Below are positions 1-64,000 of a stretch of 64,000 nucleotides of DNA, in pieces. The DNA is taken from NCBI RefSeq assembly GCF_000718095.1, contig NZ_JOEI01000008.1:62001-126000 (forward strand), in the 5' to 3' direction. The number at the start of each line of letters is the position of its first letter. The stretch's first letter is position 1. This DNA comes from Streptomyces scopuliridis RB72. Its GTDB lineage: Bacteria > Actinomycetota > Actinomycetes > Streptomycetales > Streptomycetaceae. The notes under the pieces were generated by a model. It did not search any database. It had not been told where the DNA came from and worked only from the letters and a program-made list of their open reading frames with translations. Both the position numbers and the translations under genes were made by a program.

Positions 1-54
1 TTCGGAGGTACGGCAGTGCTCATCGCCGCGACCCTGCTGATGAGGGCGGTGTAA
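1..54 (+). CDS. nuoL: NADH-quinone oxidoreductase subunit L, C-terminal end only
   Basis: Only the last 17 codons and a TAA stop are inside the window. The encoded tail is hydrophobic and ends five bases before the nuoM start, which is where nuoL sits in standard nuo operons. The assignment rests on position rather than on the short peptide. NuoL would be the distal proton-pumping, antiporter-like membrane subunit of complex I. Confidence 0.7.
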   Translation, partial: FGGTAVLIAATLLMRAV

Positions 55-59
55 CGGAC

Positions 60-1664
60 ATGTCGTTCCCGCTCCTGACGGCGACGGCCGTGCTGCCCGC
101 GGTCGGCGCGATCGTCACGGCGGCCGTCCCGGCCGCCCGGCGCACCGCCGCCAAGTGGCTGGCGCTGGTCTTCTCGCTCGCCACGCTCGTACTGGCCGCC
201 CTCGTGGTGGTCCGCTTCGAGCCCGGCGGCGACCGCTATCAGCTCACCGAATCGCACGCCTGGATCCCGGACTTCGGGGTCCGCTACGAACTGGGCGTGG
301 ACGGCATCGGGGTGGCGCTGCTCGCGCTGACCGCGCTGCTGATCCCCTTCGTGATCCTGGCCGGCTGGCATGACGCCGACCCGCTGGAAGAGGTGAACCC
401 GAACCGCCGCTGGCGGCCGACCCAGGGCTTCTTCGCGCTGATCCTGATGGTCGAGGCGATGGTGATCCTCTCCTTCGAGGCCACCGACGTCTTCCTCTTC
501 TACATCCTCTTCGAAGCCATGCTCATCCCGATGTACTTCCTCATCGGCGGCTTCGGGGACCGCGCCGCACCTGCTCAATTTGCCGCTACCGCGGCGGGGG
601 GCGGGGACGAGGCGGCGGCCACCCAACGCTCGTACGCGGCCGTCAAGTTCCTCCTCTACAACCTGGTCGGCGGCCTGATCATGCTGGCCGCCGTGATCGG
701 GCTCTATGTCGTCGCGGGCAGCTTCTCGCTCTCCGAGATCGCCGCGGCGCGGGCCAACGGCTCGCTGTCCATCGCGACCGACACCGAGCGGTGGCTCTTC
801 CTCGGCTTCTTCTTCGCCTTCGCGGTGAAGGCGCCGCTGTGGCCGCTGCACACCTGGCTGCCCAACGCCATGGGCGAGGCCACCGCGCCCGTCGCCGTAC
901 TGATCACCGCCGTGGTCGACAAGGTCGGCACGTTCGCGATGCTGCGCTTCTGCCTCCAGCTCTTCCCGGAGGCGTCCAAGTGGGCCACCCCGGTGATCCT
1001 GGTGCTCGCGCTGATCAGCATCGTCTACGGGGCGCTGCTCGCCGTCGGCCAGCGGGACATGAAGCGGCTGATCGCGTACGCGTCGATCTCCCACTTCGGC
1101 TTCATCATCATGGGCATCTTCGCGATGACCAGCCAGGGCCAGTCGGGCGCCACGCTCTACATGGTCAACCACGGGATCTCGACGGCCGCGCTGATGCTGG
1201 TGGCCGGCTTCCTGATCACCCGGCGCGGCTCGCGGCTCATCGCGGACTACGGCGGGGTGCAGAAGGTCGCGCCGGTTCTCGCGGGGACGTTCCTGATCGG
1301 CGGGCTCGCGACGCTCTCGCTGCCGGGGCTCTCCCCGTTCGTGAGTGAATTCCTGGTCCTGGTCGGCACGTTCAGCCGGTATCCGGTGATCGGCATCATC
1401 GCCACCATCGGCATCGTGCTCGCCGCGCTCTATGTCCTCGTGCTCTATCAGCGCACGATGACCGGGCCGGTGAAGGCCGAGGTCAGGACGATGCCGGATC
1501 TGCGCGTCCGGGAGCTGGTGGTCGTCACTCCGCTGATCGCGCTGCTCCTCTTCCTGGGCGTCTATCCGAAGCCGCTGACCGAGATCGTCAACCCGGCGGT
1601 GGAGCACACCCTCTCCGACGTACAGCAGACCGATCCCAAGCCCGAGGTGGAGGCCGCTCCATGA
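60..1664 (+). CDS. nuoM: NADH-quinone oxidoreductase subunit M (first nuo operon)
   Basis: This is a 534-residue membrane protein of the complex I antiporter-like family, about 14 predicted helices, which couples quinone reduction to proton pumping in the cytoplasmic membrane. Typical signs are the VKAPLWPLHTWLPNAMGEA stretch (about residues 258-276) with its conserved Lys, the helix containing FEAMLIPMYFLIGG (about 151-164), and the RLIAYASISHFG block. An Ala/Gly-rich loop near residues 168-188 is a lineage-specific insertion. The ATG lies five bases after the nuoL stop, and the last bases overlap nuoN (ATGA), so the genes are translationally coupled. Length is normal for the family. Confidence 0.97.
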   Translation: MSFPLLTATAVLPAVGAIVTAAVPAARRTAAKWLALVFSLATLVLAALVVVRFEPGGDRYQLTESHAWIPDFGVRYELGVDGIGVALLALTALLIPFVILAGWHDADPLEEVNPNRRWRPTQGFFALILMVEAMVILSFEATDVFLFYILFEAMLIPMYFLIGGFGDRAAPAQFAATAAGGGDEAAATQRSYAAVKFLLYNLVGGLIMLAAVIGLYVVAGSFSLSEIAAARANGSLSIATDTERWLFLGFFFAFAVKAPLWPLHTWLPNAMGEATAPVAVLITAVVDKVGTFAMLRFCLQLFPEASKWATPVILVLALISIVYGALLAVGQRDMKRLIAYASISHFGFIIMGIFAMTSQGQSGATLYMVNHGISTAALMLVAGFLITRRGSRLIADYGGVQKVAPVLAGTFLIGGLATLSLPGLSPFVSEFLVLVGTFSRYPVIGIIATIGIVLAALYVLVLYQRTMTGPVKAEVRTMPDLRVRELVVVTPLIALLLFLGVYPKPLTEIVNPAVEHTLSDVQQTDPKPEVEAAP

Positions 1665-3313
1665 GTGCGACTGTCGTCCACAGCCTGTGGACAACGACGG
1701 CGGCCGACGGGATCACCAAGATCCCGGCCCCGAACATCGAGTACGCGCAGCTGTCACCCGTACTGATCGTGCTGGGCGCGGCGGTCCTGGGCATCCTGGC
1801 CGAGGCGTTCGTCCCGCGCCGGGGCAGGTACCACACACAGCTGTTCCTCTCCGTGGTCGCGCTGGCCGCCGGCTTCGCGGCGGTGGTCGGGCTCGCGGCC
1901 GGCGGATACGGCACGACCAAGAAGCACATCGCGGCCATGGGCGCCATCGCCGTCGACGGCCCGGCGCTCTTCCTCCAGGGCACGATCCTGCTGGCCTCGA
2001 TCGTCGCCGTGTTCACCTTCGCCGAGCGCAAGCTCGACCCGGAGGCCCATGGCAACCGCGTCGACTCGTTCGTGGCGCAGGCCGCGGCCGTACCGGGCAG
2101 CGACACCGAGAAAGCGGCGGTCAAGGCCGGGTTCACCACCACCGAGGTGTTCCCGCTGGCCCTGTTCGCCGTCGCGGGCATGCTGGTCTTCCCGGCGGCC
2201 AACGATCTGCTGACGCTCTTCATCGCGCTGGAAGTCTTCTCGCTCCCGCTCTACCTCCTGTGCGCCCTCGCCCGCCGCAAGCGGCTGATGTCGCAGGAGG
2301 CGGCGGTCAAGTACTTCCTGCTGGGCGCCTTCTCGTCGGCGTTCCTGCTCTTCGGGATCGCGCTGCTGTACGGATACGCGGGCTCCGTCTCGTACGCGCA
2401 GATCGCGGAGGTCGTCAACGGCACCGTCCAGAACGTCGACCCGGCCCTCGCCGAGACCATGGGCAATGACGCGCTGCTGCTGATCGGCGGCGCGATGGTC
2501 CTGATGGGGCTGCTCTTCAAGGTCGGCGCGGTGCCGTTCCACATGTGGACCCCGGACGTCTACCAGGGCGCGCCCACACCCGTCACCGGCTTCATGGCCG
2601 CGGCGACCAAGGTGGCCGCCTTCGGCGCGCTGCTGCGGCTGCTGTACGTCGTGCTGCCGGGGCTGCGCTGGGACTGGCGGCCGGTGATGTGGGGCGTCGT
2701 CATCGTCACGATGCTGGGCGGTGCGATCGTCGCCATCACCCAGACCGACATCAAGCGCCTCCTGGCGTACTCCTCGATCGCGCACGCGGGCTTCATCCTG
2801 GCCGGTGTGATCGCGGGGACGAGCGACGGCATCTCGTCCGTCCTCTTCTATCTGGCGGCGTACTCCTTCGTCACGATCGGCGCGTTCGCGGTCGTCACGC
2901 TGGTGCGCGACGCGGGCGGCGAGGCGACGCATCTGTCCAAGTGGGCCGGGCTCGGGCGGCGTTCACCCCTGGTGGCCGCGGTCTTCGCGGTCTTCCTGCT
3001 CGCCTTCGCCGGTATCCCGCTGACCTCGGGCTTCTCGGGGAAGTTCGCGGTCTTCAAGGCGGCGGCGGACGGCGGCGCGGGGGTGCTGGTCGTGATCGGT
3101 GTGATCGCCTCGGCGATCGCCGCGTTCTTCTATATCCGGGTCATCGTGCTGATGTTCTTCAGCGAGCCGAAGCCGGAGGGCCCGACGGTCGCGGTGCCGT
3201 CGGCGCTGACGACGACGGCGATCGCGGTCGGCATCGCGGTCACGCTGGTCCTGGGCGTGGCCCCGCAGTACTTCCTGGACCTGGCGGGCCAGGCGGGCGG
3301 GTTCGTGCGGTAG
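1661..3313 (+). CDS. nuoN: NADH-quinone oxidoreductase subunit N (first nuo operon)
   Basis: NuoN is the third antiporter-like, proton-translocating membrane subunit of complex I. The 550-residue protein has the family's core KVGAVPFHMWTPDVYQGAPT motif (about residues 287-306), with the conserved Lys in the middle helices, and the KRLLAYSSIAHAGF block. The start overlaps the nuoM stop in an ATGA arrangement. It is the last gene of the operon and is followed by a strong hairpin terminator. A second nuoN, clearly divergent, lies at 33342-34910. Confidence 0.97.
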   Translation: MSATVVHSLWTTTAADGITKIPAPNIEYAQLSPVLIVLGAAVLGILAEAFVPRRGRYHTQLFLSVVALAAGFAAVVGLAAGGYGTTKKHIAAMGAIAVDGPALFLQGTILLASIVAVFTFAERKLDPEAHGNRVDSFVAQAAAVPGSDTEKAAVKAGFTTTEVFPLALFAVAGMLVFPAANDLLTLFIALEVFSLPLYLLCALARRKRLMSQEAAVKYFLLGAFSSAFLLFGIALLYGYAGSVSYAQIAEVVNGTVQNVDPALAETMGNDALLLIGGAMVLMGLLFKVGAVPFHMWTPDVYQGAPTPVTGFMAAATKVAAFGALLRLLYVVLPGLRWDWRPVMWGVVIVTMLGGAIVAITQTDIKRLLAYSSIAHAGFILAGVIAGTSDGISSVLFYLAAYSFVTIGAFAVVTLVRDAGGEATHLSKWAGLGRRSPLVAAVFAVFLLAFAGIPLTSGFSGKFAVFKAAADGGAGVLVVIGVIASAIAAFFYIRVIVLMFFSEPKPEGPTVAVPSALTTTAIAVGIAVTLVLGVAPQYFLDLAGQAGGFVR

Positions 3314-3357
3314 CTGTATTGATCATGAGCGCCGCCTGCTGTTGCGTATCGAGCCGG

Positions 3358-3388
3358 CTGCCCGGCACCCGTCGCGGGTGCCGGGCAG
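3358..3388. terminator. Hairpin terminator between convergent nuoN and fumarylacetoacetase genes
   Basis: Two perfect 13-base arms (3358-3370 and 3376-3388) are separated by a five-base loop. The hairpin sits between two convergent genes, so it probably ends transcription from both sides. There is no U-run, which is usual for Streptomyces terminators. Confidence 0.8.
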
Positions 3389-3394
3389 TCCGGT

Positions 3395-4618
3395 TCAGGC
3401 GGGCACGACGCGGCCCGTGACCTCGCCGAGGCCGACGCGGGTGCCGTCCGGGCCCGGGGCCCAGGCGGTCAGGGTGACCTCGTCGCCGTCCTCCAGGAAT
3501 GTCCGCTTGCCGGCGGGGAGTTCGAGGGGTTCGGTGCCGTTCCAGGTGAGTTCGAGCAGGGAGCCGCGCTGCTCGCGCTCCGCGCCGCTGACCGTGCCGG
3601 ACGCGAAGAGGTCGCCCGTACGGAGCGAGGCGCCGTTGACCGTCATATGGGTCAGCTGCTGGGCCGCCGTCCAGTACATGGTGGAGAACGGCGGCTCCGA
3701 GATGACCTGGCCATTGAGCGAGACGGAGATCCGCAGGTCGAAGCCGCCCGGCTCCTCGGCGTCCGCGTCGTCCAGATAGGGGAGCAGCTCGGCGGTACGG
3801 GCCGGGGGCGCCACCCGGGCCGCGTCCAGGGCCTCCAGCGGGGTCACCCATGCCGAGACGGACGTGGCGAAGGACTTCCCGAGGAACGGGCCGAGCGGTA
3901 CGTACTCCCACGCCTGGATGTCGCGCGCCGACCAGTCGTTGAGGAGCGACAGCCCGAAGACATGGTCACGGAAAGACGCCTGCTCCACCGGACTGCCCTG
4001 CCGCGAGGGCGTCCCGACGACGAAGCCGACCTCCGCCTCGATGTCGAGCTTCACGGAGGGGCCGAAGACCGGCACCGGGTCGGCGGGCGCCTTGCGCTGG
4101 CCCGACGGGCGCGTCACGTCCGTACCGGATACGACGATCGTGCCGGCCCTGCCGTGGTAACCGATCGGCAGATGCTTCCAGTTGGCGGGCAGCGCGTCGC
4201 CGTCGGGGCGGAAGATCCGGCCCACATTGGTGGCGTGGTGCTCGCTCGCGTAGAAGTCGACATAGTCCGCGATCTCGTACGGCAGATGCAGGGTGACCGA
4301 GCCGAGCGGATGGAGCAGGGGCTCTATGTCCGCGCGGTGCGCGGGCACCGTGACCCATGCGGTGAGGGCCCGGCGGACATCGCGCCAGGCCGTACGCCCC
4401 GCCGCCATCAGGGGGTTGAGGCTCGGCCTGGCCAGCAGCGCGGCGTACGGGGAGCCCAGGGCGTGCGCCGCCGCTCCCGCGTCGAGCACGTGGTCGCCGA
4501 TACGGACCCCGAGCCGGCGGCGGTCGGGCTCGTCGGCGGTGGAGAAGACCCCGTACGGGAGGTTGTGCGGGCCGAAGGGGTCTCCCTCGGCCGGTTCGAG
4601 CGGGCTCTGCTCGGGCAT
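3395..4618 (-). CDS. fahA: Fumarylacetoacetase
   Basis: It hydrolyses fumarylacetoacetate to fumarate and acetoacetate, the last step of tyrosine/homogentisate catabolism, in the cytoplasm. The sequence shows the fumarylacetoacetase N-terminal domain followed by the FAH catalytic domain: the PYEIADYVDFYASEHHATN stretch, RPSGQRK, an acidic metal-binding region around DIEAEVGF, and LLNDWSARDIQAWEY. I start it at ATG 4618 (407 residues) because a GAGG motif lies just upstream. An upstream in-frame start at 4654 would add 12 residues. No other tyrosine-degradation gene is beside it. Confidence 0.93.
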   Translation of the reverse strand: MPEQSPLEPAEGDPFGPHNLPYGVFSTADEPDRRRLGVRIGDHVLDAGAAAHALGSPYAALLARPSLNPLMAAGRTAWRDVRRALTAWVTVPAHRADIEPLLHPLGSVTLHLPYEIADYVDFYASEHHATNVGRIFRPDGDALPANWKHLPIGYHGRAGTIVVSGTDVTRPSGQRKAPADPVPVFGPSVKLDIEAEVGFVVGTPSRQGSPVEQASFRDHVFGLSLLNDWSARDIQAWEYVPLGPFLGKSFATSVSAWVTPLEALDAARVAPPARTAELLPYLDDADAEEPGGFDLRISVSLNGQVISEPPFSTMYWTAAQQLTHMTVNGASLRTGDLFASGTVSGAEREQRGSLLELTWNGTEPLELPAGKRTFLEDGDEVTLTAWAPGPDGTRVGLGEVTGRVVPA

Positions 4619-4785
4619 TGGTGCTGCCTCGCTTTCCGGATCGATGCAGGACACGTTACGTCGCTGTTGCCCAGCCGCGGCAGTGGTGAAAAGTCTGCCT
4701 TGGGCCGAAAGGGCGGCCTGTGCCGGGTAGTTCGCGGACCGTACCCGGGGTAGCCCCGCGGGCGCGTCACTCCGGACCCGTGCCG

Positions 4786-4830
4786 CCCGTCCGCGCCCAC
4801 CCCGTCCGCGCCCACCCCGTCCGCGCTCAT
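4786..4830. repeat. Three tandem copies of a 15-bp unit at the 3' end of the S15 hydrolase gene
   Basis: The unit starting CCCGTCCGCGCCCAC occurs at 4786-4800 and 4801-4815, with a slightly diverged third copy at 4816-4830. The third copy contains the stop codon of the minus-strand hydrolase gene, so the array looks like an outward duplication of that gene's end. The unit length is a multiple of three. Confidence 0.85.
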
Positions 4831-6842
4831 CCCGCCGTGCGCGGAATCCGCTTCTCCCAGGTCCGGTGGAAGACCACCTCGGCGCCGTCGTGGCAGATCA
4901 CCTCGTTGGACGTGATGAAGTCGTCCACGTCGCAGCTGATCTCGGACCGGGTCTCGACCCGGGCGTCCCAGGCCAGCTCCGGCCGGTGCAGCCGGATCCG
5001 CCAGTCCGAGCGGGCGGTGGCCGACAGCGGGTCGCTCTCCTGGATCGTGTACGTCTCCAGCGCGTCCTCGGTGAATTCGAGACCGTCCGGATAGACGCGG
5101 GTACCGCCGTAGCGCGGATCGACCTCCAGCCGCCACAGCCCACGCGCCACATCCCGGATCACCAGCCGCTCGGGCCGCTCCTCGTCCAGCGTCACCGGCG
5201 AGACCACGCCCATCGGTTCCGCCTGCTCGGCCGGTTCGAACGAGATCGCCCGGTCCACGGCGTCGGTGGCGTCGGTGGCCGTACGGACCGGGAGTTCGAG
5301 CGAGCTGCCCACCGGCTCCAGGGTGAAGCCCGCCGACTCCGCGCGCGGCCAGATCCACGGCCAGTACGCGGACGAGACCGCGAGCCGGATGCGGTGTCCC
5401 GGCGGGAAGGTGTGCCCGATGCCGTTCAGTTCGAAGGTGACGTCCTCGGTCGCGCCCTCCGGCCAGGGCACGGCCCGGTCCCGGCCCTTCCTGGCCGACA
5501 GATTGAGGACACCGCGCGTGACGAGCGTGGACGAGCCGTCGGGCGCGACATCGCAGAGCCGGGCGATCGCCTGTCCCGCCGGGACCTCCAGCCGTAGCCG
5601 CAGCCGGACGCGAGGGCGGCCCAGGATCTCGATCAGCCCGCCGGTGACGGGGAATTCGAAGCAGGCCGACTTCGCGTCCTCGTCGCGCTGGTCGGGCGGC
5701 AGATCCGCGTCGTTGCCGAACGGGAAGAAGCGGCCCGCGTCCAGACCCGTCTGATGGGGGGAGTCGACGACCACCGGCTCGCCCTGGAAGGCGTACGGGA
5801 CGACGGTGACGTTCGGCGAGGGCCAGGCCGGTTCGCCCGCCCAGCGGCCCGGCAGCTCGGGATAGACGGTCGCGGGCGGGTGCGAGGCGCTGATCCACGA
5901 GCGCAGCAGCGGCTCGGCCATGATCCCCGTGTCCTCGCCCTTCAGCCACTGGTCCCACCAGCGCAGGGTCTCCTGGAGGAAGCCGATCGCCGGTCCCGGC
6001 GGCAGGCCACGGTCCGGGTACTGGTGCGACCAGGGCCCGATCAGCCCCCGTACCCGCGCCGGGTCCAGATGCTCGACCAGCCGCAGCACGGTGTCGCGGT
6101 ACGGGTCGTGCCAGCCGCCGACGGCCAGGACGGCCGCCTTGATCGCGCTGTAGTCCTCGCGGACGCTGCCGTGCCGCCAGTACGCGTCGCGGGTCTGGTG
6201 GGCCAGCCAGGTGTGGAGGAAGGGCTCGACGGCTTCGAGACGGTTCAGCCACATCTCGCGCCAGCCCTCCCCGGCGGACACCGGGTCCGGCGGCCGGGCG
6301 ACGAAGGCCAGCATCGTGGCCGCCCAGGCGTGCATGTCCACGGCGAGCACCGACCCGCCCATGTAGTGGACGTCGTTGTCGTAGCGGTCGTCGGACGAGC
6401 AGACGGTGACGATCGCCTTCAGCGGCTCGGGCGCGAGGGCGGCGAGCTGGAGGGAGTTGAAGCCGCCCCAGGAGATCCCGAACATGCCCACGCGGCCGGT
6501 GCACCAGGGCTGCGCGGCGAGCCAGTCGATCACCTCGACCCCGTCGGCCAGCTCGGTCGCGTCGTACTCGTCGCCCGGCAGCCCCTCGCTGTTGCCGTGC
6601 CCGCGTACATCGACCCGTACGGACGCGTAGCCGTGGCCCGCGTACCAGGGGTGGCGCTGCCAGTCGCGCGGCGCCGTCCAGTCGCTCAGCCGGTACGGCA
6701 GATATTCGAGCAGCGCGGGGACGGGCTCGTCGGTGAGCGGGCGCCAGACGCGCGCGTACAGCCGGGTGCCGTCGGGGAGGGGGATGCGTACGTCCGTGTG
6801 GGTCGTCTCGTACGGGAAGTCGGTGCGGATGGCGGGGGGCAT
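4827..6842 (-). CDS. CocE/NonD (X-Pro dipeptidyl-peptidase S15-like) family hydrolase
   Basis: This 671-residue alpha/beta hydrolase belongs to the peptidase S15/CocE group of esterases, amidases and dipeptidyl peptidases; the substrate is not predictable. The nucleophile is in GISWGGF. The probable acid is in GGWHDPYRDT and the probable His in GPWSHQYPDRG. The C-terminal part is the beta-rich X-Pro dipeptidyl-peptidase domain. No signal peptide is evident, so it is probably cytoplasmic. I prefer ATG 6842, preceded by GAGG eight bases away; GTG 6851 is an alternative. The gene has the same orientation as the adjacent POT transporter, which would fit peptide uptake and breakdown (inference). 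Confidence 0.88.
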   Translation of the reverse strand: MPPAIRTDFPYETTHTDVRIPLPDGTRLYARVWRPLTDEPVPALLEYLPYRLSDWTAPRDWQRHPWYAGHGYASVRVDVRGHGNSEGLPGDEYDATELADGVEVIDWLAAQPWCTGRVGMFGISWGGFNSLQLAALAPEPLKAIVTVCSSDDRYDNDVHYMGGSVLAVDMHAWAATMLAFVARPPDPVSAGEGWREMWLNRLEAVEPFLHTWLAHQTRDAYWRHGSVREDYSAIKAAVLAVGGWHDPYRDTVLRLVEHLDPARVRGLIGPWSHQYPDRGLPPGPAIGFLQETLRWWDQWLKGEDTGIMAEPLLRSWISASHPPATVYPELPGRWAGEPAWPSPNVTVVPYAFQGEPVVVDSPHQTGLDAGRFFPFGNDADLPPDQRDEDAKSACFEFPVTGGLIEILGRPRVRLRLRLEVPAGQAIARLCDVAPDGSSTLVTRGVLNLSARKGRDRAVPWPEGATEDVTFELNGIGHTFPPGHRIRLAVSSAYWPWIWPRAESAGFTLEPVGSSLELPVRTATDATDAVDRAISFEPAEQAEPMGVVSPVTLDEERPERLVIRDVARGLWRLEVDPRYGGTRVYPDGLEFTEDALETYTIQESDPLSATARSDWRIRLHRPELAWDARVETRSEISCDVDDFITSNEVICHDGAEVVFHRTWEKRIPRTAG

Positions 6843-6894
6843 ACCGGTCACCTCACGATCACCTCGGCGGACGGTGCGGGGGAAGGGGCGGGGC

Positions 6895-8400
6895 TCAATG
6901 GACGGGATACATGGTCCGGCGCAGCCAGGGCGCCGCCGCGACCACCGCCAGACCGGCCACGACCGCGATGGCGCCGTTCACGCCGAAGTACGCGGAGTGC
7001 GAGACCTGCCCGTACAGCTTCACGGTCTGCGTCTGGATGCCGTTGGCGAGGGCCAGCGACAGGAACCAGAGCGCCAGGGTCTGGCTGGCGAACGCCCTGG
7101 GCGCGAGCTTGGTGGAGGCGGAGAGCCCGGAGGTCTCCACCAGGATGTCGCCGAGGCCGAGCAGCAGATACGAGCCGACGATCCACCAGGCGGCCATCCG
7201 GTAGTCCGCGCCGCTGTGCCCGGAGGTGGGCAGCACCATCAGCAGGAAGGACAGACCGCCGAGGATCACCCCGATCGCGATCTTGTTGGAGGCGTGCGGC
7301 TGGCGGTGGCCCATCCGGATCCAAACGGCGGCGACGACGGGCGCGAGCGCGACCTCGAAGGCGCCGAGGGCGGAGGCGTACCACCCGGTGGGGAAGGTGA
7401 AGCCGAGGATCGACGTGTCGGCGTTGGTCGAGGCGAGCAGGATCATCGTCGAGTACGCCTGGAAGAGGATGAAGTTGAAGAAGACGGATGCCAGGAACAG
7501 CACCAGATACGGGCGCAGCCGGCCGCGCTCCTCGGCGGTCACCCGCAGGCTGCGGAACATCACCACGAAGTAGACGACGGGCGCGATCACCGAGAGGACG
7601 GTGAGGACGTCGGCGAAGCGGCCGATGGTGAGCCGGCCCGCCAGCGACAGGGCCACCGCCAGGACGGCCACCACGAGCGCGCCCACGATCATCAGCCGTA
7701 CGGCCCGGCGCATCGGCTCCGGCGCGAGCGCGAACTCCGCGGCGTGCTTGCGTCCGGCCAGGTGACGGCGGCCCGCCACGTACTGGACGAGACCGAGGGT
7801 CATCCCGACGGCGGCGGCCGAGAACGCGGCGTGCCAGCTCGCGTGCTCGCCGAGCCAGCCGGTGACGAGCGGGCCGAGGAAGGCGCCGATGTTGATCGCC
7901 ATGTAGTAGAGGGCGAAGCCGGCGTCCCTGCGCTCGTCCTCGGTGCGGTAGAGCTTGCCGACCATGGCGGAGACATTCGGCTTGAGCAGGCCCGTACCGG
8001 CGCTGATCAGGCCGAGGCCCGCCCAGGTCATGCCCGCCGTGGGGACGGCCATGGCGTAGTGCCCGATGGCGATGAGGATGCCGCCCCAGAGCACCGCGCG
8101 GTACGAGCCGAGGATCCGGTCCGCGAGCCAGCCGCCGGCCACCGAGAGCAGATAGACGAGCGTCCCGTAGGCCGCCGCGATGGAGGCGGCCGTTCCGTCC
8201 GCCATGCCCAGGCCGCCGTCCTGGACGGTGGCGACGAAGAAGAGGACGAGGATGGCCTGCATCCCGAGGAATGAGAAGCGTTCCCAGACTTCGAGACCGG
8301 ACAGGGTCAGCAGGCCGCGGGGGTGGCCGAGGAAGGCGTGATCATCGCCGGATGGTGGCTGCTCCGCGTTCGCTCGGGGTTCGATCGTTGTTCCGGACAA
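6895..8400 (-). CDS. POT/PTR-family proton-coupled oligopeptide transporter
   Basis: This membrane symporter of the major facilitator superfamily imports di/tripeptides with protons. About 12-14 hydrophobic segments are visible. The PTR signature region FALYYMAINIGAFLGPLVTG carries the N-I-G core, and GGWLADRILGSYRAVLWGG is the conserved loop between early helices. The open frame extends upstream to 8463, but I place the start at TTG 8400 (501 residues), because a clean AGGAG lies eight bases upstream and the usual N-terminus of the family then follows. It lies 52 bp from the S15-family hydrolase and in the same direction, so the two may be functionally linked. Confidence 0.92.
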   Translation of the reverse strand: MSGTTIEPRANAEQPPSGDDHAFLGHPRGLLTLSGLEVWERFSFLGMQAILVLFFVATVQDGGLGMADGTAASIAAAYGTLVYLLSVAGGWLADRILGSYRAVLWGGILIAIGHYAMAVPTAGMTWAGLGLISAGTGLLKPNVSAMVGKLYRTEDERRDAGFALYYMAINIGAFLGPLVTGWLGEHASWHAAFSAAAVGMTLGLVQYVAGRRHLAGRKHAAEFALAPEPMRRAVRLMIVGALVVAVLAVALSLAGRLTIGRFADVLTVLSVIAPVVYFVVMFRSLRVTAEERGRLRPYLVLFLASVFFNFILFQAYSTMILLASTNADTSILGFTFPTGWYASALGAFEVALAPVVAAVWIRMGHRQPHASNKIAIGVILGGLSFLLMVLPTSGHSGADYRMAAWWIVGSYLLLGLGDILVETSGLSASTKLAPRAFASQTLALWFLSLALANGIQTQTVKLYGQVSHSAYFGVNGAIAVVAGLAVVAAAPWLRRTMYPVH

Positions 8401-8555
8401 AAGCACTACTCCTGGTCGTATGGCTGATCCCGAACATACCGGCGGGTCCGGGAAGGCGCCCATGGTGATCGAAAGGGGACCGGATACGCTGACTTGAGCG
8501 GAGACAGCGACACATCGACAATCCGTGTGATCGTCAGCAGACAGGAGTACCTCTC

Positions 8556-9566
8556 GTGACCGTCGTCGGGCCGTTCGGGCTGAGCGTGCGGGACCAGGCT
8601 CTTGAGGCCGATGTCCAGACCGGGTTGGCGGCTGTCGAGGCGGGGCTGCTCGATGCCACCAAGAGCGACGTGCCGTTCATCACGGAGGCGGCCCAGCACC
8701 TGGTACGGGCGGGCGGCAAACGCTTCCGGCCGTTGTTGGTCATGCTCGCGTCACAGTTCGGTGATCCGTACGCGCCCGGTGTCGTTCCCGCCGCGGTGGT
8801 CGTCGAGCTGACGCATCTCGCGACGCTGTACCACGACGACGTGATGGACGAGGGGAAGGTCCGCCGGGGCGTGGACAGCGCCAACGCCCGCTGGGGCAAC
8901 TCGGTCGCCGTCCTCACGGGTGACTTCCTCTTCGCGCGCGCCTCGCACATCCTGGCCGACCTGGGACCCGAGGCGGTACGGATCCAAGCCGAGGCGTTCG
9001 AACGGCTGGTGACGGGCCAGATCCTGGAGACCGCGGGACCGCGCGACGGACGCGACCCGGTCGAGCACTACCTCGACGTCCTGGGCGGCAAGACCGGATC
9101 GCTGGTCGCCGTCTCCTGCCGCTTCGGCGCGATGACCTCCGGCGCGGACGAGTCGGTCGTCGACATCCTCACCCAGTACGGGGAGCGGCTCGGTGTCGCC
9201 TTCCAGCTCGCGGACGATGTCCTCGACATCGCCAGCGACTCGCACGAGTCGGGCAAGATGCCCGGCACGGATCTGCGCGAGGGCATCCCCACACTGCCGG
9301 TACTGCTGCTGCGCGCCCAGGCCGAGGCGTACGGCAGACCCGGCGACCTCGCGCTGGTCGAGCTGCTGGACGGCGATCTCGCGGACGACGCGCGGCTCTC
9401 GGAGGCGCTGCGGCTGCTGCGCGCGCATCCGGCCCTGGAGCAGGCGCGCAGGGACACGGTGCGGTACGCGCAGGAGGCGCGGGCGACGCTCACACCGCTG
9501 GCCGAGGGGTACGCGAAGTCCGCGCTGATCGAGCTGTGCGACGCGGTGGTCCACCGGGCGGGCTGA
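8556..9566 (+). CDS. Polyprenyl (all-trans) diphosphate synthase
   Basis: This trans-isoprenyl diphosphate synthase condenses IPP onto allylic diphosphates, most likely making the long side chain of menaquinone. Both aspartate-rich motifs are present: HDDVMDE (first DDxxD) and LADDVLDIASD (second), along with GGKRFRPLL and the Lys/Thr region HYLDVLGGKTGSL. It has 336 residues, normal length. The GTG start at 8556 has AGGAG upstream. Menaquinone is the electron acceptor of the neighbouring complex I, a plausible functional link, but the product chain length cannot be read from the sequence. Confidence 0.93.
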   Translation: MTVVGPFGLSVRDQALEADVQTGLAAVEAGLLDATKSDVPFITEAAQHLVRAGGKRFRPLLVMLASQFGDPYAPGVVPAAVVVELTHLATLYHDDVMDEGKVRRGVDSANARWGNSVAVLTGDFLFARASHILADLGPEAVRIQAEAFERLVTGQILETAGPRDGRDPVEHYLDVLGGKTGSLVAVSCRFGAMTSGADESVVDILTQYGERLGVAFQLADDVLDIASDSHESGKMPGTDLREGIPTLPVLLLRAQAEAYGRPGDLALVELLDGDLADDARLSEALRLLRAHPALEQARRDTVRYAQEARATLTPLAEGYAKSALIELCDAVVHRAG

Positions 9567-9718
9567 CGCACGACCTGGCCTGACGTGGCGTGAGGACAGT
9601 GCGTGAGCTGGCGGAATCCTGTCTTCCCCTAGTGGATACGGGAAGCATCTCATCGGTATGTCATCCCAGAGCAGTACGGGAAGTTGCGCCCCGGGTCTGA
9701 CGCTTATGGCGGGGCCGT

Positions 9719-9750
9719 TTGGTCAGATGGTTAACACCACTCCTGACCAA
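9719..9750. promoter_or_regulatory. Inverted repeat upstream of the LolA-like gene
   Basis: TTGGTCAG (9719-9726) and CTGACCAA (9743-9750) form perfect 8-base arms separated by 16 bases, about 75 bp before the start codon. The arms lie on a single face of the helix and the sequence is AT-richer than its surroundings, which is consistent with a dimeric regulator site. No regulator can be named. Confidence 0.4.
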
Positions 9751-9825
9751 TTCGGGTGAGACCGGCGGCGCGGAGTGGACGAGTGCACCAGACCGAAGGC
9801 CGCCGACCACGGAGGTAGGGCACAC

Positions 9826-11121
9826 ATGGCACCGAACGACAGCGCACGGATCACCGCGGAGGACAGGGAGCCCGGCGAGGGCCGCCGCAAGGCGGCTCGC
9901 TACGCGCTCCCCGTCGCGGTGGCGGGGGTGGCTGCGGCGACCATCGGGCTTGTCCCGGCACTCGCCGCGACCGGCGACCCCAAACTGCCGGAGATCAGCG
10001 CGCAGCAACTCATCGAGAAGATCGCCGCGTCGGAGACCGAGCAGCTCTCGGGCTCCGTGAAGATCACCACCGATCTGGGGCTGCCGTCACTGGCCGGCCT
10101 CGGCGACCTGGCGGGCGGCGCGCTCGCCGGGGGCAAGGGCGGGCCGAGCGGTTCCTCCGACGGCTCCACCGCGGACCCCAACGCCAAGCTGATGGAGCTC
10201 AGCTCCGGCACGCACACGCTGCGGGTCGCGGTGGACGGCCCCGACAAGCAGCGGCTGTCGATCCGCGACACCGCCGCCGAGTACAGCCTGATCCACAACG
10301 GCGGCGAGGTCTGGGCGTACGACAGCGCCTCCAACGAGGCGTACCACGCCACCGCCCCGAAGGACGCGGCCGAGCGCGGCGCGGCCAAGGGCGGCGAGAA
10401 GAACGCCCCGAAGGACGCCCTGAAGGACGTCCCGGCGACGCCCAAGGAGTTCGCCGAGGAGGCTCTGAAGGCCGCCGGCGACACGACGTCCGTGAGCGTC
10501 GACGGTACGGCGAAGGTCGCCGGGCGCGATGCGTACCAGCTGCTCATCAAGCCCAAGCAGAGCGGTTCGACGGTCGGCTCGATCAAGGTCGCGGTCGACG
10601 CGAAGACCGGTACCCCGCTGAAGTTCACGCTCTCGCCGAGCAGCGGTGGCAAGGCCGTGGTCGATGTCGGCTTCACCGAGGTCGACTTCGCCAAGCCCGC
10701 CGCCTCCACGTTCGACTTCACGCCCCCCAAGGGCGCGAAGGTGACGGAAGAGGGCGACAAGAGCGGCGACAAGACCGGGGCCCGGGAGCTGCCCAAGGGC
10801 GCCGACGGCGCCGAGGGGCCCAAGGAGCAGGGCGACGTGAAGGTCATCGGCGAGGGCTGGAACGCCGTCTACGAGCTGAAGACCGGCGCAGGTGAGGGCA
10901 TCGCGGGCGCGGCGGGCGCGGACGCGGCGAAGTCGGGCGATGTCCCGGCCGAGGCGCAGCAGTTCCTGGACGCGCTGGGCGACAAGGTCACCGGGAAGTT
11001 CGGCTCGGGCACGGTCTTCAAGACCCGTCTGGTCAACGCCCTGATGACGGATGACGGCACGGTGTACGTCGGCGCGGTGACGCAGGACGCGCTGGTCAAG
11101 GCCGCCAACGAGGCGAAGTAA
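9826..11121 (+). CDS. LolA-like secreted protein (sigma-E regulatory/DUF2092-type)
   Basis: The 431-residue protein has an N-terminal export signal: a charged segment, then a hydrophobic stretch (about residues 26-50) ending in VPALAATG, suggesting signal peptidase cleavage. The mature part resembles the LolA/LppX lipoprotein-carrier-like fold found in actinobacterial outer-envelope proteins, with early LPEISAQQLIEKIAASET and repeated beta-strand-like segments. Two Gly/Ala/Lys-rich linkers are low complexity. Start ATG 9826 has GGAGG ten bases upstream; an in-frame start at 9775 is less likely. It precedes an ABC exporter pair, an arrangement often conserved in Streptomyces, which suggests the three act together at the cell envelope. 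Confidence 0.82.
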   Translation: MAPNDSARITAEDREPGEGRRKAARYALPVAVAGVAAATIGLVPALAATGDPKLPEISAQQLIEKIAASETEQLSGSVKITTDLGLPSLAGLGDLAGGALAGGKGGPSGSSDGSTADPNAKLMELSSGTHTLRVAVDGPDKQRLSIRDTAAEYSLIHNGGEVWAYDSASNEAYHATAPKDAAERGAAKGGEKNAPKDALKDVPATPKEFAEEALKAAGDTTSVSVDGTAKVAGRDAYQLLIKPKQSGSTVGSIKVAVDAKTGTPLKFTLSPSSGGKAVVDVGFTEVDFAKPAASTFDFTPPKGAKVTEEGDKSGDKTGARELPKGADGAEGPKEQGDVKVIGEGWNAVYELKTGAGEGIAGAAGADAAKSGDVPAEAQQFLDALGDKVTGKFGSGTVFKTRLVNALMTDDGTVYVGAVTQDALVKAANEAK

Positions 11122-11253
11122 CGATCCGGCCGGTCCGGCCTGTTCCGCCCCGTCGTACGCTCCGTACGGCGGGGCGGAACGCTGACCGGGGCCGGTCCGT
11201 TCTCGTACTGCCGATATGTCACCGCTGTCAGGAAAAGGGAACGGGGGAGCGAG

Positions 11254-12228
11254 ATGACTGCCGTGCTCGATGTGCTGGGCGTGCGCGATGTGATCGAGAC
11301 GCGTGGCCTCACCAAGCGGTACCGCGGCGGGCAGCTCGCCGTGGACCGGCTCGACCTCTCCGTCCCCGCCGGCAGCGTCTTCGGCTTCCTCGGACCCAAC
11401 GGCTCGGGCAAGACGACCACGATCCGGATGCTGATGGGGCTGATCGAGCCGACCGCGGGCTCGGCCTCGCTCCTCGGCCGGCCGATGCCCCGCGCGGCCC
11501 GTGCCGTGCTTCCCCAGGTCGGCGCCCTGATCGAGGGACCCGCGCTGTACGGGTACCTGTCGGGCCGCGAGAACCTCGTACGGTACGACTCCGCCGACCC
11601 GACGGCCGATCCCCGTACCCGCCGCGCCCGGGTGACCGAGGCCCTGGACCGGGTCGGGCTGACCGCCGCCGCGGGCAAGAAGGCGAAGGCGTACTCACTC
11701 GGGATGAAGCAGCGGCTCGGGCTCGCGTCGGCGCTGCTGCGACCGCGCAGGCTGCTGGTGCTCGACGAGCCCACGAACGGTCTGGACCCGCAGGGCATGC
11801 GGGAGATCAGGACGCTGATACGGGAGCTGGCGGCTGACGGCACGACCGTCTTCCTCTCCTCGCATCTCCTCGACGAGATCGAGCAGGTGTGTACGCACGC
11901 CGCCGTGATGGCCCAGGGGAGGTTGATCACCCAAGGACCGGTCGCCGAGCTGGCGGCCGGGACCCGGGGCCGGCTGGCCGTCACCACCCCCGACCCGGGT
12001 GAGGCCGCCCGGGTGCTGAAGGAGCTGGGGGTCACCGATGTGGTCGTGGCGGAGGACCGGGTGAGCGGGGAGCTGCCGACGGGCGGGGCGGAGCCGGTGG
12101 ACCCCGCCGACCTCAACGCGGCGCTCGTACGGGCGGGGGTACGCGTACGGGCCTTCGGCCAGGAGCGCGCCTCGCTGGAGGACGCCTTTGTCGCGCTGAC
12201 GGGGGAGGGCTTCGATGTCGCGGGCTGA
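11254..12228 (+). CDS. ABC transporter ATP-binding protein (drug/envelope exporter type)
   Basis: This cytoplasmic ATPase energises the permease encoded next. Walker A is GPNGSGKTTT (about residues 47-56), the signature is YSLGMKQRLGLA, Walker B is LLVLDEPTNGLD, and the switch His is in SSHLLDEI. The 324-residue length with a short C-terminal domain is typical of the DrrA/CcmA group. The ATG at 11254 has a GGGGGAG motif upstream. Its 3' end overlaps the permease start by 14 bp. The substrate is unknown. Confidence 0.95.
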   Translation: MTAVLDVLGVRDVIETRGLTKRYRGGQLAVDRLDLSVPAGSVFGFLGPNGSGKTTTIRMLMGLIEPTAGSASLLGRPMPRAARAVLPQVGALIEGPALYGYLSGRENLVRYDSADPTADPRTRRARVTEALDRVGLTAAAGKKAKAYSLGMKQRLGLASALLRPRRLLVLDEPTNGLDPQGMREIRTLIRELAADGTTVFLSSHLLDEIEQVCTHAAVMAQGRLITQGPVAELAAGTRGRLAVTTPDPGEAARVLKELGVTDVVVAEDRVSGELPTGGAEPVDPADLNAALVRAGVRVRAFGQERASLEDAFVALTGEGFDVAG

Positions 12229-13132
12229 GGTAGGGGCGGGGGCGACGGCGGCGGGACCCGTTGAGCCCGTCGCGCGGGACCGGGAGCGCCGGCTGTGGTG
12301 GACGTTCGGGCTGCTGCGCTCCGAGGTGACCACCACCTTCCGGCGCTGGCGGACGCTCGCGCTGCTCGGCGTGCTCGCCGCCGTACCCGTCCTCATCGGG
12401 ATCGCCGTGAAGATCGAGACGAGCGACGGCGGGGGAATGGGCCGGGGCGGCGGGGCGAACGGACCCGCGTTCCTGACGCAGATCACCAACAACGGACTCT
12501 TCCTGGTCTTCGCAGCGCTCGCCGCGACGCTGCCCGTCTTCCTGCCGATGGCGGTAGGGGTCATCGCGGGCGACGCGATCGCTGGTGAGGCCAACGGCGG
12601 GACGCTGCGCTATCTGCTGGTCGCGCCGGCCGGGCGTACGAGACTGCTGCTCGCCAAGTACGCGTCCACGCTTGCCTTCTGTCTGGTCGCGACGCTCGTC
12701 GTGGCGGCCTCCGCGCTCGTCGTCGGCGCGCTGCTCTTCCCGCTCGGTGACGTCACTACGATCTCGGGCACCCGCATCTCGTTCGGCGACGGGCTGCTGC
12801 GGGCCCTGCTGATCGCGGTGGTCGTCGCCGCCTCGCTCGTGGGGCTGGCGGCGGTCGGGCTGCTCATCTCCACCCTGACCAACAGCGGGATCGCGGCGAT
12901 GGCGGCGACCGTCGGACTGCTGATCACGGTGCAGATCCTGGACACGATCCCGCAGTTGCACGCGATACAGCCGTATCTCTTCTCGCACTACTGGCTGTCC
13001 TTCGCGGACCTGCTGCGCGAGCCGTTCTACTGGGACGACATCGGCAGGAACCTGGGGCTCCAGGCGCTGTACGCCGCGGTGTTCGGCTCGGCGGCCTGGG
13101 CGCGCTTCACGACGAAGGACATCAACGCCTGA
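12215..13132 (+). CDS. ABC-2 type transporter permease
   Basis: This is the membrane partner of the preceding ATPase. It has 305 residues, a short cytoplasmic N-terminus and about six hydrophobic segments, the ABC-2 permease pattern. The motif IAGEANGGTLRYLLVAP near residue 125 is the classic ABC-2 cytoplasmic coupling element. The gene overlaps the ATPase gene and is followed by a strong hairpin. The transported compound cannot be predicted. Confidence 0.93.
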   Translation: MSRAEVGAGATAAGPVEPVARDRERRLWWTFGLLRSEVTTTFRRWRTLALLGVLAAVPVLIGIAVKIETSDGGGMGRGGGANGPAFLTQITNNGLFLVFAALAATLPVFLPMAVGVIAGDAIAGEANGGTLRYLLVAPAGRTRLLLAKYASTLAFCLVATLVVAASALVVGALLFPLGDVTTISGTRISFGDGLLRALLIAVVVAASLVGLAAVGLLISTLTNSGIAAMAATVGLLITVQILDTIPQLHAIQPYLFSHYWLSFADLLREPFYWDDIGRNLGLQALYAAVFGSAAWARFTTKDINA

Positions 13133-13191
13133 GCCGCGACGGGACCTGAGCCGCGACAGACCGCTTGCTCCTGTTTGGCACGTACGTGCGG

Positions 13192-13227
13192 CTGCCCGCG
13201 TGCGCACCGATTGCAGCACGCGGGCAG
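13192..13227. terminator. Hairpin terminator between convergent ABC permease and aminopeptidase genes
   Basis: Twelve-base perfect arms (13192-13203 and 13216-13227) with a 12-base loop lie between two convergent genes. Likely bidirectional. Confidence 0.75.
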
Positions 13228-13266
13228 TCGCGGTCATGGAAGGTGCCGCGGGCGGTCCCTGAAGGT

Positions 13267-14814
<1,548 letters not shown>

Positions 14815-14925
14815 TCAGTGGTGTTCGCTGACCGGACATCTCCGGTTTCCCTTGACGGTGGTCTTGAGCAGGTTCTTTTGCCTCATATGCCATATTGCGG
14901 ACATGCTCCCGACGAAAGGCATGGC

Positions 14926-15654
14926 ATGAAGTTCGCAGTCATCGGCGGTACCGGGCTGATCGGGTCGCGGGTCGTCAAGAATCTGAACGCCGCCGGGCAT
15001 GAGGCGGTACCGCACTCGAAGTCCACCGGAGCCGACGTCATCAGCGGTCAGGGACTGGACGAGGCGGTGGCGGGAGCCGACGTCGTCGTCAACCTGACGA
15101 ACTCCCCGACCTTCGACGAAGCCTCCCCGGCCTTCTTCCAGACCTCGATGGACAACCTTCTGGCCGCGGCCCGGAAGGGCGGCGTCGGCCACTTCGTCAT
15201 CCTGTCGATCATCGGCGCGGAACAGGTGCCGGAGCTGGACTACTACCGGGCCAAGGTGCTCCAGGAGAACATCCTCGCGGCCGGGCCGATCCCCTACTCG
15301 ATCGTCCGGGCGACGCAGTTCATGGATTTCATGGACGCCGTCCTGTCCTGGACCGCCGACGGCGACACCGTCCGGCTGCCCGCCACGCCCATCCAGCCGA
15401 TCGCCGCCAAGGACGTGGCCGACGCGGTGGCGGAGGTCGCCGCCGGTGCCCCGCTGAATGGCATTCGCAATATCGCCGGCCCCGAGATCTTCTCCCTGGA
15501 CGAGCTGGGCCGGATCACCCTGTCCCGCAAGGGCGACGGCCGTACGGTCGTCACCGACCCCACCGCCGGCATGTTCGCCGTCGTCAAGGGTGATGTCCTC
15601 ACCGACAAGGACGCCCACCTCGCACCCACCCACTACACCGACTGGCTCTCCTGA
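14926..15654 (+). CDS. NAD(P)-binding, NmrA-like SDR family oxidoreductase
   Basis: The 242-residue cytoplasmic protein starts with a Rossmann nucleotide-binding motif, VIGGTGLIGSRV (about residues 5-16), typical of atypical short-chain dehydrogenases. Later, YYRAKVLQEN carries the YxxxK pair and PYSIVRATQFMDF is the family's substrate-domain block. The substrate is unknown. I use ATG 14926; the frame is open farther upstream but lacks a ribosome site there. A TTGAGC/TATGCC pair at 14864-14891 may be its promoter. Confidence 0.85.
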   Translation: MKFAVIGGTGLIGSRVVKNLNAAGHEAVPHSKSTGADVISGQGLDEAVAGADVVVNLTNSPTFDEASPAFFQTSMDNLLAAARKGGVGHFVILSIIGAEQVPELDYYRAKVLQENILAAGPIPYSIVRATQFMDFMDAVLSWTADGDTVRLPATPIQPIAAKDVADAVAEVAAGAPLNGIRNIAGPEIFSLDELGRITLSRKGDGRTVVTDPTAGMFAVVKGDVLTDKDAHLAPTHYTDWLS

Positions 15655-15769
15655 CTCGCACCGCGGTACTGGGTCCTGTCCGGTCGGACAGGACCTGGGC
15701 CACGCGGAACTCGTCCTCCTCGTACGGCTCGTCCGGATGGCGGACGGCGGCCGGATTCCGCCAGGCCGG

Positions 15770-16828
15770 TTACCGGGGGTCCGGCTCGCGAGGACGGGAG
15801 GGCGCCGGTTCCGTAACCGGGAGCGGCGCTTCCGCCTGTGCCAAGCCCGAGCCCGAGCCCGAGGCCGTCGTCGTCGCTGCCGCCTCCGCCGCCTCCGCCG
15901 TCAGGCGTAGCGCCTCCGACCGCGTGCGGCGCGCGTTCCGCAGCGCGTCCCACGTCAGGATCACGAGGGCCAGCCAGACCAGAGAGAAGCCCGCCCACCG
16001 CTCCGGCGGCATCGCCTCGTGGAAGTACGTGATCCCCAGCACGAACTGGAAGACCGGGGCCAGATACTGGAGCAGGCCCAGCGTCGACAGCGGCACCCGG
16101 ATCGCCGCCGCGCCGAAGCAGATCAGCGGCAGCGCGGTGACCACACCCGTCGCGGCGAGCAGAGCCATCTGGCCCGTACCCTCCGAGCCGAAGGTGGCCG
16201 AGCCGGACGCGCCCAGCCACACCAGATAGCCGAGCGCGGGCAGGAACAGGACCGCGGTCTCGGCGGCCAGCGACTCCAGACCACCGATGTTGATCTTCTT
16301 CTTGACCAGGCCGTAGGTCGCGAACGAGAAGGCCAGTACGAGCGAGATCCAGGGCGGCTGCCCGTACCCGATGGCGAGGACGAGCACGGCGGCCAGGGCG
16401 ATGAAGACCGCCGTCCACTGGGCGGGCCGCAGCCGTTCCTTGAGCAGCAGCACGCCCATGGCGATCGTCACCAGCGGGTTGATGAAGTAGCCCAGCGAGG
16501 CCTCGACGACATGGCCGGTGTTGACCGCCCAGATGTAGAAACCCCAGTTGAGGGAGATCGTGACGGCGGCCACCGCGATGAGACCCAGCTTGCGGGGCTG
16601 CCGTATCAGCTCCGGTATCCAGCGCCGGCGGCGCAGCACCAGCAGCCCGATGGCGACGAACGCCAGCGACCAGACCATCCGGTGGGCCAGGATCTCCATC
16701 GCCCCGGCCGGTTCGAGCAGGGGCCAGTAGAGCGGGACCAGCCCCCACATCCCGTAGGCACCGATCCCGTACAGCAGTCCTGCCCGCTGATCCAGCAGTC
16801 CTGCCCGCTGGTCGCCGTCCGCCTTCAC
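15770..16828 (-). CDS. rarD: EamA-family transporter RarD
   Basis: This is a ten-helix drug/metabolite transporter of the RarD group, exporting or importing an unidentified small molecule across the inner membrane. Recognition comes from the early YGIGAYGMWGLVPLYWPLL and WALVF-type segments, RMVWSL, and NWGFYIWAVNTGHVVEASLGYFI, the RarD core. The GTG start at 16828 (352 residues) has GGAGG upstream; ATG 16876 is an open-frame alternative without support. The N-terminus contains a duplicated DQRAGLL heptad encoded by a 21-bp tandem repeat. The C-terminal tail is Ala/Thr-rich and low complexity. Confidence 0.9.
   Translation of the reverse strand: MKADGDQRAGLLDQRAGLLYGIGAYGMWGLVPLYWPLLEPAGAMEILAHRMVWSLAFVAIGLLVLRRRRWIPELIRQPRKLGLIAVAAVTISLNWGFYIWAVNTGHVVEASLGYFINPLVTIAMGVLLLKERLRPAQWTAVFIALAAVLVLAIGYGQPPWISLVLAFSFATYGLVKKKINIGGLESLAAETAVLFLPALGYLVWLGASGSATFGSEGTGQMALLAATGVVTALPLICFGAAAIRVPLSTLGLLQYLAPVFQFVLGITYFHEAMPPERWAGFSLVWLALVILTWDALRNARRTRSEALRLTAEAAEAAATTTASGSGSGLAQAEAPLPVTEPAPSRPREPDPR
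16773..16814. repeat. Two tandem copies of a 21-bp unit inside rarD
   Basis: Copies at 16773-16793 and 16794-16814 differ by a single base and encode DQRAGLL twice near the RarD N-terminus. The duplication keeps the reading frame. Confidence 0.9.
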
Positions 16829-16949
16829 TGGCCCTCCCCGCCGCGCTCGCGCGCCGTCCCGACACGGCGCCCCCATGAAGGTAGCGCCGCGCGGGCCGCG
16901 ATGTCATGTCCGTATCGTCATACGGTCATGACGCGTCAGCGCGTGCGTG

Positions 16950-17810
16950 TCAGCCCTTGAGCGCCTCGGCGATCGTGTCGGCGAGCGGCGTGGTGGGGCG
17001 GCCGGCCAGCCGGGCCAGATCGCCCGACGTACCGGCCAGCCGCCCGCGCTCGATCGCGTGGTCCACGTCCACCAGGATCGCGGCCATCGGCTCGGGCACC
17101 CCCGCGCCGGTGAGGATCCCGAGAAGCGTCTCGGCCGGCACGTTGTTGTACGCGATGGTCCTGCCGGTCTGCCGCGACAGCTCCGCCGCGTACTCGCTCA
17201 GCGACCACGCCGTGTCGCCGCTCAGCTCGTACGCCTTGTTCAGATGTCCCTCGCCGGTCAGTACGGCCGCCGCGGCGGCGGCGTAGTCCGCGCGGGTGGC
17301 GGAGGCGACCCGGCCCTCGCCCGCGGCGGCGACGACGGCGTCGTGCTCCAGTACGGGCGCGAGGTTGCCGGTGTAGTTCTCGGTGTACCAGCCGTTGCGC
17401 AGGAACGTGTACGGCAGCCCGGAATCGAGGATCAGCTGCTCGGTCGCCTTGTGCTCGGCGGCCAGCTGGAAGTCGGCGTCGGGTCCGCCCAGGACGCCGG
17501 TGTACGCGAGCTGGGCCACGCCGGCCGCCCGCGCGGCGTCGATGACGGCGCTGTGCTGCGCCACCCGCTGCCCGACCTCGCTGCCGGAGATCAGCAGTAC
17601 GCGGTCACCGGCCCGGAACGCGTCCGTCAGCGTCTCGGGGCGGCTGTAGTCGGCGACCCGCGGCTCGACACCGCGCGCCACCAGCCCCGCGGCCTTCTCC
17701 TTGTTCCGTACGACGACGGCGATCCCGTCGGCCGGGACGCCGTCGGCCAGCAGGGACTCGACGACCAGCCGGCCGAGGTGTCCGGTGGCTCCGGTGACAA
17801 CGATGCTCAT
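16950..17810 (-). CDS. QorB-like NAD(P)H:quinone oxidoreductase (NmrA-type SDR)
   Basis: The 286-residue enzyme has an N-terminal Rossmann motif, VTGATGHLGRLV, and the QorB/NmrA layout: AYTGVLGG, AEHKATEQLILDSGLPYTFLRNGWYTENY, and the C-terminal AETLLGILTGAGVPEPMAA. QorB proteins reduce quinones with NADPH and help detoxify electrophiles. It is divergent from an HxlR regulator with a 107-bp shared control region, the arrangement of qor/qorR pairs. GGAG lies seven bases before ATG 17810. Confidence 0.88.
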   Translation of the reverse strand: MSIVVTGATGHLGRLVVESLLADGVPADGIAVVVRNKEKAAGLVARGVEPRVADYSRPETLTDAFRAGDRVLLISGSEVGQRVAQHSAVIDAARAAGVAQLAYTGVLGGPDADFQLAAEHKATEQLILDSGLPYTFLRNGWYTENYTGNLAPVLEHDAVVAAAGEGRVASATRADYAAAAAAVLTGEGHLNKAYELSGDTAWSLSEYAAELSRQTGRTIAYNNVPAETLLGILTGAGVPEPMAAILVDVDHAIERGRLAGTSGDLARLAGRPTTPLADTIAEALKG

Positions 17811-17845
17811 GGGGGGCTCCAGTTCGGGTGGATATGCGCGGATCG

Positions 17846-17914
17846 GTGCTCTCTGTCACTCACCCTAGAGGGAGCACTAACCAAGCGAAAGTACCCACCT
17901 TGAAGTAAGGTACT
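17846..17914. promoter_or_regulatory. Divergent control region with two inverted repeats (qorB/HxlR)
   Basis: Two palindromes lie in the 107-bp intergenic space: GTGCTC (17846-17851) with GAGCAC (17872-17877), and AGTACC (17890-17895) with GGTACT (17909-17914). The second overlaps a TAAGGT box (17906-17911) that sits exactly six bases before the regulator's ATG. This geometry is what an autorepressing HxlR dimer would need. Operator identity is inferred. Confidence 0.55.
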
Positions 17915-17917
17915 GGC

Positions 17918-18343
17918 ATGGCCGTAAGCGAGAAGGCGCAAATGCCGGCGAAGACAGCGAAGCCGGACGTCAACCGGTCCATGTGCCCCTCCCGGCTGGT
18001 CCTTGAGCACGTCACCAGCCGCTGGGGCGTACTGGTGCTCGCCGCCCTGCTGGAGCGCTCCTACCGCTTCAGCGAACTGCGGCGCGAGGTCGGCGGGGTC
18101 AGCGAGAAGATGCTCGCCCAGACACTCCAGACCCTGGAACGCGACGGCTTCGTCCACCGCGACGCCAAGCCCGTGATCCCGCCGAGGGTGGACTACACCC
18201 TGACCGAACTGGGACGGGAGGCCGCCGAGCAGGTGTGGGGGCTGGCGCGCTGGACGGAACGGCGGCTGGACGAGGTGTTCAAGGCCCGCCAGGCATACGA
18301 CGAGGCCCGTGCCTTCGCACACGACGAGGCCCGGACCTCGTAA
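17918..18343 (+). CDS. HxlR-family transcriptional regulator (QorR-like)
   Basis: The 141-residue winged-helix regulator has the HxlR core: CPSRLVLEHVTSRWGVLVLAALLE, then RFSELRREVGGVSEKMLAQTLQTLERDGFVHRD and YTLTELGRE. Cys23 lies at the position of the redox-sensing cysteine known in QorR/YodB-type members, so it probably senses quinones or disulfide stress and controls the divergent oxidoreductase. No Shine-Dalgarno is present; a TAAGGT box six bases upstream suggests a leaderless transcript. The C-terminus overlaps a hairpin shared with korB. Confidence 0.9.
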   Translation: MAVSEKAQMPAKTAKPDVNRSMCPSRLVLEHVTSRWGVLVLAALLERSYRFSELRREVGGVSEKMLAQTLQTLERDGFVHRDAKPVIPPRVDYTLTELGREAAEQVWGLARWTERRLDEVFKARQAYDEARAFAHDEARTS

Positions 18344-18355
18344 GAGATCCGGGCC
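18328..18355. terminator. Hairpin between convergent HxlR and korB genes
   Basis: Eight-base GC-rich arms (18328-18335 and 18348-18355) span the stop codon of the regulator gene and lie upstream of the korB stop. Likely a shared terminator for the convergent pair. Confidence 0.5.
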
Positions 18356-18390
18356 CCGGAGAACCGAGACGTTCCAGGACGGGACAGGCC

Positions 18391-19449
18391 CTAGCCCACG
18401 ACGGTCCAGGTGTCGCCACCGGCGAGCATCGCGGCCAGATCGCCCTTGCCCTGCCGCTCGACGGCCGCGTCCAGCTGGTCCGCCATCAGGGTGTCGTAGA
18501 CGGGCCGCTCGACGCTGCGCAGCACCCCGATGGGGGTGTGGTGCAGCGTGTCCGGGTCCGCGAGCCGGGACAGCGCGAACGCGGTGGTCGGGCTGGTCGC
18601 GTGCGCGTCATGGACGAGGATCCGCGACTCGTTCTCGGGCGTGACGGCCACGACCTCCAGGTCGCCGGTGGCCGGGTCGCGGACCACGCCCTTCTTGCCC
18701 TCCACGCCGAAGCGGATCGGCTGCCCGTGCTCCAGCCGGATCACGGCTTCCTCGGCCTTCTCCTTGTCCTTGAGGACCTCGAAGGCGCCGTCGTTGAAGA
18801 TATTGCAGTTCTGGTAGATCTCCACCAGCGCGGTGCCGGGGTGGTCGGCGGCCTGGCGCAGCACTTCGGTGAGGTGCTTGCGGTCGGAGTCGACCGTACG
18901 GGCCACGAACGACGCCTCCGCGCCGATCGCCAGCGACACCGGGTTGAAGGGCGCGTCCAGCGAACCCATCGGGGTCGACTTGGTGATCTTCCCGAGCTCG
19001 GAGGTGGGGGAGTACTGGCCTTTCGTCAGCCCGTAGATCCGGTTGTTGAACAGCAGGATCTTGAGGTTGACGTTCCGCCGCAGCGCGTGGATCAGATGGT
19101 TGCCGCCGATGGAGAGCGCGTCGCCGTCGCCGGTGACCACCCAGACCGACAGATCGCGGCGCGAGGTCGCGAGACCGGTGGCGATGGCGGGGGCGCGGCC
19201 ATGGATGGAGTGCATCCCGTACGTGTTCATGTAGTACGGGAAGCGCGAGGAGCAGCCGATGCCGGAGACGAAGACGATGTTCTCCTTGGCGAGGCCCAGC
19301 TCGGGCATGAAGCCCTGGACCGCGGCCAGCACCGCGTAGTCACCGCAGCCGGGGCACCAGCGGACCTCCTGGTCCGACTTGAAGTCCTTCATGGACTGCT
19401 TGGCCTCGGCCTTGGGGACCAGCGTCAGCAACTCGTTCGCATCAGACAT
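18391..19449 (-). CDS. korB: 2-oxoacid:ferredoxin oxidoreductase, beta subunit
   Basis: This is the thiamine-diphosphate and [4Fe-4S] subunit of a CoA-acylating 2-oxoacid:ferredoxin oxidoreductase, probably acting on 2-oxoglutarate and reducing ferredoxin. Cys32 and Cys35 (CPGCGD) and Cys66 (GIGCSSR) are cluster ligands; the fourth is probably in IYQNCNIF. GDGDALSIGGNH binds Mg-ThDP. It has 352 residues, normal length. Its start overlaps the end of korA by eight bases, so the two are co-translated. Confidence 0.95.
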   Translation of the reverse strand: MSDANELLTLVPKAEAKQSMKDFKSDQEVRWCPGCGDYAVLAAVQGFMPELGLAKENIVFVSGIGCSSRFPYYMNTYGMHSIHGRAPAIATGLATSRRDLSVWVVTGDGDALSIGGNHLIHALRRNVNLKILLFNNRIYGLTKGQYSPTSELGKITKSTPMGSLDAPFNPVSLAIGAEASFVARTVDSDRKHLTEVLRQAADHPGTALVEIYQNCNIFNDGAFEVLKDKEKAEEAVIRLEHGQPIRFGVEGKKGVVRDPATGDLEVVAVTPENESRILVHDAHATSPTTAFALSRLADPDTLHHTPIGVLRSVERPVYDTLMADQLDAAVERQGKGDLAAMLAGGDTWTVVG

Positions 19450-21412
19450 CGATGGCCTCCTTGAGGGCCGTGGCCAGCTGCTCGGCCTTGAACGGCATGC
19501 CGTTGACCTGGTTGTACGAATGGGCGTCGACGAGATACTTCGCCCGCAGCAGCGTGGCGAGCTGGCCGAGGTTCATCTCCGGCACGACGACCTTGTCATA
19601 ACGGCCAAGGACCTCCCCGAGGTTGCGCGGGAAGGGGTTGATATGACGCAGATGCGCCTGGGCGATGGGCGTGCCCGCCTTGCGCAGCCGGCGGACCGCG
19701 GCGGTGATCGGCCCGTATGTGGAGCCCCAGCCCAGGACCAGCGTGCGGGCGCCGTCCGGGTCGTCGACGGTCAGATCGGGGACCTGGATTCCGTCGATCT
19801 TGGCCTGGCGGGTGCGCACCATGAAGTCGTGGTTGGCCGGGTCGTACGAGATATTGCCCGTGCCGTCCTGCTTCTCGATGCCGCCGATACGGTGCTCCAG
19901 ACCCGGCGTGCCGGGCACCGCCCACGGGCGGGCCAGGGTCCGCGGGTCGCGCTTGTACGGCCAGAACACCTCGGTGCCGTCGGCCAGCTCGTGGTTGGGC
20001 CCGGTCGCGAACCGCACCCGCAGATCGGGCAGTTCGTCCGTCTCCGGGATCCGCCAGGGCTCGGAGCCATTGGCGAGATAGCCGTCGGAGAGCAGGAAGA
20101 CCGGGGTGCGGTAGGTCAGCGCGATCCGCGCGGCCTCCAGAGCGGCGTCGAAGCAGTCCGCCGGGGTCCGCGGCGCGACCACCGGCACGGGGGCCTCGCC
20201 GTTGCGCCCGTACATCGCCTGGAGCAGATCGGCCTGCTCGGTCTTGGTCGGCAGCCCGGTGGAGGGACCGCCGCGCTGGATGGCGACGACCAGCAGCGGC
20301 AGCTCCAGCGAGACCGCCAGACCGATGGTCTCCGACTTGAGCGCCACACCCGGGCCCGAGGTGGTGGTGACGGCGAGGGACCCGCCGAACGCCGCGCCCA
20401 GCGCCGCGCCGATGGCCGCGATCTCGTCCTCGGCCTGGAAGGTCCGTACGCCGAAGTTCTTGTGCCGGGACAGCTCGTGCAGGATGTCCGAGGCCGGGGT
20501 GATCGGGTACGAGCCGAGGTAGAGCGGCAGGTCCGCCTGGTGTCCGGCGGCGATCAGGCCGTACGACAGCGCCAGGTTCCCGGAGATATTGCGGTACGTG
20601 CCGGCCGGGAACGCGGCACCGGCCGGGGCGACCTCGTAGGAGACCGCGAAGTCCTCGGTGGTCTCCCCGAAGTTCCACCCCGCCCGGAACGCGGCGACAT
20701 TGGCCTCCGCGATCTGGGGCTTCTTGGCGAACTTGGCCCGCAGGAACTTCTCGGTGCCCTCCGTCGGACGGTGGTACATCCAGGAGAGCAGCCCGAGCGC
20801 GAACATGTTCTTGGAGCGCTCGGCCTCCTTGCGGGAGAGTCCGAACTCCTTGAGCGCCTCGATCGTCAGCGTCGTCAGCGGCACCGGGTGCACCTGGTAG
20901 CCGTCGAGCGAGCCGTCCTCCAGCGGTGAGGTCAGATAACCGACCTTGGCCATCGGGCGCTTGGTGAACTCATCGGTGTTCACGATGATTTCGGCGCCGC
21001 GCGGCACATCGCCGATATTCGCCTTCAGCGCGGCCGGGTTCATCGCCACGAGCACATTGGGTGCGTCGCCCGGGGTGAGGATGTCGTGGTCGGCGAAGTG
21101 CAGCTGGAACGAGGAGACGCCCGGCAGCGTTCCGGCGGGAGCCCGGATCTCGGCCGGGAAGTTCGGCAGCGTCGACAGGTCGTTCCCGAAGGACGCCGTC
21201 TCCGAGGTGAACCGGTCACCCGTCAGCTGCATCCCGTCACCCGAGTCACCCGCGAATCGGATGATGACCCGGTCCAGACGACGGACTTCCTTCTCGCCTG
21301 CGCCCTCCTGTCCGGACGCGGGGGCACGCTGGTCACCGACGGCGCGATCGCTCTCACTCGCGTCGTCGGCCCCATCGGCCTGCTCGGCTGGGCTACTGAC
21401 CTGGCTGGTCAC
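19442..21412 (-). CDS. korA: 2-oxoacid:ferredoxin oxidoreductase, alpha subunit (gamma-alpha fusion)
   Basis: The 656-residue subunit joins an N-terminal gamma domain (about residues 47-230, starting with IRFAGDSGDGMQLTGDRFT) to the alpha pyrimidine-binding domain (SYPITPASDILHELSRHK, TTSGPGVALKSE). This fused form is the usual actinobacterial KorA. With KorB it oxidises 2-oxoglutarate to succinyl-CoA and supplies reduced ferredoxin, a route that can replace the 2-oxoglutarate dehydrogenase complex. GTG 21412 is preceded by GGAGG nine bases upstream. The first about 45 residues are an acidic low-complexity extension. The 273 bp upstream hold no other gene that I can see. Confidence 0.95.
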   Translation of the reverse strand: MTSQVSSPAEQADGADDASESDRAVGDQRAPASGQEGAGEKEVRRLDRVIIRFAGDSGDGMQLTGDRFTSETASFGNDLSTLPNFPAEIRAPAGTLPGVSSFQLHFADHDILTPGDAPNVLVAMNPAALKANIGDVPRGAEIIVNTDEFTKRPMAKVGYLTSPLEDGSLDGYQVHPVPLTTLTIEALKEFGLSRKEAERSKNMFALGLLSWMYHRPTEGTEKFLRAKFAKKPQIAEANVAAFRAGWNFGETTEDFAVSYEVAPAGAAFPAGTYRNISGNLALSYGLIAAGHQADLPLYLGSYPITPASDILHELSRHKNFGVRTFQAEDEIAAIGAALGAAFGGSLAVTTTSGPGVALKSETIGLAVSLELPLLVVAIQRGGPSTGLPTKTEQADLLQAMYGRNGEAPVPVVAPRTPADCFDAALEAARIALTYRTPVFLLSDGYLANGSEPWRIPETDELPDLRVRFATGPNHELADGTEVFWPYKRDPRTLARPWAVPGTPGLEHRIGGIEKQDGTGNISYDPANHDFMVRTRQAKIDGIQVPDLTVDDPDGARTLVLGWGSTYGPITAAVRRLRKAGTPIAQAHLRHINPFPRNLGEVLGRYDKVVVPEMNLGQLATLLRAKYLVDAHSYNQVNGMPFKAEQLATALKEAIDV

Positions 21413-21685
21413 TGAACTGGACCTCCCTCGGGCGGCGGCTCGGGACCGGCCGGCCGCCCGGCAGTCCCGATGGCCACCCTACGTCGGTAAGGGTCGCCTT
21501 CCCTTGACCGATCGAATGGTGGACGCCAGTTTGAGACGCCTTCGCGTGCCAATTTGTCATATTTTGCCCACCCCCGATGGGATCCGTGAAGGTCGTTCCG
21601 CTCTCATCCTTTGGTTCTAGGGCTTTCGTCCCACCCCGCACCCCGCATGTGCGGCTGACGGGGCGACAGCCAGGGTGTACCCCGG

Positions 21686-22345
21686 TCAGGACCTTAGATA
21701 GGTCAGCACGGCCAGCACCCGGCGGTGATCCCCATCACTAGGGGAAAGCCCAAGCTTCAGAAAGATATTGCTGACGTGTTTCTCGACCGCGCCGTCGCTC
21801 ACGACCAGCTGCCTGGCGACCGCCGAGTTCGTCCGCCCCTCGGCCATCAGCCCGAGGACCTCACGCTCGCGGGGCGTCAGCCCCGCCAGCACGTCCTGCT
21901 TCCGGCTCCGGCCCAGCAACTGGGCGACCACCTCGGGGTCCAGCGCGGTCCCGCCCCTGGCCACCCGTACCACGGCGTCCACGAACTCCCGGACCTCGGC
22001 CACCCGGTCCTTGAGCAGATACCCCACGCCCCGGCTGCTGCCGGCCAGCAGCTCGGTGGCGTACTGCTCCTCGACGTACTGCGAGAGCACCAGCACCCCG
22101 ATCCCCGGATGGTCCCGGCGCAGCCGCACGGCGGCCCGTACCCCCTCGTCGGTGTGGGTCGGCGGCATCCGTACGTCCGCGACCACCACGTCCGGCAGCG
22201 CGCCCTGGTCCGCCAGATCGCCCACGGTCTTGATGAGCGCTTCCCCGTCACCGACACCGGCGACGACATCGTGCCCGCGGTCGGTCAGCAGCCGGGTCAG
22301 GCCCTCCCGAAGCAGCACTGAGTCCTCGGCGATGACGACCCGCAC
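21686..22345 (-). CDS. NarL/LuxR-family response regulator
   Basis: The 219-residue regulator has an N-terminal receiver domain with acidic pocket in [13 protein letters not shown], the phospho-acceptor Asp57 in VVADVRMPP, and [10 protein letters not shown] with the switch region. The C-terminal LuxR-type helix-turn-helix is [40 protein letters not shown]. The frame extends to 22510, but GTG 22345 is chosen because GGAGG precedes it and the family N-terminus follows; GTG 22357 is possible. Two histidine kinase genes lie directly upstream, so it is their presumed output. Confidence 0.92.
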
Positions 22346-22533
22346 TCTGTCCTCCACGATGCCGTAGCCCCCATTGGTGAGATCTGTCGCCTGTGCCCTC
22401 CAGCATCCCAGTATTCGGATCGCTCCGCGCCCACCCGCCAGGAAATGGGCCCACCGCCCGGCGACAGCCTTCCGGGTGGGGGCACCCGGGAGACATCCCC
22501 ACGACGTCACCCCATGACGTCACTCCAGGAGCG

Positions 22534-23778
22534 TCAGCCCCGCCAGGGCAGCTCCGCGGTCACCGTCGTCGGACCGCCGGCCGGGGAGTCGATGACCAGG
22601 ATCCCGTCCACCGCGTCCAGCCGCTCCGCCAGCCCGGCCAGACCGCTGCCCGCCGTCGCGTCCGCCCCGCCCCTGCCGTCATCCGTGACCTGGAGCAGCA
22701 GCCGGTCCTGCGTCTGCCACACCTCCACCATCGCCCGGCTCGCCCTGGCGTGCTTGCTCACGTTCTGGAGCAGCTCGGAGACCGTGAAGTAGGCGATCCC
22801 CTCGATCGCGGCGGCCGGCCGGCAGGGAAGATCGACCTCCACCGTCACCGGGACCGTGCAGCGGGAGGCGATGGCGGAGAGCGCCGCGTCCAGCCCGCGG
22901 TCGGTGAGGACGGCCGGGTGGATGCCGCGCGCCAGATCGCGCACGTCGTGCAGATCGCGTTCGATCCGGCGCAGATCGGCGGCGGCCGTGTCGACCACCA
23001 CCCCCCGGTCCGACTCCAGCTCCGAGACCCGCGTGGCCAGCCGGGACGGGCCGAGCAGCCCCATCACCAGCAGCCGGTCCACGGTCGCCAGGCCGCGTAT
23101 CAGCCAGGGGCAGAAGAGCACCAGCACCAGCCCCACCACGGCGGTGGCGGCTATCTCGAACGGGGTGTCCAGGAAGAAGCCGTCCCCCGTGCCGTCGCTG
23201 TAGATCGCGATACCCGACTGGTCGAGATGGCTGGGGAACACCCAATGCCACAGCGGATACGAGAACAGCGCCCAGCCCACGGCCGAGAACGACAGGGACA
23301 CCACGAACGCGAACACCGCCCACGGGAAATGCAGGATCGCGTAGAGCAGATGGCGCCAGGACACCCCGCTCTTCAGCACCGCGCCGACCCAGGACATCAG
23401 CCCGCTCTTCGCGCCACGGGCCGGCGCCGGATCCGGCACATCGAGCCCCAGCAGCCCCCGCGCCCGTGCCCGCTCCAGCATCCCGAAGCCGCGGCAGCCG
23501 GCCAGCCCCACCGCCAGCACGGGCACCCCGAGGAAGGTGACGAGCAGCCCCGCCCCGAGCGCGATGGTCGCCATCGCGTAGCCGAACAGCACCGCGCTGA
23601 TCGGCAGGCTGAGCAGCAGATAGCCGAACTCCCGCCAGGTGCGCCCCTCGAACGGGGCGCGCAGGGCCGGCGGAAGGAAGTGGGGCCGCGGCTGCGATCC
23701 GTCATCCAAGGCCATGGGTGTGGTCCGTTCTGCGAGCGGGCTGAGGGAGAGCGGGGTGCGTGCTTCCATGTCCTCCAT
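22534..23778 (-). CDS. NarL-type sensor histidine kinase with most of its DHp domain missing
   Basis: The product is a 414-residue membrane sensor: several N-terminal hydrophobic segments (about 50-230), a helix VSELESDRGVVVDTAAADLRRIERDL, and a C-terminal HATPase domain with the N-box in VSELLQNVSKHA and a DDGRGGA G-box. The phospho-acceptor His277 is present, but LHD runs straight into RDLARGIHPAV. Normal HisKA_3 kinases have about 45-50 residues (GAQARLVAL through the second helix) between them. The deletion is in frame. Autophosphorylation through a normal four-helix bundle therefore seems impossible, unless the sequence is wrong here. The start is uncertain; ATG 23715 matches the length of its neighbour better. 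Confidence 0.85.
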   Translation of the reverse strand: MEDMEARTPLSLSPLAERTTPMALDDGSQPRPHFLPPALRAPFEGRTWREFGYLLLSLPISAVLFGYAMATIALGAGLLVTFLGVPVLAVGLAGCRGFGMLERARARGLLGLDVPDPAPARGAKSGLMSWVGAVLKSGVSWRHLLYAILHFPWAVFAFVVSLSFSAVGWALFSYPLWHWVFPSHLDQSGIAIYSDGTGDGFFLDTPFEIAATAVVGLVLVLFCPWLIRGLATVDRLLVMGLLGPSRLATRVSELESDRGVVVDTAAADLRRIERDLHDVRDLARGIHPAVLTDRGLDAALSAIASRCTVPVTVEVDLPCRPAAAIEGIAYFTVSELLQNVSKHARASRAMVEVWQTQDRLLLQVTDDGRGGADATAGSGLAGLAERLDAVDGILVIDSPAGGPTTVTAELPWRG

Positions 23779-23880
23779 GCTCCCGGGGCCGGAGCGTCCG
23801 CACCATGAGGCCGGTCTCCGTCTTCACCCTGGGGTTTTCCCCACCCCCGAGGTGTGGTCGCGCCCGCGCGGGGCCGCGCC

Positions 23881-24020
23881 CAGCCCTTCCCGCGCCGCCG
23901 GGCCCAGCCCTTGCCGCGCCGCCGGGCTCAGCCCTTGCCGCGCCGCCGGGCTCAGCCCTTGCCGCGCCGCCGGGCTCAGCCCTTGCCGCGCCGCCGGGCT
24001 CAGCCCTTGCCGCGCCGCCG
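23881..24020. repeat. 24-bp tandem repeat array, five copies plus a partial sixth
   Basis: Units start at 23881, 23905, 23929, 23953 and 23977, and the partial sixth at 24001 is the last codons of the downstream-facing histidine kinase gene. Copies 2-5 are identical; copy 1 has two differences. Each unit carries the kinase gene's TGA, so the array looks like repeated duplication of its 3' end outwards. In another frame it encodes an octapeptide repeat of the type GLSPAARQ. Confidence 0.95.
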
Positions 24021-25077
24021 CCACGGCAGCTCCGCCGTGACGATCGTCGGCCCGCCGGCCGGGGATTCGAGGACGAACAGGCCGTCGACCGCGCCGAGCC
24101 GCTCGGACAGCCCGGCCATGCCCGTACCGCCGTCCAGCCGCGCGCCGCCGCGCCCGTCGTCCTGCACCTGGATCAGCAGCCGGTCGTCCCGCCGCCACAC
24201 ATCCACCGACGCCATCCGCGCCGCGCTGTGCTTGCTGACGTTCTGGAGCAGCTCGGAGACCGTGAAATACGCGATGCCCTCGATCGCCTCGGCGGGCCGC
24301 TCGTCCAGATCCACGGTCACCTTCACCGGGACCGTGCAGCGGGAGGCGATGGCGGAGAGCGCCGCGTCCAGCCCGCGGTCGGTGAGGACGGCCGGGTGGA
24401 TGCCGCGCGCCAGATCGCGCAATGGCCAGGGCCACCAGCCGGGCCTGTGCGCCGTCGTGCAGATCGCGTTCGATCCGGCGCAGATCGGCGGCGGCCGTGT
24501 CGACCACCACCCCCCGGTCCGACTCCAGCTCCGCGATCCGCCGCTCCAGCTCGTCGGAGGGCGAGAGCAGCCCCCGCACCATCGCCCGGTCGACATTGGT
24601 GAGCCCGCGCGCCACATAGGGGAGGACCGGCCAGAACACGAAGAGACCGGTCAGCGTGACGGCGAACGTCAGCACACCCCAGGGCAGCCGGATGAACTCG
24701 TACAGCACGGTCCGCCACGCCACCGGATCCTTCAGCCCGGCCCATATCCGGCCGAGCAGTCCGTCGGGGCGCCGGCCCGGGCCGTGCAGCGGGCTCGGCT
24801 CGTCGATCCGTACCCCGAGCAGCGCGCGCGCCCGCGCCCGCTCCGCCCGGCCGAGCAGCCGCGCCCCCGCGAGACCGCACACCAGCCACGGCAGCCCGAT
24901 CACCGTCACCGAAAGCCCCGCGCCGGTGGAGACCGTGACCACCACATAGACAAAGCCGACCAGGGCAGCCGGAAGGTTCACCAGGAGATGCGCGATCTCC
25001 TTCCAGGTGTGCCGGTCGAACGCGAACCGCGCGGGTGGCGGTCGGTCATCGTCGGGGAGGCTGCTGCTCACGGTCAT
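24000..25077 (-). pseudogene. Second sensor histidine kinase, frameshifted by a deletion in the DHp domain
   Basis: This is a paralogue of the kinase at 22534-23778, from ATG 25077 (MTVSSSLPDDD). The first part (to about 24424) encodes membrane segments and the H-box ERDLHDGAQARLVALA. The rest of HisKA_3 is then missing and the frame changes: the RDLARGIHPAVLTDRG segment and the whole HATPase domain (VSELLQNVSKHS, DDGRGGA, ending RRRGKG) continue in a different frame to a TGA at 24000. The original frame stays open into the 24-bp repeats. The missing piece is about 35-40 residues and not a multiple of three. Unless this is an assembly error, no intact kinase is made. Confidence 0.85.
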
Positions 25078-25170
25078 AAGGACCAAGCCTGCACGTCGCG
25101 GATGGCGGGCGCCATGGGGTAGCTGGGCCAGGTGAAGTAGGGATAACCCCACTATGCGGGACGCGGCTGC

Positions 25171-25198
25171 TTACCGAGTCTTTAACAGGGCCTAGACT
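25171..25198 (+). promoter_or_regulatory. Possible promoter of the second nuo operon
   Basis: TAGACT at 25193-25198 matches the -10 consensus, with a weak TTACCG at 25171-25176 and a 16-bp spacer. It lies 58 bp before nuoA in the only gap upstream of the operon. The -35 is poor. Confidence 0.35.
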
Positions 25199-25255
25199 CC
25201 CGTCCGTACAGATCGTCGAAGAAACCGCTACGAGGTCAGGGAGCGAGGGGCGGAC

Positions 25256-25648
25256 GTGTCGCAACCGACCGTTCTCGCGTCGGACTACTTCCAGAGCTAT
25301 TCGGTGGTCGGACTGCTCGCGGTCGTCGGCGTGCTGTTCGTCGCCGTCGCCTTCGGTGCGGGCCGGCTGCTGCGGCCGGTGGTGCCGACGCCGGAGAAAC
25401 TGCTCACCTACGAATGCGGTGTGGACCCCGTGGGCGAGGGCTGGGCGCACACCCAGGTCCGCTACTACGTCTACGCGTTCCTCTATGTGGTCTTCGCCGT
25501 CGACTCGATCTTCCTGTTCCCCTGGGCGACCGTCTTCGCGGCCCCCGGATACGGCGCCACGACGCTCGTCGAGATGTTCATCTTCCTCGGCTTCCTGGCC
25601 GTAGGACTGCTCTACGCATGGAAGAAGGGCGTCCTGGAATGGACGTGA
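25256..25648 (+). CDS. nuoA: NADH-quinone oxidoreductase subunit A (second nuo operon)
   Basis: The 130-residue protein has three transmembrane helices and is part of the quinone-binding end of complex I. The conserved loop [18 protein letters not shown] (about 45-62), with its Glu-Cys, and the [23 protein letters not shown] helix are diagnostic. The GTG start at 25256 follows a GAGGGGCGGAC ribosome site. It overlaps nuoB by ten bases. It is the first gene of a ten-gene operon, separate from the nuo genes at the window's left edge. Confidence 0.95.
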
Positions 25649-26340
25649 CCCCCACTCCCGCCCCGGAACTCCTGCCGACCGTGGCCGCCGACGGCCCCGC
25701 CGGAACCGGAACCGGCGACGCGACCGGCGCCGACAGCGGAACCGCAGCCGGAGACGCGGCCGGAGGCGGAAAGCGGCTCGGTGTGCTCTCCCGGCTGGCC
25801 CCGCAGCCCATGAAGGTGGTCCTCAACTGGGGCCGCCGCTACAGCCTCTGGGTCTTCAACTTCGGACTCGCCTGCTGCGCGATCGAGTTCATCGCCGCCT
25901 CCATGGCCCGGCATGACTTCATCCGGCTCGGAGTGATCCCCTTCGCCCCGGGACCGCGCCAGGCCGACCTGATGATCGTCTCCGGCACCGTCACGGACAA
26001 GATGGCGCCCGCCGTGAAGCGGCTGTACGAGCAGATGCCCGAGCCCAAGTACGTGATCTCCTTCGGCGCCTGCTCCAACTGCGGCGGCCCGTACTGGGAC
26101 TCCTACTCCGTGACGAAGGGCGTCGACCAGATCATCCCGGTCGATGTCTACGTACCGGGCTGCCCGCCCCGCCCCGAGGCGCTGCTCCAGGGCATCCTGA
26201 AGCTCCAGGAGAAGATCGCCCGCGAATCGCTCGGCGAGCGGTACGCCTCGGCCGGCCGGCCCTCGGCCGCCGCGCTGCGCAGCGGACTGGTCACCCCGCC
26301 ACCGCCGCCGGCACCGACGCCGGGGGAGAGCGCTTCGTGA
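25639..26340 (+). CDS. nuoB: NADH-quinone oxidoreductase subunit B (second nuo operon)
   Basis: NuoB carries the terminal N2 [4Fe-4S] cluster that reduces the quinone. All ligands are present: tandem Cys79-Cys80 in LACCAIEF, Cys145 in GACSNCGG, and Cys175 in VPGCPPRP. Compared with typical NuoB it has an extra about 45-residue Ala/Gly/Thr-rich N-terminus and a Pro-rich tail. The start is ATG 25639, inside the end of nuoA; the alternative 25618 is less likely. It overlaps nuoC in GTGA. Confidence 0.95.
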
Positions 26341-27227
26341 ACGCATACGACCGGCTGCCGGACGCCGCCGCCGAGATCTTCGGCGAGGGGGCCACGGCCG
26401 AGCGGGCGTACGACCTGCTGACGGTCGACGTCCCCGCCGAGTCCTGGATCCCCGCCCTCGAAACCGCCCGCGACCAGCTGGGCTGCACCTACTTCGACTG
26501 GCTGAGCGCGGTCGACGAGCCGGGCACCGGCGGTTTCCGCGTCTGCGCCCATGTCGTCGCCCTGGAGGGCGGTACGGTCCGCCGGCTGCTGGTCCGTACG
26601 ACCGTCCCGCACGACGCGGCCGTCCTGCCCACGGCCGTCGGCGTCTACGCGGGCGCGGGCTGGCACGAGCGCGAGACGCACGAGATGTTCGGCGTCTCCT
26701 TCTCCGGCCATCCTCACCTCGTTCCCCTCCTTCTGCCCGAGGAGTTCGAGGGGTATCCGCTGCGCAAGGACTTCGTCCTGGCGGCCCGGGTCGTCAAGGC
26801 GTGGCCGGGTGCGAAGGAGCCGGGGGAGTCCGAGCACGGTGGCCCCAAGCGGCGCCAGATGCTTCCGCCCGGCGTTCCCGACCCGAACGAATGGGGTCCC
26901 CTCAAGGGCCAGTTGCCCCCGGCCCCGGCCCGACCCGCTCGCGGAGCACGTGCCACGGGCGCGGGTGCCGGCGGCGCGGGGGCCGGCGGTGCGGCGGGAG
27001 ACCGCCCGGTCCGCCGCGCGCGCAGCGTCACGCAGGGCTCGGCGAGCCAGCAGCCGGAGGGCACGACTCCTGACGCGCCGTGGCGCAAACCCCCTCCGGC
27101 GACGGAGGACAACACAAGCGCCACCGAAAGCCCCGAGAGCAAACGCCCCAAGAGCGAGGGCCCCCCGAGCGAGGGCCCCGAGAGCGAGGGCCCCGCGAGC
27201 GACCGCCGCCCCGAAGGAGACGCGTGA
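26337..27227 (+). CDS. nuoC: NADH-quinone oxidoreductase subunit C (second nuo operon)
   Basis: NuoC is the 30-kDa peripheral-arm subunit that in normal complex I packs against NuoD. The family core is [38 protein letters not shown], about residues 103-143. After about residue 190 the protein has a long Pro/Ala/Gly and Ser/Glu-rich tail that is unlikely to be part of the fold and ends in three 15-bp repeats ([15 protein letters not shown]). There is no nuoD downstream; nuoH follows at once. The GTG start overlaps the nuoB stop. Confidence 0.93.
27153..27197 (+). repeat. Three 15-bp tandem repeats inside nuoC
   Basis: Units at 27153-27167, 27168-27182 and 27183-27197 differ in only the last two or three bases and each encodes S-E-G-P-x in the disordered NuoC tail. 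Confidence 0.9.
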
Positions 27228-28192
27228 ACGACGTACTCGACGTCGCCCTGCGGCTGGCCGTCGTCTTCGCCGTGTTCCTGGTCGTCCCGCTCGTCGTTGG
27301 TCAGACCGAGCACAAGGTGATGGCCCATATGCAGGGCCGTCTCGGCCCCATGCACGCGGGCGGCTTCCACGGCTGGGCCCAGCTCGTCGCGGACGGGGTG
27401 AAGTTCGCGCAGAAGGAGGATGTGGTCCCGGCCAACGCCGACCGCCGTATCTTCCAACTCGCCCCCGCCGTCGCCCTTCTCCCGTACCTCCTCGTGCTGG
27501 TCGCGATCCCCATCGGTCCGAGCGAGGGCGCGGTCGGCCAGGTCGTCGACGCGGGCATCTTCTTCGTGCTCGCCGTGATGGGCATCGGGGTGCTCGGCTC
27601 GCTCATGGCGGGCTGGGCCTCGGCCAACAAGTTCTCCCTCCTCGGCGGCCTGCGTACCGCCGCACAACTGCTCGCGTACGAACTGCCGATGCTGCTCGCC
27701 GCCGCCTCTGTCGCGATGGCGGCCGGCACCGTCTCCCTGCCCGGCATCCTCAACGCCTTCGAGTGGTGGTGGCTGCCCTGGCAGATCGTCGGCGCCCTGG
27801 TCTTCTTCGTCGCCGGTCTCGCGGAACTCCAGCGCCCGCCCTTCGACATGCCGGTCGCCGACTCCGAGATCATCTTCGGCGCCTACACCGAATACACGGG
27901 CCTGCGCTTCGCGCTCTTCCTGCTCGCCGAGTACGCGGGCATCGTCGTCCTCTGCGGACTGACCACCGTCCTCTTCCTCGGCGGCTGGCACGGCCCGCTC
28001 GGGGACGACGGACTCGGCTGGGTCTGGACGCTCCTCAAGACGGCCGTCCTCGCGTTCGTCATCATCTGGCTGCGGGTGAGCTACCCGCGGCTGCGCGAGG
28101 ACCAGTTGCAGAAGCTCGCCTGGACCGTTCTCATCCCCCTCGCTCTCGCGCAGATCGCGCTCACCGGCATCGTGAAGGTGGCGATCAACTAG
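27224..28192 (+). CDS. nuoH: NADH-quinone oxidoreductase subunit H (second nuo operon)
   Basis: NuoH is the membrane subunit forming the quinone chamber and the start of the proton path. The 322-residue protein has about eight helices and the invariant cytoplasmic loop [20 protein letters not shown] with [15 protein letters not shown] continuation, plus [23 protein letters not shown] 27224 overlaps the nuoC stop and GAAGGAGA lies upstream. The usual partner NuoD, which closes the quinone site, is not in this operon. Confidence 0.95.
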
Positions 28193-28752
28193 TGGCCCCC
28201 TCGTTTCCCGGCTCCGGTCTGGCCAAGGGCCTGGCCGTCACCCTGCGGACGATGACCAGGAAGACCGTCACCCAGCAGTACCCGGAAGCGCAGCCCGAAC
28301 TCCCGCCCCGCACCCGCGGGGTGATCGGACTGTTCGAGGAGAACTGCACGGTCTGCATGCTCTGCGCCCGTGAGTGCCCCGACTGGTGCATCTATATCGA
28401 CTCCCACAAGGAGACGGTCCCCGCCGCCGTCCCCGGGGGGCGCGAGCGCAGCCGTAATGTCCTCGACCGGTTCGCCATCGACTTCGCGCTCTGTATGTAC
28501 TGCGGTATCTGCGTCGAGGTCTGCCCTTTCGACGCTCTCTTCTGGTCACCGGAGTTCGAGTACTCGGAGACGGACATCCGTGATCTCACCCACGAGCGGG
28601 ACAGGCTCCGCGAGTGGATGTGGACGGTGCCCGCGCCGCCCGCTCTCGACCCGGCCGCCGAGGAGCCGAAGGAGCTGGGCGCTGCCCGCAAGACCGTCGA
28701 GAAGCTCGCGACGGCGGCGCAGCGTGAGCGGGAACAGGGGGCGGGCGAGTGA
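28192..28752 (+). CDS. nuoI: NADH-quinone oxidoreductase subunit I (second nuo operon)
   Basis: NuoI is the 8Fe ferredoxin-like subunit. The two cluster motifs [12 protein letters not shown] and [12 protein letters not shown] are intact, giving N6a and N6b clusters that pass electrons to NuoB. In an EFG-less complex this subunit would be the likely entry point for electrons from ferredoxin (inference). The GTG start at 28192 overlaps the last base of the nuoH TAG stop. The C-terminal 35 residues are charged and variable. Confidence 0.95.
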
Positions 28753-29318
28753 GCCTCGCAGCGCACGGCTTCCTGTCGCCCAGCGGTGTCGAGATCGCCT
28801 TCCTCCTCGTCGGTCTGGTCACCTTCGGCGCGGCCCTCGTCACCGTCACGACCAAACAGCTGGTGCACGCCGCCCTCTGGCTGGTCGTCACGCTCGGCGG
28901 ACTGGCCGTCGAATATCTGCTGCTCACGGCGGAGTTCATCGCCTGGGTGCAGGTCCTGATCTATCTCGGTTCCGTGGTGGTCCTCCTTCTCTTCGGGCTG
29001 ATGCTCACCAAGGCGCCCGTCGGCCGCTCCCCGGACGCCGATTCGGGCAACCGCCCGGTCGCCCTCGCGGTCGCCGTCGCCGCGGCCGTGTCCCTGGTCT
29101 GGGTGGTCGTCGACGCGTTCCGTACGACCTGGATCGACCTGGACGGGCCGGCCCAGGGCTCCACCGAAGTGACCGGCCACTTCCTGTTCCGCAACTGGGT
29201 GCTGCCCTTCGAGGCGCTCTCCGTGCTCCTGCTGGCCGCACTCGTCGGCGCGATCGTGCTCTCCCGTAAACGCGCGACCGCCACCAGGAACAGCCGCAGC
29301 GGTAAGGAGCAGCGCTGA
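28749..29318 (+). CDS. nuoJ: NADH-quinone oxidoreductase subunit J (second nuo operon)
   Basis: The 189-residue protein has five predicted helices. NuoJ contributes the pi-bulge helix linking the quinone site to the proton pumps. The segment [48 protein letters not shown] (about residues 38-85) is the family core. GTG 28749 overlaps the nuoI stop. It ends in a shared base with nuoK. Confidence 0.94.
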
Positions 29319-29698
29319 TGCATCTCGCCTATCCCGCCGTGCTCGCGGCCCTCCTGTTCTGCACCGGGCTGTACGGAGTGCTCGCGCGGCGCAACGCGAT
29401 CCTCGTCCTGATGTCCGTCGAGCTGATGCTCAACGCCGTCAATCTCAATCTGGTCGCCTTCGACGTCTGGCTCCGCGACACCCTGCACGCCGGCCAGGCA
29501 CTCACCCTCTTCGTCATCGCCATCGCCGCCGCGGAGATCGGCATCGGCCTGGCGATCGTCCTGATGGTCTACCGCAACCGCGGCACCTCGGACATCGACC
29601 GACTCCGCGACACCGCCGAAGGCGCCGACACCCCCGGGGGCGCCGGGCCGGACGCGACCGGCGCCGCCCCGGCGCAGAAGGCTGAGGCCACCGCGTGA
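29318..29698 (+). CDS. nuoK: NADH-quinone oxidoreductase subunit K (second nuo operon)
   Basis: This is a small three-helix MrpC-like membrane subunit. The core [25 protein letters not shown] contains the conserved membrane Glu, and [18 protein letters not shown] carries the second. The 126 residues include a short low-complexity tail absent from typical 100-residue NuoK. The ATG overlaps nuoJ by one base. Confidence 0.95.
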
Positions 29699-31704
29699 CC
29701 ACCACGACCCTCGCCGTTCTCGTTCCCCTCCTGCCCTTCCTGGGCGCCGTCGCCGGACTGTTGCTCGGCCGTGTCGCACCCGGGTTCGTACGCCCGCTGG
29801 CCGTCCTGCCGACCCTGGCCGCGGCGGCGTTCGCCATCGCCGTGGCCGTACGCCAGGGCGGCGGCGACGGCAACGGGAAGGCACCGCTGGAGGCCGCGAC
29901 CCAGCTCACTCCCACCGGCTCGGTCCCCATCGACCTCGCCCTGTACATCGACGGCTTCGCGGCTCTGGTCGCCGTCCTCGTCGGCGTCGTCGCGTCGTGC
30001 GTGCAGATCTACTCGACGGGCTATCTGCGCGGCGACGCGCGCTACCCCTCGTACGCGGCTCTGGTCTCGCTCTTCACCTCCGCCATGCTGCTCGTCGTCT
30101 ACTCCGGCGATCTGATGGTGCTGCTGGTCGGCTGGGAGATCATGGGCATCTGCTCGTACTTCCTCGTCGGCCACTACTGGGAGACGTCCGAGGCCCGCGC
30201 GGCCTCCCTCAAGGCCTTCCTCGTCACCAAGCTCGGTGATGTCCCCTTCCTGATCGGGCTGTTCGCGCTCGCCTCCGACGCCGGGACGTTCCGTATCACC
30301 GGCGTGCTGAAGACCGTCGCCGACGGCGGCCTCGACCACCCCACCCTGATCGCGCTGCTGCTGCTCGCGGGGGTGGCCGGCAAGTCCGCGCAGTTCCCGC
30401 TGCACACCTGGCTGCCCGACGCGATGGCGGGCCCCACACCCGTCTCCGCGCTGATCCACGCCGCGACGATGGTCGCCGCCGGTATCTATTTCGTGGCCCG
30501 GCTCCTCCCCGTCTTCGCCGCCTCGGCCGCCGCCCTGGTGGTGCTCGCCGTGATGGCCGCGATCACGATGGTCGGCTCGGCGCTCGCCGCTCTCGCACAG
30601 GACGACATCAAGCGCGTCCTCGCCTACTCGACCATCGGCCAACTCGGCTATATGTCGGGCGCCCTGGCCGTGGGCGACCGTGGCGCCGCCGTCTTCCATC
30701 TCATCGCGCACGGTGCGTTCAAGGCACTCCTCTTCCTCGGCGCCGGCGTGATCATCCACGCCGCTGGCACCAACTCACTGGCCGCCATGTCCCGGATGCG
30801 CGGCCTCTCCCAGCGCATCCCGGACGCCTATTGGACGGTGACCGTCGCCCTGCTCGCGCTCGCCGCGATCCCTCCCTTCGCCGGCTTCTTCTCCAAGGAG
30901 TCCGTCCTCGTCGCCGCCGAGCACACGGCCCTCGGCGAATCCGGCGGCGCCGCCCCGGGAGCGGCGGGCTGGACCGTACTGATCGCCGGACTGCTCACCG
31001 CCCTTCTCACCGCCGCCTACGCGGCCCGTCTCTGGCTGCTGACCTTCCGCGGCCGGGGCTCCGAGGTCCCCGACTACGGCAAGCAGCCCCTCTCCATGAA
31101 CGCCGTCCTGTGGGTGCTCGCCATCCCCTCCATCGGCCTCGGCCTGGCCATCGGCTATCTCCCCGGCTGGTTTGACGGCCACAGCCTCGCCCCGAACCTC
31201 ACCACCTCCGTCCTGGGCACGGGCATCGCACTCGTCGGCGGTCTGATCACCTACGGCTGCTGGCGGCACACCTCGGCGCTGGCCGCCCGCAACCCGATCG
31301 GGGCCGTCGTCCCCCACCCCGACACCGAGCCCGCCCTCGCGGAGAGGGAGGCCATCGAGATCCACACCCAGGTCTACGGGTCCATCGCGGGCGCCCCCGA
31401 CCCCGCGGACCCCGCCCGTCTCCTGCTGGGGCCGCTCCACCGCCACGCGGCTGCCGGCTTCCATCTCGACGCCGTCTACCACCGGCTGTTCGTACGCCCC
31501 GTCCTGGCGGCCGCCCAGCTGGTCCGCTTCCTCGACCGCGAGGTCGTCGACACCTACGTACGCGGCGCGGGCACGGGCACCGGCTGGCTCGGCGCCGCCG
31601 TACGCCGCGCCCAGACCGGAAACGTGCAGACCTACCTCAGCGCCCTGCTGGCCGGCTCCGTCGTCCTGGCTATCGCCGCCGTACTCGTCGCCGCCGGAGC
31701 GTGA
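29695..31704 (+). CDS. nuoL: NADH-quinone oxidoreductase subunit L (second nuo operon)
   Basis: NuoL is the most distal antiporter-like proton pump. The 669-residue protein includes [55 protein letters not shown] (Lys/His proton path) and the long C-terminal lateral helix region (about residues 500-669). Its start, GTG 29695, overlaps nuoK. Length is slightly longer than average. It probably acts with NuoM and NuoN of this operon. Confidence 0.95.
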
Positions 31705-31707
31705 GCC

Positions 31708-33345
31708 GTGATCGATATCAGTGAGTCCGTGATGCAGTTCCTTCTCGCGTTGATCGTCGTCGGGCCGCTCATCGGCGCCGTGGCGGCGCTCCTCCCGGCC
31801 CCGCCCGGACTGCGGGGCACGAGCCCCGACCAGGCCGTGCTGCGCCACGGCGTGACCGTGACCGGCGCGATCCTCATCGCCACGATCGTCCTGGCACTCG
31901 GCTTCGACCATGACCAGCCGTCAAAGATGCAGGCCACGACGGACATCAGCTGGATCGCGGCGCTGGACGTCCGGATCCACCTCGGCATCGACGGCATTTC
32001 CCTCCCCCTTCTGGTCCTGACCGCGCTTCTGACCTTCCTCTGCGCGCTCTACAGCTACTTCAAGATGCCCCAAGGCCCCTCGCCCAAGGGATTCGTCGCG
32101 CTGCTGCTCGTGCTGGAGTCCGGCACGCTCGCGACCTTCGCCGTCCTCGACCTCGTGCTCTTCTTCCTGGCCTTCGAGATGGTGCTGATCCCGATGTACT
32201 TCCTCATCGCCCGCTGGGGCGGCTCGGAAGGCGTCACCGGCGGCAGGCAGGCCGCCGCCTGGAAGTTCATCCTCTATACGCTGCTCGGTTCCGTGGTCAT
32301 GCTGCTCGGCCTGCTGCTGATCGGGCTCAACGCGGGCACATTCGACATGGTGGCACTCGCCACTGACAACGGCCGTGGGCTCAGCACATCCGTGCAGCTC
32401 ATCGCCGTTCTGGCGATCGGCCTCGGCCTCGCGGTCAAGACCCCGATGTGGCCGCTGCACAGCTGGCTGCCCGATGCCCACACCGCCGCCCCGACCGTCG
32501 GCTCGGTGCTCCTCGCCGGCGTGCTGCTCAAGATGGGTACGTACGGCTTCGTCCGGATCATCCTGCCCATCGCCCCAGACGGTATGCGGACCTTCGCGCC
32601 GTATCTCGCGGCCTTCGCCGTCGTCGGCATCATCTACGGCTCCCTGGCCTGTCTCGCCCTGGCCAAGCGGGGCGCGGGCGGCGACCTCAAGCGGCTGATC
32701 GCGTACTCCTCCGTCGGCCACATGGGCTTCGTCCTGCTCGGTATCGCGACCATGACCCCCACGGGCGTCAACGGCGCGCTCTTCGCGAACATCGCCCACG
32801 GCCTCATCACCGGCCTGCTGTTCTTCCTGGTCGGAGCGGTCAAGGAGCGGTACGGCAGCGCCGACCTCGACACCCTCGCCGGTGCGACCGGCGCCGCGCT
32901 CTACGGCCGCGCCCCCCGCCTCGGGGGCCTGCTCGCCTTCGCGGCCGTCGCCTCCCTCGGCCTGCCCGGCCTCGCCGGATTCTGGGGCGAGATGCTCGCG
33001 ATGTTCGGGGCCTTCAACCCCGCGGAGGGGCTGAGCCGCCCCGCCTTCCTCACCTTCATGGTGATCGCCGGCTTCGGCACGCTGCTCACCGCCGCGTATC
33101 TGCTGATCGTCGTACGCCGCGTCTGCATGGGCGCGCAACCGCAGGAAGCGCCGCAGGGAGCCCCGCAGGGAGCGTCCCGGGCAGGAGCGCCGGAGCCGGC
33201 GCGCTTCACCGACGTCCAGACCTATGAGTTCGCCGCCTGGACCCCGCTCGTCGCCCTCACCGTCCTCGCCGGACTCTGGCCCGCGGTCCTGCTCGGCCTC
33301 ACCGACCCCGCCGTGCAGAAGCTTCTCGCAGGAGGCAAGTCGTGA
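31708..33345 (+). CDS. nuoM: NADH-quinone oxidoreductase subunit M (second nuo operon)
   Basis: This is the middle antiporter-like pump, 545 residues. Diagnostic blocks are FLAFEMVLIPMYFLIARWGG and AVKTPMWPLHSWLPDAHTAAPTVGSVLLAGVLLKMGTYG. A Gln/Pro/Ala-rich loop near residue 480 (QEAPQGAPQGAS) is low complexity. GTG 31708 follows nuoL by three bases, and its end overlaps nuoN. It differs clearly from the first-operon NuoM at 60-1664. Confidence 0.95.
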   Translation: MIDISESVMQFLLALIVVGPLIGAVAALLPAPPGLRGTSPDQAVLRHGVTVTGAILIATIVLALGFDHDQPSKMQATTDISWIAALDVRIHLGIDGISLPLLVLTALLTFLCALYSYFKMPQGPSPKGFVALLLVLESGTLATFAVLDLVLFFLAFEMVLIPMYFLIARWGGSEGVTGGRQAAAWKFILYTLLGSVVMLLGLLLIGLNAGTFDMVALATDNGRGLSTSVQLIAVLAIGLGLAVKTPMWPLHSWLPDAHTAAPTVGSVLLAGVLLKMGTYGFVRIILPIAPDGMRTFAPYLAAFAVVGIIYGSLACLALAKRGAGGDLKRLIAYSSVGHMGFVLLGIATMTPTGVNGALFANIAHGLITGLLFFLVGAVKERYGSADLDTLAGATGAALYGRAPRLGGLLAFAAVASLGLPGLAGFWGEMLAMFGAFNPAEGLSRPAFLTFMVIAGFGTLLTAAYLLIVVRRVCMGAQPQEAPQGAPQGASRAGAPEPARFTDVQTYEFAAWTPLVALTVLAGLWPAVLLGLTDPAVQKLLAGGKS

Positions 33346-34910
33346 CCGTGGCCGCCGAGAGCGCCGCCGGCGCCGCCAGCCTCGTCCAGTCCATCGACTG
33401 GCTCGCGGTCGCGCCCCCGACCATCACGGCGGTGGTCGCCCTGATCGTGCTGGTCGCCGATCTCTTCGTACCGGAGCACCGCAAGCCGCTCCTCGGCGGT
33501 ATCGCGATCGCGGGTCTCGTCGCCGCGCTCCTCACCCTCATCCCGCTGCGCGCCGGCGACCGCTCGACGTTCTGCCTCACCACCGACGCCGCCGTCTGCA
33601 GCTACACCGCCGACCACTTCGCGCTGGTCATCCAGCTGCTGGTGCTCGGCGGGGCGCTGCTGACCGCGCTGATCTCGCTCCACGACAGCAGGAAACTCCC
33701 CGTAGGGGAGTACTGGTTCCTGCTGCTCGCCTCGGCGGCCGGCGCCGCGCTGCTGCCCGCCTCGCGCGATCTCGCCACCCTGGTCGTCGCCCTCGAAGTG
33801 GCCTCGCTGCCCGCGTTCGCGCTCGTCGGACTGCGGCGCGGCGACCGGCTCTCCTCCGAGGCCGCGCTGAAGTTCTTCCTCTCGTCGGTGACCGCGACCG
33901 CCGTGATGCTGCTGGGCGTCAGCTTCGTGTACGCCGCGACGGGCACCCTCCATCTCACCCGGATCGCCGCCGAACTGGGGCATGTCCCCGGCCAGCTGGA
34001 CACCCTCGCCAAGGCGGGCGTCGCCCTCACCCTCGTCGGCTTCGCCTTCAAGACGGCCGCGGCCCCGTTCCACTTCTGGGTCCCCGACACCTATGTGGGC
34101 GCGCCCCTGCCCATCGCCGCGTACCTCTCCGTCGTCGGCAAGGCGGTCGGCTTCTCCGGCCTCATCCTGGTGACCGTCATCGCGTTCCCCTCGTACCGCG
34201 AGGTGTGGGGCCCGGTCCTCGCGGTCATCGCCGCGCTCACCATGACCCTCGGCAACGCCGCGGCGCTGCGTCAGTCGGCCACCCGCGCGTGGAGCGCGGT
34301 ACGGCTGCTGGCCTGGTCGTCCGTGGGGCAGGCGGGCTATCTCCTGGTGCCGATCGCCGCCGCGGCGTACGCGGGCGGCGACCGGATCGGATCGACCGTC
34401 GCGTACGCCCTGATGTACGCCGTCGTGAACCTGGGCGCCTTCGCGGTCGTCGCGCTGGTGGCCCGTACGAAGCCGCTGAACCGTCTCGCCGACTACCAGG
34501 GCCTGTACGCACGACAGCCCCTCGTCGCCCTCGCGATGGGCTTCTTCCTGCTCTGTCTGGCCGGGCTGCCGCCGGGCATCATCGGTCTGTTCGCCAAGGT
34601 CACGGTCTTCTCGGCGGCGGTCGACGCGGGCCTCGGCTGGCTGGCCGTCGTCATGGCCGCCAATGTGGTGATCGCGCTGTACTACTACCTCCAGTGGACG
34701 GCGGCCCTCTTCCGCGCCCCGGAGCCGGAGGCCGGTGACGTGGCTCCCGAAGCCGGCAGCGCGGCTCCCGAGGCCGGAGGCGAAGAGGTGGCCATCGGCC
34801 GGCCCCCCGCGGCCGTCACCGTCGCCATCGCGCTCACGGCCGCCGCCGGTGTCGCTCTCTCCGGGGCGCCCCAGCTCGTACTGCGCTTCGCCGGTACCGG
34901 CCTCTTCTGA
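33342..34910 (+). CDS. nuoN: NADH-quinone oxidoreductase subunit N (second nuo operon)
   Basis: This third antiporter-like subunit has 522 residues. The family signature AFKTAAAPFHFWVPDTYVGAPLPIAAYLSVVGKA is present near residue 232. The C-terminal region contains a Pro/Glu/Ala-rich loop (PEPEAGDVAPEAG). GTG 33342 overlaps nuoM. It ends the operon; two CCGGTACCGG repeats around the stop (34891-34900, 34913-34922) could fold together as a weak terminator. Confidence 0.95.
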   Translation: MTVAAESAAGAASLVQSIDWLAVAPPTITAVVALIVLVADLFVPEHRKPLLGGIAIAGLVAALLTLIPLRAGDRSTFCLTTDAAVCSYTADHFALVIQLLVLGGALLTALISLHDSRKLPVGEYWFLLLASAAGAALLPASRDLATLVVALEVASLPAFALVGLRRGDRLSSEAALKFFLSSVTATAVMLLGVSFVYAATGTLHLTRIAAELGHVPGQLDTLAKAGVALTLVGFAFKTAAAPFHFWVPDTYVGAPLPIAAYLSVVGKAVGFSGLILVTVIAFPSYREVWGPVLAVIAALTMTLGNAAALRQSATRAWSAVRLLAWSSVGQAGYLLVPIAAAAYAGGDRIGSTVAYALMYAVVNLGAFAVVALVARTKPLNRLADYQGLYARQPLVALAMGFFLLCLAGLPPGIIGLFAKVTVFSAAVDAGLGWLAVVMAANVVIALYYYLQWTAALFRAPEPEAGDVAPEAGSAAPEAGGEEVAIGRPPAAVTVAIALTAAAGVALSGAPQLVLRFAGTGLF

Positions 34911-35106
34911 GCCCGGTACCGGCCCCACACCACCACGCCCGCATCACCTCCCCGCACCACCGCCACCCGGACGGCGTACGCGCCTGTCCGGCGGCACAAG
35001 GGAACCCGCACCGCCCGCCTGGCGTTGACCAGTACGGAAGGGTCCACTGAAGAGTGGAGCAGCACCAGCAAAGGGTTCCCCTGCCGCACCACTTGGAGGG
35101 CGTACC

Positions 35107-35970
35107 GTGCACCGCCGGCACAACGGGCTCAGGACCGCCGTACTCCTCGGGGGACTGTCCGCACTCATCATCGCGATCGGCAGTTTCTTCGGCAGTACGG
35201 GCCTGATCGTCGCGCTTGTCGTGGCGATCGGCACGAACGCGTACGCCTACTGGAACAGCGACAAGCTGTCCCTGCGCGCCATGCGCGCGCGCCCCGTCAG
35301 CGAATTCGAGGCGCCTCAGCTCTACCGCATCGTCCGTGAGCTCTCGACCGCTGCCCGCCAGCCCATGCCACGGCTCTACATTTCGCCCACGCAGGCCCCC
35401 AACGCCTTCGCCACCGGCCGTAACCCGCGCAATGCCGCCGTCTGCTGTACGGAGGGCATCCTGCAGATCCTGGACGAGCGCGAGCTGCGCGGAGTCCTCG
35501 GCCATGAGCTGAGCCATGTCTACAACCGGGACATCCTGATCTCGTCCGTCGCCGGAGCCCTCGCCTCAGTGGTGATGTTCCTGGTGAACTTCGCCTGGCT
35601 GATCCCCTTCGGCCGGTCCGACGACGACGACGGCCCCGGCATCTTCGGAATGCTGCTGATCATGATTCTGGGCCCGCTCGCGGCCTCGGTCATCCAGCTC
35701 GCGGTGAGCCGCTCCCGGGAGTACGAAGCCGATGCCTCGGGCGCCCAGATCACCGGCGACCCCCTCGCTCTGGCCAGTGCGCTGCGTAAACTGGACGCGG
35801 GGACGAAACAGCTCCCGCTGCCCCCCGAGCCACGGATCGAGACCGCGAGCCACATGATGATCGCGAACCCCTTCCGTCCCGGGGACGGGGTCTCGAAGCT
35901 CTTCTCCACGCACCCGCCGATGGCGGAGCGCATCGCCCGACTGGAACAGATGGCAGGTCGCCGACCATGA
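35107..35970 (+). CDS. htpX: Membrane zinc metalloprotease HtpX
   Basis: HtpX is an M48B protease that degrades damaged membrane proteins. The zinc motif H133-E-L-S-H137 lies in [11 protein letters not shown], and the third ligand Glu is in [11 protein letters not shown]. Two hydrophobic segments near the N-terminus (about 14-45) and two in the middle (about 150-200) match the family. The 287-residue length is normal. GTG 35107 follows TTGGAGG. It overlaps the next gene by four bases. Confidence 0.95.
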
Positions 35971-36359
35971 AGACAATCCTGAACGTCATATGGCTCGTTC
36001 TGTGCGGCTTCTGGATGTGCCTCGGCTATCTGCTGGCGGGCCTGCTGCTCTGCATCACGATCATCGGCATCCCCTTCGGGGTGGCCGCGTTCCGTATCGG
36101 GATCTACGCCCTGTGGCCCTTCGGCTATATGGCGGTCGAGCGCCGCGACGCGGGCGCGCCCTCGTGCGTCGGCAATGTGCTGTGGCTGGTTCTCGCGGGC
36201 TGGTGGCTCGCCCTCGGCCATGTCCTCACCGGCATCGCCCTCTGTGTCACGATCATCGGAATCCCGCTGGGCCTGGCCAACTTCAAGCTGATTCCCATCT
36301 CGCTGATGCCGCTCGGCAAGGAAATCGTCCCCACCGACCAGCCGTTCGCGGCCCGCTGA
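35967..36359 (+). CDS. YccF domain-containing inner membrane protein
   Basis: The 130-residue protein has two copies of the YccF hydrophobic module: [20 protein letters not shown] followed by [18 protein letters not shown], and [20 protein letters not shown] followed by [17 protein letters not shown]. Function is unknown. The ATGA overlap with htpX suggests co-translation and a possible role in membrane stress. Confidence 0.9.
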
Positions 36360-36494
36360 CCGTCCACCGGCCGCCCGCTGACCGTCCGCTGTGCGTTTGC
36401 CGTGAACTGGGTCATGAACTGTCTCCGGCTGCAACCACCACCCGCCCGTACGGCGTCTTCCGGGGCAACACCGTACGAAAGGCAGGTTCATGGC

Positions 36495-36764
36495 ATGGGT
36501 GTCATCAGCTGGATCATTCTGGGACTTCTCGCCGGGGCCGCCGCCAAGATTCTGCTCCCCGGCCGGGACCCGGGCGGACTGATCGGTACGACCCTCATCG
36601 GTATCGCGGGAGCCTTCATCGGCGGCTGGATCTCGGCCCGCTGGCTCGACCATCCCATCAGCAACGAGTTCTACGACGGCGCGACGTGGATCTCGGCCAT
36701 CGGCGGCGCTCTTGTGCTGCTCGTTCTCTACCGGCTTATTTTCGGCCACTCCCGCGCCCGCTGA
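36495..36764 (+). CDS. GlsB/YeaQ/YmgE family stress-response membrane protein
   Basis: The small protein has 89 residues and three hydrophobic segments. The pattern MGVISWIILGLLAGAAAKIL, then GRDPGGLIGTTLIGIAGAFIGGWI, is the family signature. Such proteins are induced by acid or envelope stress in other bacteria; the molecular role is not known. It lies 135 bp after the yccF-like gene, in the same direction. Confidence 0.9.
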   Translation: MGVISWIILGLLAGAAAKILLPGRDPGGLIGTTLIGIAGAFIGGWISARWLDHPISNEFYDGATWISAIGGALVLLVLYRLIFGHSRAR

Positions 36765-36843
36765 CAGGCCGACTCGTACCCGCTGACAGGCCGCCCCGCG
36801 CCGGCCGGCACCGATCCCGCCGACTCCGATCCCGCCGACTCCG

Positions 36844-37503
36844 CTACGCGAGCCCCGTCTCGCGCAGGGTGATGTTCAGCCGCCCGCCGCGCAGGCCCGT
36901 GGCAGGGTCGGCGGTGTCCGGATAGACCTTGGGCACCCCGTGGAACGCGAACCGCGACGGTCCCCCGAAGACGAAGAGATCCCCCGAGGAGAGCTCGACA
37001 TCCGTGTACGGCCGCCCCCGGCTCTCCGTATTGCCGAAGCGGAACACACACCGGTCACCGATGCTCAGGGACACCACCGGCGCCCCGGACTTCTCGTCCT
37101 TGTCCTGATGCATCCCCATCTTCGCGCCGCCCTCGTAGAAGTTGATCAGCGCCGTGTCCGGGGTGTACGCCGCACCGGCCGCCGGATCGCCGTACGCCTC
37201 GGCCAGCGCCTCGCGCCCCAACTCGACGAGCCAGTCCGGGAACTCCGCGACCCGCGCGCCGTTCACATCGCCCGCGGTACGGGTGTACGCGTACGGCTGC
37301 CAGTGCCAGCCCACGCAGACGGTCTGTACGGACATCACGCCGCCGCTCGGCAGCACCGTGTGCCGGATCGGCACCGGCCCCCGCGCCCAGCCCCGGCAGG
37401 CGGCCACCAGCTCCCGCTGCCGCTCCTCGGACAGCCAGGAGGGCACGTGCACGGCGCCGGGAGCGATGACGGCTCGCGGCCTCGGGAACAATTCGCCGCT
37501 CAT
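36844..37503 (-). CDS. alkB: AlkB family 2-oxoglutarate/Fe(II) DNA dealkylase
   Basis: This enzyme reverses 1-methyladenine and 3-methylcytosine damage by oxidative demethylation. Iron ligands are His132 and Asp134 (MHQDKDEKSG) and His188 (FHGVPK). The 2-oxoglutarate and substrate motif RLNITLRETG (Arg208, Asn210, Arg214) is near the C-terminus. The 219 residues are normal. The ATG overlaps the stop of the upstream ogt gene (TGATG), so the two repair genes are co-translated. Confidence 0.94.
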   Translation of the reverse strand: MSGELFPRPRAVIAPGAVHVPSWLSEERQRELVAACRGWARGPVPIRHTVLPSGGVMSVQTVCVGWHWQPYAYTRTAGDVNGARVAEFPDWLVELGREALAEAYGDPAAGAAYTPDTALINFYEGGAKMGMHQDKDEKSGAPVVSLSIGDRCVFRFGNTESRGRPYTDVELSSGDLFVFGGPSRFAFHGVPKVYPDTADPATGLRGGRLNITLRETGLA

Positions 37504-38009
37504 CACACCAGAGCGCCCTCCAGGCCGAGCAGCCGCTCCTTGCGGTCCACCCCGCCCGCGTACCCCCGCAGCGCCCCGTCCGCGCCGATCACCCGATGAC
37601 ACGGCCGTACGACAAGCAGCGGATTGCGCCCGATCGCGGTCCCCACGGCCCGCACCCCGGCCCCGGACGAGCCGACCTGCCCGGCGATCTGCCCGTAGGT
37701 CACGGTCACGCCGTACGGAATGGCGTCCACCGCCTGCCAGACCCGCCGCTGGAAGTCCGTACCGCTGTCCGCGTACTCGATCCGGAAGCGCGTCAGCGTG
37801 CCCTCGAAGTACGACCTGAGCTGCCCGGCGATCTCCTCGAACGCCTCGTCCGCCCGGACCCATCCGTCCTGGACGACGGCCGCGCCCTTCTGCCCCGGCA
37901 GGGAGAGCGAGGCGAGCGCGACGCCGCCGTTCGCGGTGGCGGACTCCTCGCCGACCAGCAGCAGTTCGCCCAGGGGGCTGTCGACCGTCGTGTACATGGT
38001 CCCGGCCAT
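37503..38009 (-). CDS. ogt: Methylated-DNA--protein-cysteine methyltransferase
   Basis: This suicide repair protein transfers the methyl group from O6-methylguanine or O4-methylthymine to its own Cys137 in RPCHRVIG. The DNA-binding helix region (TVTYGQIAGQVG) and the C-terminal YAGGVDRKERLLGLEG helix are intact. I start it at ATG 38009 (168 residues) behind a GAGGAGAGGAA ribosome site; the frame runs upstream to 38123. Paired with alkB it forms a small direct-reversal alkylation repair operon. Confidence 0.94.
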   Translation of the reverse strand: MAGTMYTTVDSPLGELLLVGEESATANGGVALASLSLPGQKGAAVVQDGWVRADEAFEEIAGQLRSYFEGTLTRFRIEYADSGTDFQRRVWQAVDAIPYGVTVTYGQIAGQVGSSGAGVRAVGTAIGRNPLLVVRPCHRVIGADGALRGYAGGVDRKERLLGLEGALV

Positions 38010-38219
38010 CACTCGTTCCTCTCCTCGCGGCGTGCCCAGCTGTCCACGAGTCGTGTTCAGCTGTCTACGAGTCACGAGTCTCCGCCTCCCGAGCCGCCGA
38101 AGCTGGCGGAATTCGGACAGCACGACCGGCCGGTGGCGGCCGAGGCGGGAGCGGGGCGCCGGCCTCGCGCCCGTGCCGCCTACATCACCTCTGCCGCCTA
38201 CCTCACCCGTTGTTCCGCG

Positions 38220-38708
38220 TCACCGGTAGTTCACGAACTGGAGCGCGAAGTCGAAGTCGTGCCCCTTCAGCAGGGTGATCACGGTCTGCAGGTCGTCGCG
38301 GCTCTTCGAGCTGACCCGCAGCTCGTCGCCCTGCACCTGCGCCTTGACGCCCTTGGGGCCCTCATCGCGGATGATCTTCGCGACCTTCTTGGCGTTGTCC
38401 TGGGAGATGCCTTCCTCGATCGAAGCGAAGATCTTGTACTCCTTGCCGGACAGCTGGGGCTCGCCCGCGTCCAGCGCCTTGAGCGAGATCCCGCGCTTGA
38501 TCAGCTTGGACTGGAAGACGTCGAGGATCGCGTTGACCCGCTCCTCCGAGTTCGCCTGCATGAGGATCTTCTCGCCGGACCAGCCGATCGAGGCGCCGAC
38601 GTTCTTGAAGTCGTAACGCTGCGCGATCTCCTTCGAGGCCTGGTTGAGAGCGTTGTCGATCTCCTGCCGCTCGACCTTCGAGACGATGTCGAAACTGGAG
38701 TCGGCCAT
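38220..38708 (-). CDS. YajQ family nucleotide-binding protein
   Basis: The 162-residue cytoplasmic protein begins with [22 protein letters not shown], the YajQ/DUF520 signature, and ends QFVNYR. Members elsewhere bind cyclic di-GMP and tRNA or act as regulators; the role in Streptomyces is undefined. AAGGAG lies ten bases before ATG 38708. The gap 38010-38219 to ogt contains no gene. Confidence 0.93.
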
Positions 38709-38926
38709 GTCCTGTGGCTCCTTGTATCGGTGCTGTTCGGGTGCTCATCGCATGCTCGCTGCGCGACCGGACAGCGCCGGCCGCTGCCGTAAAGCCTAGT
38801 CACCCACGCCCGCCCCGAGTGCTGATCAATCCGGTGGCGGAGCACCCCCGGGCATCGGGTATCGTTTACGTCGTTGCCACGGAGCACCGCCCACAGCGGC
38901 CTCTCCAGCAGGCAACGACATCCCAT

Positions 38927-39008
38927 GGCGGTGTGCCCGAGTGGCCAATGGGAGCGGACTGTAAATCCGTCGGCTTAGCCTACCCAGGTTCGAATCCTGG
39001 CGCCGCCA
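38927..39008 (+). tRNA. tRNA-Tyr (GTA)
   Basis: The 82-nt class II tRNA has a seven-base acceptor stem (38927-38933 with 39001-39007, one G-U pair), anticodon GTA in loop CTGTAAA, a long variable arm, and T-loop TTCGAAT. CCA is not encoded. A TATCGT box at 38860-38865 may be its -10. In S. coelicolor a tRNA-Tyr gene is the attachment site of the SLP1 element; here the gene is intact and not followed by an element. Confidence 0.97.
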
Positions 39009-39020
39009 CGCGATAGAGAT

Positions 39021-39060
39021 GGCTCTTGATCCACGGAGACGTGGATCAAGGGCCATTTTT
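39021..39060 (+). terminator. Rho-independent terminator after tRNA-Tyr
   Basis: Fourteen-base arms (39021-39034 and 39041-39054, one G-U) with a six-base loop are followed by ATTTTT. This is a strong intrinsic terminator and starts 12 bp after the tRNA. Confidence 0.92.
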
Positions 39061-39129
39061 CTGTCCGGCATGTCTGGCATGCCCGGCCGCCCGGCCAAGG
39101 CCGCACCACACCGCCGGGCCGAAGCCGCG

Positions 39130-39693
39130 CTACGTGCCCGGAGCCAGATCGGCGAGCCGGAACGCCAACTCCGTTTCCCAGTGGGCCGGGTCCGGTTCCA
39201 CCTGCGGGTTGGTCTTGTACGACTCCAGCCGGCAGCCCCAGTGCTCCACGCCGTCGACGACGGTCATGTCCCACTCCAGCCCCTCGTGCTCCGCCCACTC
39301 CCGGAGCCCCCTGGCCACCTCCAACAGCCCTTCGGGATGGCCGAGGTGAGTGACCGTCGCGTAGTGGCCGGCGGGCAGCACACCGACGCGGATCTCGCCC
39401 TCCGGTTCCGGCGCCGACACCAGCGGGACGCCGGCCTCAACCTCCGACTCGCCGTCCATGTCGACGGTGCGGTAGCGGAAGAACGGCGCCCCCGCCAGTT
39501 CCAGACCCTGGCCGAGCACCCAGCCGATGAGCTCGGGCAGCCGGTCGGCGATCGTCGGGAATTCGTCCATCCGGACGGATTTTCCGATGGCCACATACGG
39601 CTGCTCGCCCCGTCGGACGATCTTCGGCAGGCTCACGTGCTCGCTCCGGTCCATGTCGTCACGCACGCCCTCATCGCTCATCTCCTCGGTCAT
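39130..39693 (-). CDS. GyrI-like small-molecule binding domain protein
   Basis: The 187-residue single-domain protein resembles the GyrI/AraC effector-binding fold (SOUL-like). Visible elements are the N-terminal PYVAIGKSVRMDEFPTIADRLPELIGWVL, the middle FFRYRTVDMDGESEVEAGVPL, and LPAGHYATVTHLGHPEGL. Such stand-alone proteins may bind toxins or drugs; the ligand is unknown. It has no DNA-binding domain. The start is uncertain: ATG 39681 and 39654 are alternatives, since no clear ribosome site precedes 39693. Confidence 0.8.
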   Translation of the reverse strand: MTEEMSDEGVRDDMDRSEHVSLPKIVRRGEQPYVAIGKSVRMDEFPTIADRLPELIGWVLGQGLELAGAPFFRYRTVDMDGESEVEAGVPLVSAPEPEGEIRVGVLPAGHYATVTHLGHPEGLLEVARGLREWAEHEGLEWDMTVVDGVEHWGCRLESYKTNPQVEPDPAHWETELAFRLADLAPGT

Positions 39694-39723
39694 GAGAGCA
39701 AGGACCGCCCCGGGGCCCGGAAC

Positions 39724-40383
39724 TCATCGTCCGCCCGCCGCGGCCTTCGCCGCCTCCGCCACCGGCACCGTCCCGCTGATCAGCTCCAGCGTCAGGCCCG
39801 CGGTCGCCGGGGTCTCCGCCAGCTCGGCCAGCACCGCCGCCACATCGTCGCGCGGCACCGACCCCCGTCCCGTCGACTCCGCGAGCCGCACGAGCCCCGT
39901 CCCGGCGTCGTTCGTCAGCATCCCCGGCCGCAGGATCGTCCAGTCGAGCCCGGCCTTGGACCGTACGTACGCGTCGGCCGCGCCCTTGGCCCGCAGATAC
40001 GCGTCGAAGACCTCGTCGCCCCGGTGATCCGGGTTCGCGCCCATGGACGAGACGACGAGGTGACGGCGTACGCCCGCGCGCTCGGCGGCGTCCGCGAAGA
40101 GGACCGCCGCGCCCCGGTCCACCGTCTCCTTGCGGGCCGCTCCGCTCCCGCCGCCCGCGCCCGCGGCGAACACCGCCGCGTCCGCGCCCTTCAGCACCGC
40201 GGCCACCTCCTCGACCGAGGCCGACTCCAGGTCCAGCACGACCGGTTCGGCACCGGCGCCGCGCAGATCCTCCGCCTGCGCCGGGTCGCGGATGATGCCC
40301 GCGGCCTCGTGTCCGTGCGCGGCGAGCAGTCGCTCCAGCCGCAGCGCGATCTGACCATGTCCTCCGGCAATCACGATTCGCAT
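39724..40383 (-). CDS. NAD(P)-binding SDR family oxidoreductase
   Basis: The 219-residue atypical short-chain dehydrogenase of the YwnB/YlbE type starts with RIVIAGGHGQIALRLERLL, a Rossmann motif. A later VVSSMGANPDH and the AYLRAKGAADAYVRSKAGLDWTILRPGML block are the substrate-domain signature. The substrate is unknown. I use ATG 40383; a TACGGT box seven bases upstream and lack of a ribosome site make a leaderless start possible. Confidence 0.85.
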   Translation of the reverse strand: MRIVIAGGHGQIALRLERLLAAHGHEAAGIIRDPAQAEDLRGAGAEPVVLDLESASVEEVAAVLKGADAAVFAAGAGGGSGAARKETVDRGAAVLFADAAERAGVRRHLVVSSMGANPDHRGDEVFDAYLRAKGAADAYVRSKAGLDWTILRPGMLTNDAGTGLVRLAESTGRGSVPRDDVAAVLAELAETPATAGLTLELISGTVPVAEAAKAAAGGR

Positions 40384-40444
40384 GCTCACGACCGTACGTC
40401 CGGGGCCCGTTCGCCGCAGACCCGCCATCCCGCTGGACGGGTAA

Positions 40445-40486
40445 GTCCGAAGCCCCGTCCGCCCCCAGGCAGACGGGGCTTCGGAC
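40445..40486 (-). terminator. Hairpin terminator of the amidohydrolase gene
   Basis: Perfect 15-base arms (40445-40459 and 40472-40486) with a 12-base loop. It lies nine bases past the stop codon of the minus-strand amidohydrolase gene. Confidence 0.85.
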
Positions 40487-40494
40487 GTACTCGT

Positions 40495-41850
40495 CTAGGG
40501 GCCGGGGTTGCCCAGGACGGACCGTCCCTGCCGGGGCAGTTCCAGCGCGACCGCCGCCGCCGAGTCGCAGTACTCCCGTACGGCGCTCGTCCGCGCCACC
40601 ACCCGCCCGCGGTGGATGACGATCCTGCTGTACGCGAGGGACAGCACGCCCTCGATCCGCTCCCCGCGTACGGCCAGCAGCTCCGCCGGAAAGCCCGCCT
40701 CGACCCGTACCTCCGGCAGCCCCATCGCCGCCCGCGCCGCCTCGCTCACCGCGTCGTACGCGTCCGCCGCCCGCATCCCGCCCTGCGACGCCAGCAGATA
40801 CGCGGCCTCCAGCGGATCCCCGCGCCCCACCGGATTCGACACGTCCCGCAGCGCCCCGCTGCCCGCCGCGATCCGCACCCCGGCCGCCCGCAGCAGCTGT
40901 ACGGGGGCGACGCCGCGCTCGGCGCCCGGCAGCCCGGAGCCCCATGACTCCGCGCCGGGCGGCTCCGTACCGCGCCGGTCCGCACCGCCGCGCCGGTCCG
41001 CGCCCACCCGCTCCACATCCGCGCGCTCCACGCCCCCGCAGCCGCCCTGCGGCAGACACACCACCGTCACGCCGGCCGCCGCCAGCTGGTCCGCGGCCCG
41101 CGCGGCCGTGTCGGCGGGCAGCCTGGCCAGCCCCGCGCACGGCCCGAGCGCCACCCCGGGCCGCAGGCCGCCGGCCATCGCGGCGAGCCGGGCGAGCCGG
41201 ACCGGATCGTCACCGTCCGTATGCAGATCGACAGGGCAGCCGTGCTCGGCCGCGATCCCCAGCACCGCTTCGGCGTACCCGGCGGGATCCGGGTCCAGGT
41301 CGGGGCAGCCGCCCACCACGCCCGCGCCCATCTTCACCGCGTCCCGCAGCATCGCGAGCCCGTCGGCGCCCGCGAGGCCCGTCAGCAGCCGCGGTACGGC
41401 GACGGCGGTCAGATCGGCGAGACCGCGCAGCGAACGCCTGGCCTGGAGCACGGCCTGCATCCGGCCCAGCTCCTGCGCGTCCCCGATCCGTACGTGGGAA
41501 CGCAGCGCGGTCGCGCCGTGACCGAGTTGGAGCAGGGCGGCCTCGGTGGCGCGGCGCTGCACATCCTCGGGGGAGTAGGAGCCAGGTCCGTCGGGGGTGA
41601 GCGCGGTGAGGGCGGTGTCGCTGTGGGCGTGCGGCTCGGCCGGGGCGGGGAGCAGCAGATAGCCGGCCAGATCCACGCGCGTGCCGTGCGCGGCGAGACT
41701 GCCCGCCGTGCCCACGGCCTCGATCCGGCCGGAGCCGAGCCGTACATCCACGGTGCGGCCGTCGGTGAGACGGGCGCCGCACAGGACGAGCGCGGTGGTG
41801 TCGGCCGGGACTCCTTCGGACGGCTGCGGCTGCGGCTGGCTGTCGGGCAT
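40495..41850 (-). CDS. Amidohydrolase family protein (cytosine deaminase-like)
   Basis: The 451-residue cytoplasmic enzyme has the amidohydrolase metal motif HAHSD (about residues 74-78), HTDGDD for the third His, and an acidic RDVSNPVGRGDP region near residue 340, matching cytosine deaminase-type enzymes, so it may deaminate or hydrolyse a cyclic amide. An Arg/Gly-rich insertion with duplicated GADRRG (about 280-310) interrupts the barrel and is unusual. AGGAG precedes ATG 41850. The true substrate is not predictable. Confidence 0.85.
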   Translation of the reverse strand: MPDSQPQPQPSEGVPADTTALVLCGARLTDGRTVDVRLGSGRIEAVGTAGSLAAHGTRVDLAGYLLLPAPAEPHAHSDTALTALTPDGPGSYSPEDVQRRATEAALLQLGHGATALRSHVRIGDAQELGRMQAVLQARRSLRGLADLTAVAVPRLLTGLAGADGLAMLRDAVKMGAGVVGGCPDLDPDPAGYAEAVLGIAAEHGCPVDLHTDGDDPVRLARLAAMAGGLRPGVALGPCAGLARLPADTAARAADQLAAAGVTVVCLPQGGCGGVERADVERVGADRRGGADRRGTEPPGAESWGSGLPGAERGVAPVQLLRAAGVRIAAGSGALRDVSNPVGRGDPLEAAYLLASQGGMRAADAYDAVSEAARAAMGLPEVRVEAGFPAELLAVRGERIEGVLSLAYSRIVIHRGRVVARTSAVREYCDSAAAVALELPRQGRSVLGNPGP

Positions 41851-42028
41851 CGGGCTCCTGGTGAGGGCTTTCTGGTCGGACTCCGGCGTGCAAGATCACG
41901 CAGCGTGAGTCGAGCCTAGGGGCGCCTCAGCCGGCCTTCGAGGAGGAGCGCAATAGTCGTACCGGCGAGCCCACCAGTGGCGTACGGGACACCGCGGGAC
42001 GCGTGGCGTGTGGGGCGGGAAAACGGAT

Positions 42029-42058
42029 TTGGGCGATCGGCAACCGACCGTGTAATGT
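42029..42058 (+). promoter_or_regulatory. Promoter of the tRNA-Thr/tRNA-Met operon
   Basis: TTGGGC (42029-42034) and TAATGT (42053-42058) with an 18-bp spacer. It lies 11 bases before tRNA-Thr, so the transcript would start just ahead of the tRNA. Bases 41851-42028 upstream show nothing else recognisable. Confidence 0.65.
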
Positions 42059-42069
42059 CTTCATCGCTC

Positions 42070-42142
42070 GCCCCAATAGCTCAGTCGGTAGAGCGTCTCC
42101 ATGGTAAGGAGAAGGTCTACGGTTCGATTCCGTATTGGGGCT
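42070..42142 (+). tRNA. tRNA-Thr (GGT)
   Basis: The 73-nt cloverleaf has acceptor GCCCCAA pairing with TTGGGGC, D-stem GCTC/GAGC, anticodon loop ATGGTAA giving GGT, and T-loop TTCGATT. CCA is not encoded. Confidence 0.97.
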
Positions 42143-42144
42143 CA

Positions 42145-42188
42145 GATGTTCGGTGATCCTCGCCTTCGGGCGAGGAGATCCAACATCG
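42145..42188 (+). other. Long hairpin between tRNA-Thr and tRNA-Met
   Basis: GATGTT and AACATC form an outer stem, and GATCCTCGCC with GGCGAGGA an inner stem around a TTCG tetraloop (42145-42188). There is no U-run, so it is more likely a processing or folding signal of a two-tRNA transcript than a terminator. Confidence 0.55.
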
Positions 42189-42189
42189 A

Positions 42190-42262
42190 AGCGGTGTAGC
42201 TCAGTCGGTAGAGCAAGCGGCTCATAATCGCTGTGTCACCGGTTCAAGTCCGGTCACCGCTA
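42190..42262 (+). tRNA. tRNA-Met (CAT, elongator type)
   Basis: The 73-nt cloverleaf has acceptor AGCGGTG pairing with CACCGCT, anticodon loop CTCATAA (CAT) and T-loop TTCAAGT. The 5' end is a paired A-T, not the unpaired first base of an initiator tRNA, so it is elongator Met. CCA is not encoded. Confidence 0.93.
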
Positions 42263-42354
42263 CACAAAGTAGCCGATTGTGGGGTCGGTCCTTCGATCGG
42301 CTACTCTTTTCTGCGTTCATCCGTTCATCCGTTGTCCGTCCAAGGAGCACTCAC

Positions 42355-42519
42355 GTGGCTGCCACCGACGTCCGCCCGAAGATCACGCTGGCCTGCGTGG
42401 AGTGCAAGGAGCGGAACTACATCACCAAGAAGAACCGGCGCAACAACCCGGACCGTCTTGAGATGAAGAAGCACTGCCCGCGCTGCAACTCGCACACCGC
42501 GCACCGCGAAACGCGCTGA
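42355..42519 (+). CDS. rpmG: 50S ribosomal protein L33 (zinc-binding type)
   Basis: The 54-residue ribosomal protein starts [16 protein letters not shown] and ends HTAHRETR. Two CxxC pairs (CVEC and CPRC) mark the zinc-containing form, as opposed to the zinc-free paralogue many Streptomyces keep under Zur control. GTG 42355 is preceded by AAGGAG. It lies 92 bp after tRNA-Met and is followed by a strong terminator. Confidence 0.97.
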
Positions 42520-42532
42520 ATCAGGCTCGTAT

Positions 42533-42564
42533 ACGAGGCCGTCCCCGGTTGGGGACGGCCTCGT
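42533..42564 (+). terminator. Rho-independent terminator after rpmG
   Basis: Perfect 14-base arms (42533-42546 and 42551-42564) with a four-base loop, followed by GTCGTTTCCTT. It is 13 bp after the stop codon. Confidence 0.9.
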
Positions 42565-42627
42565 GTCGTTTCCTTGTCTACATCAGGGTCTTCATCAGGC
42601 CTGTCTACATCAGGAGGGAGCGAGTCA

Positions 42628-43080
42628 GTGGCGCTCGATCAGTCCTTCGTGGGGCGGAGCTATCCGCCCACCGCGCCGTACGAGGTCGGCCGGGAGAAGA
42701 TCCGCGAGTTCGCCGAGGCGGTGGGCGACCCCAACCCGGCGTACACCGATCTGGAGGCCGCCAAGGCCCTCGGACACTGCGATGTGATCGCGCCGCCGAC
42801 CTTTGTGTTCGCGATCACCTTCAAGGCCGCGGGTGAGGTCATCGCCGATCCGCAGCTGGGTCTGGACTACAGCCGTGTGGTGCACGGCGACCAGAAGTTC
42901 GCGTACAGCCGTCCCGTGCGGGCGGGCGACCGGCTCACGGTCACTTCGACCATCGAGACGATCAAGTCCCTGGCCGGGAACGACATCATCGATGTCCGCG
43001 GTGAAGTGCGCGACGAGGCCGGCGAGCATGTCGTGACCGCGTGGACCAAGCTGGTGGCGCGCGCCGCCGAGGGGGCGTGA
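42628..43080 (+). CDS. MaoC-like dehydratase, FAS1-type N-terminal domain (HadA/HadC-like)
   Basis: The 150-residue hotdog-fold protein, UPF0336-type, has SYPPTAPYEVGREKIREFAEAVGDPNPAYTD and DYSRVVHGDQKF, typical of the HadA/HadC half of actinobacterial 3-hydroxyacyl dehydratases, which lacks the catalytic Asp/His of its partner. It overlaps a catalytic MaoC gene, so the two probably form a heterodimer that dehydrates 3-hydroxyacyl thioesters. GTG 42628 follows CAGGAGGGAG. Substrate is unproven in Streptomyces. Confidence 0.88.
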   Translation: MALDQSFVGRSYPPTAPYEVGREKIREFAEAVGDPNPAYTDLEAAKALGHCDVIAPPTFVFAITFKAAGEVIADPQLGLDYSRVVHGDQKFAYSRPVRAGDRLTVTSTIETIKSLAGNDIIDVRGEVRDEAGEHVVTAWTKLVARAAEGA

Positions 43081-43085
43081 GGCCG

Positions 43086-43514
43086 GTGACCGCGAAGATC
43101 GGTTACGACGAGGTCGAGATCGGTACGGAGCTGCCGGCCCGCAGCTTCCCCCTCACGCGCGCGACGCTGGTGCGGTACGCGGGCGCCTCCGGGGACTTCA
43201 ACCCGATCCACTGGAACGAGAAGTTCGCCAAGGAGGTCGGGCTCCCTGACGTCATCGCGCACGGCATGTTCACCATGGCCGAGGCGATCCAGGTGGTGAC
43301 CGACTGGGTGGGCGACCCGGGAGCCGTCGTCGAGTACGGCGTCCGCTTCACCAAGCCGGTCGTGGTGCCCAATGACGACCAGGGCGCTCTGATCGAGGTC
43401 AGCGCGAAGGTCGCGGCCAAGCTGGAGGACAACCGGGTCCGGGTGGATCTGACGGCGATGAGCGCGGGACAGAAGGTGCTGGGCATGTCCCGCGCCGTTG
43501 TCCGGCTCGCCTGA
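43086..43514 (+). CDS. MaoC-like dehydratase, catalytic half (HadB-like)
   Basis: The 142-residue hotdog protein carries the hydratase 2 motif YAGASGDFNPIHWNEKFAKEVGLPDVIAHGMFT, with catalytic Asp and His. It is likely the catalytic partner of the preceding gene. Start choice: GTG 43086 (MTAKIGYDE) versus GTG 43077, which would overlap the previous stop; I prefer the first. The pair is inserted between rpmG and the TetR gene. Confidence 0.9.
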   Translation: MTAKIGYDEVEIGTELPARSFPLTRATLVRYAGASGDFNPIHWNEKFAKEVGLPDVIAHGMFTMAEAIQVVTDWVGDPGAVVEYGVRFTKPVVVPNDDQGALIEVSAKVAAKLEDNRVRVDLTAMSAGQKVLGMSRAVVRLA

Positions 43515-43562
43515 CCGATCGGCGAGTAAGGGGTGCCCGCAATGGGCGGGCGCCCCTTACGC

Positions 43563-43599
43563 TTGACGTGGTTAGTGAGTGGCCAATAACCTCTCTGCA
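43563..43599 (+). promoter_or_regulatory. Promoter and operator of the TetR gene
   Basis: TTGACG (43563-43568), an 18-bp spacer, and TAACCT (43587-43592) form a good vegetative promoter. The palindrome GGTTA...TAACC (43570-43591) fills the space between both boxes. Six bases after TAACCT comes the ATG, so the mRNA is probably leaderless. Binding by the TetR protein would block its own promoter (inference). Confidence 0.7.
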
Positions 43600-44159
43600 T
43601 GGTCAGGATGAGCGCAGAAGAGCGACGCGAGAGCGTGGTCCGCGCGGCGGTCGCGGAGTTCGCCCGGGGTGGCTATCTCGGCACCTCCACGGAGACGATC
43701 GCCCACCGGGTCGGCGTCTCGCAGCCGTATCTCTTCCGGCTCTTCCCGAACAAGCAGGCCATGTTCCTCGCCGCCGCGGAACGGTGTCTGGCGGACACCA
43801 CGCGCGTCTTCGTGGAGGCGGCGGAAGGGCTGGAGGGCGAAGAGGCCCTGCACGCCATGGCCGAGGCTTATCAGCGGCTCATCGCCGATGATCCGGAAAA
43901 ACTGCTGATGCAGATGCAGATGTATGTCGCGGTGGCGACCGCCGAGGCCGCGGGCGACCACGAGTTCGGCGACAGCGTGCGGGCCGGCTGGCAGACGCTC
44001 TGGGACACGGTCCATCTCGCGCTCGGCGCGGACGTGGACGAGACCACGACGTTCCTGGCGTACGGGATGCTGATCAACACCCTTGTCTCGCTGGGCTTTC
44101 CGTCGGGTCATCGCATCTGGTCCGGCTTCTACGACTCGGCGCAGCCGTCCGAAGGCTGA
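43599..44159 (+). CDS. TetR/AcrR-family transcriptional repressor
   Basis: The 186-residue regulator has an N-terminal helix-turn-helix (VVRAAVAEFARGGYLGTSTETIAHRVGVSQPYLFRLFPNK, about residues 13-52) and a variable ligand-binding domain. It lies 90 bp upstream of an MFS exporter gene in the same direction, and similar palindromes precede both, so it probably represses the exporter and itself. No ribosome site precedes ATG 43599. The ligand is unknown. Confidence 0.93.
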   Translation: MVRMSAEERRESVVRAAVAEFARGGYLGTSTETIAHRVGVSQPYLFRLFPNKQAMFLAAAERCLADTTRVFVEAAEGLEGEEALHAMAEAYQRLIADDPEKLLMQMQMYVAVATAEAAGDHEFGDSVRAGWQTLWDTVHLALGADVDETTTFLAYGMLINTLVSLGFPSGHRIWSGFYDSAQPSEG

Positions 44160-44201
44160 AAGCCCGTACGGGGAGCACGTGCGTCTCCGTACGGGCAGGA
44201 A

Positions 44202-44221
44202 AGTTAGTCATGGATAACTAA
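44202..44221 (+). promoter_or_regulatory. Probable TetR operator before the MFS gene
   Basis: AGTTA (44202-44206) and TAACT (44215-44219), overlapping TTAG...CTAA (44204-44221), lie 29 bp before the exporter start. The half-sites resemble the palindrome at 43570-43591. Confidence 0.55.
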
Positions 44222-44249
44222 TAAGTGCACGCCCATGAGGGGGAGAACA

Positions 44250-45683
44250 ATGAGTCAGCCATCGGCCGGCGGGTCCCGAGCCATCTGGACCCTGGTCATC
44301 ACCGGTGTCGCCAGCTTCATGGCGGCCCTGGACAACCTCGTCGTCACCACCGCACTGCCCTCCATCCGGGAAGAACTCGGCGGCGCGCTGGAGGACCTGG
44401 AATGGACCGTCAACGCCTACACGCTCACGTTCGCGGTCCTCCTCATGTTCGGCGCCGCCCTGGGGGACCGGTACGGCCGTCGCAGGCTCTTCCTGGCCGG
44501 CCTCGCGATCTTCACCGGCGCCTCGGCCGCCGCCGCGCTCTCACCCGGCATCGACGCGCTGATCGCCGCGCGCGCCGTCCAGGGCATAGGCGCGGCGATC
44601 ATGATGCCGCTCACGCTCACCCTGCTCACCGCCGCCGTCCCCGCCGACCGGCGAGGAGCCGCCCTCGGCATCTTCGGCGCCGTCACCGGCCTCGCCGTCG
44701 CCAGCGGTCCCCTCGTCGGCGGCACCCTCACCGAACACCTCTCCTGGCAGTGGATCTTCTGGCTGAACGTCCCGATCGGCCTCGCCCTGCTGCCCCTCGC
44801 CCGGCTCCGCCTCCAGGAGTCGCACGCGCCCAACGCCCGTCTCGACATCCCCGGCACGCTCCTCGTCAGTACGGGCCTCTTCGGCATCGTCTACGCCCTG
44901 GTCACGGCCAACGCCGACGGCTGGACCAGCTTCCCCGTCCTGCTGGGCCTGACAGCCGGCACCGCGCTGCTCATCGCCTTTGTCGTGCACGGACTGCGCC
45001 ACCCGCACGCGATGCTGCCCATGCGGCTGTTCAAGAACCGCGGCTTCGCCGGCATCAACGGCGCCAGCCTCCTGATGTTCCTCGGCATGTTCGGCTCGAT
45101 CTTCCTGCTCAGCCAGTTCCTGCAAGGGGTCCTCGGCTACACGCCCACCCAGGCCGGGCTGAGGATGCTCCCGTGGACCGCGATGCCCCTGCTCGTCGCG
45201 CCGATCGCCGGGGTGCTCACGGACCGCATCGGCGGCCGGCCCGTCGTGGTCGTGGGCCTGGCCCTCCAGGCGCTCGGGCTGGGGCTGTTCGCGCTGGTCA
45301 TCGCGCCGGACGTGTCATACGCGGCGCAGCTGCCCGCGCTGGTCATCAGCGGCGTCGGGATGGGGCTCTACTTCGCCCCGGCCGCCAGCCTGGTCATGTC
45401 CAGCGTCCGCCCAGCCGAGCAGGGCATCGCCTCCGGTACGAACAACGCCCTGCGCGAGGTCGGCGGAGCGCTCGGGGTGGCCGTCCTCGGCGCTGTCTTC
45501 GCCGCGCAGGGCGGCTACCGTACGCCCGACACCTTCACGGACGGCACCGTGCCGGCCCTCTGGATCGGCGCGGGGCTGGTGGCGCTCGGCGCGCTGACGG
45601 CCCTGCTCATCCCGGGGCGCGGCGCGCAGCGGATGCCGGTGGTCAAGGGAGAGGTGGAAGAGCGCGAGCCCGTCACCGTCTGA
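44250..45683 (+). CDS. DHA2-family MFS drug exporter (EmrB/QacA type)
   Basis: The 477-residue transporter has about 14 membrane segments. The N-terminal FMAALDNLVVTTALPSIREELG is motif D1 of DHA2 drug:proton antiporters, and GAALGDRYGRRRLFL is MFS motif A. Substrates are probably toxic small molecules, and its regulator is the upstream TetR protein. Start ATG 44250 follows GGGGGAGAA. A 19-bp-stem terminator ends it. Confidence 0.94.
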   Translation: MSQPSAGGSRAIWTLVITGVASFMAALDNLVVTTALPSIREELGGALEDLEWTVNAYTLTFAVLLMFGAALGDRYGRRRLFLAGLAIFTGASAAAALSPGIDALIAARAVQGIGAAIMMPLTLTLLTAAVPADRRGAALGIFGAVTGLAVASGPLVGGTLTEHLSWQWIFWLNVPIGLALLPLARLRLQESHAPNARLDIPGTLLVSTGLFGIVYALVTANADGWTSFPVLLGLTAGTALLIAFVVHGLRHPHAMLPMRLFKNRGFAGINGASLLMFLGMFGSIFLLSQFLQGVLGYTPTQAGLRMLPWTAMPLLVAPIAGVLTDRIGGRPVVVVGLALQALGLGLFALVIAPDVSYAAQLPALVISGVGMGLYFAPAASLVMSSVRPAEQGIASGTNNALREVGGALGVAVLGAVFAAQGGYRTPDTFTDGTVPALWIGAGLVALGALTALLIPGRGAQRMPVVKGEVEEREPVTV

Positions 45684-45727
45684 TCCCGTTCCGCCGGACC
45701 AGGACCCCCGTCCCGCCGGACAGGACC

Positions 45728-45770
45728 TACGGGCCGCCGGGATCCGATCTCCGGATCCCGGCGGCCCGTA
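45728..45770 (+). terminator. Strong terminator after the MFS gene
   Basis: Perfect 19-base arms (45728-45746 and 45752-45770) with a five-base loop. Its 3' arm ends only ten bases before the murB start codon, so murB must have its own transcription start. Confidence 0.88.
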
Positions 45771-45781
45771 CTCTTGTCCCG
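45769..45781 (+). promoter_or_regulatory. Possible -10 box giving a leaderless murB transcript
   Basis: TACTCT (45769-45774) is followed by six bases and the GTG start at 45781, the same geometry as the tetR and hxlR genes. No ribosome site is present and no clear -35 is seen, because the region is occupied by the terminator arm. Confidence 0.45.
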
Positions 45782-46836
45782 TGCAGGAACTCCACGACGC
45801 CCCCCTCGCCCCACTGACCACCTTCCGCCTCGGCGGCCCGGCGACCCGCCTGGTCACGGCGGTCACCGACGACGAAGTGATCGCCACCGTGCGCGAGGCG
45901 GACGACGCCGGTACGCCGCTGCTGATCATCGGCGGCGGCAGCAATCTGATCATCGGGGACAAGGGCTTCGACGGTACGGCCCTGCGCATCGCGACCAAGG
46001 GCTTCTCGCTCGACGGCACCACGCTGGAGCTGGCCGCCGGCGAGATCTGGACCGACGCCGTCGCCCGTACCGTCGAAGCGGGCCTGGCCGGCATCGAATG
46101 CCTCGCCGGGATCCCCGGCTCGGCCGGCGCCACGCCGATCCAGAACGTCGGCGCGTACGGCCAGGAGGTGTCGAGCACCCTCACCGAAGTCGTCGCCTAC
46201 GACCGCTCCACCGGGCGGACGGTCACGCTCACCAACGCCGACTGCGGCTTCTCGTACCGCCACAGCCGGTTCAAGCGGCACCCCGAACGCTGGGTCGTCC
46301 TGCGGGTCCGCTTCGCCCTGGAGGACGCGCACGGGCTCTCCGCCCCGCTCAAGTACGCCGAGACGGCCCGCGTCCTCGGTGTCGAGCCCGGCGACCGCGT
46401 CCCCGCGGAGACCGCGCGGGACACCGTCCTCAAGCTGCGGGCGGGCAAGGGCATGGTGCTCGACCCCGAGGACCACGACACCTGGTCGGCCGGCTCCTTC
46501 TTCACCAACCCGATCCTGACCGACCGGGCGTACGCGGAGTTCGTCGCGCGTGTACGGGCCCGCCTCGGCGACGAGGTGACGCCGCCCGGATTCCCGGACG
46601 GGGAGGGGCGTACGAAGACCTCCGCGGCCTGGCTGATCGACCGGGCCGGTTTCACCAAGGGGTACGGCACGGGCCCGGCCCGTATCTCCACCAAGCACAC
46701 CCTCGCCCTCACCAACCGGGGCGCGGCGACCACCGAGGATCTGCTCGCGCTCGCCCGCGAGGTGGTGGCGGGGGTCCAGGAAGCGTTCGGGATCACGCTG
46801 GTCAACGAGCCGGTGACGGTCGGCGTCAGCCTCTAG
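45781..46836 (+). CDS. murB: UDP-N-acetylenolpyruvoylglucosamine reductase
   Basis: MurB reduces the enolpyruvyl intermediate to UDP-MurNAc in peptidoglycan synthesis, with FAD and NADPH, in the cytoplasm. FAD-binding motifs are LTTFRLGGPATRLV, IIGGGSNLIIGD and GIPGSAGATPIQNVGAYGQE. The catalytic Ser is in GSFFTNPIL, and the C-terminal region has KTSAAWLIDRAGF, the type I MurB layout. The 351 residues are normal. Confidence 0.97.
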   Translation: MQELHDAPLAPLTTFRLGGPATRLVTAVTDDEVIATVREADDAGTPLLIIGGGSNLIIGDKGFDGTALRIATKGFSLDGTTLELAAGEIWTDAVARTVEAGLAGIECLAGIPGSAGATPIQNVGAYGQEVSSTLTEVVAYDRSTGRTVTLTNADCGFSYRHSRFKRHPERWVVLRVRFALEDAHGLSAPLKYAETARVLGVEPGDRVPAETARDTVLKLRAGKGMVLDPEDHDTWSAGSFFTNPILTDRAYAEFVARVRARLGDEVTPPGFPDGEGRTKTSAAWLIDRAGFTKGYGTGPARISTKHTLALTNRGAATTEDLLALAREVVAGVQEAFGITLVNEPVTVGVSL

Positions 46837-46852
46837 GGCCTGTCTCCGCGCG

Positions 46853-47881
46853 TCAGCCGGCCAGCCAGCCGTCGATGCCGGTCAGCAGCTTCTCCCGCAC
46901 CTCAGGCGGCGCCGCCGACCCCCGTACCGACTGCCGCGCCAGCTCTGCCAGTTCGGTGTCGCTGAACCCCTGGTGCCGGCGGGCCAGCTCGTACTGCGCC
47001 GCCAGCCGCGAGCCGAACAGCAGCGGATCGTCCGCGCCCAGCGCCATCGGGACCCCCGCGTCGAACAGCGTCCGCAGCGGGACGTCCTCCGGCTTCTCGT
47101 AGACGCCCAGCGCGACATTCGAGGCCGGGCACACCTCGCAGGTCACCCCGCGCTCCGCGAGCTTGCGCAGCAGCTTCGGGTCCTCCGCCGCGCGGACGCC
47201 GTGCCCGATGCGGGCCGCCCGCAGATCGTCCAGACAGTCCCGTACGGACGCGGGCCCGGTCAGCTCACCGCCGTGCGGCGCGGCCAGCAGCCCGCCGTCC
47301 CTGGCGATCGCGAAGGCCCGGTCGAAGTCCCTGGCCATCCCGCGCCGCTCGTCGTTGGAGAGCCCGAAGCCGACGACACCCCGGTCCGCGTACCGCACGG
47401 CGAGCCGGGCCAGCGTCCTGGCCTCCAGCGGATGCTTCATACGGTTCGCCGCCACCAGCACCCGCATCCCCAGACCGGTCTCCCTGGACGCGCTGTCCAC
47501 GGCGTCCAGGATGACTTCCAGAGCCGGGATCAGTCCGCCGAGATGGGGGGCGTACGAGGTGGGGTCGACCTGAATCTCCAGCCAGCCCGAGCCGTCCTGT
47601 ACGTCCTCCTCGGCCGCCTCGCGCACCAGCCGCTGGATGTCCTCGGGCGTCCGCAGACAGGACCGGGCGATGTCGTAGAGCCGCTGGAAACGGAACCAGC
47701 CGCGTTCGTCGGTGGCGCGCAGCTTGGGCGGTTCGCCGCTGGTCAGCGCGTCGGGGAGATGAACGCCGTACTTGTCGGCGAGTTCGAGCAGCGTCGTGGG
47801 CCGCATCGAACCGGTGAAGTGCAGATGCAGATGAGCCTTGGGCAGCAGGCTGAGATCGCGGGGGCGGGTGGTGCTCTCCAT
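46853..47881 (-). CDS. add: Adenosine deaminase
   Basis: This enzyme converts adenosine to inosine in purine salvage. The zinc-binding HxH is in HLHLHFTGS (near residue 17), the third His and catalytic Glu are in APHGGELTG, and the later H and DD in RIGHGVRAAEDP and ALGADDPLLF complete the site. HFTG replaces the more common HLEG. ATG 47881 (342 residues) follows AGGA; a start at 47899 is possible. It is convergent with murB, with only 16 bp between the stops. Confidence 0.93.
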   Translation of the reverse strand: MESTTRPRDLSLLPKAHLHLHFTGSMRPTTLLELADKYGVHLPDALTSGEPPKLRATDERGWFRFQRLYDIARSCLRTPEDIQRLVREAAEEDVQDGSGWLEIQVDPTSYAPHLGGLIPALEVILDAVDSASRETGLGMRVLVAANRMKHPLEARTLARLAVRYADRGVVGFGLSNDERRGMARDFDRAFAIARDGGLLAAPHGGELTGPASVRDCLDDLRAARIGHGVRAAEDPKLLRKLAERGVTCEVCPASNVALGVYEKPEDVPLRTLFDAGVPMALGADDPLLFGSRLAAQYELARRHQGFSDTELAELARQSVRGSAAPPEVREKLLTGIDGWLAG

Positions 47882-47950
47882 TCGTAGATCCTGCCGCATG
47901 CTCGCGCCGACCGGCAGCCACTTTCCCCGATCGAGATCTTGTCCGAACGC

Positions 47951-47984
47951 AAAAACGGGCCCCCGGCGATCGCCGGGGGCCCGT
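47951..47984 (-). terminator. Rho-independent terminator of the aminotransferase gene
   Basis: A perfect 30-bp palindrome (47955-47984) is followed on the minus strand by TTTTT (47955-47951). It starts 12 bp after the aminotransferase stop. Confidence 0.93.
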
Positions 47985-47995
47985 CGCGGACCGCG

Positions 47996-49222
47996 TCAGT
48001 CCTTCGCCTCGCTCAGCAGCTTCTGGATCCTGCCGATGCCCTCCGCCAGGTCCTCGTCACCGAGCGCGTACGACAGCCGCAGATAACCGGGCGTACCGAA
48101 CGCCTCTCCGGGGACGACCGCGACCTCCGCCTCGTCCAGGATCAGCGCGGCCAGCTCGACCGACGTCCGCGGGCGCTTGCCCCGGATCTCCTTGCCCAGC
48201 AGGGCCTTCACCGACGGGTACGCGTAGAAGGCGCCCTCCGGCACCGGGCAGACGACGCCGTCGATCTCGTTCAGCAGCCGCACGATGGTCTGGCGGCGCC
48301 GGTCGAAGGCGGCGCGCATCTCGGCGACCGCGGTCAGGTCACCGGAGACGGCGGCGATCGCCGCGGCCTGCGAGACATTGGCGACATTGGACGTGGCGTG
48401 CGACTGGAGGTTGGTCGCGGCCTTGACGACGTCCTTGGGGCCGACGATCCACCCCACACGCCAGCCGGTCATCGCATAGGTCTTCGCCACACCGTTGACC
48501 ACGACGCACTTGTCACGCAGCTCCGGCACGGCGGCCGGCAGCGAGGTGAAGGTGGCGTCGCCGTACACGAGGTGCTCGTAGATCTCGTCCGTCATCACCC
48601 ACAGCCCGTGCTCGACGGCCCAGCGGCCGATGGCCTCGGTGTCGGCGGGGCTGTAGACGGCGCCCGTCGGGTTGGACGGCGAGACGAAGAGGACGACCTT
48701 CGTACGGTCGGTACGCGCGGCCTCCAACTGCTCGACGGAGACCCGGTAGCCGGTGGTCTCATCCGCCACGACCTCTACCGGGACACCGCCGGCCAGCCGG
48801 ATCGACTCGGGGTACGTCGTCCAGTACGGAGCCGGGACGATGACCTCGTCACCCGGGTCCAGGATGGCCGCGAACGCCTCGTAGATCGCCTGCTTGCCGC
48901 CGTTGGTCACCAGGACCTGCGAGGGCTCGATCTCGTAGCCGGAGTCGCGCAGCGTCTTCGCGACGATCGCGGCCTTGAGCTCGGGGAGCCCCCCGGCCGG
49001 CGTGTAGCGGTGGTACTTGGGGTTGCGGCACGCCTCGACAGCGGCCTCGACGATATAGCCGGGCGTCGGGAAGTCGGGCTCGCCGGCGCCGAAGCCGATC
49101 ACCGGACGCCCGGCTGCCTTCAGGGCCTTGGCCTTGGCGTCCACGGCGAGGGTCGCGGACTCGGAGATCGCGCCGATACGGGCGGAGACCCGGCGCTCGG
49201 TCGGAGGGATTGCAGCGCTCAT
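47996..49222 (-). CDS. aspC: Aspartate/aromatic pyridoxal-phosphate aminotransferase
   Basis: This class I aminotransferase has 408 residues. The PLP lysine is in [16 protein letters not shown]; the cofactor Asn/Asp/Tyr pattern is in [11 protein letters not shown] and [23 protein letters not shown] and [11 protein letters not shown] are typical of aspartate aminotransferases. It makes aspartate from oxaloacetate and glutamate. I use ATG 49222; the open frame extends to 49282, and no clear ribosome site is seen. Confidence 0.95.
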
Positions 49223-49335
49223 GGGCCCATGGTCCCAGACCCGAAACCTCGTCGGCACACAGGTTTCGCAGGGTGGACACATAGAAGGAAGACGGGCGCG
49301 CGGGACGGCGGCCGCGACTGTCGCGGGGGAAGCTG

Positions 49336-49365
49336 TTCGACGCGGGGGCCGCGACCACGTACACT
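49336..49365 (+). promoter_or_regulatory. Promoter upstream of tRNA-Trp and secE-nusG
   Basis: TTCGAC (49336-49341) and TACACT (49360-49365) with an 18-bp spacer. A second TAGGTT box at 49431-49436 lies closer to the tRNA, without a clear -35. Confidence 0.55.
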
Positions 49366-49449
49366 CACTCGTCGTTGGCCCTCAGCCACCAGGTCCGTAC
49401 CGCGCACTCCGTGCGTCCGGTCGGATGCGGTAGGTTGGGGAAAACGCAA

Positions 49450-49522
49450 AGGGTCGTAGCTCAATTGGTAGAGCACTGGTCTCCAAAACCAGCGGTTGGG
49501 GGTTCAAGTCCCTCCGGCCCTG
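49450..49522 (+). tRNA. tRNA-Trp (CCA)
   Basis: The 73-nt cloverleaf has acceptor AGGGTCG pairing with CGGCCCT (one G-U), anticodon loop CTCCAAA giving CCA, and T-loop TTCAAGT. It lies 108 bp before secE, a conserved bacterial arrangement that allows co-transcription. A small hairpin (49526-49549) follows. Confidence 0.97.
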
Positions 49523-49630
49523 CTACACACATCTTCGCCAGGATGTGTGCGCATGTACGTACATTGAATGCATCGCCGTGCGGCTCCCCCGGGCGCGGCA
49601 CGGCCACGACCCGGAATCAGGTGAGAGAGC

Positions 49631-49915
49631 GTGACGGACGCCGTGGGCTCCATCGACAAGCCTGATGCTGACGACGAGTCCGCCGAGTCGAAGAAGCCCC
49701 GCAAGGGCGGCAAGCGCGGCAAGAAGGGCCCTCTGGGCCGTCTCGCGCTCTTCTACCGTCAGATCGTCGCCGAGCTGCGCAAGGTCGTCTGGCCGACTCG
49801 CAACCAGCTGACTACGTACACCACCGTGGTGATTGTCTTCGTCGTCGTCATGATCGGTTTGGTGACCGTGATTGACTATGGCTTCCAGCAAGCAATCAAG
49901 TACGTCTTCGGCTGA
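49631..49915 (+). CDS. secE: Protein translocase subunit SecE
   Basis: SecE is the essential small SecYEG subunit. The 94-residue protein has a long charged N-terminus ([20 protein letters not shown]), the conserved [22 protein letters not shown] amphipathic region, and a single C-terminal membrane helix ([20 protein letters not shown]). GTG 49631 follows GGTGAGAG. Confidence 0.97.
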
Positions 49916-49986
49916 TCCCGCGAGGGCGCCCGGCGCGGCGCCCCTTTCGCGTGTTCCACCCATTGAGCCAGGAAGAAGCAGCCACC

Positions 49987-50868
49987 GTGTCTGACCCGAA
50001 ACTGAACGACGCCAGCGAGTCGGTGGAGTCCCGCGAGGACGAAACCGGCATCGTCGAGGCGGCGGACGCTGTCGAGCCAGACCAGGCCGAAGCCGCTGAC
50101 GTCGCCGCGGGCGAGCCGGCCGAGGAAGCCGCACTCCACATCGAGGACGGCGAGGACGACCCCGCGGAGGACGACGCCGACGAGTCGGCCGCTGACAAGG
50201 CGGACGACGACGCCGACGAGATCGACGCCGACGAAGAGCCCGAGGCTCCCGTCGACCCGGTCGCCGCTCTCCGTGAGGAACTCCGCGGGCTGCCCGGCGA
50301 GTGGTATGTGATCCACACCTACGCGGGCTACGAGAAGCGCGTGAAGGCCAACCTGGAGCAGCGCGCCGTCTCGCTGAACGTCGAGGAGTTCGTCTACCAG
50401 GCCGAGGTCCCCGAGGAAGAGATCGTCCAGATCAAGAACGGCGAGCGCAAGAACGTTCGCCAGAACAAGCTCCCGGGCTACGTCCTGGTGCGCATGGATC
50501 TGACGAACGAGTCCTGGGGCGTCGTCCGCAACACCCCCGGTGTCACCGGCTTCGTGGGCAACGCCTACGACCCGTACCCGCTGACCCTGGACGAGATCGT
50601 CAAGATGCTCGCGCCGGAGGCCGAGGAGAAGGCCGCCCGTGAGGCCGCGGAGGCCGAGGGCAAGCCCGTTCCGTCCCGCAAGGTCGAGGTCCAGGTGCTG
50701 GACTTCGAGGTCGGCGACTCGGTCACCGTCACCGACGGTCCGTTCGCCACGCTCCAGGCGACCATCAACGAGATCAACGCGGACTCGAAGAAGGTCAAGG
50801 GTCTGGTCGAGATCTTCGGCCGCGAGACCCCGGTCGAGCTGAGCTTCGACCAGATCCAGAAGAACTGA
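49987..50868 (+). CDS. nusG: Transcription termination/antitermination protein NusG
   Basis: NusG has an N-terminal NGN domain ([21 protein letters not shown]) that binds RNA polymerase and a C-terminal KOW domain ([37 protein letters not shown]) that contacts Rho or ribosomal protein S10. The first about 100 residues are a highly acidic Asp/Glu/Ala-rich extension typical of Streptomyces. The 293 residues are normal. GTG 49987 follows AGGAAG. A strong terminator ends the secE-nusG unit. Confidence 0.97.
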
Positions 50869-50915
50869 ACCCAGCGGGCGGCGTGCGCTTCGGCGCCCGC
50901 CCGCGACAGCAGCTT

Positions 50916-50962
50916 CCGACAGGTCAGACAGGCTCATCCAGCTGTCTGACCTGTCGGTTTTT
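50916..50962 (+). terminator. Rho-independent terminator after nusG
   Basis: Perfect 16-base arms (50916-50931 and 50942-50957) with a ten-base loop, followed directly by TTTTT. Confidence 0.95.
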
Positions 50963-50988
50963 GGCCGTGCAGCTATACCCGTTATCGT
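50961..50988 (+). promoter_or_regulatory. Candidate promoter of rplK-rplA
   Basis: TTGGCC (50961-50966) and TATCGT (50983-50988) with a 16-bp spacer lie just after the nusG terminator and 70 bp before rplK. A TATACC box at 50974 is an alternative. Confidence 0.45.
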
Positions 50989-51058
50989 TGTGCGGTATGC
51001 CTCCATCCGGATGACCGGACGGCTGGCTGAAAACTCTCACTAGGACCCGGAGAGAGCA

Positions 51059-51493
51059 ATGCCTCCCAAGAAGAAGAAGGTCACGGGGCTTATCAAGCTC
51101 CAGATCAGCGCCGGCGCGGCCAACCCGGCTCCGCCGGTCGGCCCCGCGCTGGGCCAGCACGGCGTCAACATCATGGAGTTCTGCAAGGCCTACAACGCCG
51201 CGACCGAGTCGCAGCGTGGCATGGTCGTGCCGGTGGAGATCACGGTCTACGAGGACCGCTCCTTCACCTTCATCACCAAGACGCCGCCGGCCGCCAAGCT
51301 GATCCTCAAGGCCGCGGGCGTGGACAAGGGCTCAGGCGAGCCGCACGTCAAGAAGGTCGCGAAGCTCACCCGCGACCAGGTGCGCGAGATCGCCACCACG
51401 AAGATGCCCGACCTGAACGCCAACGACCTGGACGCCGCCGAGAAGATCATCGCCGGCACCGCCCGTTCCATGGGCGTCACGGTCGAGGGCTGA
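51059..51493 (+). CDS. rplK: 50S ribosomal protein L11
   Basis: The 144-residue protein binds the GTPase-associated centre of 23S rRNA with L10 and is the target region of thiostrepton. [42 protein letters not shown] is the N-terminal domain and the C-terminal RNA-binding domain follows after residue 75. CCCGGAGAGAGCA precedes the ATG. Pro residues in the thiostrepton contact region (NPAPPVGP) are the normal ones. Confidence 0.98.
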
Positions 51494-51574
51494 CCCAGCC
51501 GGGCAAGCCCCAGTGGCAGGGCCATGCGCGGCCCGGACCACGACCTCCACACCTGATGAACCACAGGAGATGAA

Positions 51575-52297
51575 GTGAAGCGCAGCAAGGCTCTCCGCGG
51601 CGCGGACGCCAAGATCGACCGGGAGCGTACGTACGCCCCGCTTGAGGCCGTCCGTATCGCCAAGGACACCACCAGCACCAAGTTCGACGGCACCGTCGAG
51701 GTGGCCATGCGACTGGGCGTCGACCCGCGCAAGGCCGACCAGATGGTCCGTGGCACCGTGAACCTTCCGCACGGCACCGGCAAGACCGCCCGGGTCCTGG
51801 TCTTCGCGACCGGTGACCGTGCCGAGGCCGCGCGTGCCGCGGGCGCCGACATCGTCGGCGCCGACGAGCTCATCGACGAGGTTTCGAAGGGCCGTCTGGA
51901 CTTCGACGCCGTCGTCGCCACCCCGGACCTCATGGGCAAGGTCGGCCGCCTCGGCCGCGTCCTCGGCCCGCGTGGTCTGATGCCGAACCCGAAGACCGGC
52001 ACCGTCACCCCCGATGTCACCAAGGCTGTGAACGACATCAAGGGCGGCAAGATCGAGTTCCGCGTCGACAAGCACTCGAACCTGCACTTCATCATCGGCA
52101 AGGTCTCCTTCGACGAGACGAAGCTGGTCGAGAACTACGCCGCGGCGCTGGAGGAGATCCTCCGTCTCAAGCCGTCCGCCGCCAAGGGCCGCTACATCAA
52201 GAAGGCGACCCTGGCCACGACGATGGGCCCCGGCATCCCGCTGGACGCCAACCGCACCCGCAACCTCCTCGTCGAGGAGGACCCGGCCGCCGTCTGA
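51575..52297 (+). CDS. rplA: 50S ribosomal protein L1
   Basis: L1 forms the mobile stalk at the E-site of the ribosome. The 240-residue protein starts [24 protein letters not shown] and contains the L1 signature [28 protein letters not shown] 51575 follows CAGGAGATGAA. It is 81 bp after rplK and followed by a strong terminator. Confidence 0.98.
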
Positions 52298-52328
52298 CAC
52301 CGACGGCAGCCGCGGGTCACGCGCACGA

Positions 52329-52373
52329 AAGCCGGTCCCCGTACCTCTCCGGAGGTGCGGGGGCCGGCTTTTT
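52329..52373 (+). terminator. Rho-independent terminator after rplA
   Basis: Nineteen-base arms with one mismatch and G-U pairs (52329-52347, 52352-52370) are followed by TTTTT. It separates the rplKA and rplJL transcripts. Confidence 0.9.
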
Positions 52374-52472
52374 CCCCGCGGGCCTGTCACAGGCGTGCGT
52401 CAGGGTCGTCACCGCCGCTCACGAGGCAAGGCATCCGGGGACGAGGCGGTCCAGGAGCAGCGGCCGGCTGAT

Positions 52473-52501
52473 TTGTCCTGCGGCCCCTCCTCACGTAGTC
52501 T
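52473..52501 (+). promoter_or_regulatory. Promoter of rplJ-rplL
   Basis: TTGTCC (52473-52478) and TAGTCT (52496-52501) with a 17-bp spacer, just upstream of the L10 leader. Transcription would start near 52508. The preceding bases 52374-52472 show no gene. Confidence 0.65.
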
Positions 52502-52508
52502 TCTCCAG

Positions 52509-52667
52509 AAGCCAAAGACCGCTGGTCGTTGCCGTGTGCTCGTAAGAGGGTGCGGCGGCCGAAGGATCCGCTAGCTGCGGACGACCTGCGCAGGTGACTG
52601 TGGACAGCTCCCGGATTCCATTCGGTCGAGCTACGCCCCGTGCGCCTGCGCCGGGGCGTTTCGTTTT
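52509..52667 (+). ncRNA. L10 leader (ribosomal protein autoregulatory RNA) with attenuator
   Basis: The 159-nt leader contains the conserved blocks of the bacterial L10-binding leader: a CCAAAGACC segment, GCGGACGACCTGCGCAGG, and a long stem region before a hairpin at 52633-52659 (GC-rich arms, then TTTCGTTTT), which looks like an intrinsic attenuator. When L10/L12 exceed rRNA, binding would favour repression of rplJ. Boundaries are estimates. Confidence 0.75.
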
Positions 52668-52717
52668 GCCCAGCCCCTTCTGAGCGGTCCTCATCACCCG
52701 GAAGGAGGCCGACGCTC

Positions 52718-53278
52718 ATGGCAAGGCCCGACAAGGCTGCCGCGGTAGCCGAGCTGACGGACAAGTTCCGCAGCTCGAACGCCGCCGTGCTGACCGAGTA
52801 CCGGGGTCTCACCGTGGCGCAGCTCAAGGAGCTGCGCCGTTCTCTCGGTGAGAACGCCCAGTACGCCGTGGTGAAGAACACGCTGACCAAGATCGCGGCC
52901 AACGAGGCCGGGATCAACACGCTGGACGACCTCTTCGCGGGTCCGACGGCGGTTGCCTTCGTCACCGGTGACCCGGTGGAGTCGGCGAAGGGTCTTCGTG
53001 ACTTCGCCAAGGACAACCCGAATCTCGTCATCAAGGGCGGCGTCCTCGATGGCAAGGCGCTGAGCGCCGACGAGATCAAGAAGCTCGCGGACCTTGAGTC
53101 CCGCGAGGTTCTGCTCTCCAAGCTGGCAGGTGCCATGAAGGGCAAGCAGTCGCAGGCTGCCTCGCTCTTCCAGGCGCTTCCGTCGAAGTTCGTCCGCACC
53201 GCGGAAGCGCTTCGCGTCAAGAAGGAAGAGCAGGGCGGTGCCGGTACGCCGGCTCCCGTCGAGGCCGACTCCGAGTAA
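52718..53278 (+). CDS. rplJ: 50S ribosomal protein L10
   Basis: L10 anchors the L7/L12 stalk. The 186-residue protein starts [40 protein letters not shown] and has the [13 protein letters not shown] helix that binds L12 dimers near residue 155. AAGGAGG lies nine bases before ATG 52718. It is the first gene after the L10 leader and thus autoregulated. Confidence 0.98.
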
Positions 53279-53362
53279 TCACGCTCGCTCGGTCGCAGCG
53301 GGCCGGTACGCCCGCGGAACTGTACATACGGCACCAGCCGAATTAGTGGAAGGACCGCCATC

Positions 53363-53746
53363 ATGGCGAAGCTCAGCCAGGAAGACCTGCTCGCGCAGTT
53401 CGAGGACATGACCCTCATCGAGCTCTCCGCGTTCGTGAAGGCGTTCGAGGAGAAGTTCGACGTCACCGCCGCCGCCGCGGTCGCCGCGCCGGTCGCCGGT
53501 GCCCCCGGTGCCCCGGCCGAGGCCGAAGAGGTCCAGGACGAGTTCGACGTCATCCTCACGGGTGCCGGCGAGAAGAAGATCCAGGTCATCAAGGTCGTGC
53601 GTGAGCTGACCTCCCTGGGCCTCAAGGAGGCCAAGGACCTCGTGGACGGCGCCCCGAAGCCCGTTCTGGAGAAGGTCGCCAAGGAGGCCGCTGACAAGGC
53701 CGCCGAGTCCCTCAAGGCCGCCGGCGCCTCCGTCGAGGTCAAGTGA
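53363..53746 (+). CDS. rplL: 50S ribosomal protein L7/L12
   Basis: This is the flexible stalk protein that recruits translation GTPases. The 127-residue protein starts [33 protein letters not shown]; an Ala/Pro hinge follows, and the C-terminal domain contains [39 protein letters not shown] precedes the ATG. It is followed by a hairpin with read-through potential toward rpoB. Confidence 0.98.
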
Positions 53747-53823
53747 CCTCGTACGAGTCCGTCACCGGCCGCCTGTAGGCGTACGGAGGCAGTCTCGGCG
53801 CCGCGAGGCGCAGTGTTGACGCG

Positions 53824-53855
53824 AAGGGCGATCACCCAGTCGGGTGGTCGCCTTT
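53824..53855 (+). terminator. Hairpin after rplL
   Basis: Fourteen-base arms with two G-U pairs (53824-53837 and 53842-53855) and a four-base loop end in CCTTT. Likely a partial terminator between rplJL and rpoBC. Confidence 0.75.
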
Positions 53856-54145
53856 CCGCGTTCCCGTGGGGGCTGCCTTGCTCTTCGGCGCGCGGCGAGT
53901 ATCGTGATCATCGCCGTGCTTCCGTACGCCCCGTGACCTTCCGCGTGGGGCGGGGGGCCTTGACGAACCGCACGCAGCGCGCAATTCTCAGGACGCGTCG
54001 GCACAATCGATCCGCATCCGAGGCATGGATCGACGGCGAAGAGGGCAGTATCGATGTGCGCCTACGGCGCGAGGCTTTCCGCAGTTGAGTTGCCGCAGTT
54101 GAGACAAGGGTGTTGAGAAAAACGAGGGTGTCGGAAAACCCGGTC
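53856..54145. other. Intergenic region upstream of the rpoB promoter, no gene seen
   Basis: About 290 bp with no convincing reading frame. Codon use and both strands look non-coding. It may contain regulatory elements for rpoBC beyond the promoter at 54146-54174, but I see no clear repeat or box. Confidence 0.6.
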
Positions 54146-54174
54146 TGGACATCAGTGTGCCAAGTGGCTACACT
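54146..54174 (+). promoter_or_regulatory. rpoBC promoter
   Basis: TGGACA (54146-54151) and TACACT (54169-54174) with exactly 17 bp between them match the vegetative sigma-factor consensus well. Transcription would start near 54181, giving a leader of about 155 nt before rpoB. Confidence 0.75.
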
Positions 54175-54336
54175 GACCCTTTGCGCTGCCTGTTAGCTGC
54201 TCCCTGCCCGTCACCAGGGGCACCCCCTCGCAAGAGCATCGATGAGTGAACGGCCCTGATCTGGGCTTTCTCTCTTCGTGCCCGGCTTGGGACCGGTACG
54301 CGCGTAGTGAGTCCGAGCCCTCGGAAGGACCCCCTC

Positions 54337-57300
54337 TTGGCCGCCTCGCGCAACGCCTCGACCACGAATACGAACAACGGTGCCAGCACCGCCCCGCTGC
54401 GCATCTCCTTTGCAAAGATCAAGGAGCCCCTCGAGGTTCCGAACCTCCTGGCGCTGCAGACCGAGAGCTTTGACTGGCTGCTCGGTAACGCCGCTTGGAA
54501 GGCTCGTGTCGAGGCGGCTCTCGAAAGCGGACAGAACGTCCCCACCAAGTCCGGCCTTGAGGAGATCTTCGAGGAGATCTCCCCGATCGAGGACTTCTCC
54601 GGGTCGATGTCCCTGACGTTCCGCGATCACCGCTTCGAGCCTCCGAAGAACTCGATCGACGAGTGCAAGGAGCGCGACTTCACGTACGCCGCCCCGCTCT
54701 TCGTCACGGCCGAGTTCACCAACAACGAGACCGGCGAGATCAAGTCCCAGACGGTCTTCATGGGCGACTTCCCGCTCATGACGAACAAGGGCACCTTCGT
54801 CATCAACGGCACCGAGCGTGTCGTGGTGTCGCAGCTCGTCCGCTCGCCCGGTGTCTACTTCGACTCCTCCATCGACAAGACGTCCGACAAGGACATCTTC
54901 TCGGCCAAGATCATCCCGTCCCGGGGTGCCTGGCTGGAGATGGAGATCGACAAGCGCGACATGGTCGGTGTGCGTATCGACCGCAAGCGCAAGCAGTCCG
55001 TGACCGTGCTGCTCAAGGCTCTCGGCTGGACGACCGAGCAGATCCTGGAGGAGTTCGGCGAGTACGAGTCCATGCGCGCCACCCTGGAGAAGGACCACAC
55101 CCAGGGCCAGGACGACGCGCTGCTCGACATCTACCGCAAGCTGCGTCCGGGCGAGCCCCCGACGCGTGAGGCCGCGCAGACGCTGCTGGAGAACCTCTAC
55201 TTCAACCCGAAGCGCTACGACCTGGCGAAGGTCGGCCGCTACAAGGTGAACAAGAAGCTCGGCGCGGACGAGCCGCTGGACGCCGGCGTGCTCACCACCG
55301 ACGACATCATCGCCACCATCAAGTACCTGGTGAAGCTGCACGCCGGTGAGACCGAGACGGTCGGTGAGTCCGGTCGCTCGATCATGGTCGAGACCGACGA
55401 CATCGACCACTTCGGCAACCGCCGTATCCGCAATGTCGGCGAGCTGATCCAGAACCAGGTCCGTACGGGTCTCGCCCGTATGGAGCGCGTCGTGCGCGAG
55501 CGCATGACCACCCAGGACGTCGAGGCGATCACGCCGCAGACCCTGATCAACATCCGGCCGGTCGTCGCCTCCATCAAGGAGTTCTTCGGCACCAGCCAGC
55601 TGTCCCAGTTCATGGACCAGAACAACCCGCTGTCGGGCCTGACGCACAAGCGTCGTCTCAACGCCCTCGGCCCGGGTGGTCTCTCCCGTGAGCGGGCCGG
55701 CTTCGAGGTCCGTGACGTGCACCCGTCGCACTACGGCCGCATGTGCCCGATCGAGACGCCCGAAGGCCCGAACATCGGTCTGATCGGCTCGCTGGCCTCG
55801 TACGGCCGGATCAACGCGTTCGGCTTCATCGAGACGCCGTACCGCAAGGTCACCGACGGCCAGGTCACCGACGAGGTCGACTACCTGACCGCCGACGAGG
55901 AAGACCGCTTCGTCATCGCGCAGGCCAACGCGACGCTCTCCGAGGACATGCGGTTCGTCGAGCCGCGCGTCCTGGTCCGCCGTCGTGGCGGCGAGGTCGA
56001 CTACGTGCCCGGCACCGAGGTCGACTACATGGATGTCTCGCCGCGCCAGATGGTGTCGGTCGCGACCGCCATGATCCCGTTCCTGGAGCACGACGACGCC
56101 AACCGTGCCCTCATGGGCGCGAACATGATGCGTCAGGCCGTGCCCCTGATCACGTCCGAGGCGCCGCTCGTCGGCACCGGCATGGAGTACCGCTGCGCGG
56201 TCGACGCCGGTGACGTCATCAAGGCGGAGAAGGACGGTGTGGTCCAGGAGGTCTCCGCGGACTACATCACCGTCGCCAACGACGACGGCACGTACACCAC
56301 GTACCGCATCGCCAAGTTCTCCCGCTCCAACCAGGGCACCTCGGTCAACCAGAAGGTTGTCGTCAACGAGGGCGACCGGGTCGTCGAGAGCCAGGTCCTC
56401 GCCGATGGTCCCGCCACCCAGCAGGGTGAGATGGCGCTCGGCAAGAACCTCCTCGTGGCGTTCATGCCGTGGGAGGGCCACAACTACGAAGACGCGATCA
56501 TCCTCAGCCAGCGGCTGGTCCAGGACGACGTCCTCTCCTCGATCCACATCGAGGAGCACGAGGTCGACGCCCGTGACACCAAGCTGGGCCCCGAGGAGAT
56601 CACCCGGGACATCCCGAACGTCTCGGAGGAGGTCCTCGCGGACCTCGACGAGCGCGGCATCATCCGGATCGGTGCCGAGGTCGTCGCCGGAGACATCCTG
56701 GTCGGCAAGGTCACGCCCAAGGGTGAGACCGAGCTGACCCCGGAGGAGCGACTGCTCCGCGCGATCTTCGGTGAGAAGGCCCGTGAGGTCCGTGACACCT
56801 CGCTGAAGGTGCCGCACGGCGAGACCGGCAAGGTCATCGGCGTACGGGTCTTCGACCGCGAGGAGGGCGACGAGCTGCCGCCGGGCGTGAACCAGCTGGT
56901 TCGCGTGTACGTCGCGCAGAAGCGCAAGATCACCGACGGTGACAAGCTCGCCGGCCGTCACGGCAACAAGGGCGTCATCTCGAAGATCCTGCCGATCGAG
57001 GACATGCCGTTCCTGGAGGACGGCACCCCGGTCGACATCATCCTCAACCCGCTGGGTGTCCCGTCCCGAATGAACCCGGGACAGGTCCTGGAGATCCACC
57101 TCGGCTGGCTCGCCAGCCAGGGCTGGAAGGTCGAGGGCAGCGAGGAGTGGATGGAGCGGCTGAAGGTCATCGGCGCCGATGAGGTCGCCCCTGGCACCAA
57201 TGTCGCCACCCCGGTCTTCGACGGTGCCCGTGAGGACGAGATCTCCGGTCTCTTCGAGGCGACGGTCCCGAACCGCGACGGCAACCGGATGGTCCAGCCG

Positions 57301-57819
57301 TCCGGCAAGGCGCACCTGTTCGACGGCCGCTCCGGTGAGCCGTTCCCGGACCCGATCTCGATCGGGTACATGTACATCCTCAAGCTCCACCACCTGGTCG
57401 ACGACAAGCTGCACGCGCGTTCGACCGGCCCGTACTCGATGATCACCCAGCAGCCGCTGGGTGGTAAGGCCCAGTTCGGCGGTCAGCGCTTCGGTGAGAT
57501 GGAGGTGTGGGCGCTGGAGGCTTATGGCGCCGCGTACGCCCTCCAGGAGCTGCTGACGATCAAGTCCGACGACGTGACCGGCCGCGTGAAGGTCTACGAG
57601 GCCATCGTCAAGGGCGAGAACATCCCCGAGCCCGGCATTCCCGAGTCCTTCAAGGTGCTCATCAAGGAAATGCAGTCGCTCTGTCTCAACGTGGAGGTGC
57701 TGTCCTCGGACGGTATGTCCATCGAGATGCGTGACACGGACGAGGACGTCTTCCGCGCGGCGGAGGAGCTCGGTATCGACCTGTCCCGGCGCGAGCCGAG
57801 CAGCGTCGAAGAGGTCTGA
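54337..57819 (+). CDS. rpoB: DNA-directed RNA polymerase beta subunit
   Basis: The catalytic beta subunit has 1160 residues from TTG 54337, which has GGAAGGA eight bases upstream; a GTG at 54307 lacks a ribosome site. The rifampicin pocket is [32 protein letters not shown], with Asp427, His437 and Arg440 normal but Asn at residue 442, where S. coelicolor has Ser (E. coli 531). Other blocks such as [17 protein letters not shown] and the C-terminal [26 protein letters not shown] are normal. It forms the polymerase core with RpoC encoded 126 bp downstream. Confidence 0.98.
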
Positions 57820-57826
57820 CGGGTTC

Positions 57827-57853
57827 GCCGGCCGGATCCCGTATCCGGCCGGC
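57827..57853 (+). other. GC-rich hairpin between rpoB and rpoC
   Basis: Perfect 11-base arms (57827-57837 and 57843-57853) with a five-base loop lie right after the rpoB stop, and ACGGGT/ACCCGT can extend it outside. There is no U-run. Because rpoC has no obvious promoter of its own, it is more likely a processing or attenuation element than a full terminator. Confidence 0.5.
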
Positions 57854-57944
57854 TCTCCCCGGACCCGTTCAGACCATTGCTGAAGTGCCCCATCTACTCG
57901 CTGACGCGAGGGGCTCGAACCCCCGAAAGAGGGATTGACGACAA

Positions 57945-61859
<3,915 letters not shown>

Positions 61860-61874
61860 GGCGTGAGCGAACGG

Positions 61875-61906
61875 AGGGCGGCCATCCTGTACGGGGTGGC
61901 CGTCCT
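61875..61906. terminator. Hairpin after rpoC
   Basis: Thirteen-base arms with two G-U pairs (61875-61887 and 61894-61906) and a six-base loop start 16 bp after the rpoC stop and 23 bp before the convergent protease gene's stop. Confidence 0.75.
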
Positions 61907-61929
61907 TCGGCGTTCCGGGCCGGCGGTGG

Positions 61930-62574
61930 TCAGGGGCGTGGCTGGAGGTACGGCTGCAGCCGCAGCAGCCGGGTCGGGTAGTCCGGGTGGGTGGCCAGCA
62001 GCTGGGCCAGGGTGCCGGGACCGGTGACCGGCTTCCCGGCGGCGGCAGCGGCGTGGTGGCGGGCCTGGAGCTCCATGCCGCGCATGGTGTGCAGGACCTC
62101 CGCGAGCTTCGGCGCGAAGCCGTGTACCGCGGCGTACTCGTCGGCCCTCAGCTCGGCGCGACGGCTGACGGCGGCTATCAGATAGGGGATGGCGAGCAGC
62201 ACGAGCGGCAGCCCGTACAGCATGGTGATCGTGGCCAGGGTGAAGGCACCGATCACCACGATCAGCACGGCGGTGGCCAGGCAGGAGACATAGCTGGCGA
62301 CCGTGACCGTGAAGACCACGACCCGACGGATCACCCGCCACGCGACCCGGCCGGGCAGTGAATACCAGTATCCGAGCAGGGACGTCCAGGCGTGCCCGCC
62401 GGTGTGGTGGCCGAGTTCATGGGCGAGTACGGCGGCGAGCTGGGCGCTCGGCAGCCTCTCCAGGGCGAACCGGGTGACGCCGACGATGTGCCCGGCCGCG
62501 GCGTACGCGTTGAGGTCCTGGCTGTTTTCGATCCACAGCTCATAGCGGCGGCCGCGTGTCCGCCGTCCCGGCAC
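61930..62574 (-). pseudogene. M48 family metalloprotease, N-terminally truncated
   Basis: The recognisable part, from about YELWIENSQDLNAYAAAGHIVGVTRFALERL, contains the zinc motif HELGHHTGGH, two hydrophobic segments and the third ligand Glu in RRAELRADEYAA, all typical of actinobacterial M48 proteases. Relatives normally have about 100-150 more residues with membrane helices ahead of this point. Here the frame runs directly out of the 3' end of the cyclase-like gene, without a start or ribosome site; GTG 62574 is only the nearest possible start. It is either a broken gene or an assembly deletion. Confidence 0.75.
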
Positions 62575-63229
62575 GGGCGCCCGCGGCGGCGGCGAGGGCT
62601 GTCGCCACGGCGGTGAGGGCGCCCGCGCGGGCGCCCGCTTCGGCCTTGTCCGGAGCGCCGGCCTTCCCCTTCGGTACCGGCCCGTGCAGCCAGGCCTGCA
62701 GCGGCCCGTTCTTGCTGTCGACGGTGACAGGGTGGAAGTCCGCCGCCGGGATACCGGGGTGGTCATGGCGCACGATCCCGGCGTGCACCTGTTCCGAGAC
62801 ACAGAGCACGAAGTCGTCGGACCGCTCGCGCAGCGCGTCACGCAGCACATCCGCGTCGAGCAGTCGGCAGGCGTGGTTGAGGTCGGAGCCGACCCAGCCG
62901 TCATACGCGTCGATCGCCACGTACCCGGTCGCGAGGACCGACCGCAGCCGGATCTGCGCGGAACTCGACGCCATCCGGTTGGTCGCCCTCAGCCGCACCG
63001 GCACCTCGGTCAGCAGAGCCCGGAGCAGCCGGGGCACCGAGGCGTTGGCGTCGATCAGCTCCATCACGGCGTCCCCGCGGTCCGCGCGGCGCCGCCGCTT
63101 CTCGTCGATACCGGCGGCCTCAAGGGCCCGGTCGGCGATGTCGTAGAGCATGCGGCGCAGATACCTCTGCTCCACGTCGTCGCGGTCGCTGTACTTCTCG
63201 ATGTCGAGCAGCAGAATCGTGCGGCTCAC
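62540..63229 (-). CDS. Class III nucleotidyl cyclase-like protein
   Basis: The 229-residue protein starts SRTILLLDIEKYSDRDD and has the fold pattern of class III adenylyl/guanylyl cyclases. Asp9 (LLLDIEKY) and Asp53 (RGDAVMELID) match the two metal-binding aspartates, and GSDLNHACRLL gives Asn118 and Arg122 at the transition-state positions. It therefore may be active, probably making a cyclic nucleotide. Its gene overlaps the cNMP-binding regulator upstream by 110 bp. The last about 35 residues are Ala/Gly-rich and run into the truncated protease gene, so the natural C-terminus is uncertain. Confidence 0.7.
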   Translation of the reverse strand: MSRTILLLDIEKYSDRDDVEQRYLRRMLYDIADRALEAAGIDEKRRRRADRGDAVMELIDANASVPRLLRALLTEVPVRLRATNRMASSSAQIRLRSVLATGYVAIDAYDGWVGSDLNHACRLLDADVLRDALRERSDDFVLCVSEQVHAGIVRHDHPGIPAADFHPVTVDSKNGPLQAWLHGPVPKGKAGAPDKAEAGARAGALTAVATALAAAAGARAGTADTRPPL

Positions 63230-63836
63230 GGGGTCGCTGCACCATCTCCCGGGACGCCCCGACCGACCCGGCCAACTCCTGCTTGCTCAGCGGTACGGAC
63301 AGCTCGATGCCGTCGTCCGTCCGCCTCCCGTGCGTACGTGCCAGATCGAGCAGCAGTACGGCGAACCGCTCCCGCACGCTCATCGAGGCGAATTCCAGCC
63401 GCCGGCGGTCCGCGGCGCGGGTACGGTCGGCGGTGAGTCCGAGCAGCCTCAGTGCCACCTGTGGCGAGGCCGCCAGTAACTCCCGGAAACGGTCGTGCTC
63501 CACCGCGACGGCCTCTACGGGCTCCAGAGCCGTGACGGTCGCCGATCGCACCCGGCCCGTGAGCGCGGCGGACTCCCCGACGATGTCGCCGGGGCCGCGC
63601 AGGGCGAGGAGCGCCTCGTACCCATTCGCGGCCGACGCCGTCACTTTCGTCCAGCCGTACCGGATCAGCAGCACATGGGTGGACGGTTCATGCTGGCGTA
63701 TGAGTGCGTCGCGGGGGACGAAGCTGAGGGTGCTGCCCAGTGCCAGCAGCGCCGCACGGTCCTCGCGTTCCAGCCGGGCCAGAAACGGCACTCGGTCGTC
63801 CAGCCCCGTGCTTTCCGGCAAGTCAGCCGCCGACAT
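63120..63836 (-). CDS. Crp/Fnr-family transcriptional regulator, C-terminus altered
   Basis: The N-terminal cyclic-nucleotide-binding domain has the phosphate-binding cassette of E. coli CRP: Gly87-Glu88 (VGESAAL) and Arg97-Ser98 (RVRSATVTA). The long helix and helix-turn-helix LSKQELAGSVGASREMVQR (residues 183-201) follow. After Arg201 the usual remaining 20-35 residues with the wing are absent; instead a 37-residue Arg/Pro/His-rich tail reads over the start of the cyclase-like gene. ATG 63836 follows GGGGGAG. The 164 bp upstream to the window edge show no gene. Confidence 0.8.
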   Translation of the reverse strand: MSAADLPESTGLDDRVPFLARLEREDRAALLALGSTLSFVPRDALIRQHEPSTHVLLIRYGWTKVTASAANGYEALLALRGPGDIVGESAALTGRVRSATVTALEPVEAVAVEHDRFRELLAASPQVALRLLGLTADRTRAADRRRLEFASMSVRERFAVLLLDLARTHGRRTDDGIELSVPLSKQELAGSVGASREMVQRPREPHDSAARHREVQRPRRRGAEVSAPHALRHRRPGP

Positions 63837-64000
63837 GCACTCCCCCGATCGTCTCGCTCCGCGATCACCTCAGTGAACAGGCAAGCTACTGAAGGTGAGG
63901 CGTGAGTGCCGGAGGAATGGCCGGTTTCCGCGGGGAGCGGGGACACTCGGGTGGAACGGGCGCACGGAGACGTCCGGCGTGTCGGGGGGCTCGGCATTTG

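Follow-up and report, generated by a model that had tools for sequence, protein, structure and literature searches.

In the assembly of Streptomyces scopuliridis RB72, two adjoining sensor kinase genes, here called K1 and K2, are each without most of the DHp coding sequence. We conclude that both junctions are almost certainly mis-joins made during short-read assembly and that the organism itself would carry two intact kinases. The genes lie in the window, that is, the whole 64,000-nt stretch of contig NZ_JOEI01000008.1 (positions 62,001 to 126,000) analysed here. Together with the neighbouring response regulator gene they would form an ordinary AbrC1/AbrC2/AbrC3-type system. In the mechanism that we propose, apparent gene conversion would keep a block of some 310 nt, with the DHp segment inside it, identical, or nearly so, in the two adjacent genes. 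A short-read assembler of the de Bruijn type, working with a 99-nt overlap, would have been unable to pass through this block, and the ends on each side would have been joined directly, with the loss of 132 nt from K1 and of 101 nt from K2, the latter with a frameshift. The two junctions share their right edge, contig ends of the same assembly carry a 99-nt signature, the kinases of relatives are intact and some relatives have a long repeat at this place. From this we infer that the missing stretch is a near-identical repeat here too, which type of assembler was used and by what route the ends were joined.

The conclusion removes a false claim, namely that of a Streptomyces strain lacking both AbrC kinases, and the two kinases annotated in this genome should be regarded as products of misassembly. 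The locus is one where short-read drafts can fail, because neighbouring kinase genes are nearly identical in one domain. What deserves to be followed up is that two kinases with one regulator apparently undergo gene conversion in their DHp block.

The kinase genes and their junctions

The three genes lie on the minus strand in the order K2, K1, regulator (25077 to 21686), which is an HK-HK-RR arrangement. K2, the AbrC1-like sensor kinase gene, runs from 25077 down to 24000 in the list of open reading frames and is assembled in two frames: a 5' part up to the junction (24422..25077) and a 3' part containing the HATPase_c half (24000..24421). As assembled, the AbrC2-like K1 occupies 22534..23778; its start is more likely at 23715 than at 23778, since the listed relatives begin there. 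The AbrC3-like response regulator (21686..22510), with Response_reg and GerE domains, is probably listed too long at its 5' end, given that Response_reg starts only at residue 58. The neighbouring genes, recognised by eye in the translated reading frames, are presumably korAB and nuoA, which they resemble. In addition, two tandem repeats were seen near the gene ends. At the 3' end of K2, a 24-nt array (23873-24020; 6.2 copies, 97% matches) repeats in each unit the last codons and the stop of K2; a comparable ending occurs a single time in the close relative L039. An imperfect 13-nt repeat (22497-22540; 3.3 copies) extends from the end of K1 into the gap before the regulator gene.

K1 and K2 are similar to each other, and in a Pfam search the Sensor domain (PF13796) was present in K1 and in the 5' piece of K2. 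HATPase_c scored 27.1 bits in K1, above the cut-off of 26.4, and 25.6 bits, slightly below it, in the 3' piece of K2. The same search found HisKA_3 (PF07730) neither in K1 nor in either piece of K2 as assembled, and none of the 40 matches in a genome-wide scan for this domain fell at the K1/K2 locus, an absence that we attribute to the assembly. Elsewhere in the genome, a weak partial HisKA_3 match covers positions 1-38 of 68 in another gene (contig C35, L129:2774-2887), where a script found no fitting LHD motif.

In K1, the junction (22943..22944) reads RDLHD-V-RDLARGIHP. Measured from RDLHD to RDLARGIHP, the spacing is 18 nt, compared with 150 nt in relatives, so that 132 nt (44 codons) of DHp coding sequence are absent in frame. 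In K2 (24421..24422), RDLHDGAQARLVALA is followed by a frame change into RDLARGIHP. Here the spacing is 49 nt, again compared with 150 nt in relatives, and 101 nt of DHp coding sequence are missing; past the junction the frame is open through to the stop and no further damage was noticed. A sequence-only reading of the window had described this pair of junctions, in frame in K1 and with a frame change in K2, and the letters bear it out. Its further statement that the breakpoints differ holds for the left ones; on the right, K1 and K2 break at the same base (22943 in K1, 24421 in K2). Likewise, it held that both kinases had lost the DHp domain, which agrees with the missing HisKA_3 matches and goes too far in one respect. 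The H-box histidine of RDLHD is still encoded in both genes, as H277 in K1 and H207 in K2, so that what is missing is the remaining part of the DHp helices and not the phospho-acceptor residue.

The long identical stretches that the same reading saw in the two genes flank the breakpoints on both sides. To the right, the 99 nt from the junction to the point where K1 and K2 diverge are the same in both (22845..22943 and 24323..24421), which places the shared right edge exactly 99 nt before the divergence. To the left, 81 nt are identical (22944..23024 and 24453..24533), and a further 31 nt of DHp sequence are retained in K2 only (24422..24452), ending about 2 nt before position +49 as counted from the H-box. 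The left edges accordingly stand at 81 nt in K1 and 112 nt in K2.

The locus in relatives and in other drafts

Among 80 named loci from relatives, both H-boxes were seen in 78; of the other two, L043 lies on a contig whose start is about 250 nt ahead of the K1 match, and L068 gave a single motif. The sequence-only reading had proposed a length comparison with the kinases of other Streptomyces. In K1, each of the 78 loci has the 150-nt spacing. In K2, 64 loci have 150 nt as well, 13 have 156 or 159 nt and one is interrupted by a run of N, so the DHp segment is intact in K1 in 78/78 and in K2 in 77/78. In another set of loci (L010-L031), which may overlap the named ones, the K1 spacing was 150 nt in 22 of 22. 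At the protein level, 7974 homologues were found, and 118 of the 120 listed carry PF07730, the other two being the window's own protein. The closest non-self protein among these 120, P0003 from S. scopuliridis, is identical at 379 of 393 aligned residues; its alignment with K1 contains 44 gap columns, and it has the 44 residues that K1 is without.

We also searched by sequence pattern a genus sample of 392 genomes, the window's own genome included. The K2-junction pattern matched that genome only. The K1-junction pattern matched it and one other, G356, at two places. We rejected G356 as a second truncated genome, since an extra CACGAC within the DHp coding sequence explains these matches and the genome has two matches to the intact pattern. 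With this false positive set aside, the pattern search found neither truncated junction in any of the remaining 391 genomes. The intact pattern matched 211 of the 392, the window's genome not among them; the patterns demand particular codons and therefore cannot detect every gene, and our guess is that strict codon choice, rather than gene loss, accounts for the genomes that it did not match.

These surveys bear on the idea that the pair is natural, that is, that K1 and K2 are ATP-binding sensor proteins without DHp, kept by selection in another role. K1 as assembled is indeed an open frame of 414 amino acids with Sensor and HATPase_c domains. However, K2 is frameshifted, the H-box histidine is still present, and such a pair is absent both from the 78 named relatives that show two H-boxes and, as far as the patterns can tell, from the remaining 391 genomes. 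The named relatives and the pattern searches rule out a widespread natural variant of this kind, and we give the natural-pair reading as a whole next to no credence.

The one exception among the relatives lies at the very same spot. In S. atratus JCM 3386 (L044), K2 contains 158 N (L044:4123-4280) where the window's K2 junction lies. Counted from the first base of the H-box codons, the run sets in after 54 nt; it stops 3 nt short of the CGC of RDLARG, and to its right 104 nt are common to K1 and K2. In the window, where 99 nt are shared, the right edge lies 2 nt before that CGC, 1 nt away from the edge in S. atratus. Another draft, G372, has two contigs that end in the kinase repeat block and overlap by 615 nt: with contig C22 (L125) read in the coding sense, its last 615 nt recur as the beginning of contig C64 (L126), which starts at most 1 nt from the left edge of the block. 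In G128, which has the kinases on two contigs, no contig end lies inside the block.

Contig ends and the 99-nt overlap

De Bruijn graph assemblers leave an overlap of fixed length at contig ends. The genome of the window is a draft of 117 contigs, and among 28 contig termini compared, five pairs have an identical stretch of exactly 99 nt that starts at base 1 (C8/C49, C9/C7, C2/C32, C4/C15 and C11/C13). In the remaining matching pairs, the common stretch is either 88-97 nt long and slightly offset or 66-69 nt long and in the opposite sense. The termini C32, C3 (end), C25, C28 and C49 had been chosen on earlier matches, and three of the five 99-nt pairs involve such pre-matched ends. The 15 contig starts that were chosen blind yielded the pairs C4/C15 and C11/C13. 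For the end of C8, no match elsewhere was found. The starts of C9, C7 and C25 and the end of C3 have a common terminal sequence with few differences, perhaps from a multi-copy element such as an rRNA operon.

The repeat content of the assembly points to the same length. In 2,439,901 bases, which contained no N, we counted 46 exact repeat pairs of at least 60 nt, 22 of at least 80 nt, 13 of at least 90 nt, one of at least 100 nt and none of at least 110 nt, these counts including the K1/K2 pair itself, contig-end overlaps and the 24-nt tandem array of the window. Twelve pairs fall within 90-99 nt, and the longest measures 101 nt. As a control we took 400 kb of a one-contig genome (G015), which had no exact repeat of at least 80 nt. 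Since this control is also without long repeats, their absence alone proves little, and the argument rests on the pile-up at 90-99 nt together with the contig ends.

The right halves of both junctions look like contig starts in this assembly, because their shared edge stands at 99 nt, the same length as the contig-end overlap. An edge at this distance from the divergence point was found on the right side only, where it is 99 nt in both genes. The left edges, at 81 and 112 nt, do not have this length, and trimming or extension must be assumed there. Close inspection of another candidate pair and of five short repeats turned up no second proven mis-join. The aligned parts of two paralogous carboxylase-like genes at about 183 and 188 kb of C9 differ by about 200 nt in spacing; they were not counted as a mis-join because the length difference does not adjoin the 99-nt repeat.

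The sequence-only reading had offered two accounts of the junctions, and they fare very differently. In the first, two biological deletions had left non-phosphorylating sensors. One could picture K2 losing 101 nt and passing the lesion to K1 by gene conversion, with a further loss of 31 nt that restored the frame, or else two independent deletions; the strain would then have no working AbrC kinase. Gene conversion between K1 and K2 is suggested in relatives, the 31-nt difference does restore the K1 frame, and an in-frame abrC1-abrC2 fusion, LinR, is known in S. coelicolor from the available part of a review (PMC9739842). However, real deletions would need a right breakpoint exactly 99 nt from the divergence in both genes, which is the contig-end overlap length. 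Moreover, the patterns found neither junction in the other 391 genomes, and no other damage was noticed in K2, its frame being open to the stop after the junction. With the same right edge in both genes, the 99-nt overlap and the intact relatives, the deletion account is not supported, and we hold it to be very improbable. The second account, loss of near-identical sequence in assembly, is strongly supported by the 99-nt edge, the five contig-end pairs, the intact relatives and the lack of either junction in 391 genomes.

A shared block and the AbrC system

If the normal spacing of 150 nt is assumed, the shared flanks in the window delimit a block that extends from -65 to +247 relative to the H-box. 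Six of the 78 relatives (L051, L053, L055, L057, L063 and L066) have one exact K1/K2 repeat of 272-406 nt that runs through the H-box and spans the DHp segment, with edges at -59 to -65 and at +209 to +341, similar to the block of the window. The DHp spacing is intact in all six, including L051 (SirexAA-E), a complete-sequence record. An exact tract of at least 99 nt is present in 12 of the 78. Of the 22 longest listed tracts, 10 stop at +49, about 2 nt beyond the left edge of K2 in the window. Thus, the true repeat in S. scopuliridis may be continuous over about 312 nt or divided into two pieces by a single difference, and each of these would be longer than 99 nt. Outside the blocks of the window, the ungapped K1/K2 identity is 0.37 upstream and 0.77 downstream. 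The six long-tract relatives have 0.27-0.37 and 0.73-0.98, and length differences may account for part of the low values upstream.

We compared third codon positions in the 64 K1/K2 pairs of equal spacing. Within genomes, K1 and K2 agree at 0.81 of these positions from -63 to 0, at 0.79 in the DHp segment and at 0.80 from +150 to +250, while K1 genes of different genomes agree at 0.66, 0.65 and 0.58 in the same three blocks. From +250 to +400, the values are 0.70 within genomes and 0.67 for K1 between genomes, and beyond +400 the order reverses (0.53 and 0.56). In the five blocks in order, the K2 of the same genome was the closest of all to K1 in 18, 15, 23, 5 and 0 of the 64 genomes. This pattern is consistent with gene conversion that, in some of the genomes, has the block as its centre. 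We consider it likely that AbrC1 and AbrC2 of Streptomyces undergo recurrent gene conversion within a stretch that begins about 63 nt upstream of the H-box and ends about 250 nt downstream of it, so that diverging sensors would keep one shared phosphotransfer and dimerization module for a single regulator. Gene conversion is not mentioned in the AbrC1/AbrC2 literature that we searched.

Repeat collapse and mis-joins happen in short-read draft assemblies. The window resembles such cases in having an edge at a fixed overlap length, the same overlap at contig ends and, in two other drafts, a gap or contig ends at this repeat. It differs in that no N stands at the join, so it reads as two clean deletions.

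As for the genes themselves, K2, K1 and the regulator match an AbrC1/AbrC2/AbrC3-type system in gene order and domains. In S. coelicolor these genes are SCO4598, SCO4597 and SCO4596, in the gene order given in the available part of PMC9739842. According to the portions of the papers at hand, the cytoplasmic parts of AbrC1 and AbrC2 autophosphorylate, with H214 in AbrC1 and H270 in AbrC2 (PMC4428217), the system controls antibiotic production and differentiation (PMC4428217, PMC3098853), and its one regulator promotes antibiotic production (PMC4428217, PMC3098853, PMC9739842). The locus of the window likewise has two adjoining kinases and a NarL/LuxR-type regulator, HK-HK-RR on one strand. In the relative L072, counted from possible starts, the H-box histidine is residue 214 in the K2-type and 269 in the K1-type kinase, compared with H214 and H270 in the available text of PMC4428217, and the H-box histidines of K1 and K2 are equated with these by motif and not by alignment to the S. 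coelicolor proteins. Unlike the S. coelicolor kinases, K1 and K2 as assembled are without most of HisKA_3, a difference that we attribute to the assembly. The closest known parallel in form is LinR, described in section 8 of the review PMC9739842, in its available part, as a chimeric AbrC1-AbrC2 kinase of S. coelicolor that arises from an in-frame abrC1-abrC2 fusion. There too a deletion affects both abrC1 and abrC2; in LinR, however, one deletion fuses both genes in frame, whereas the genes of the window stay separate, each without an internal piece.
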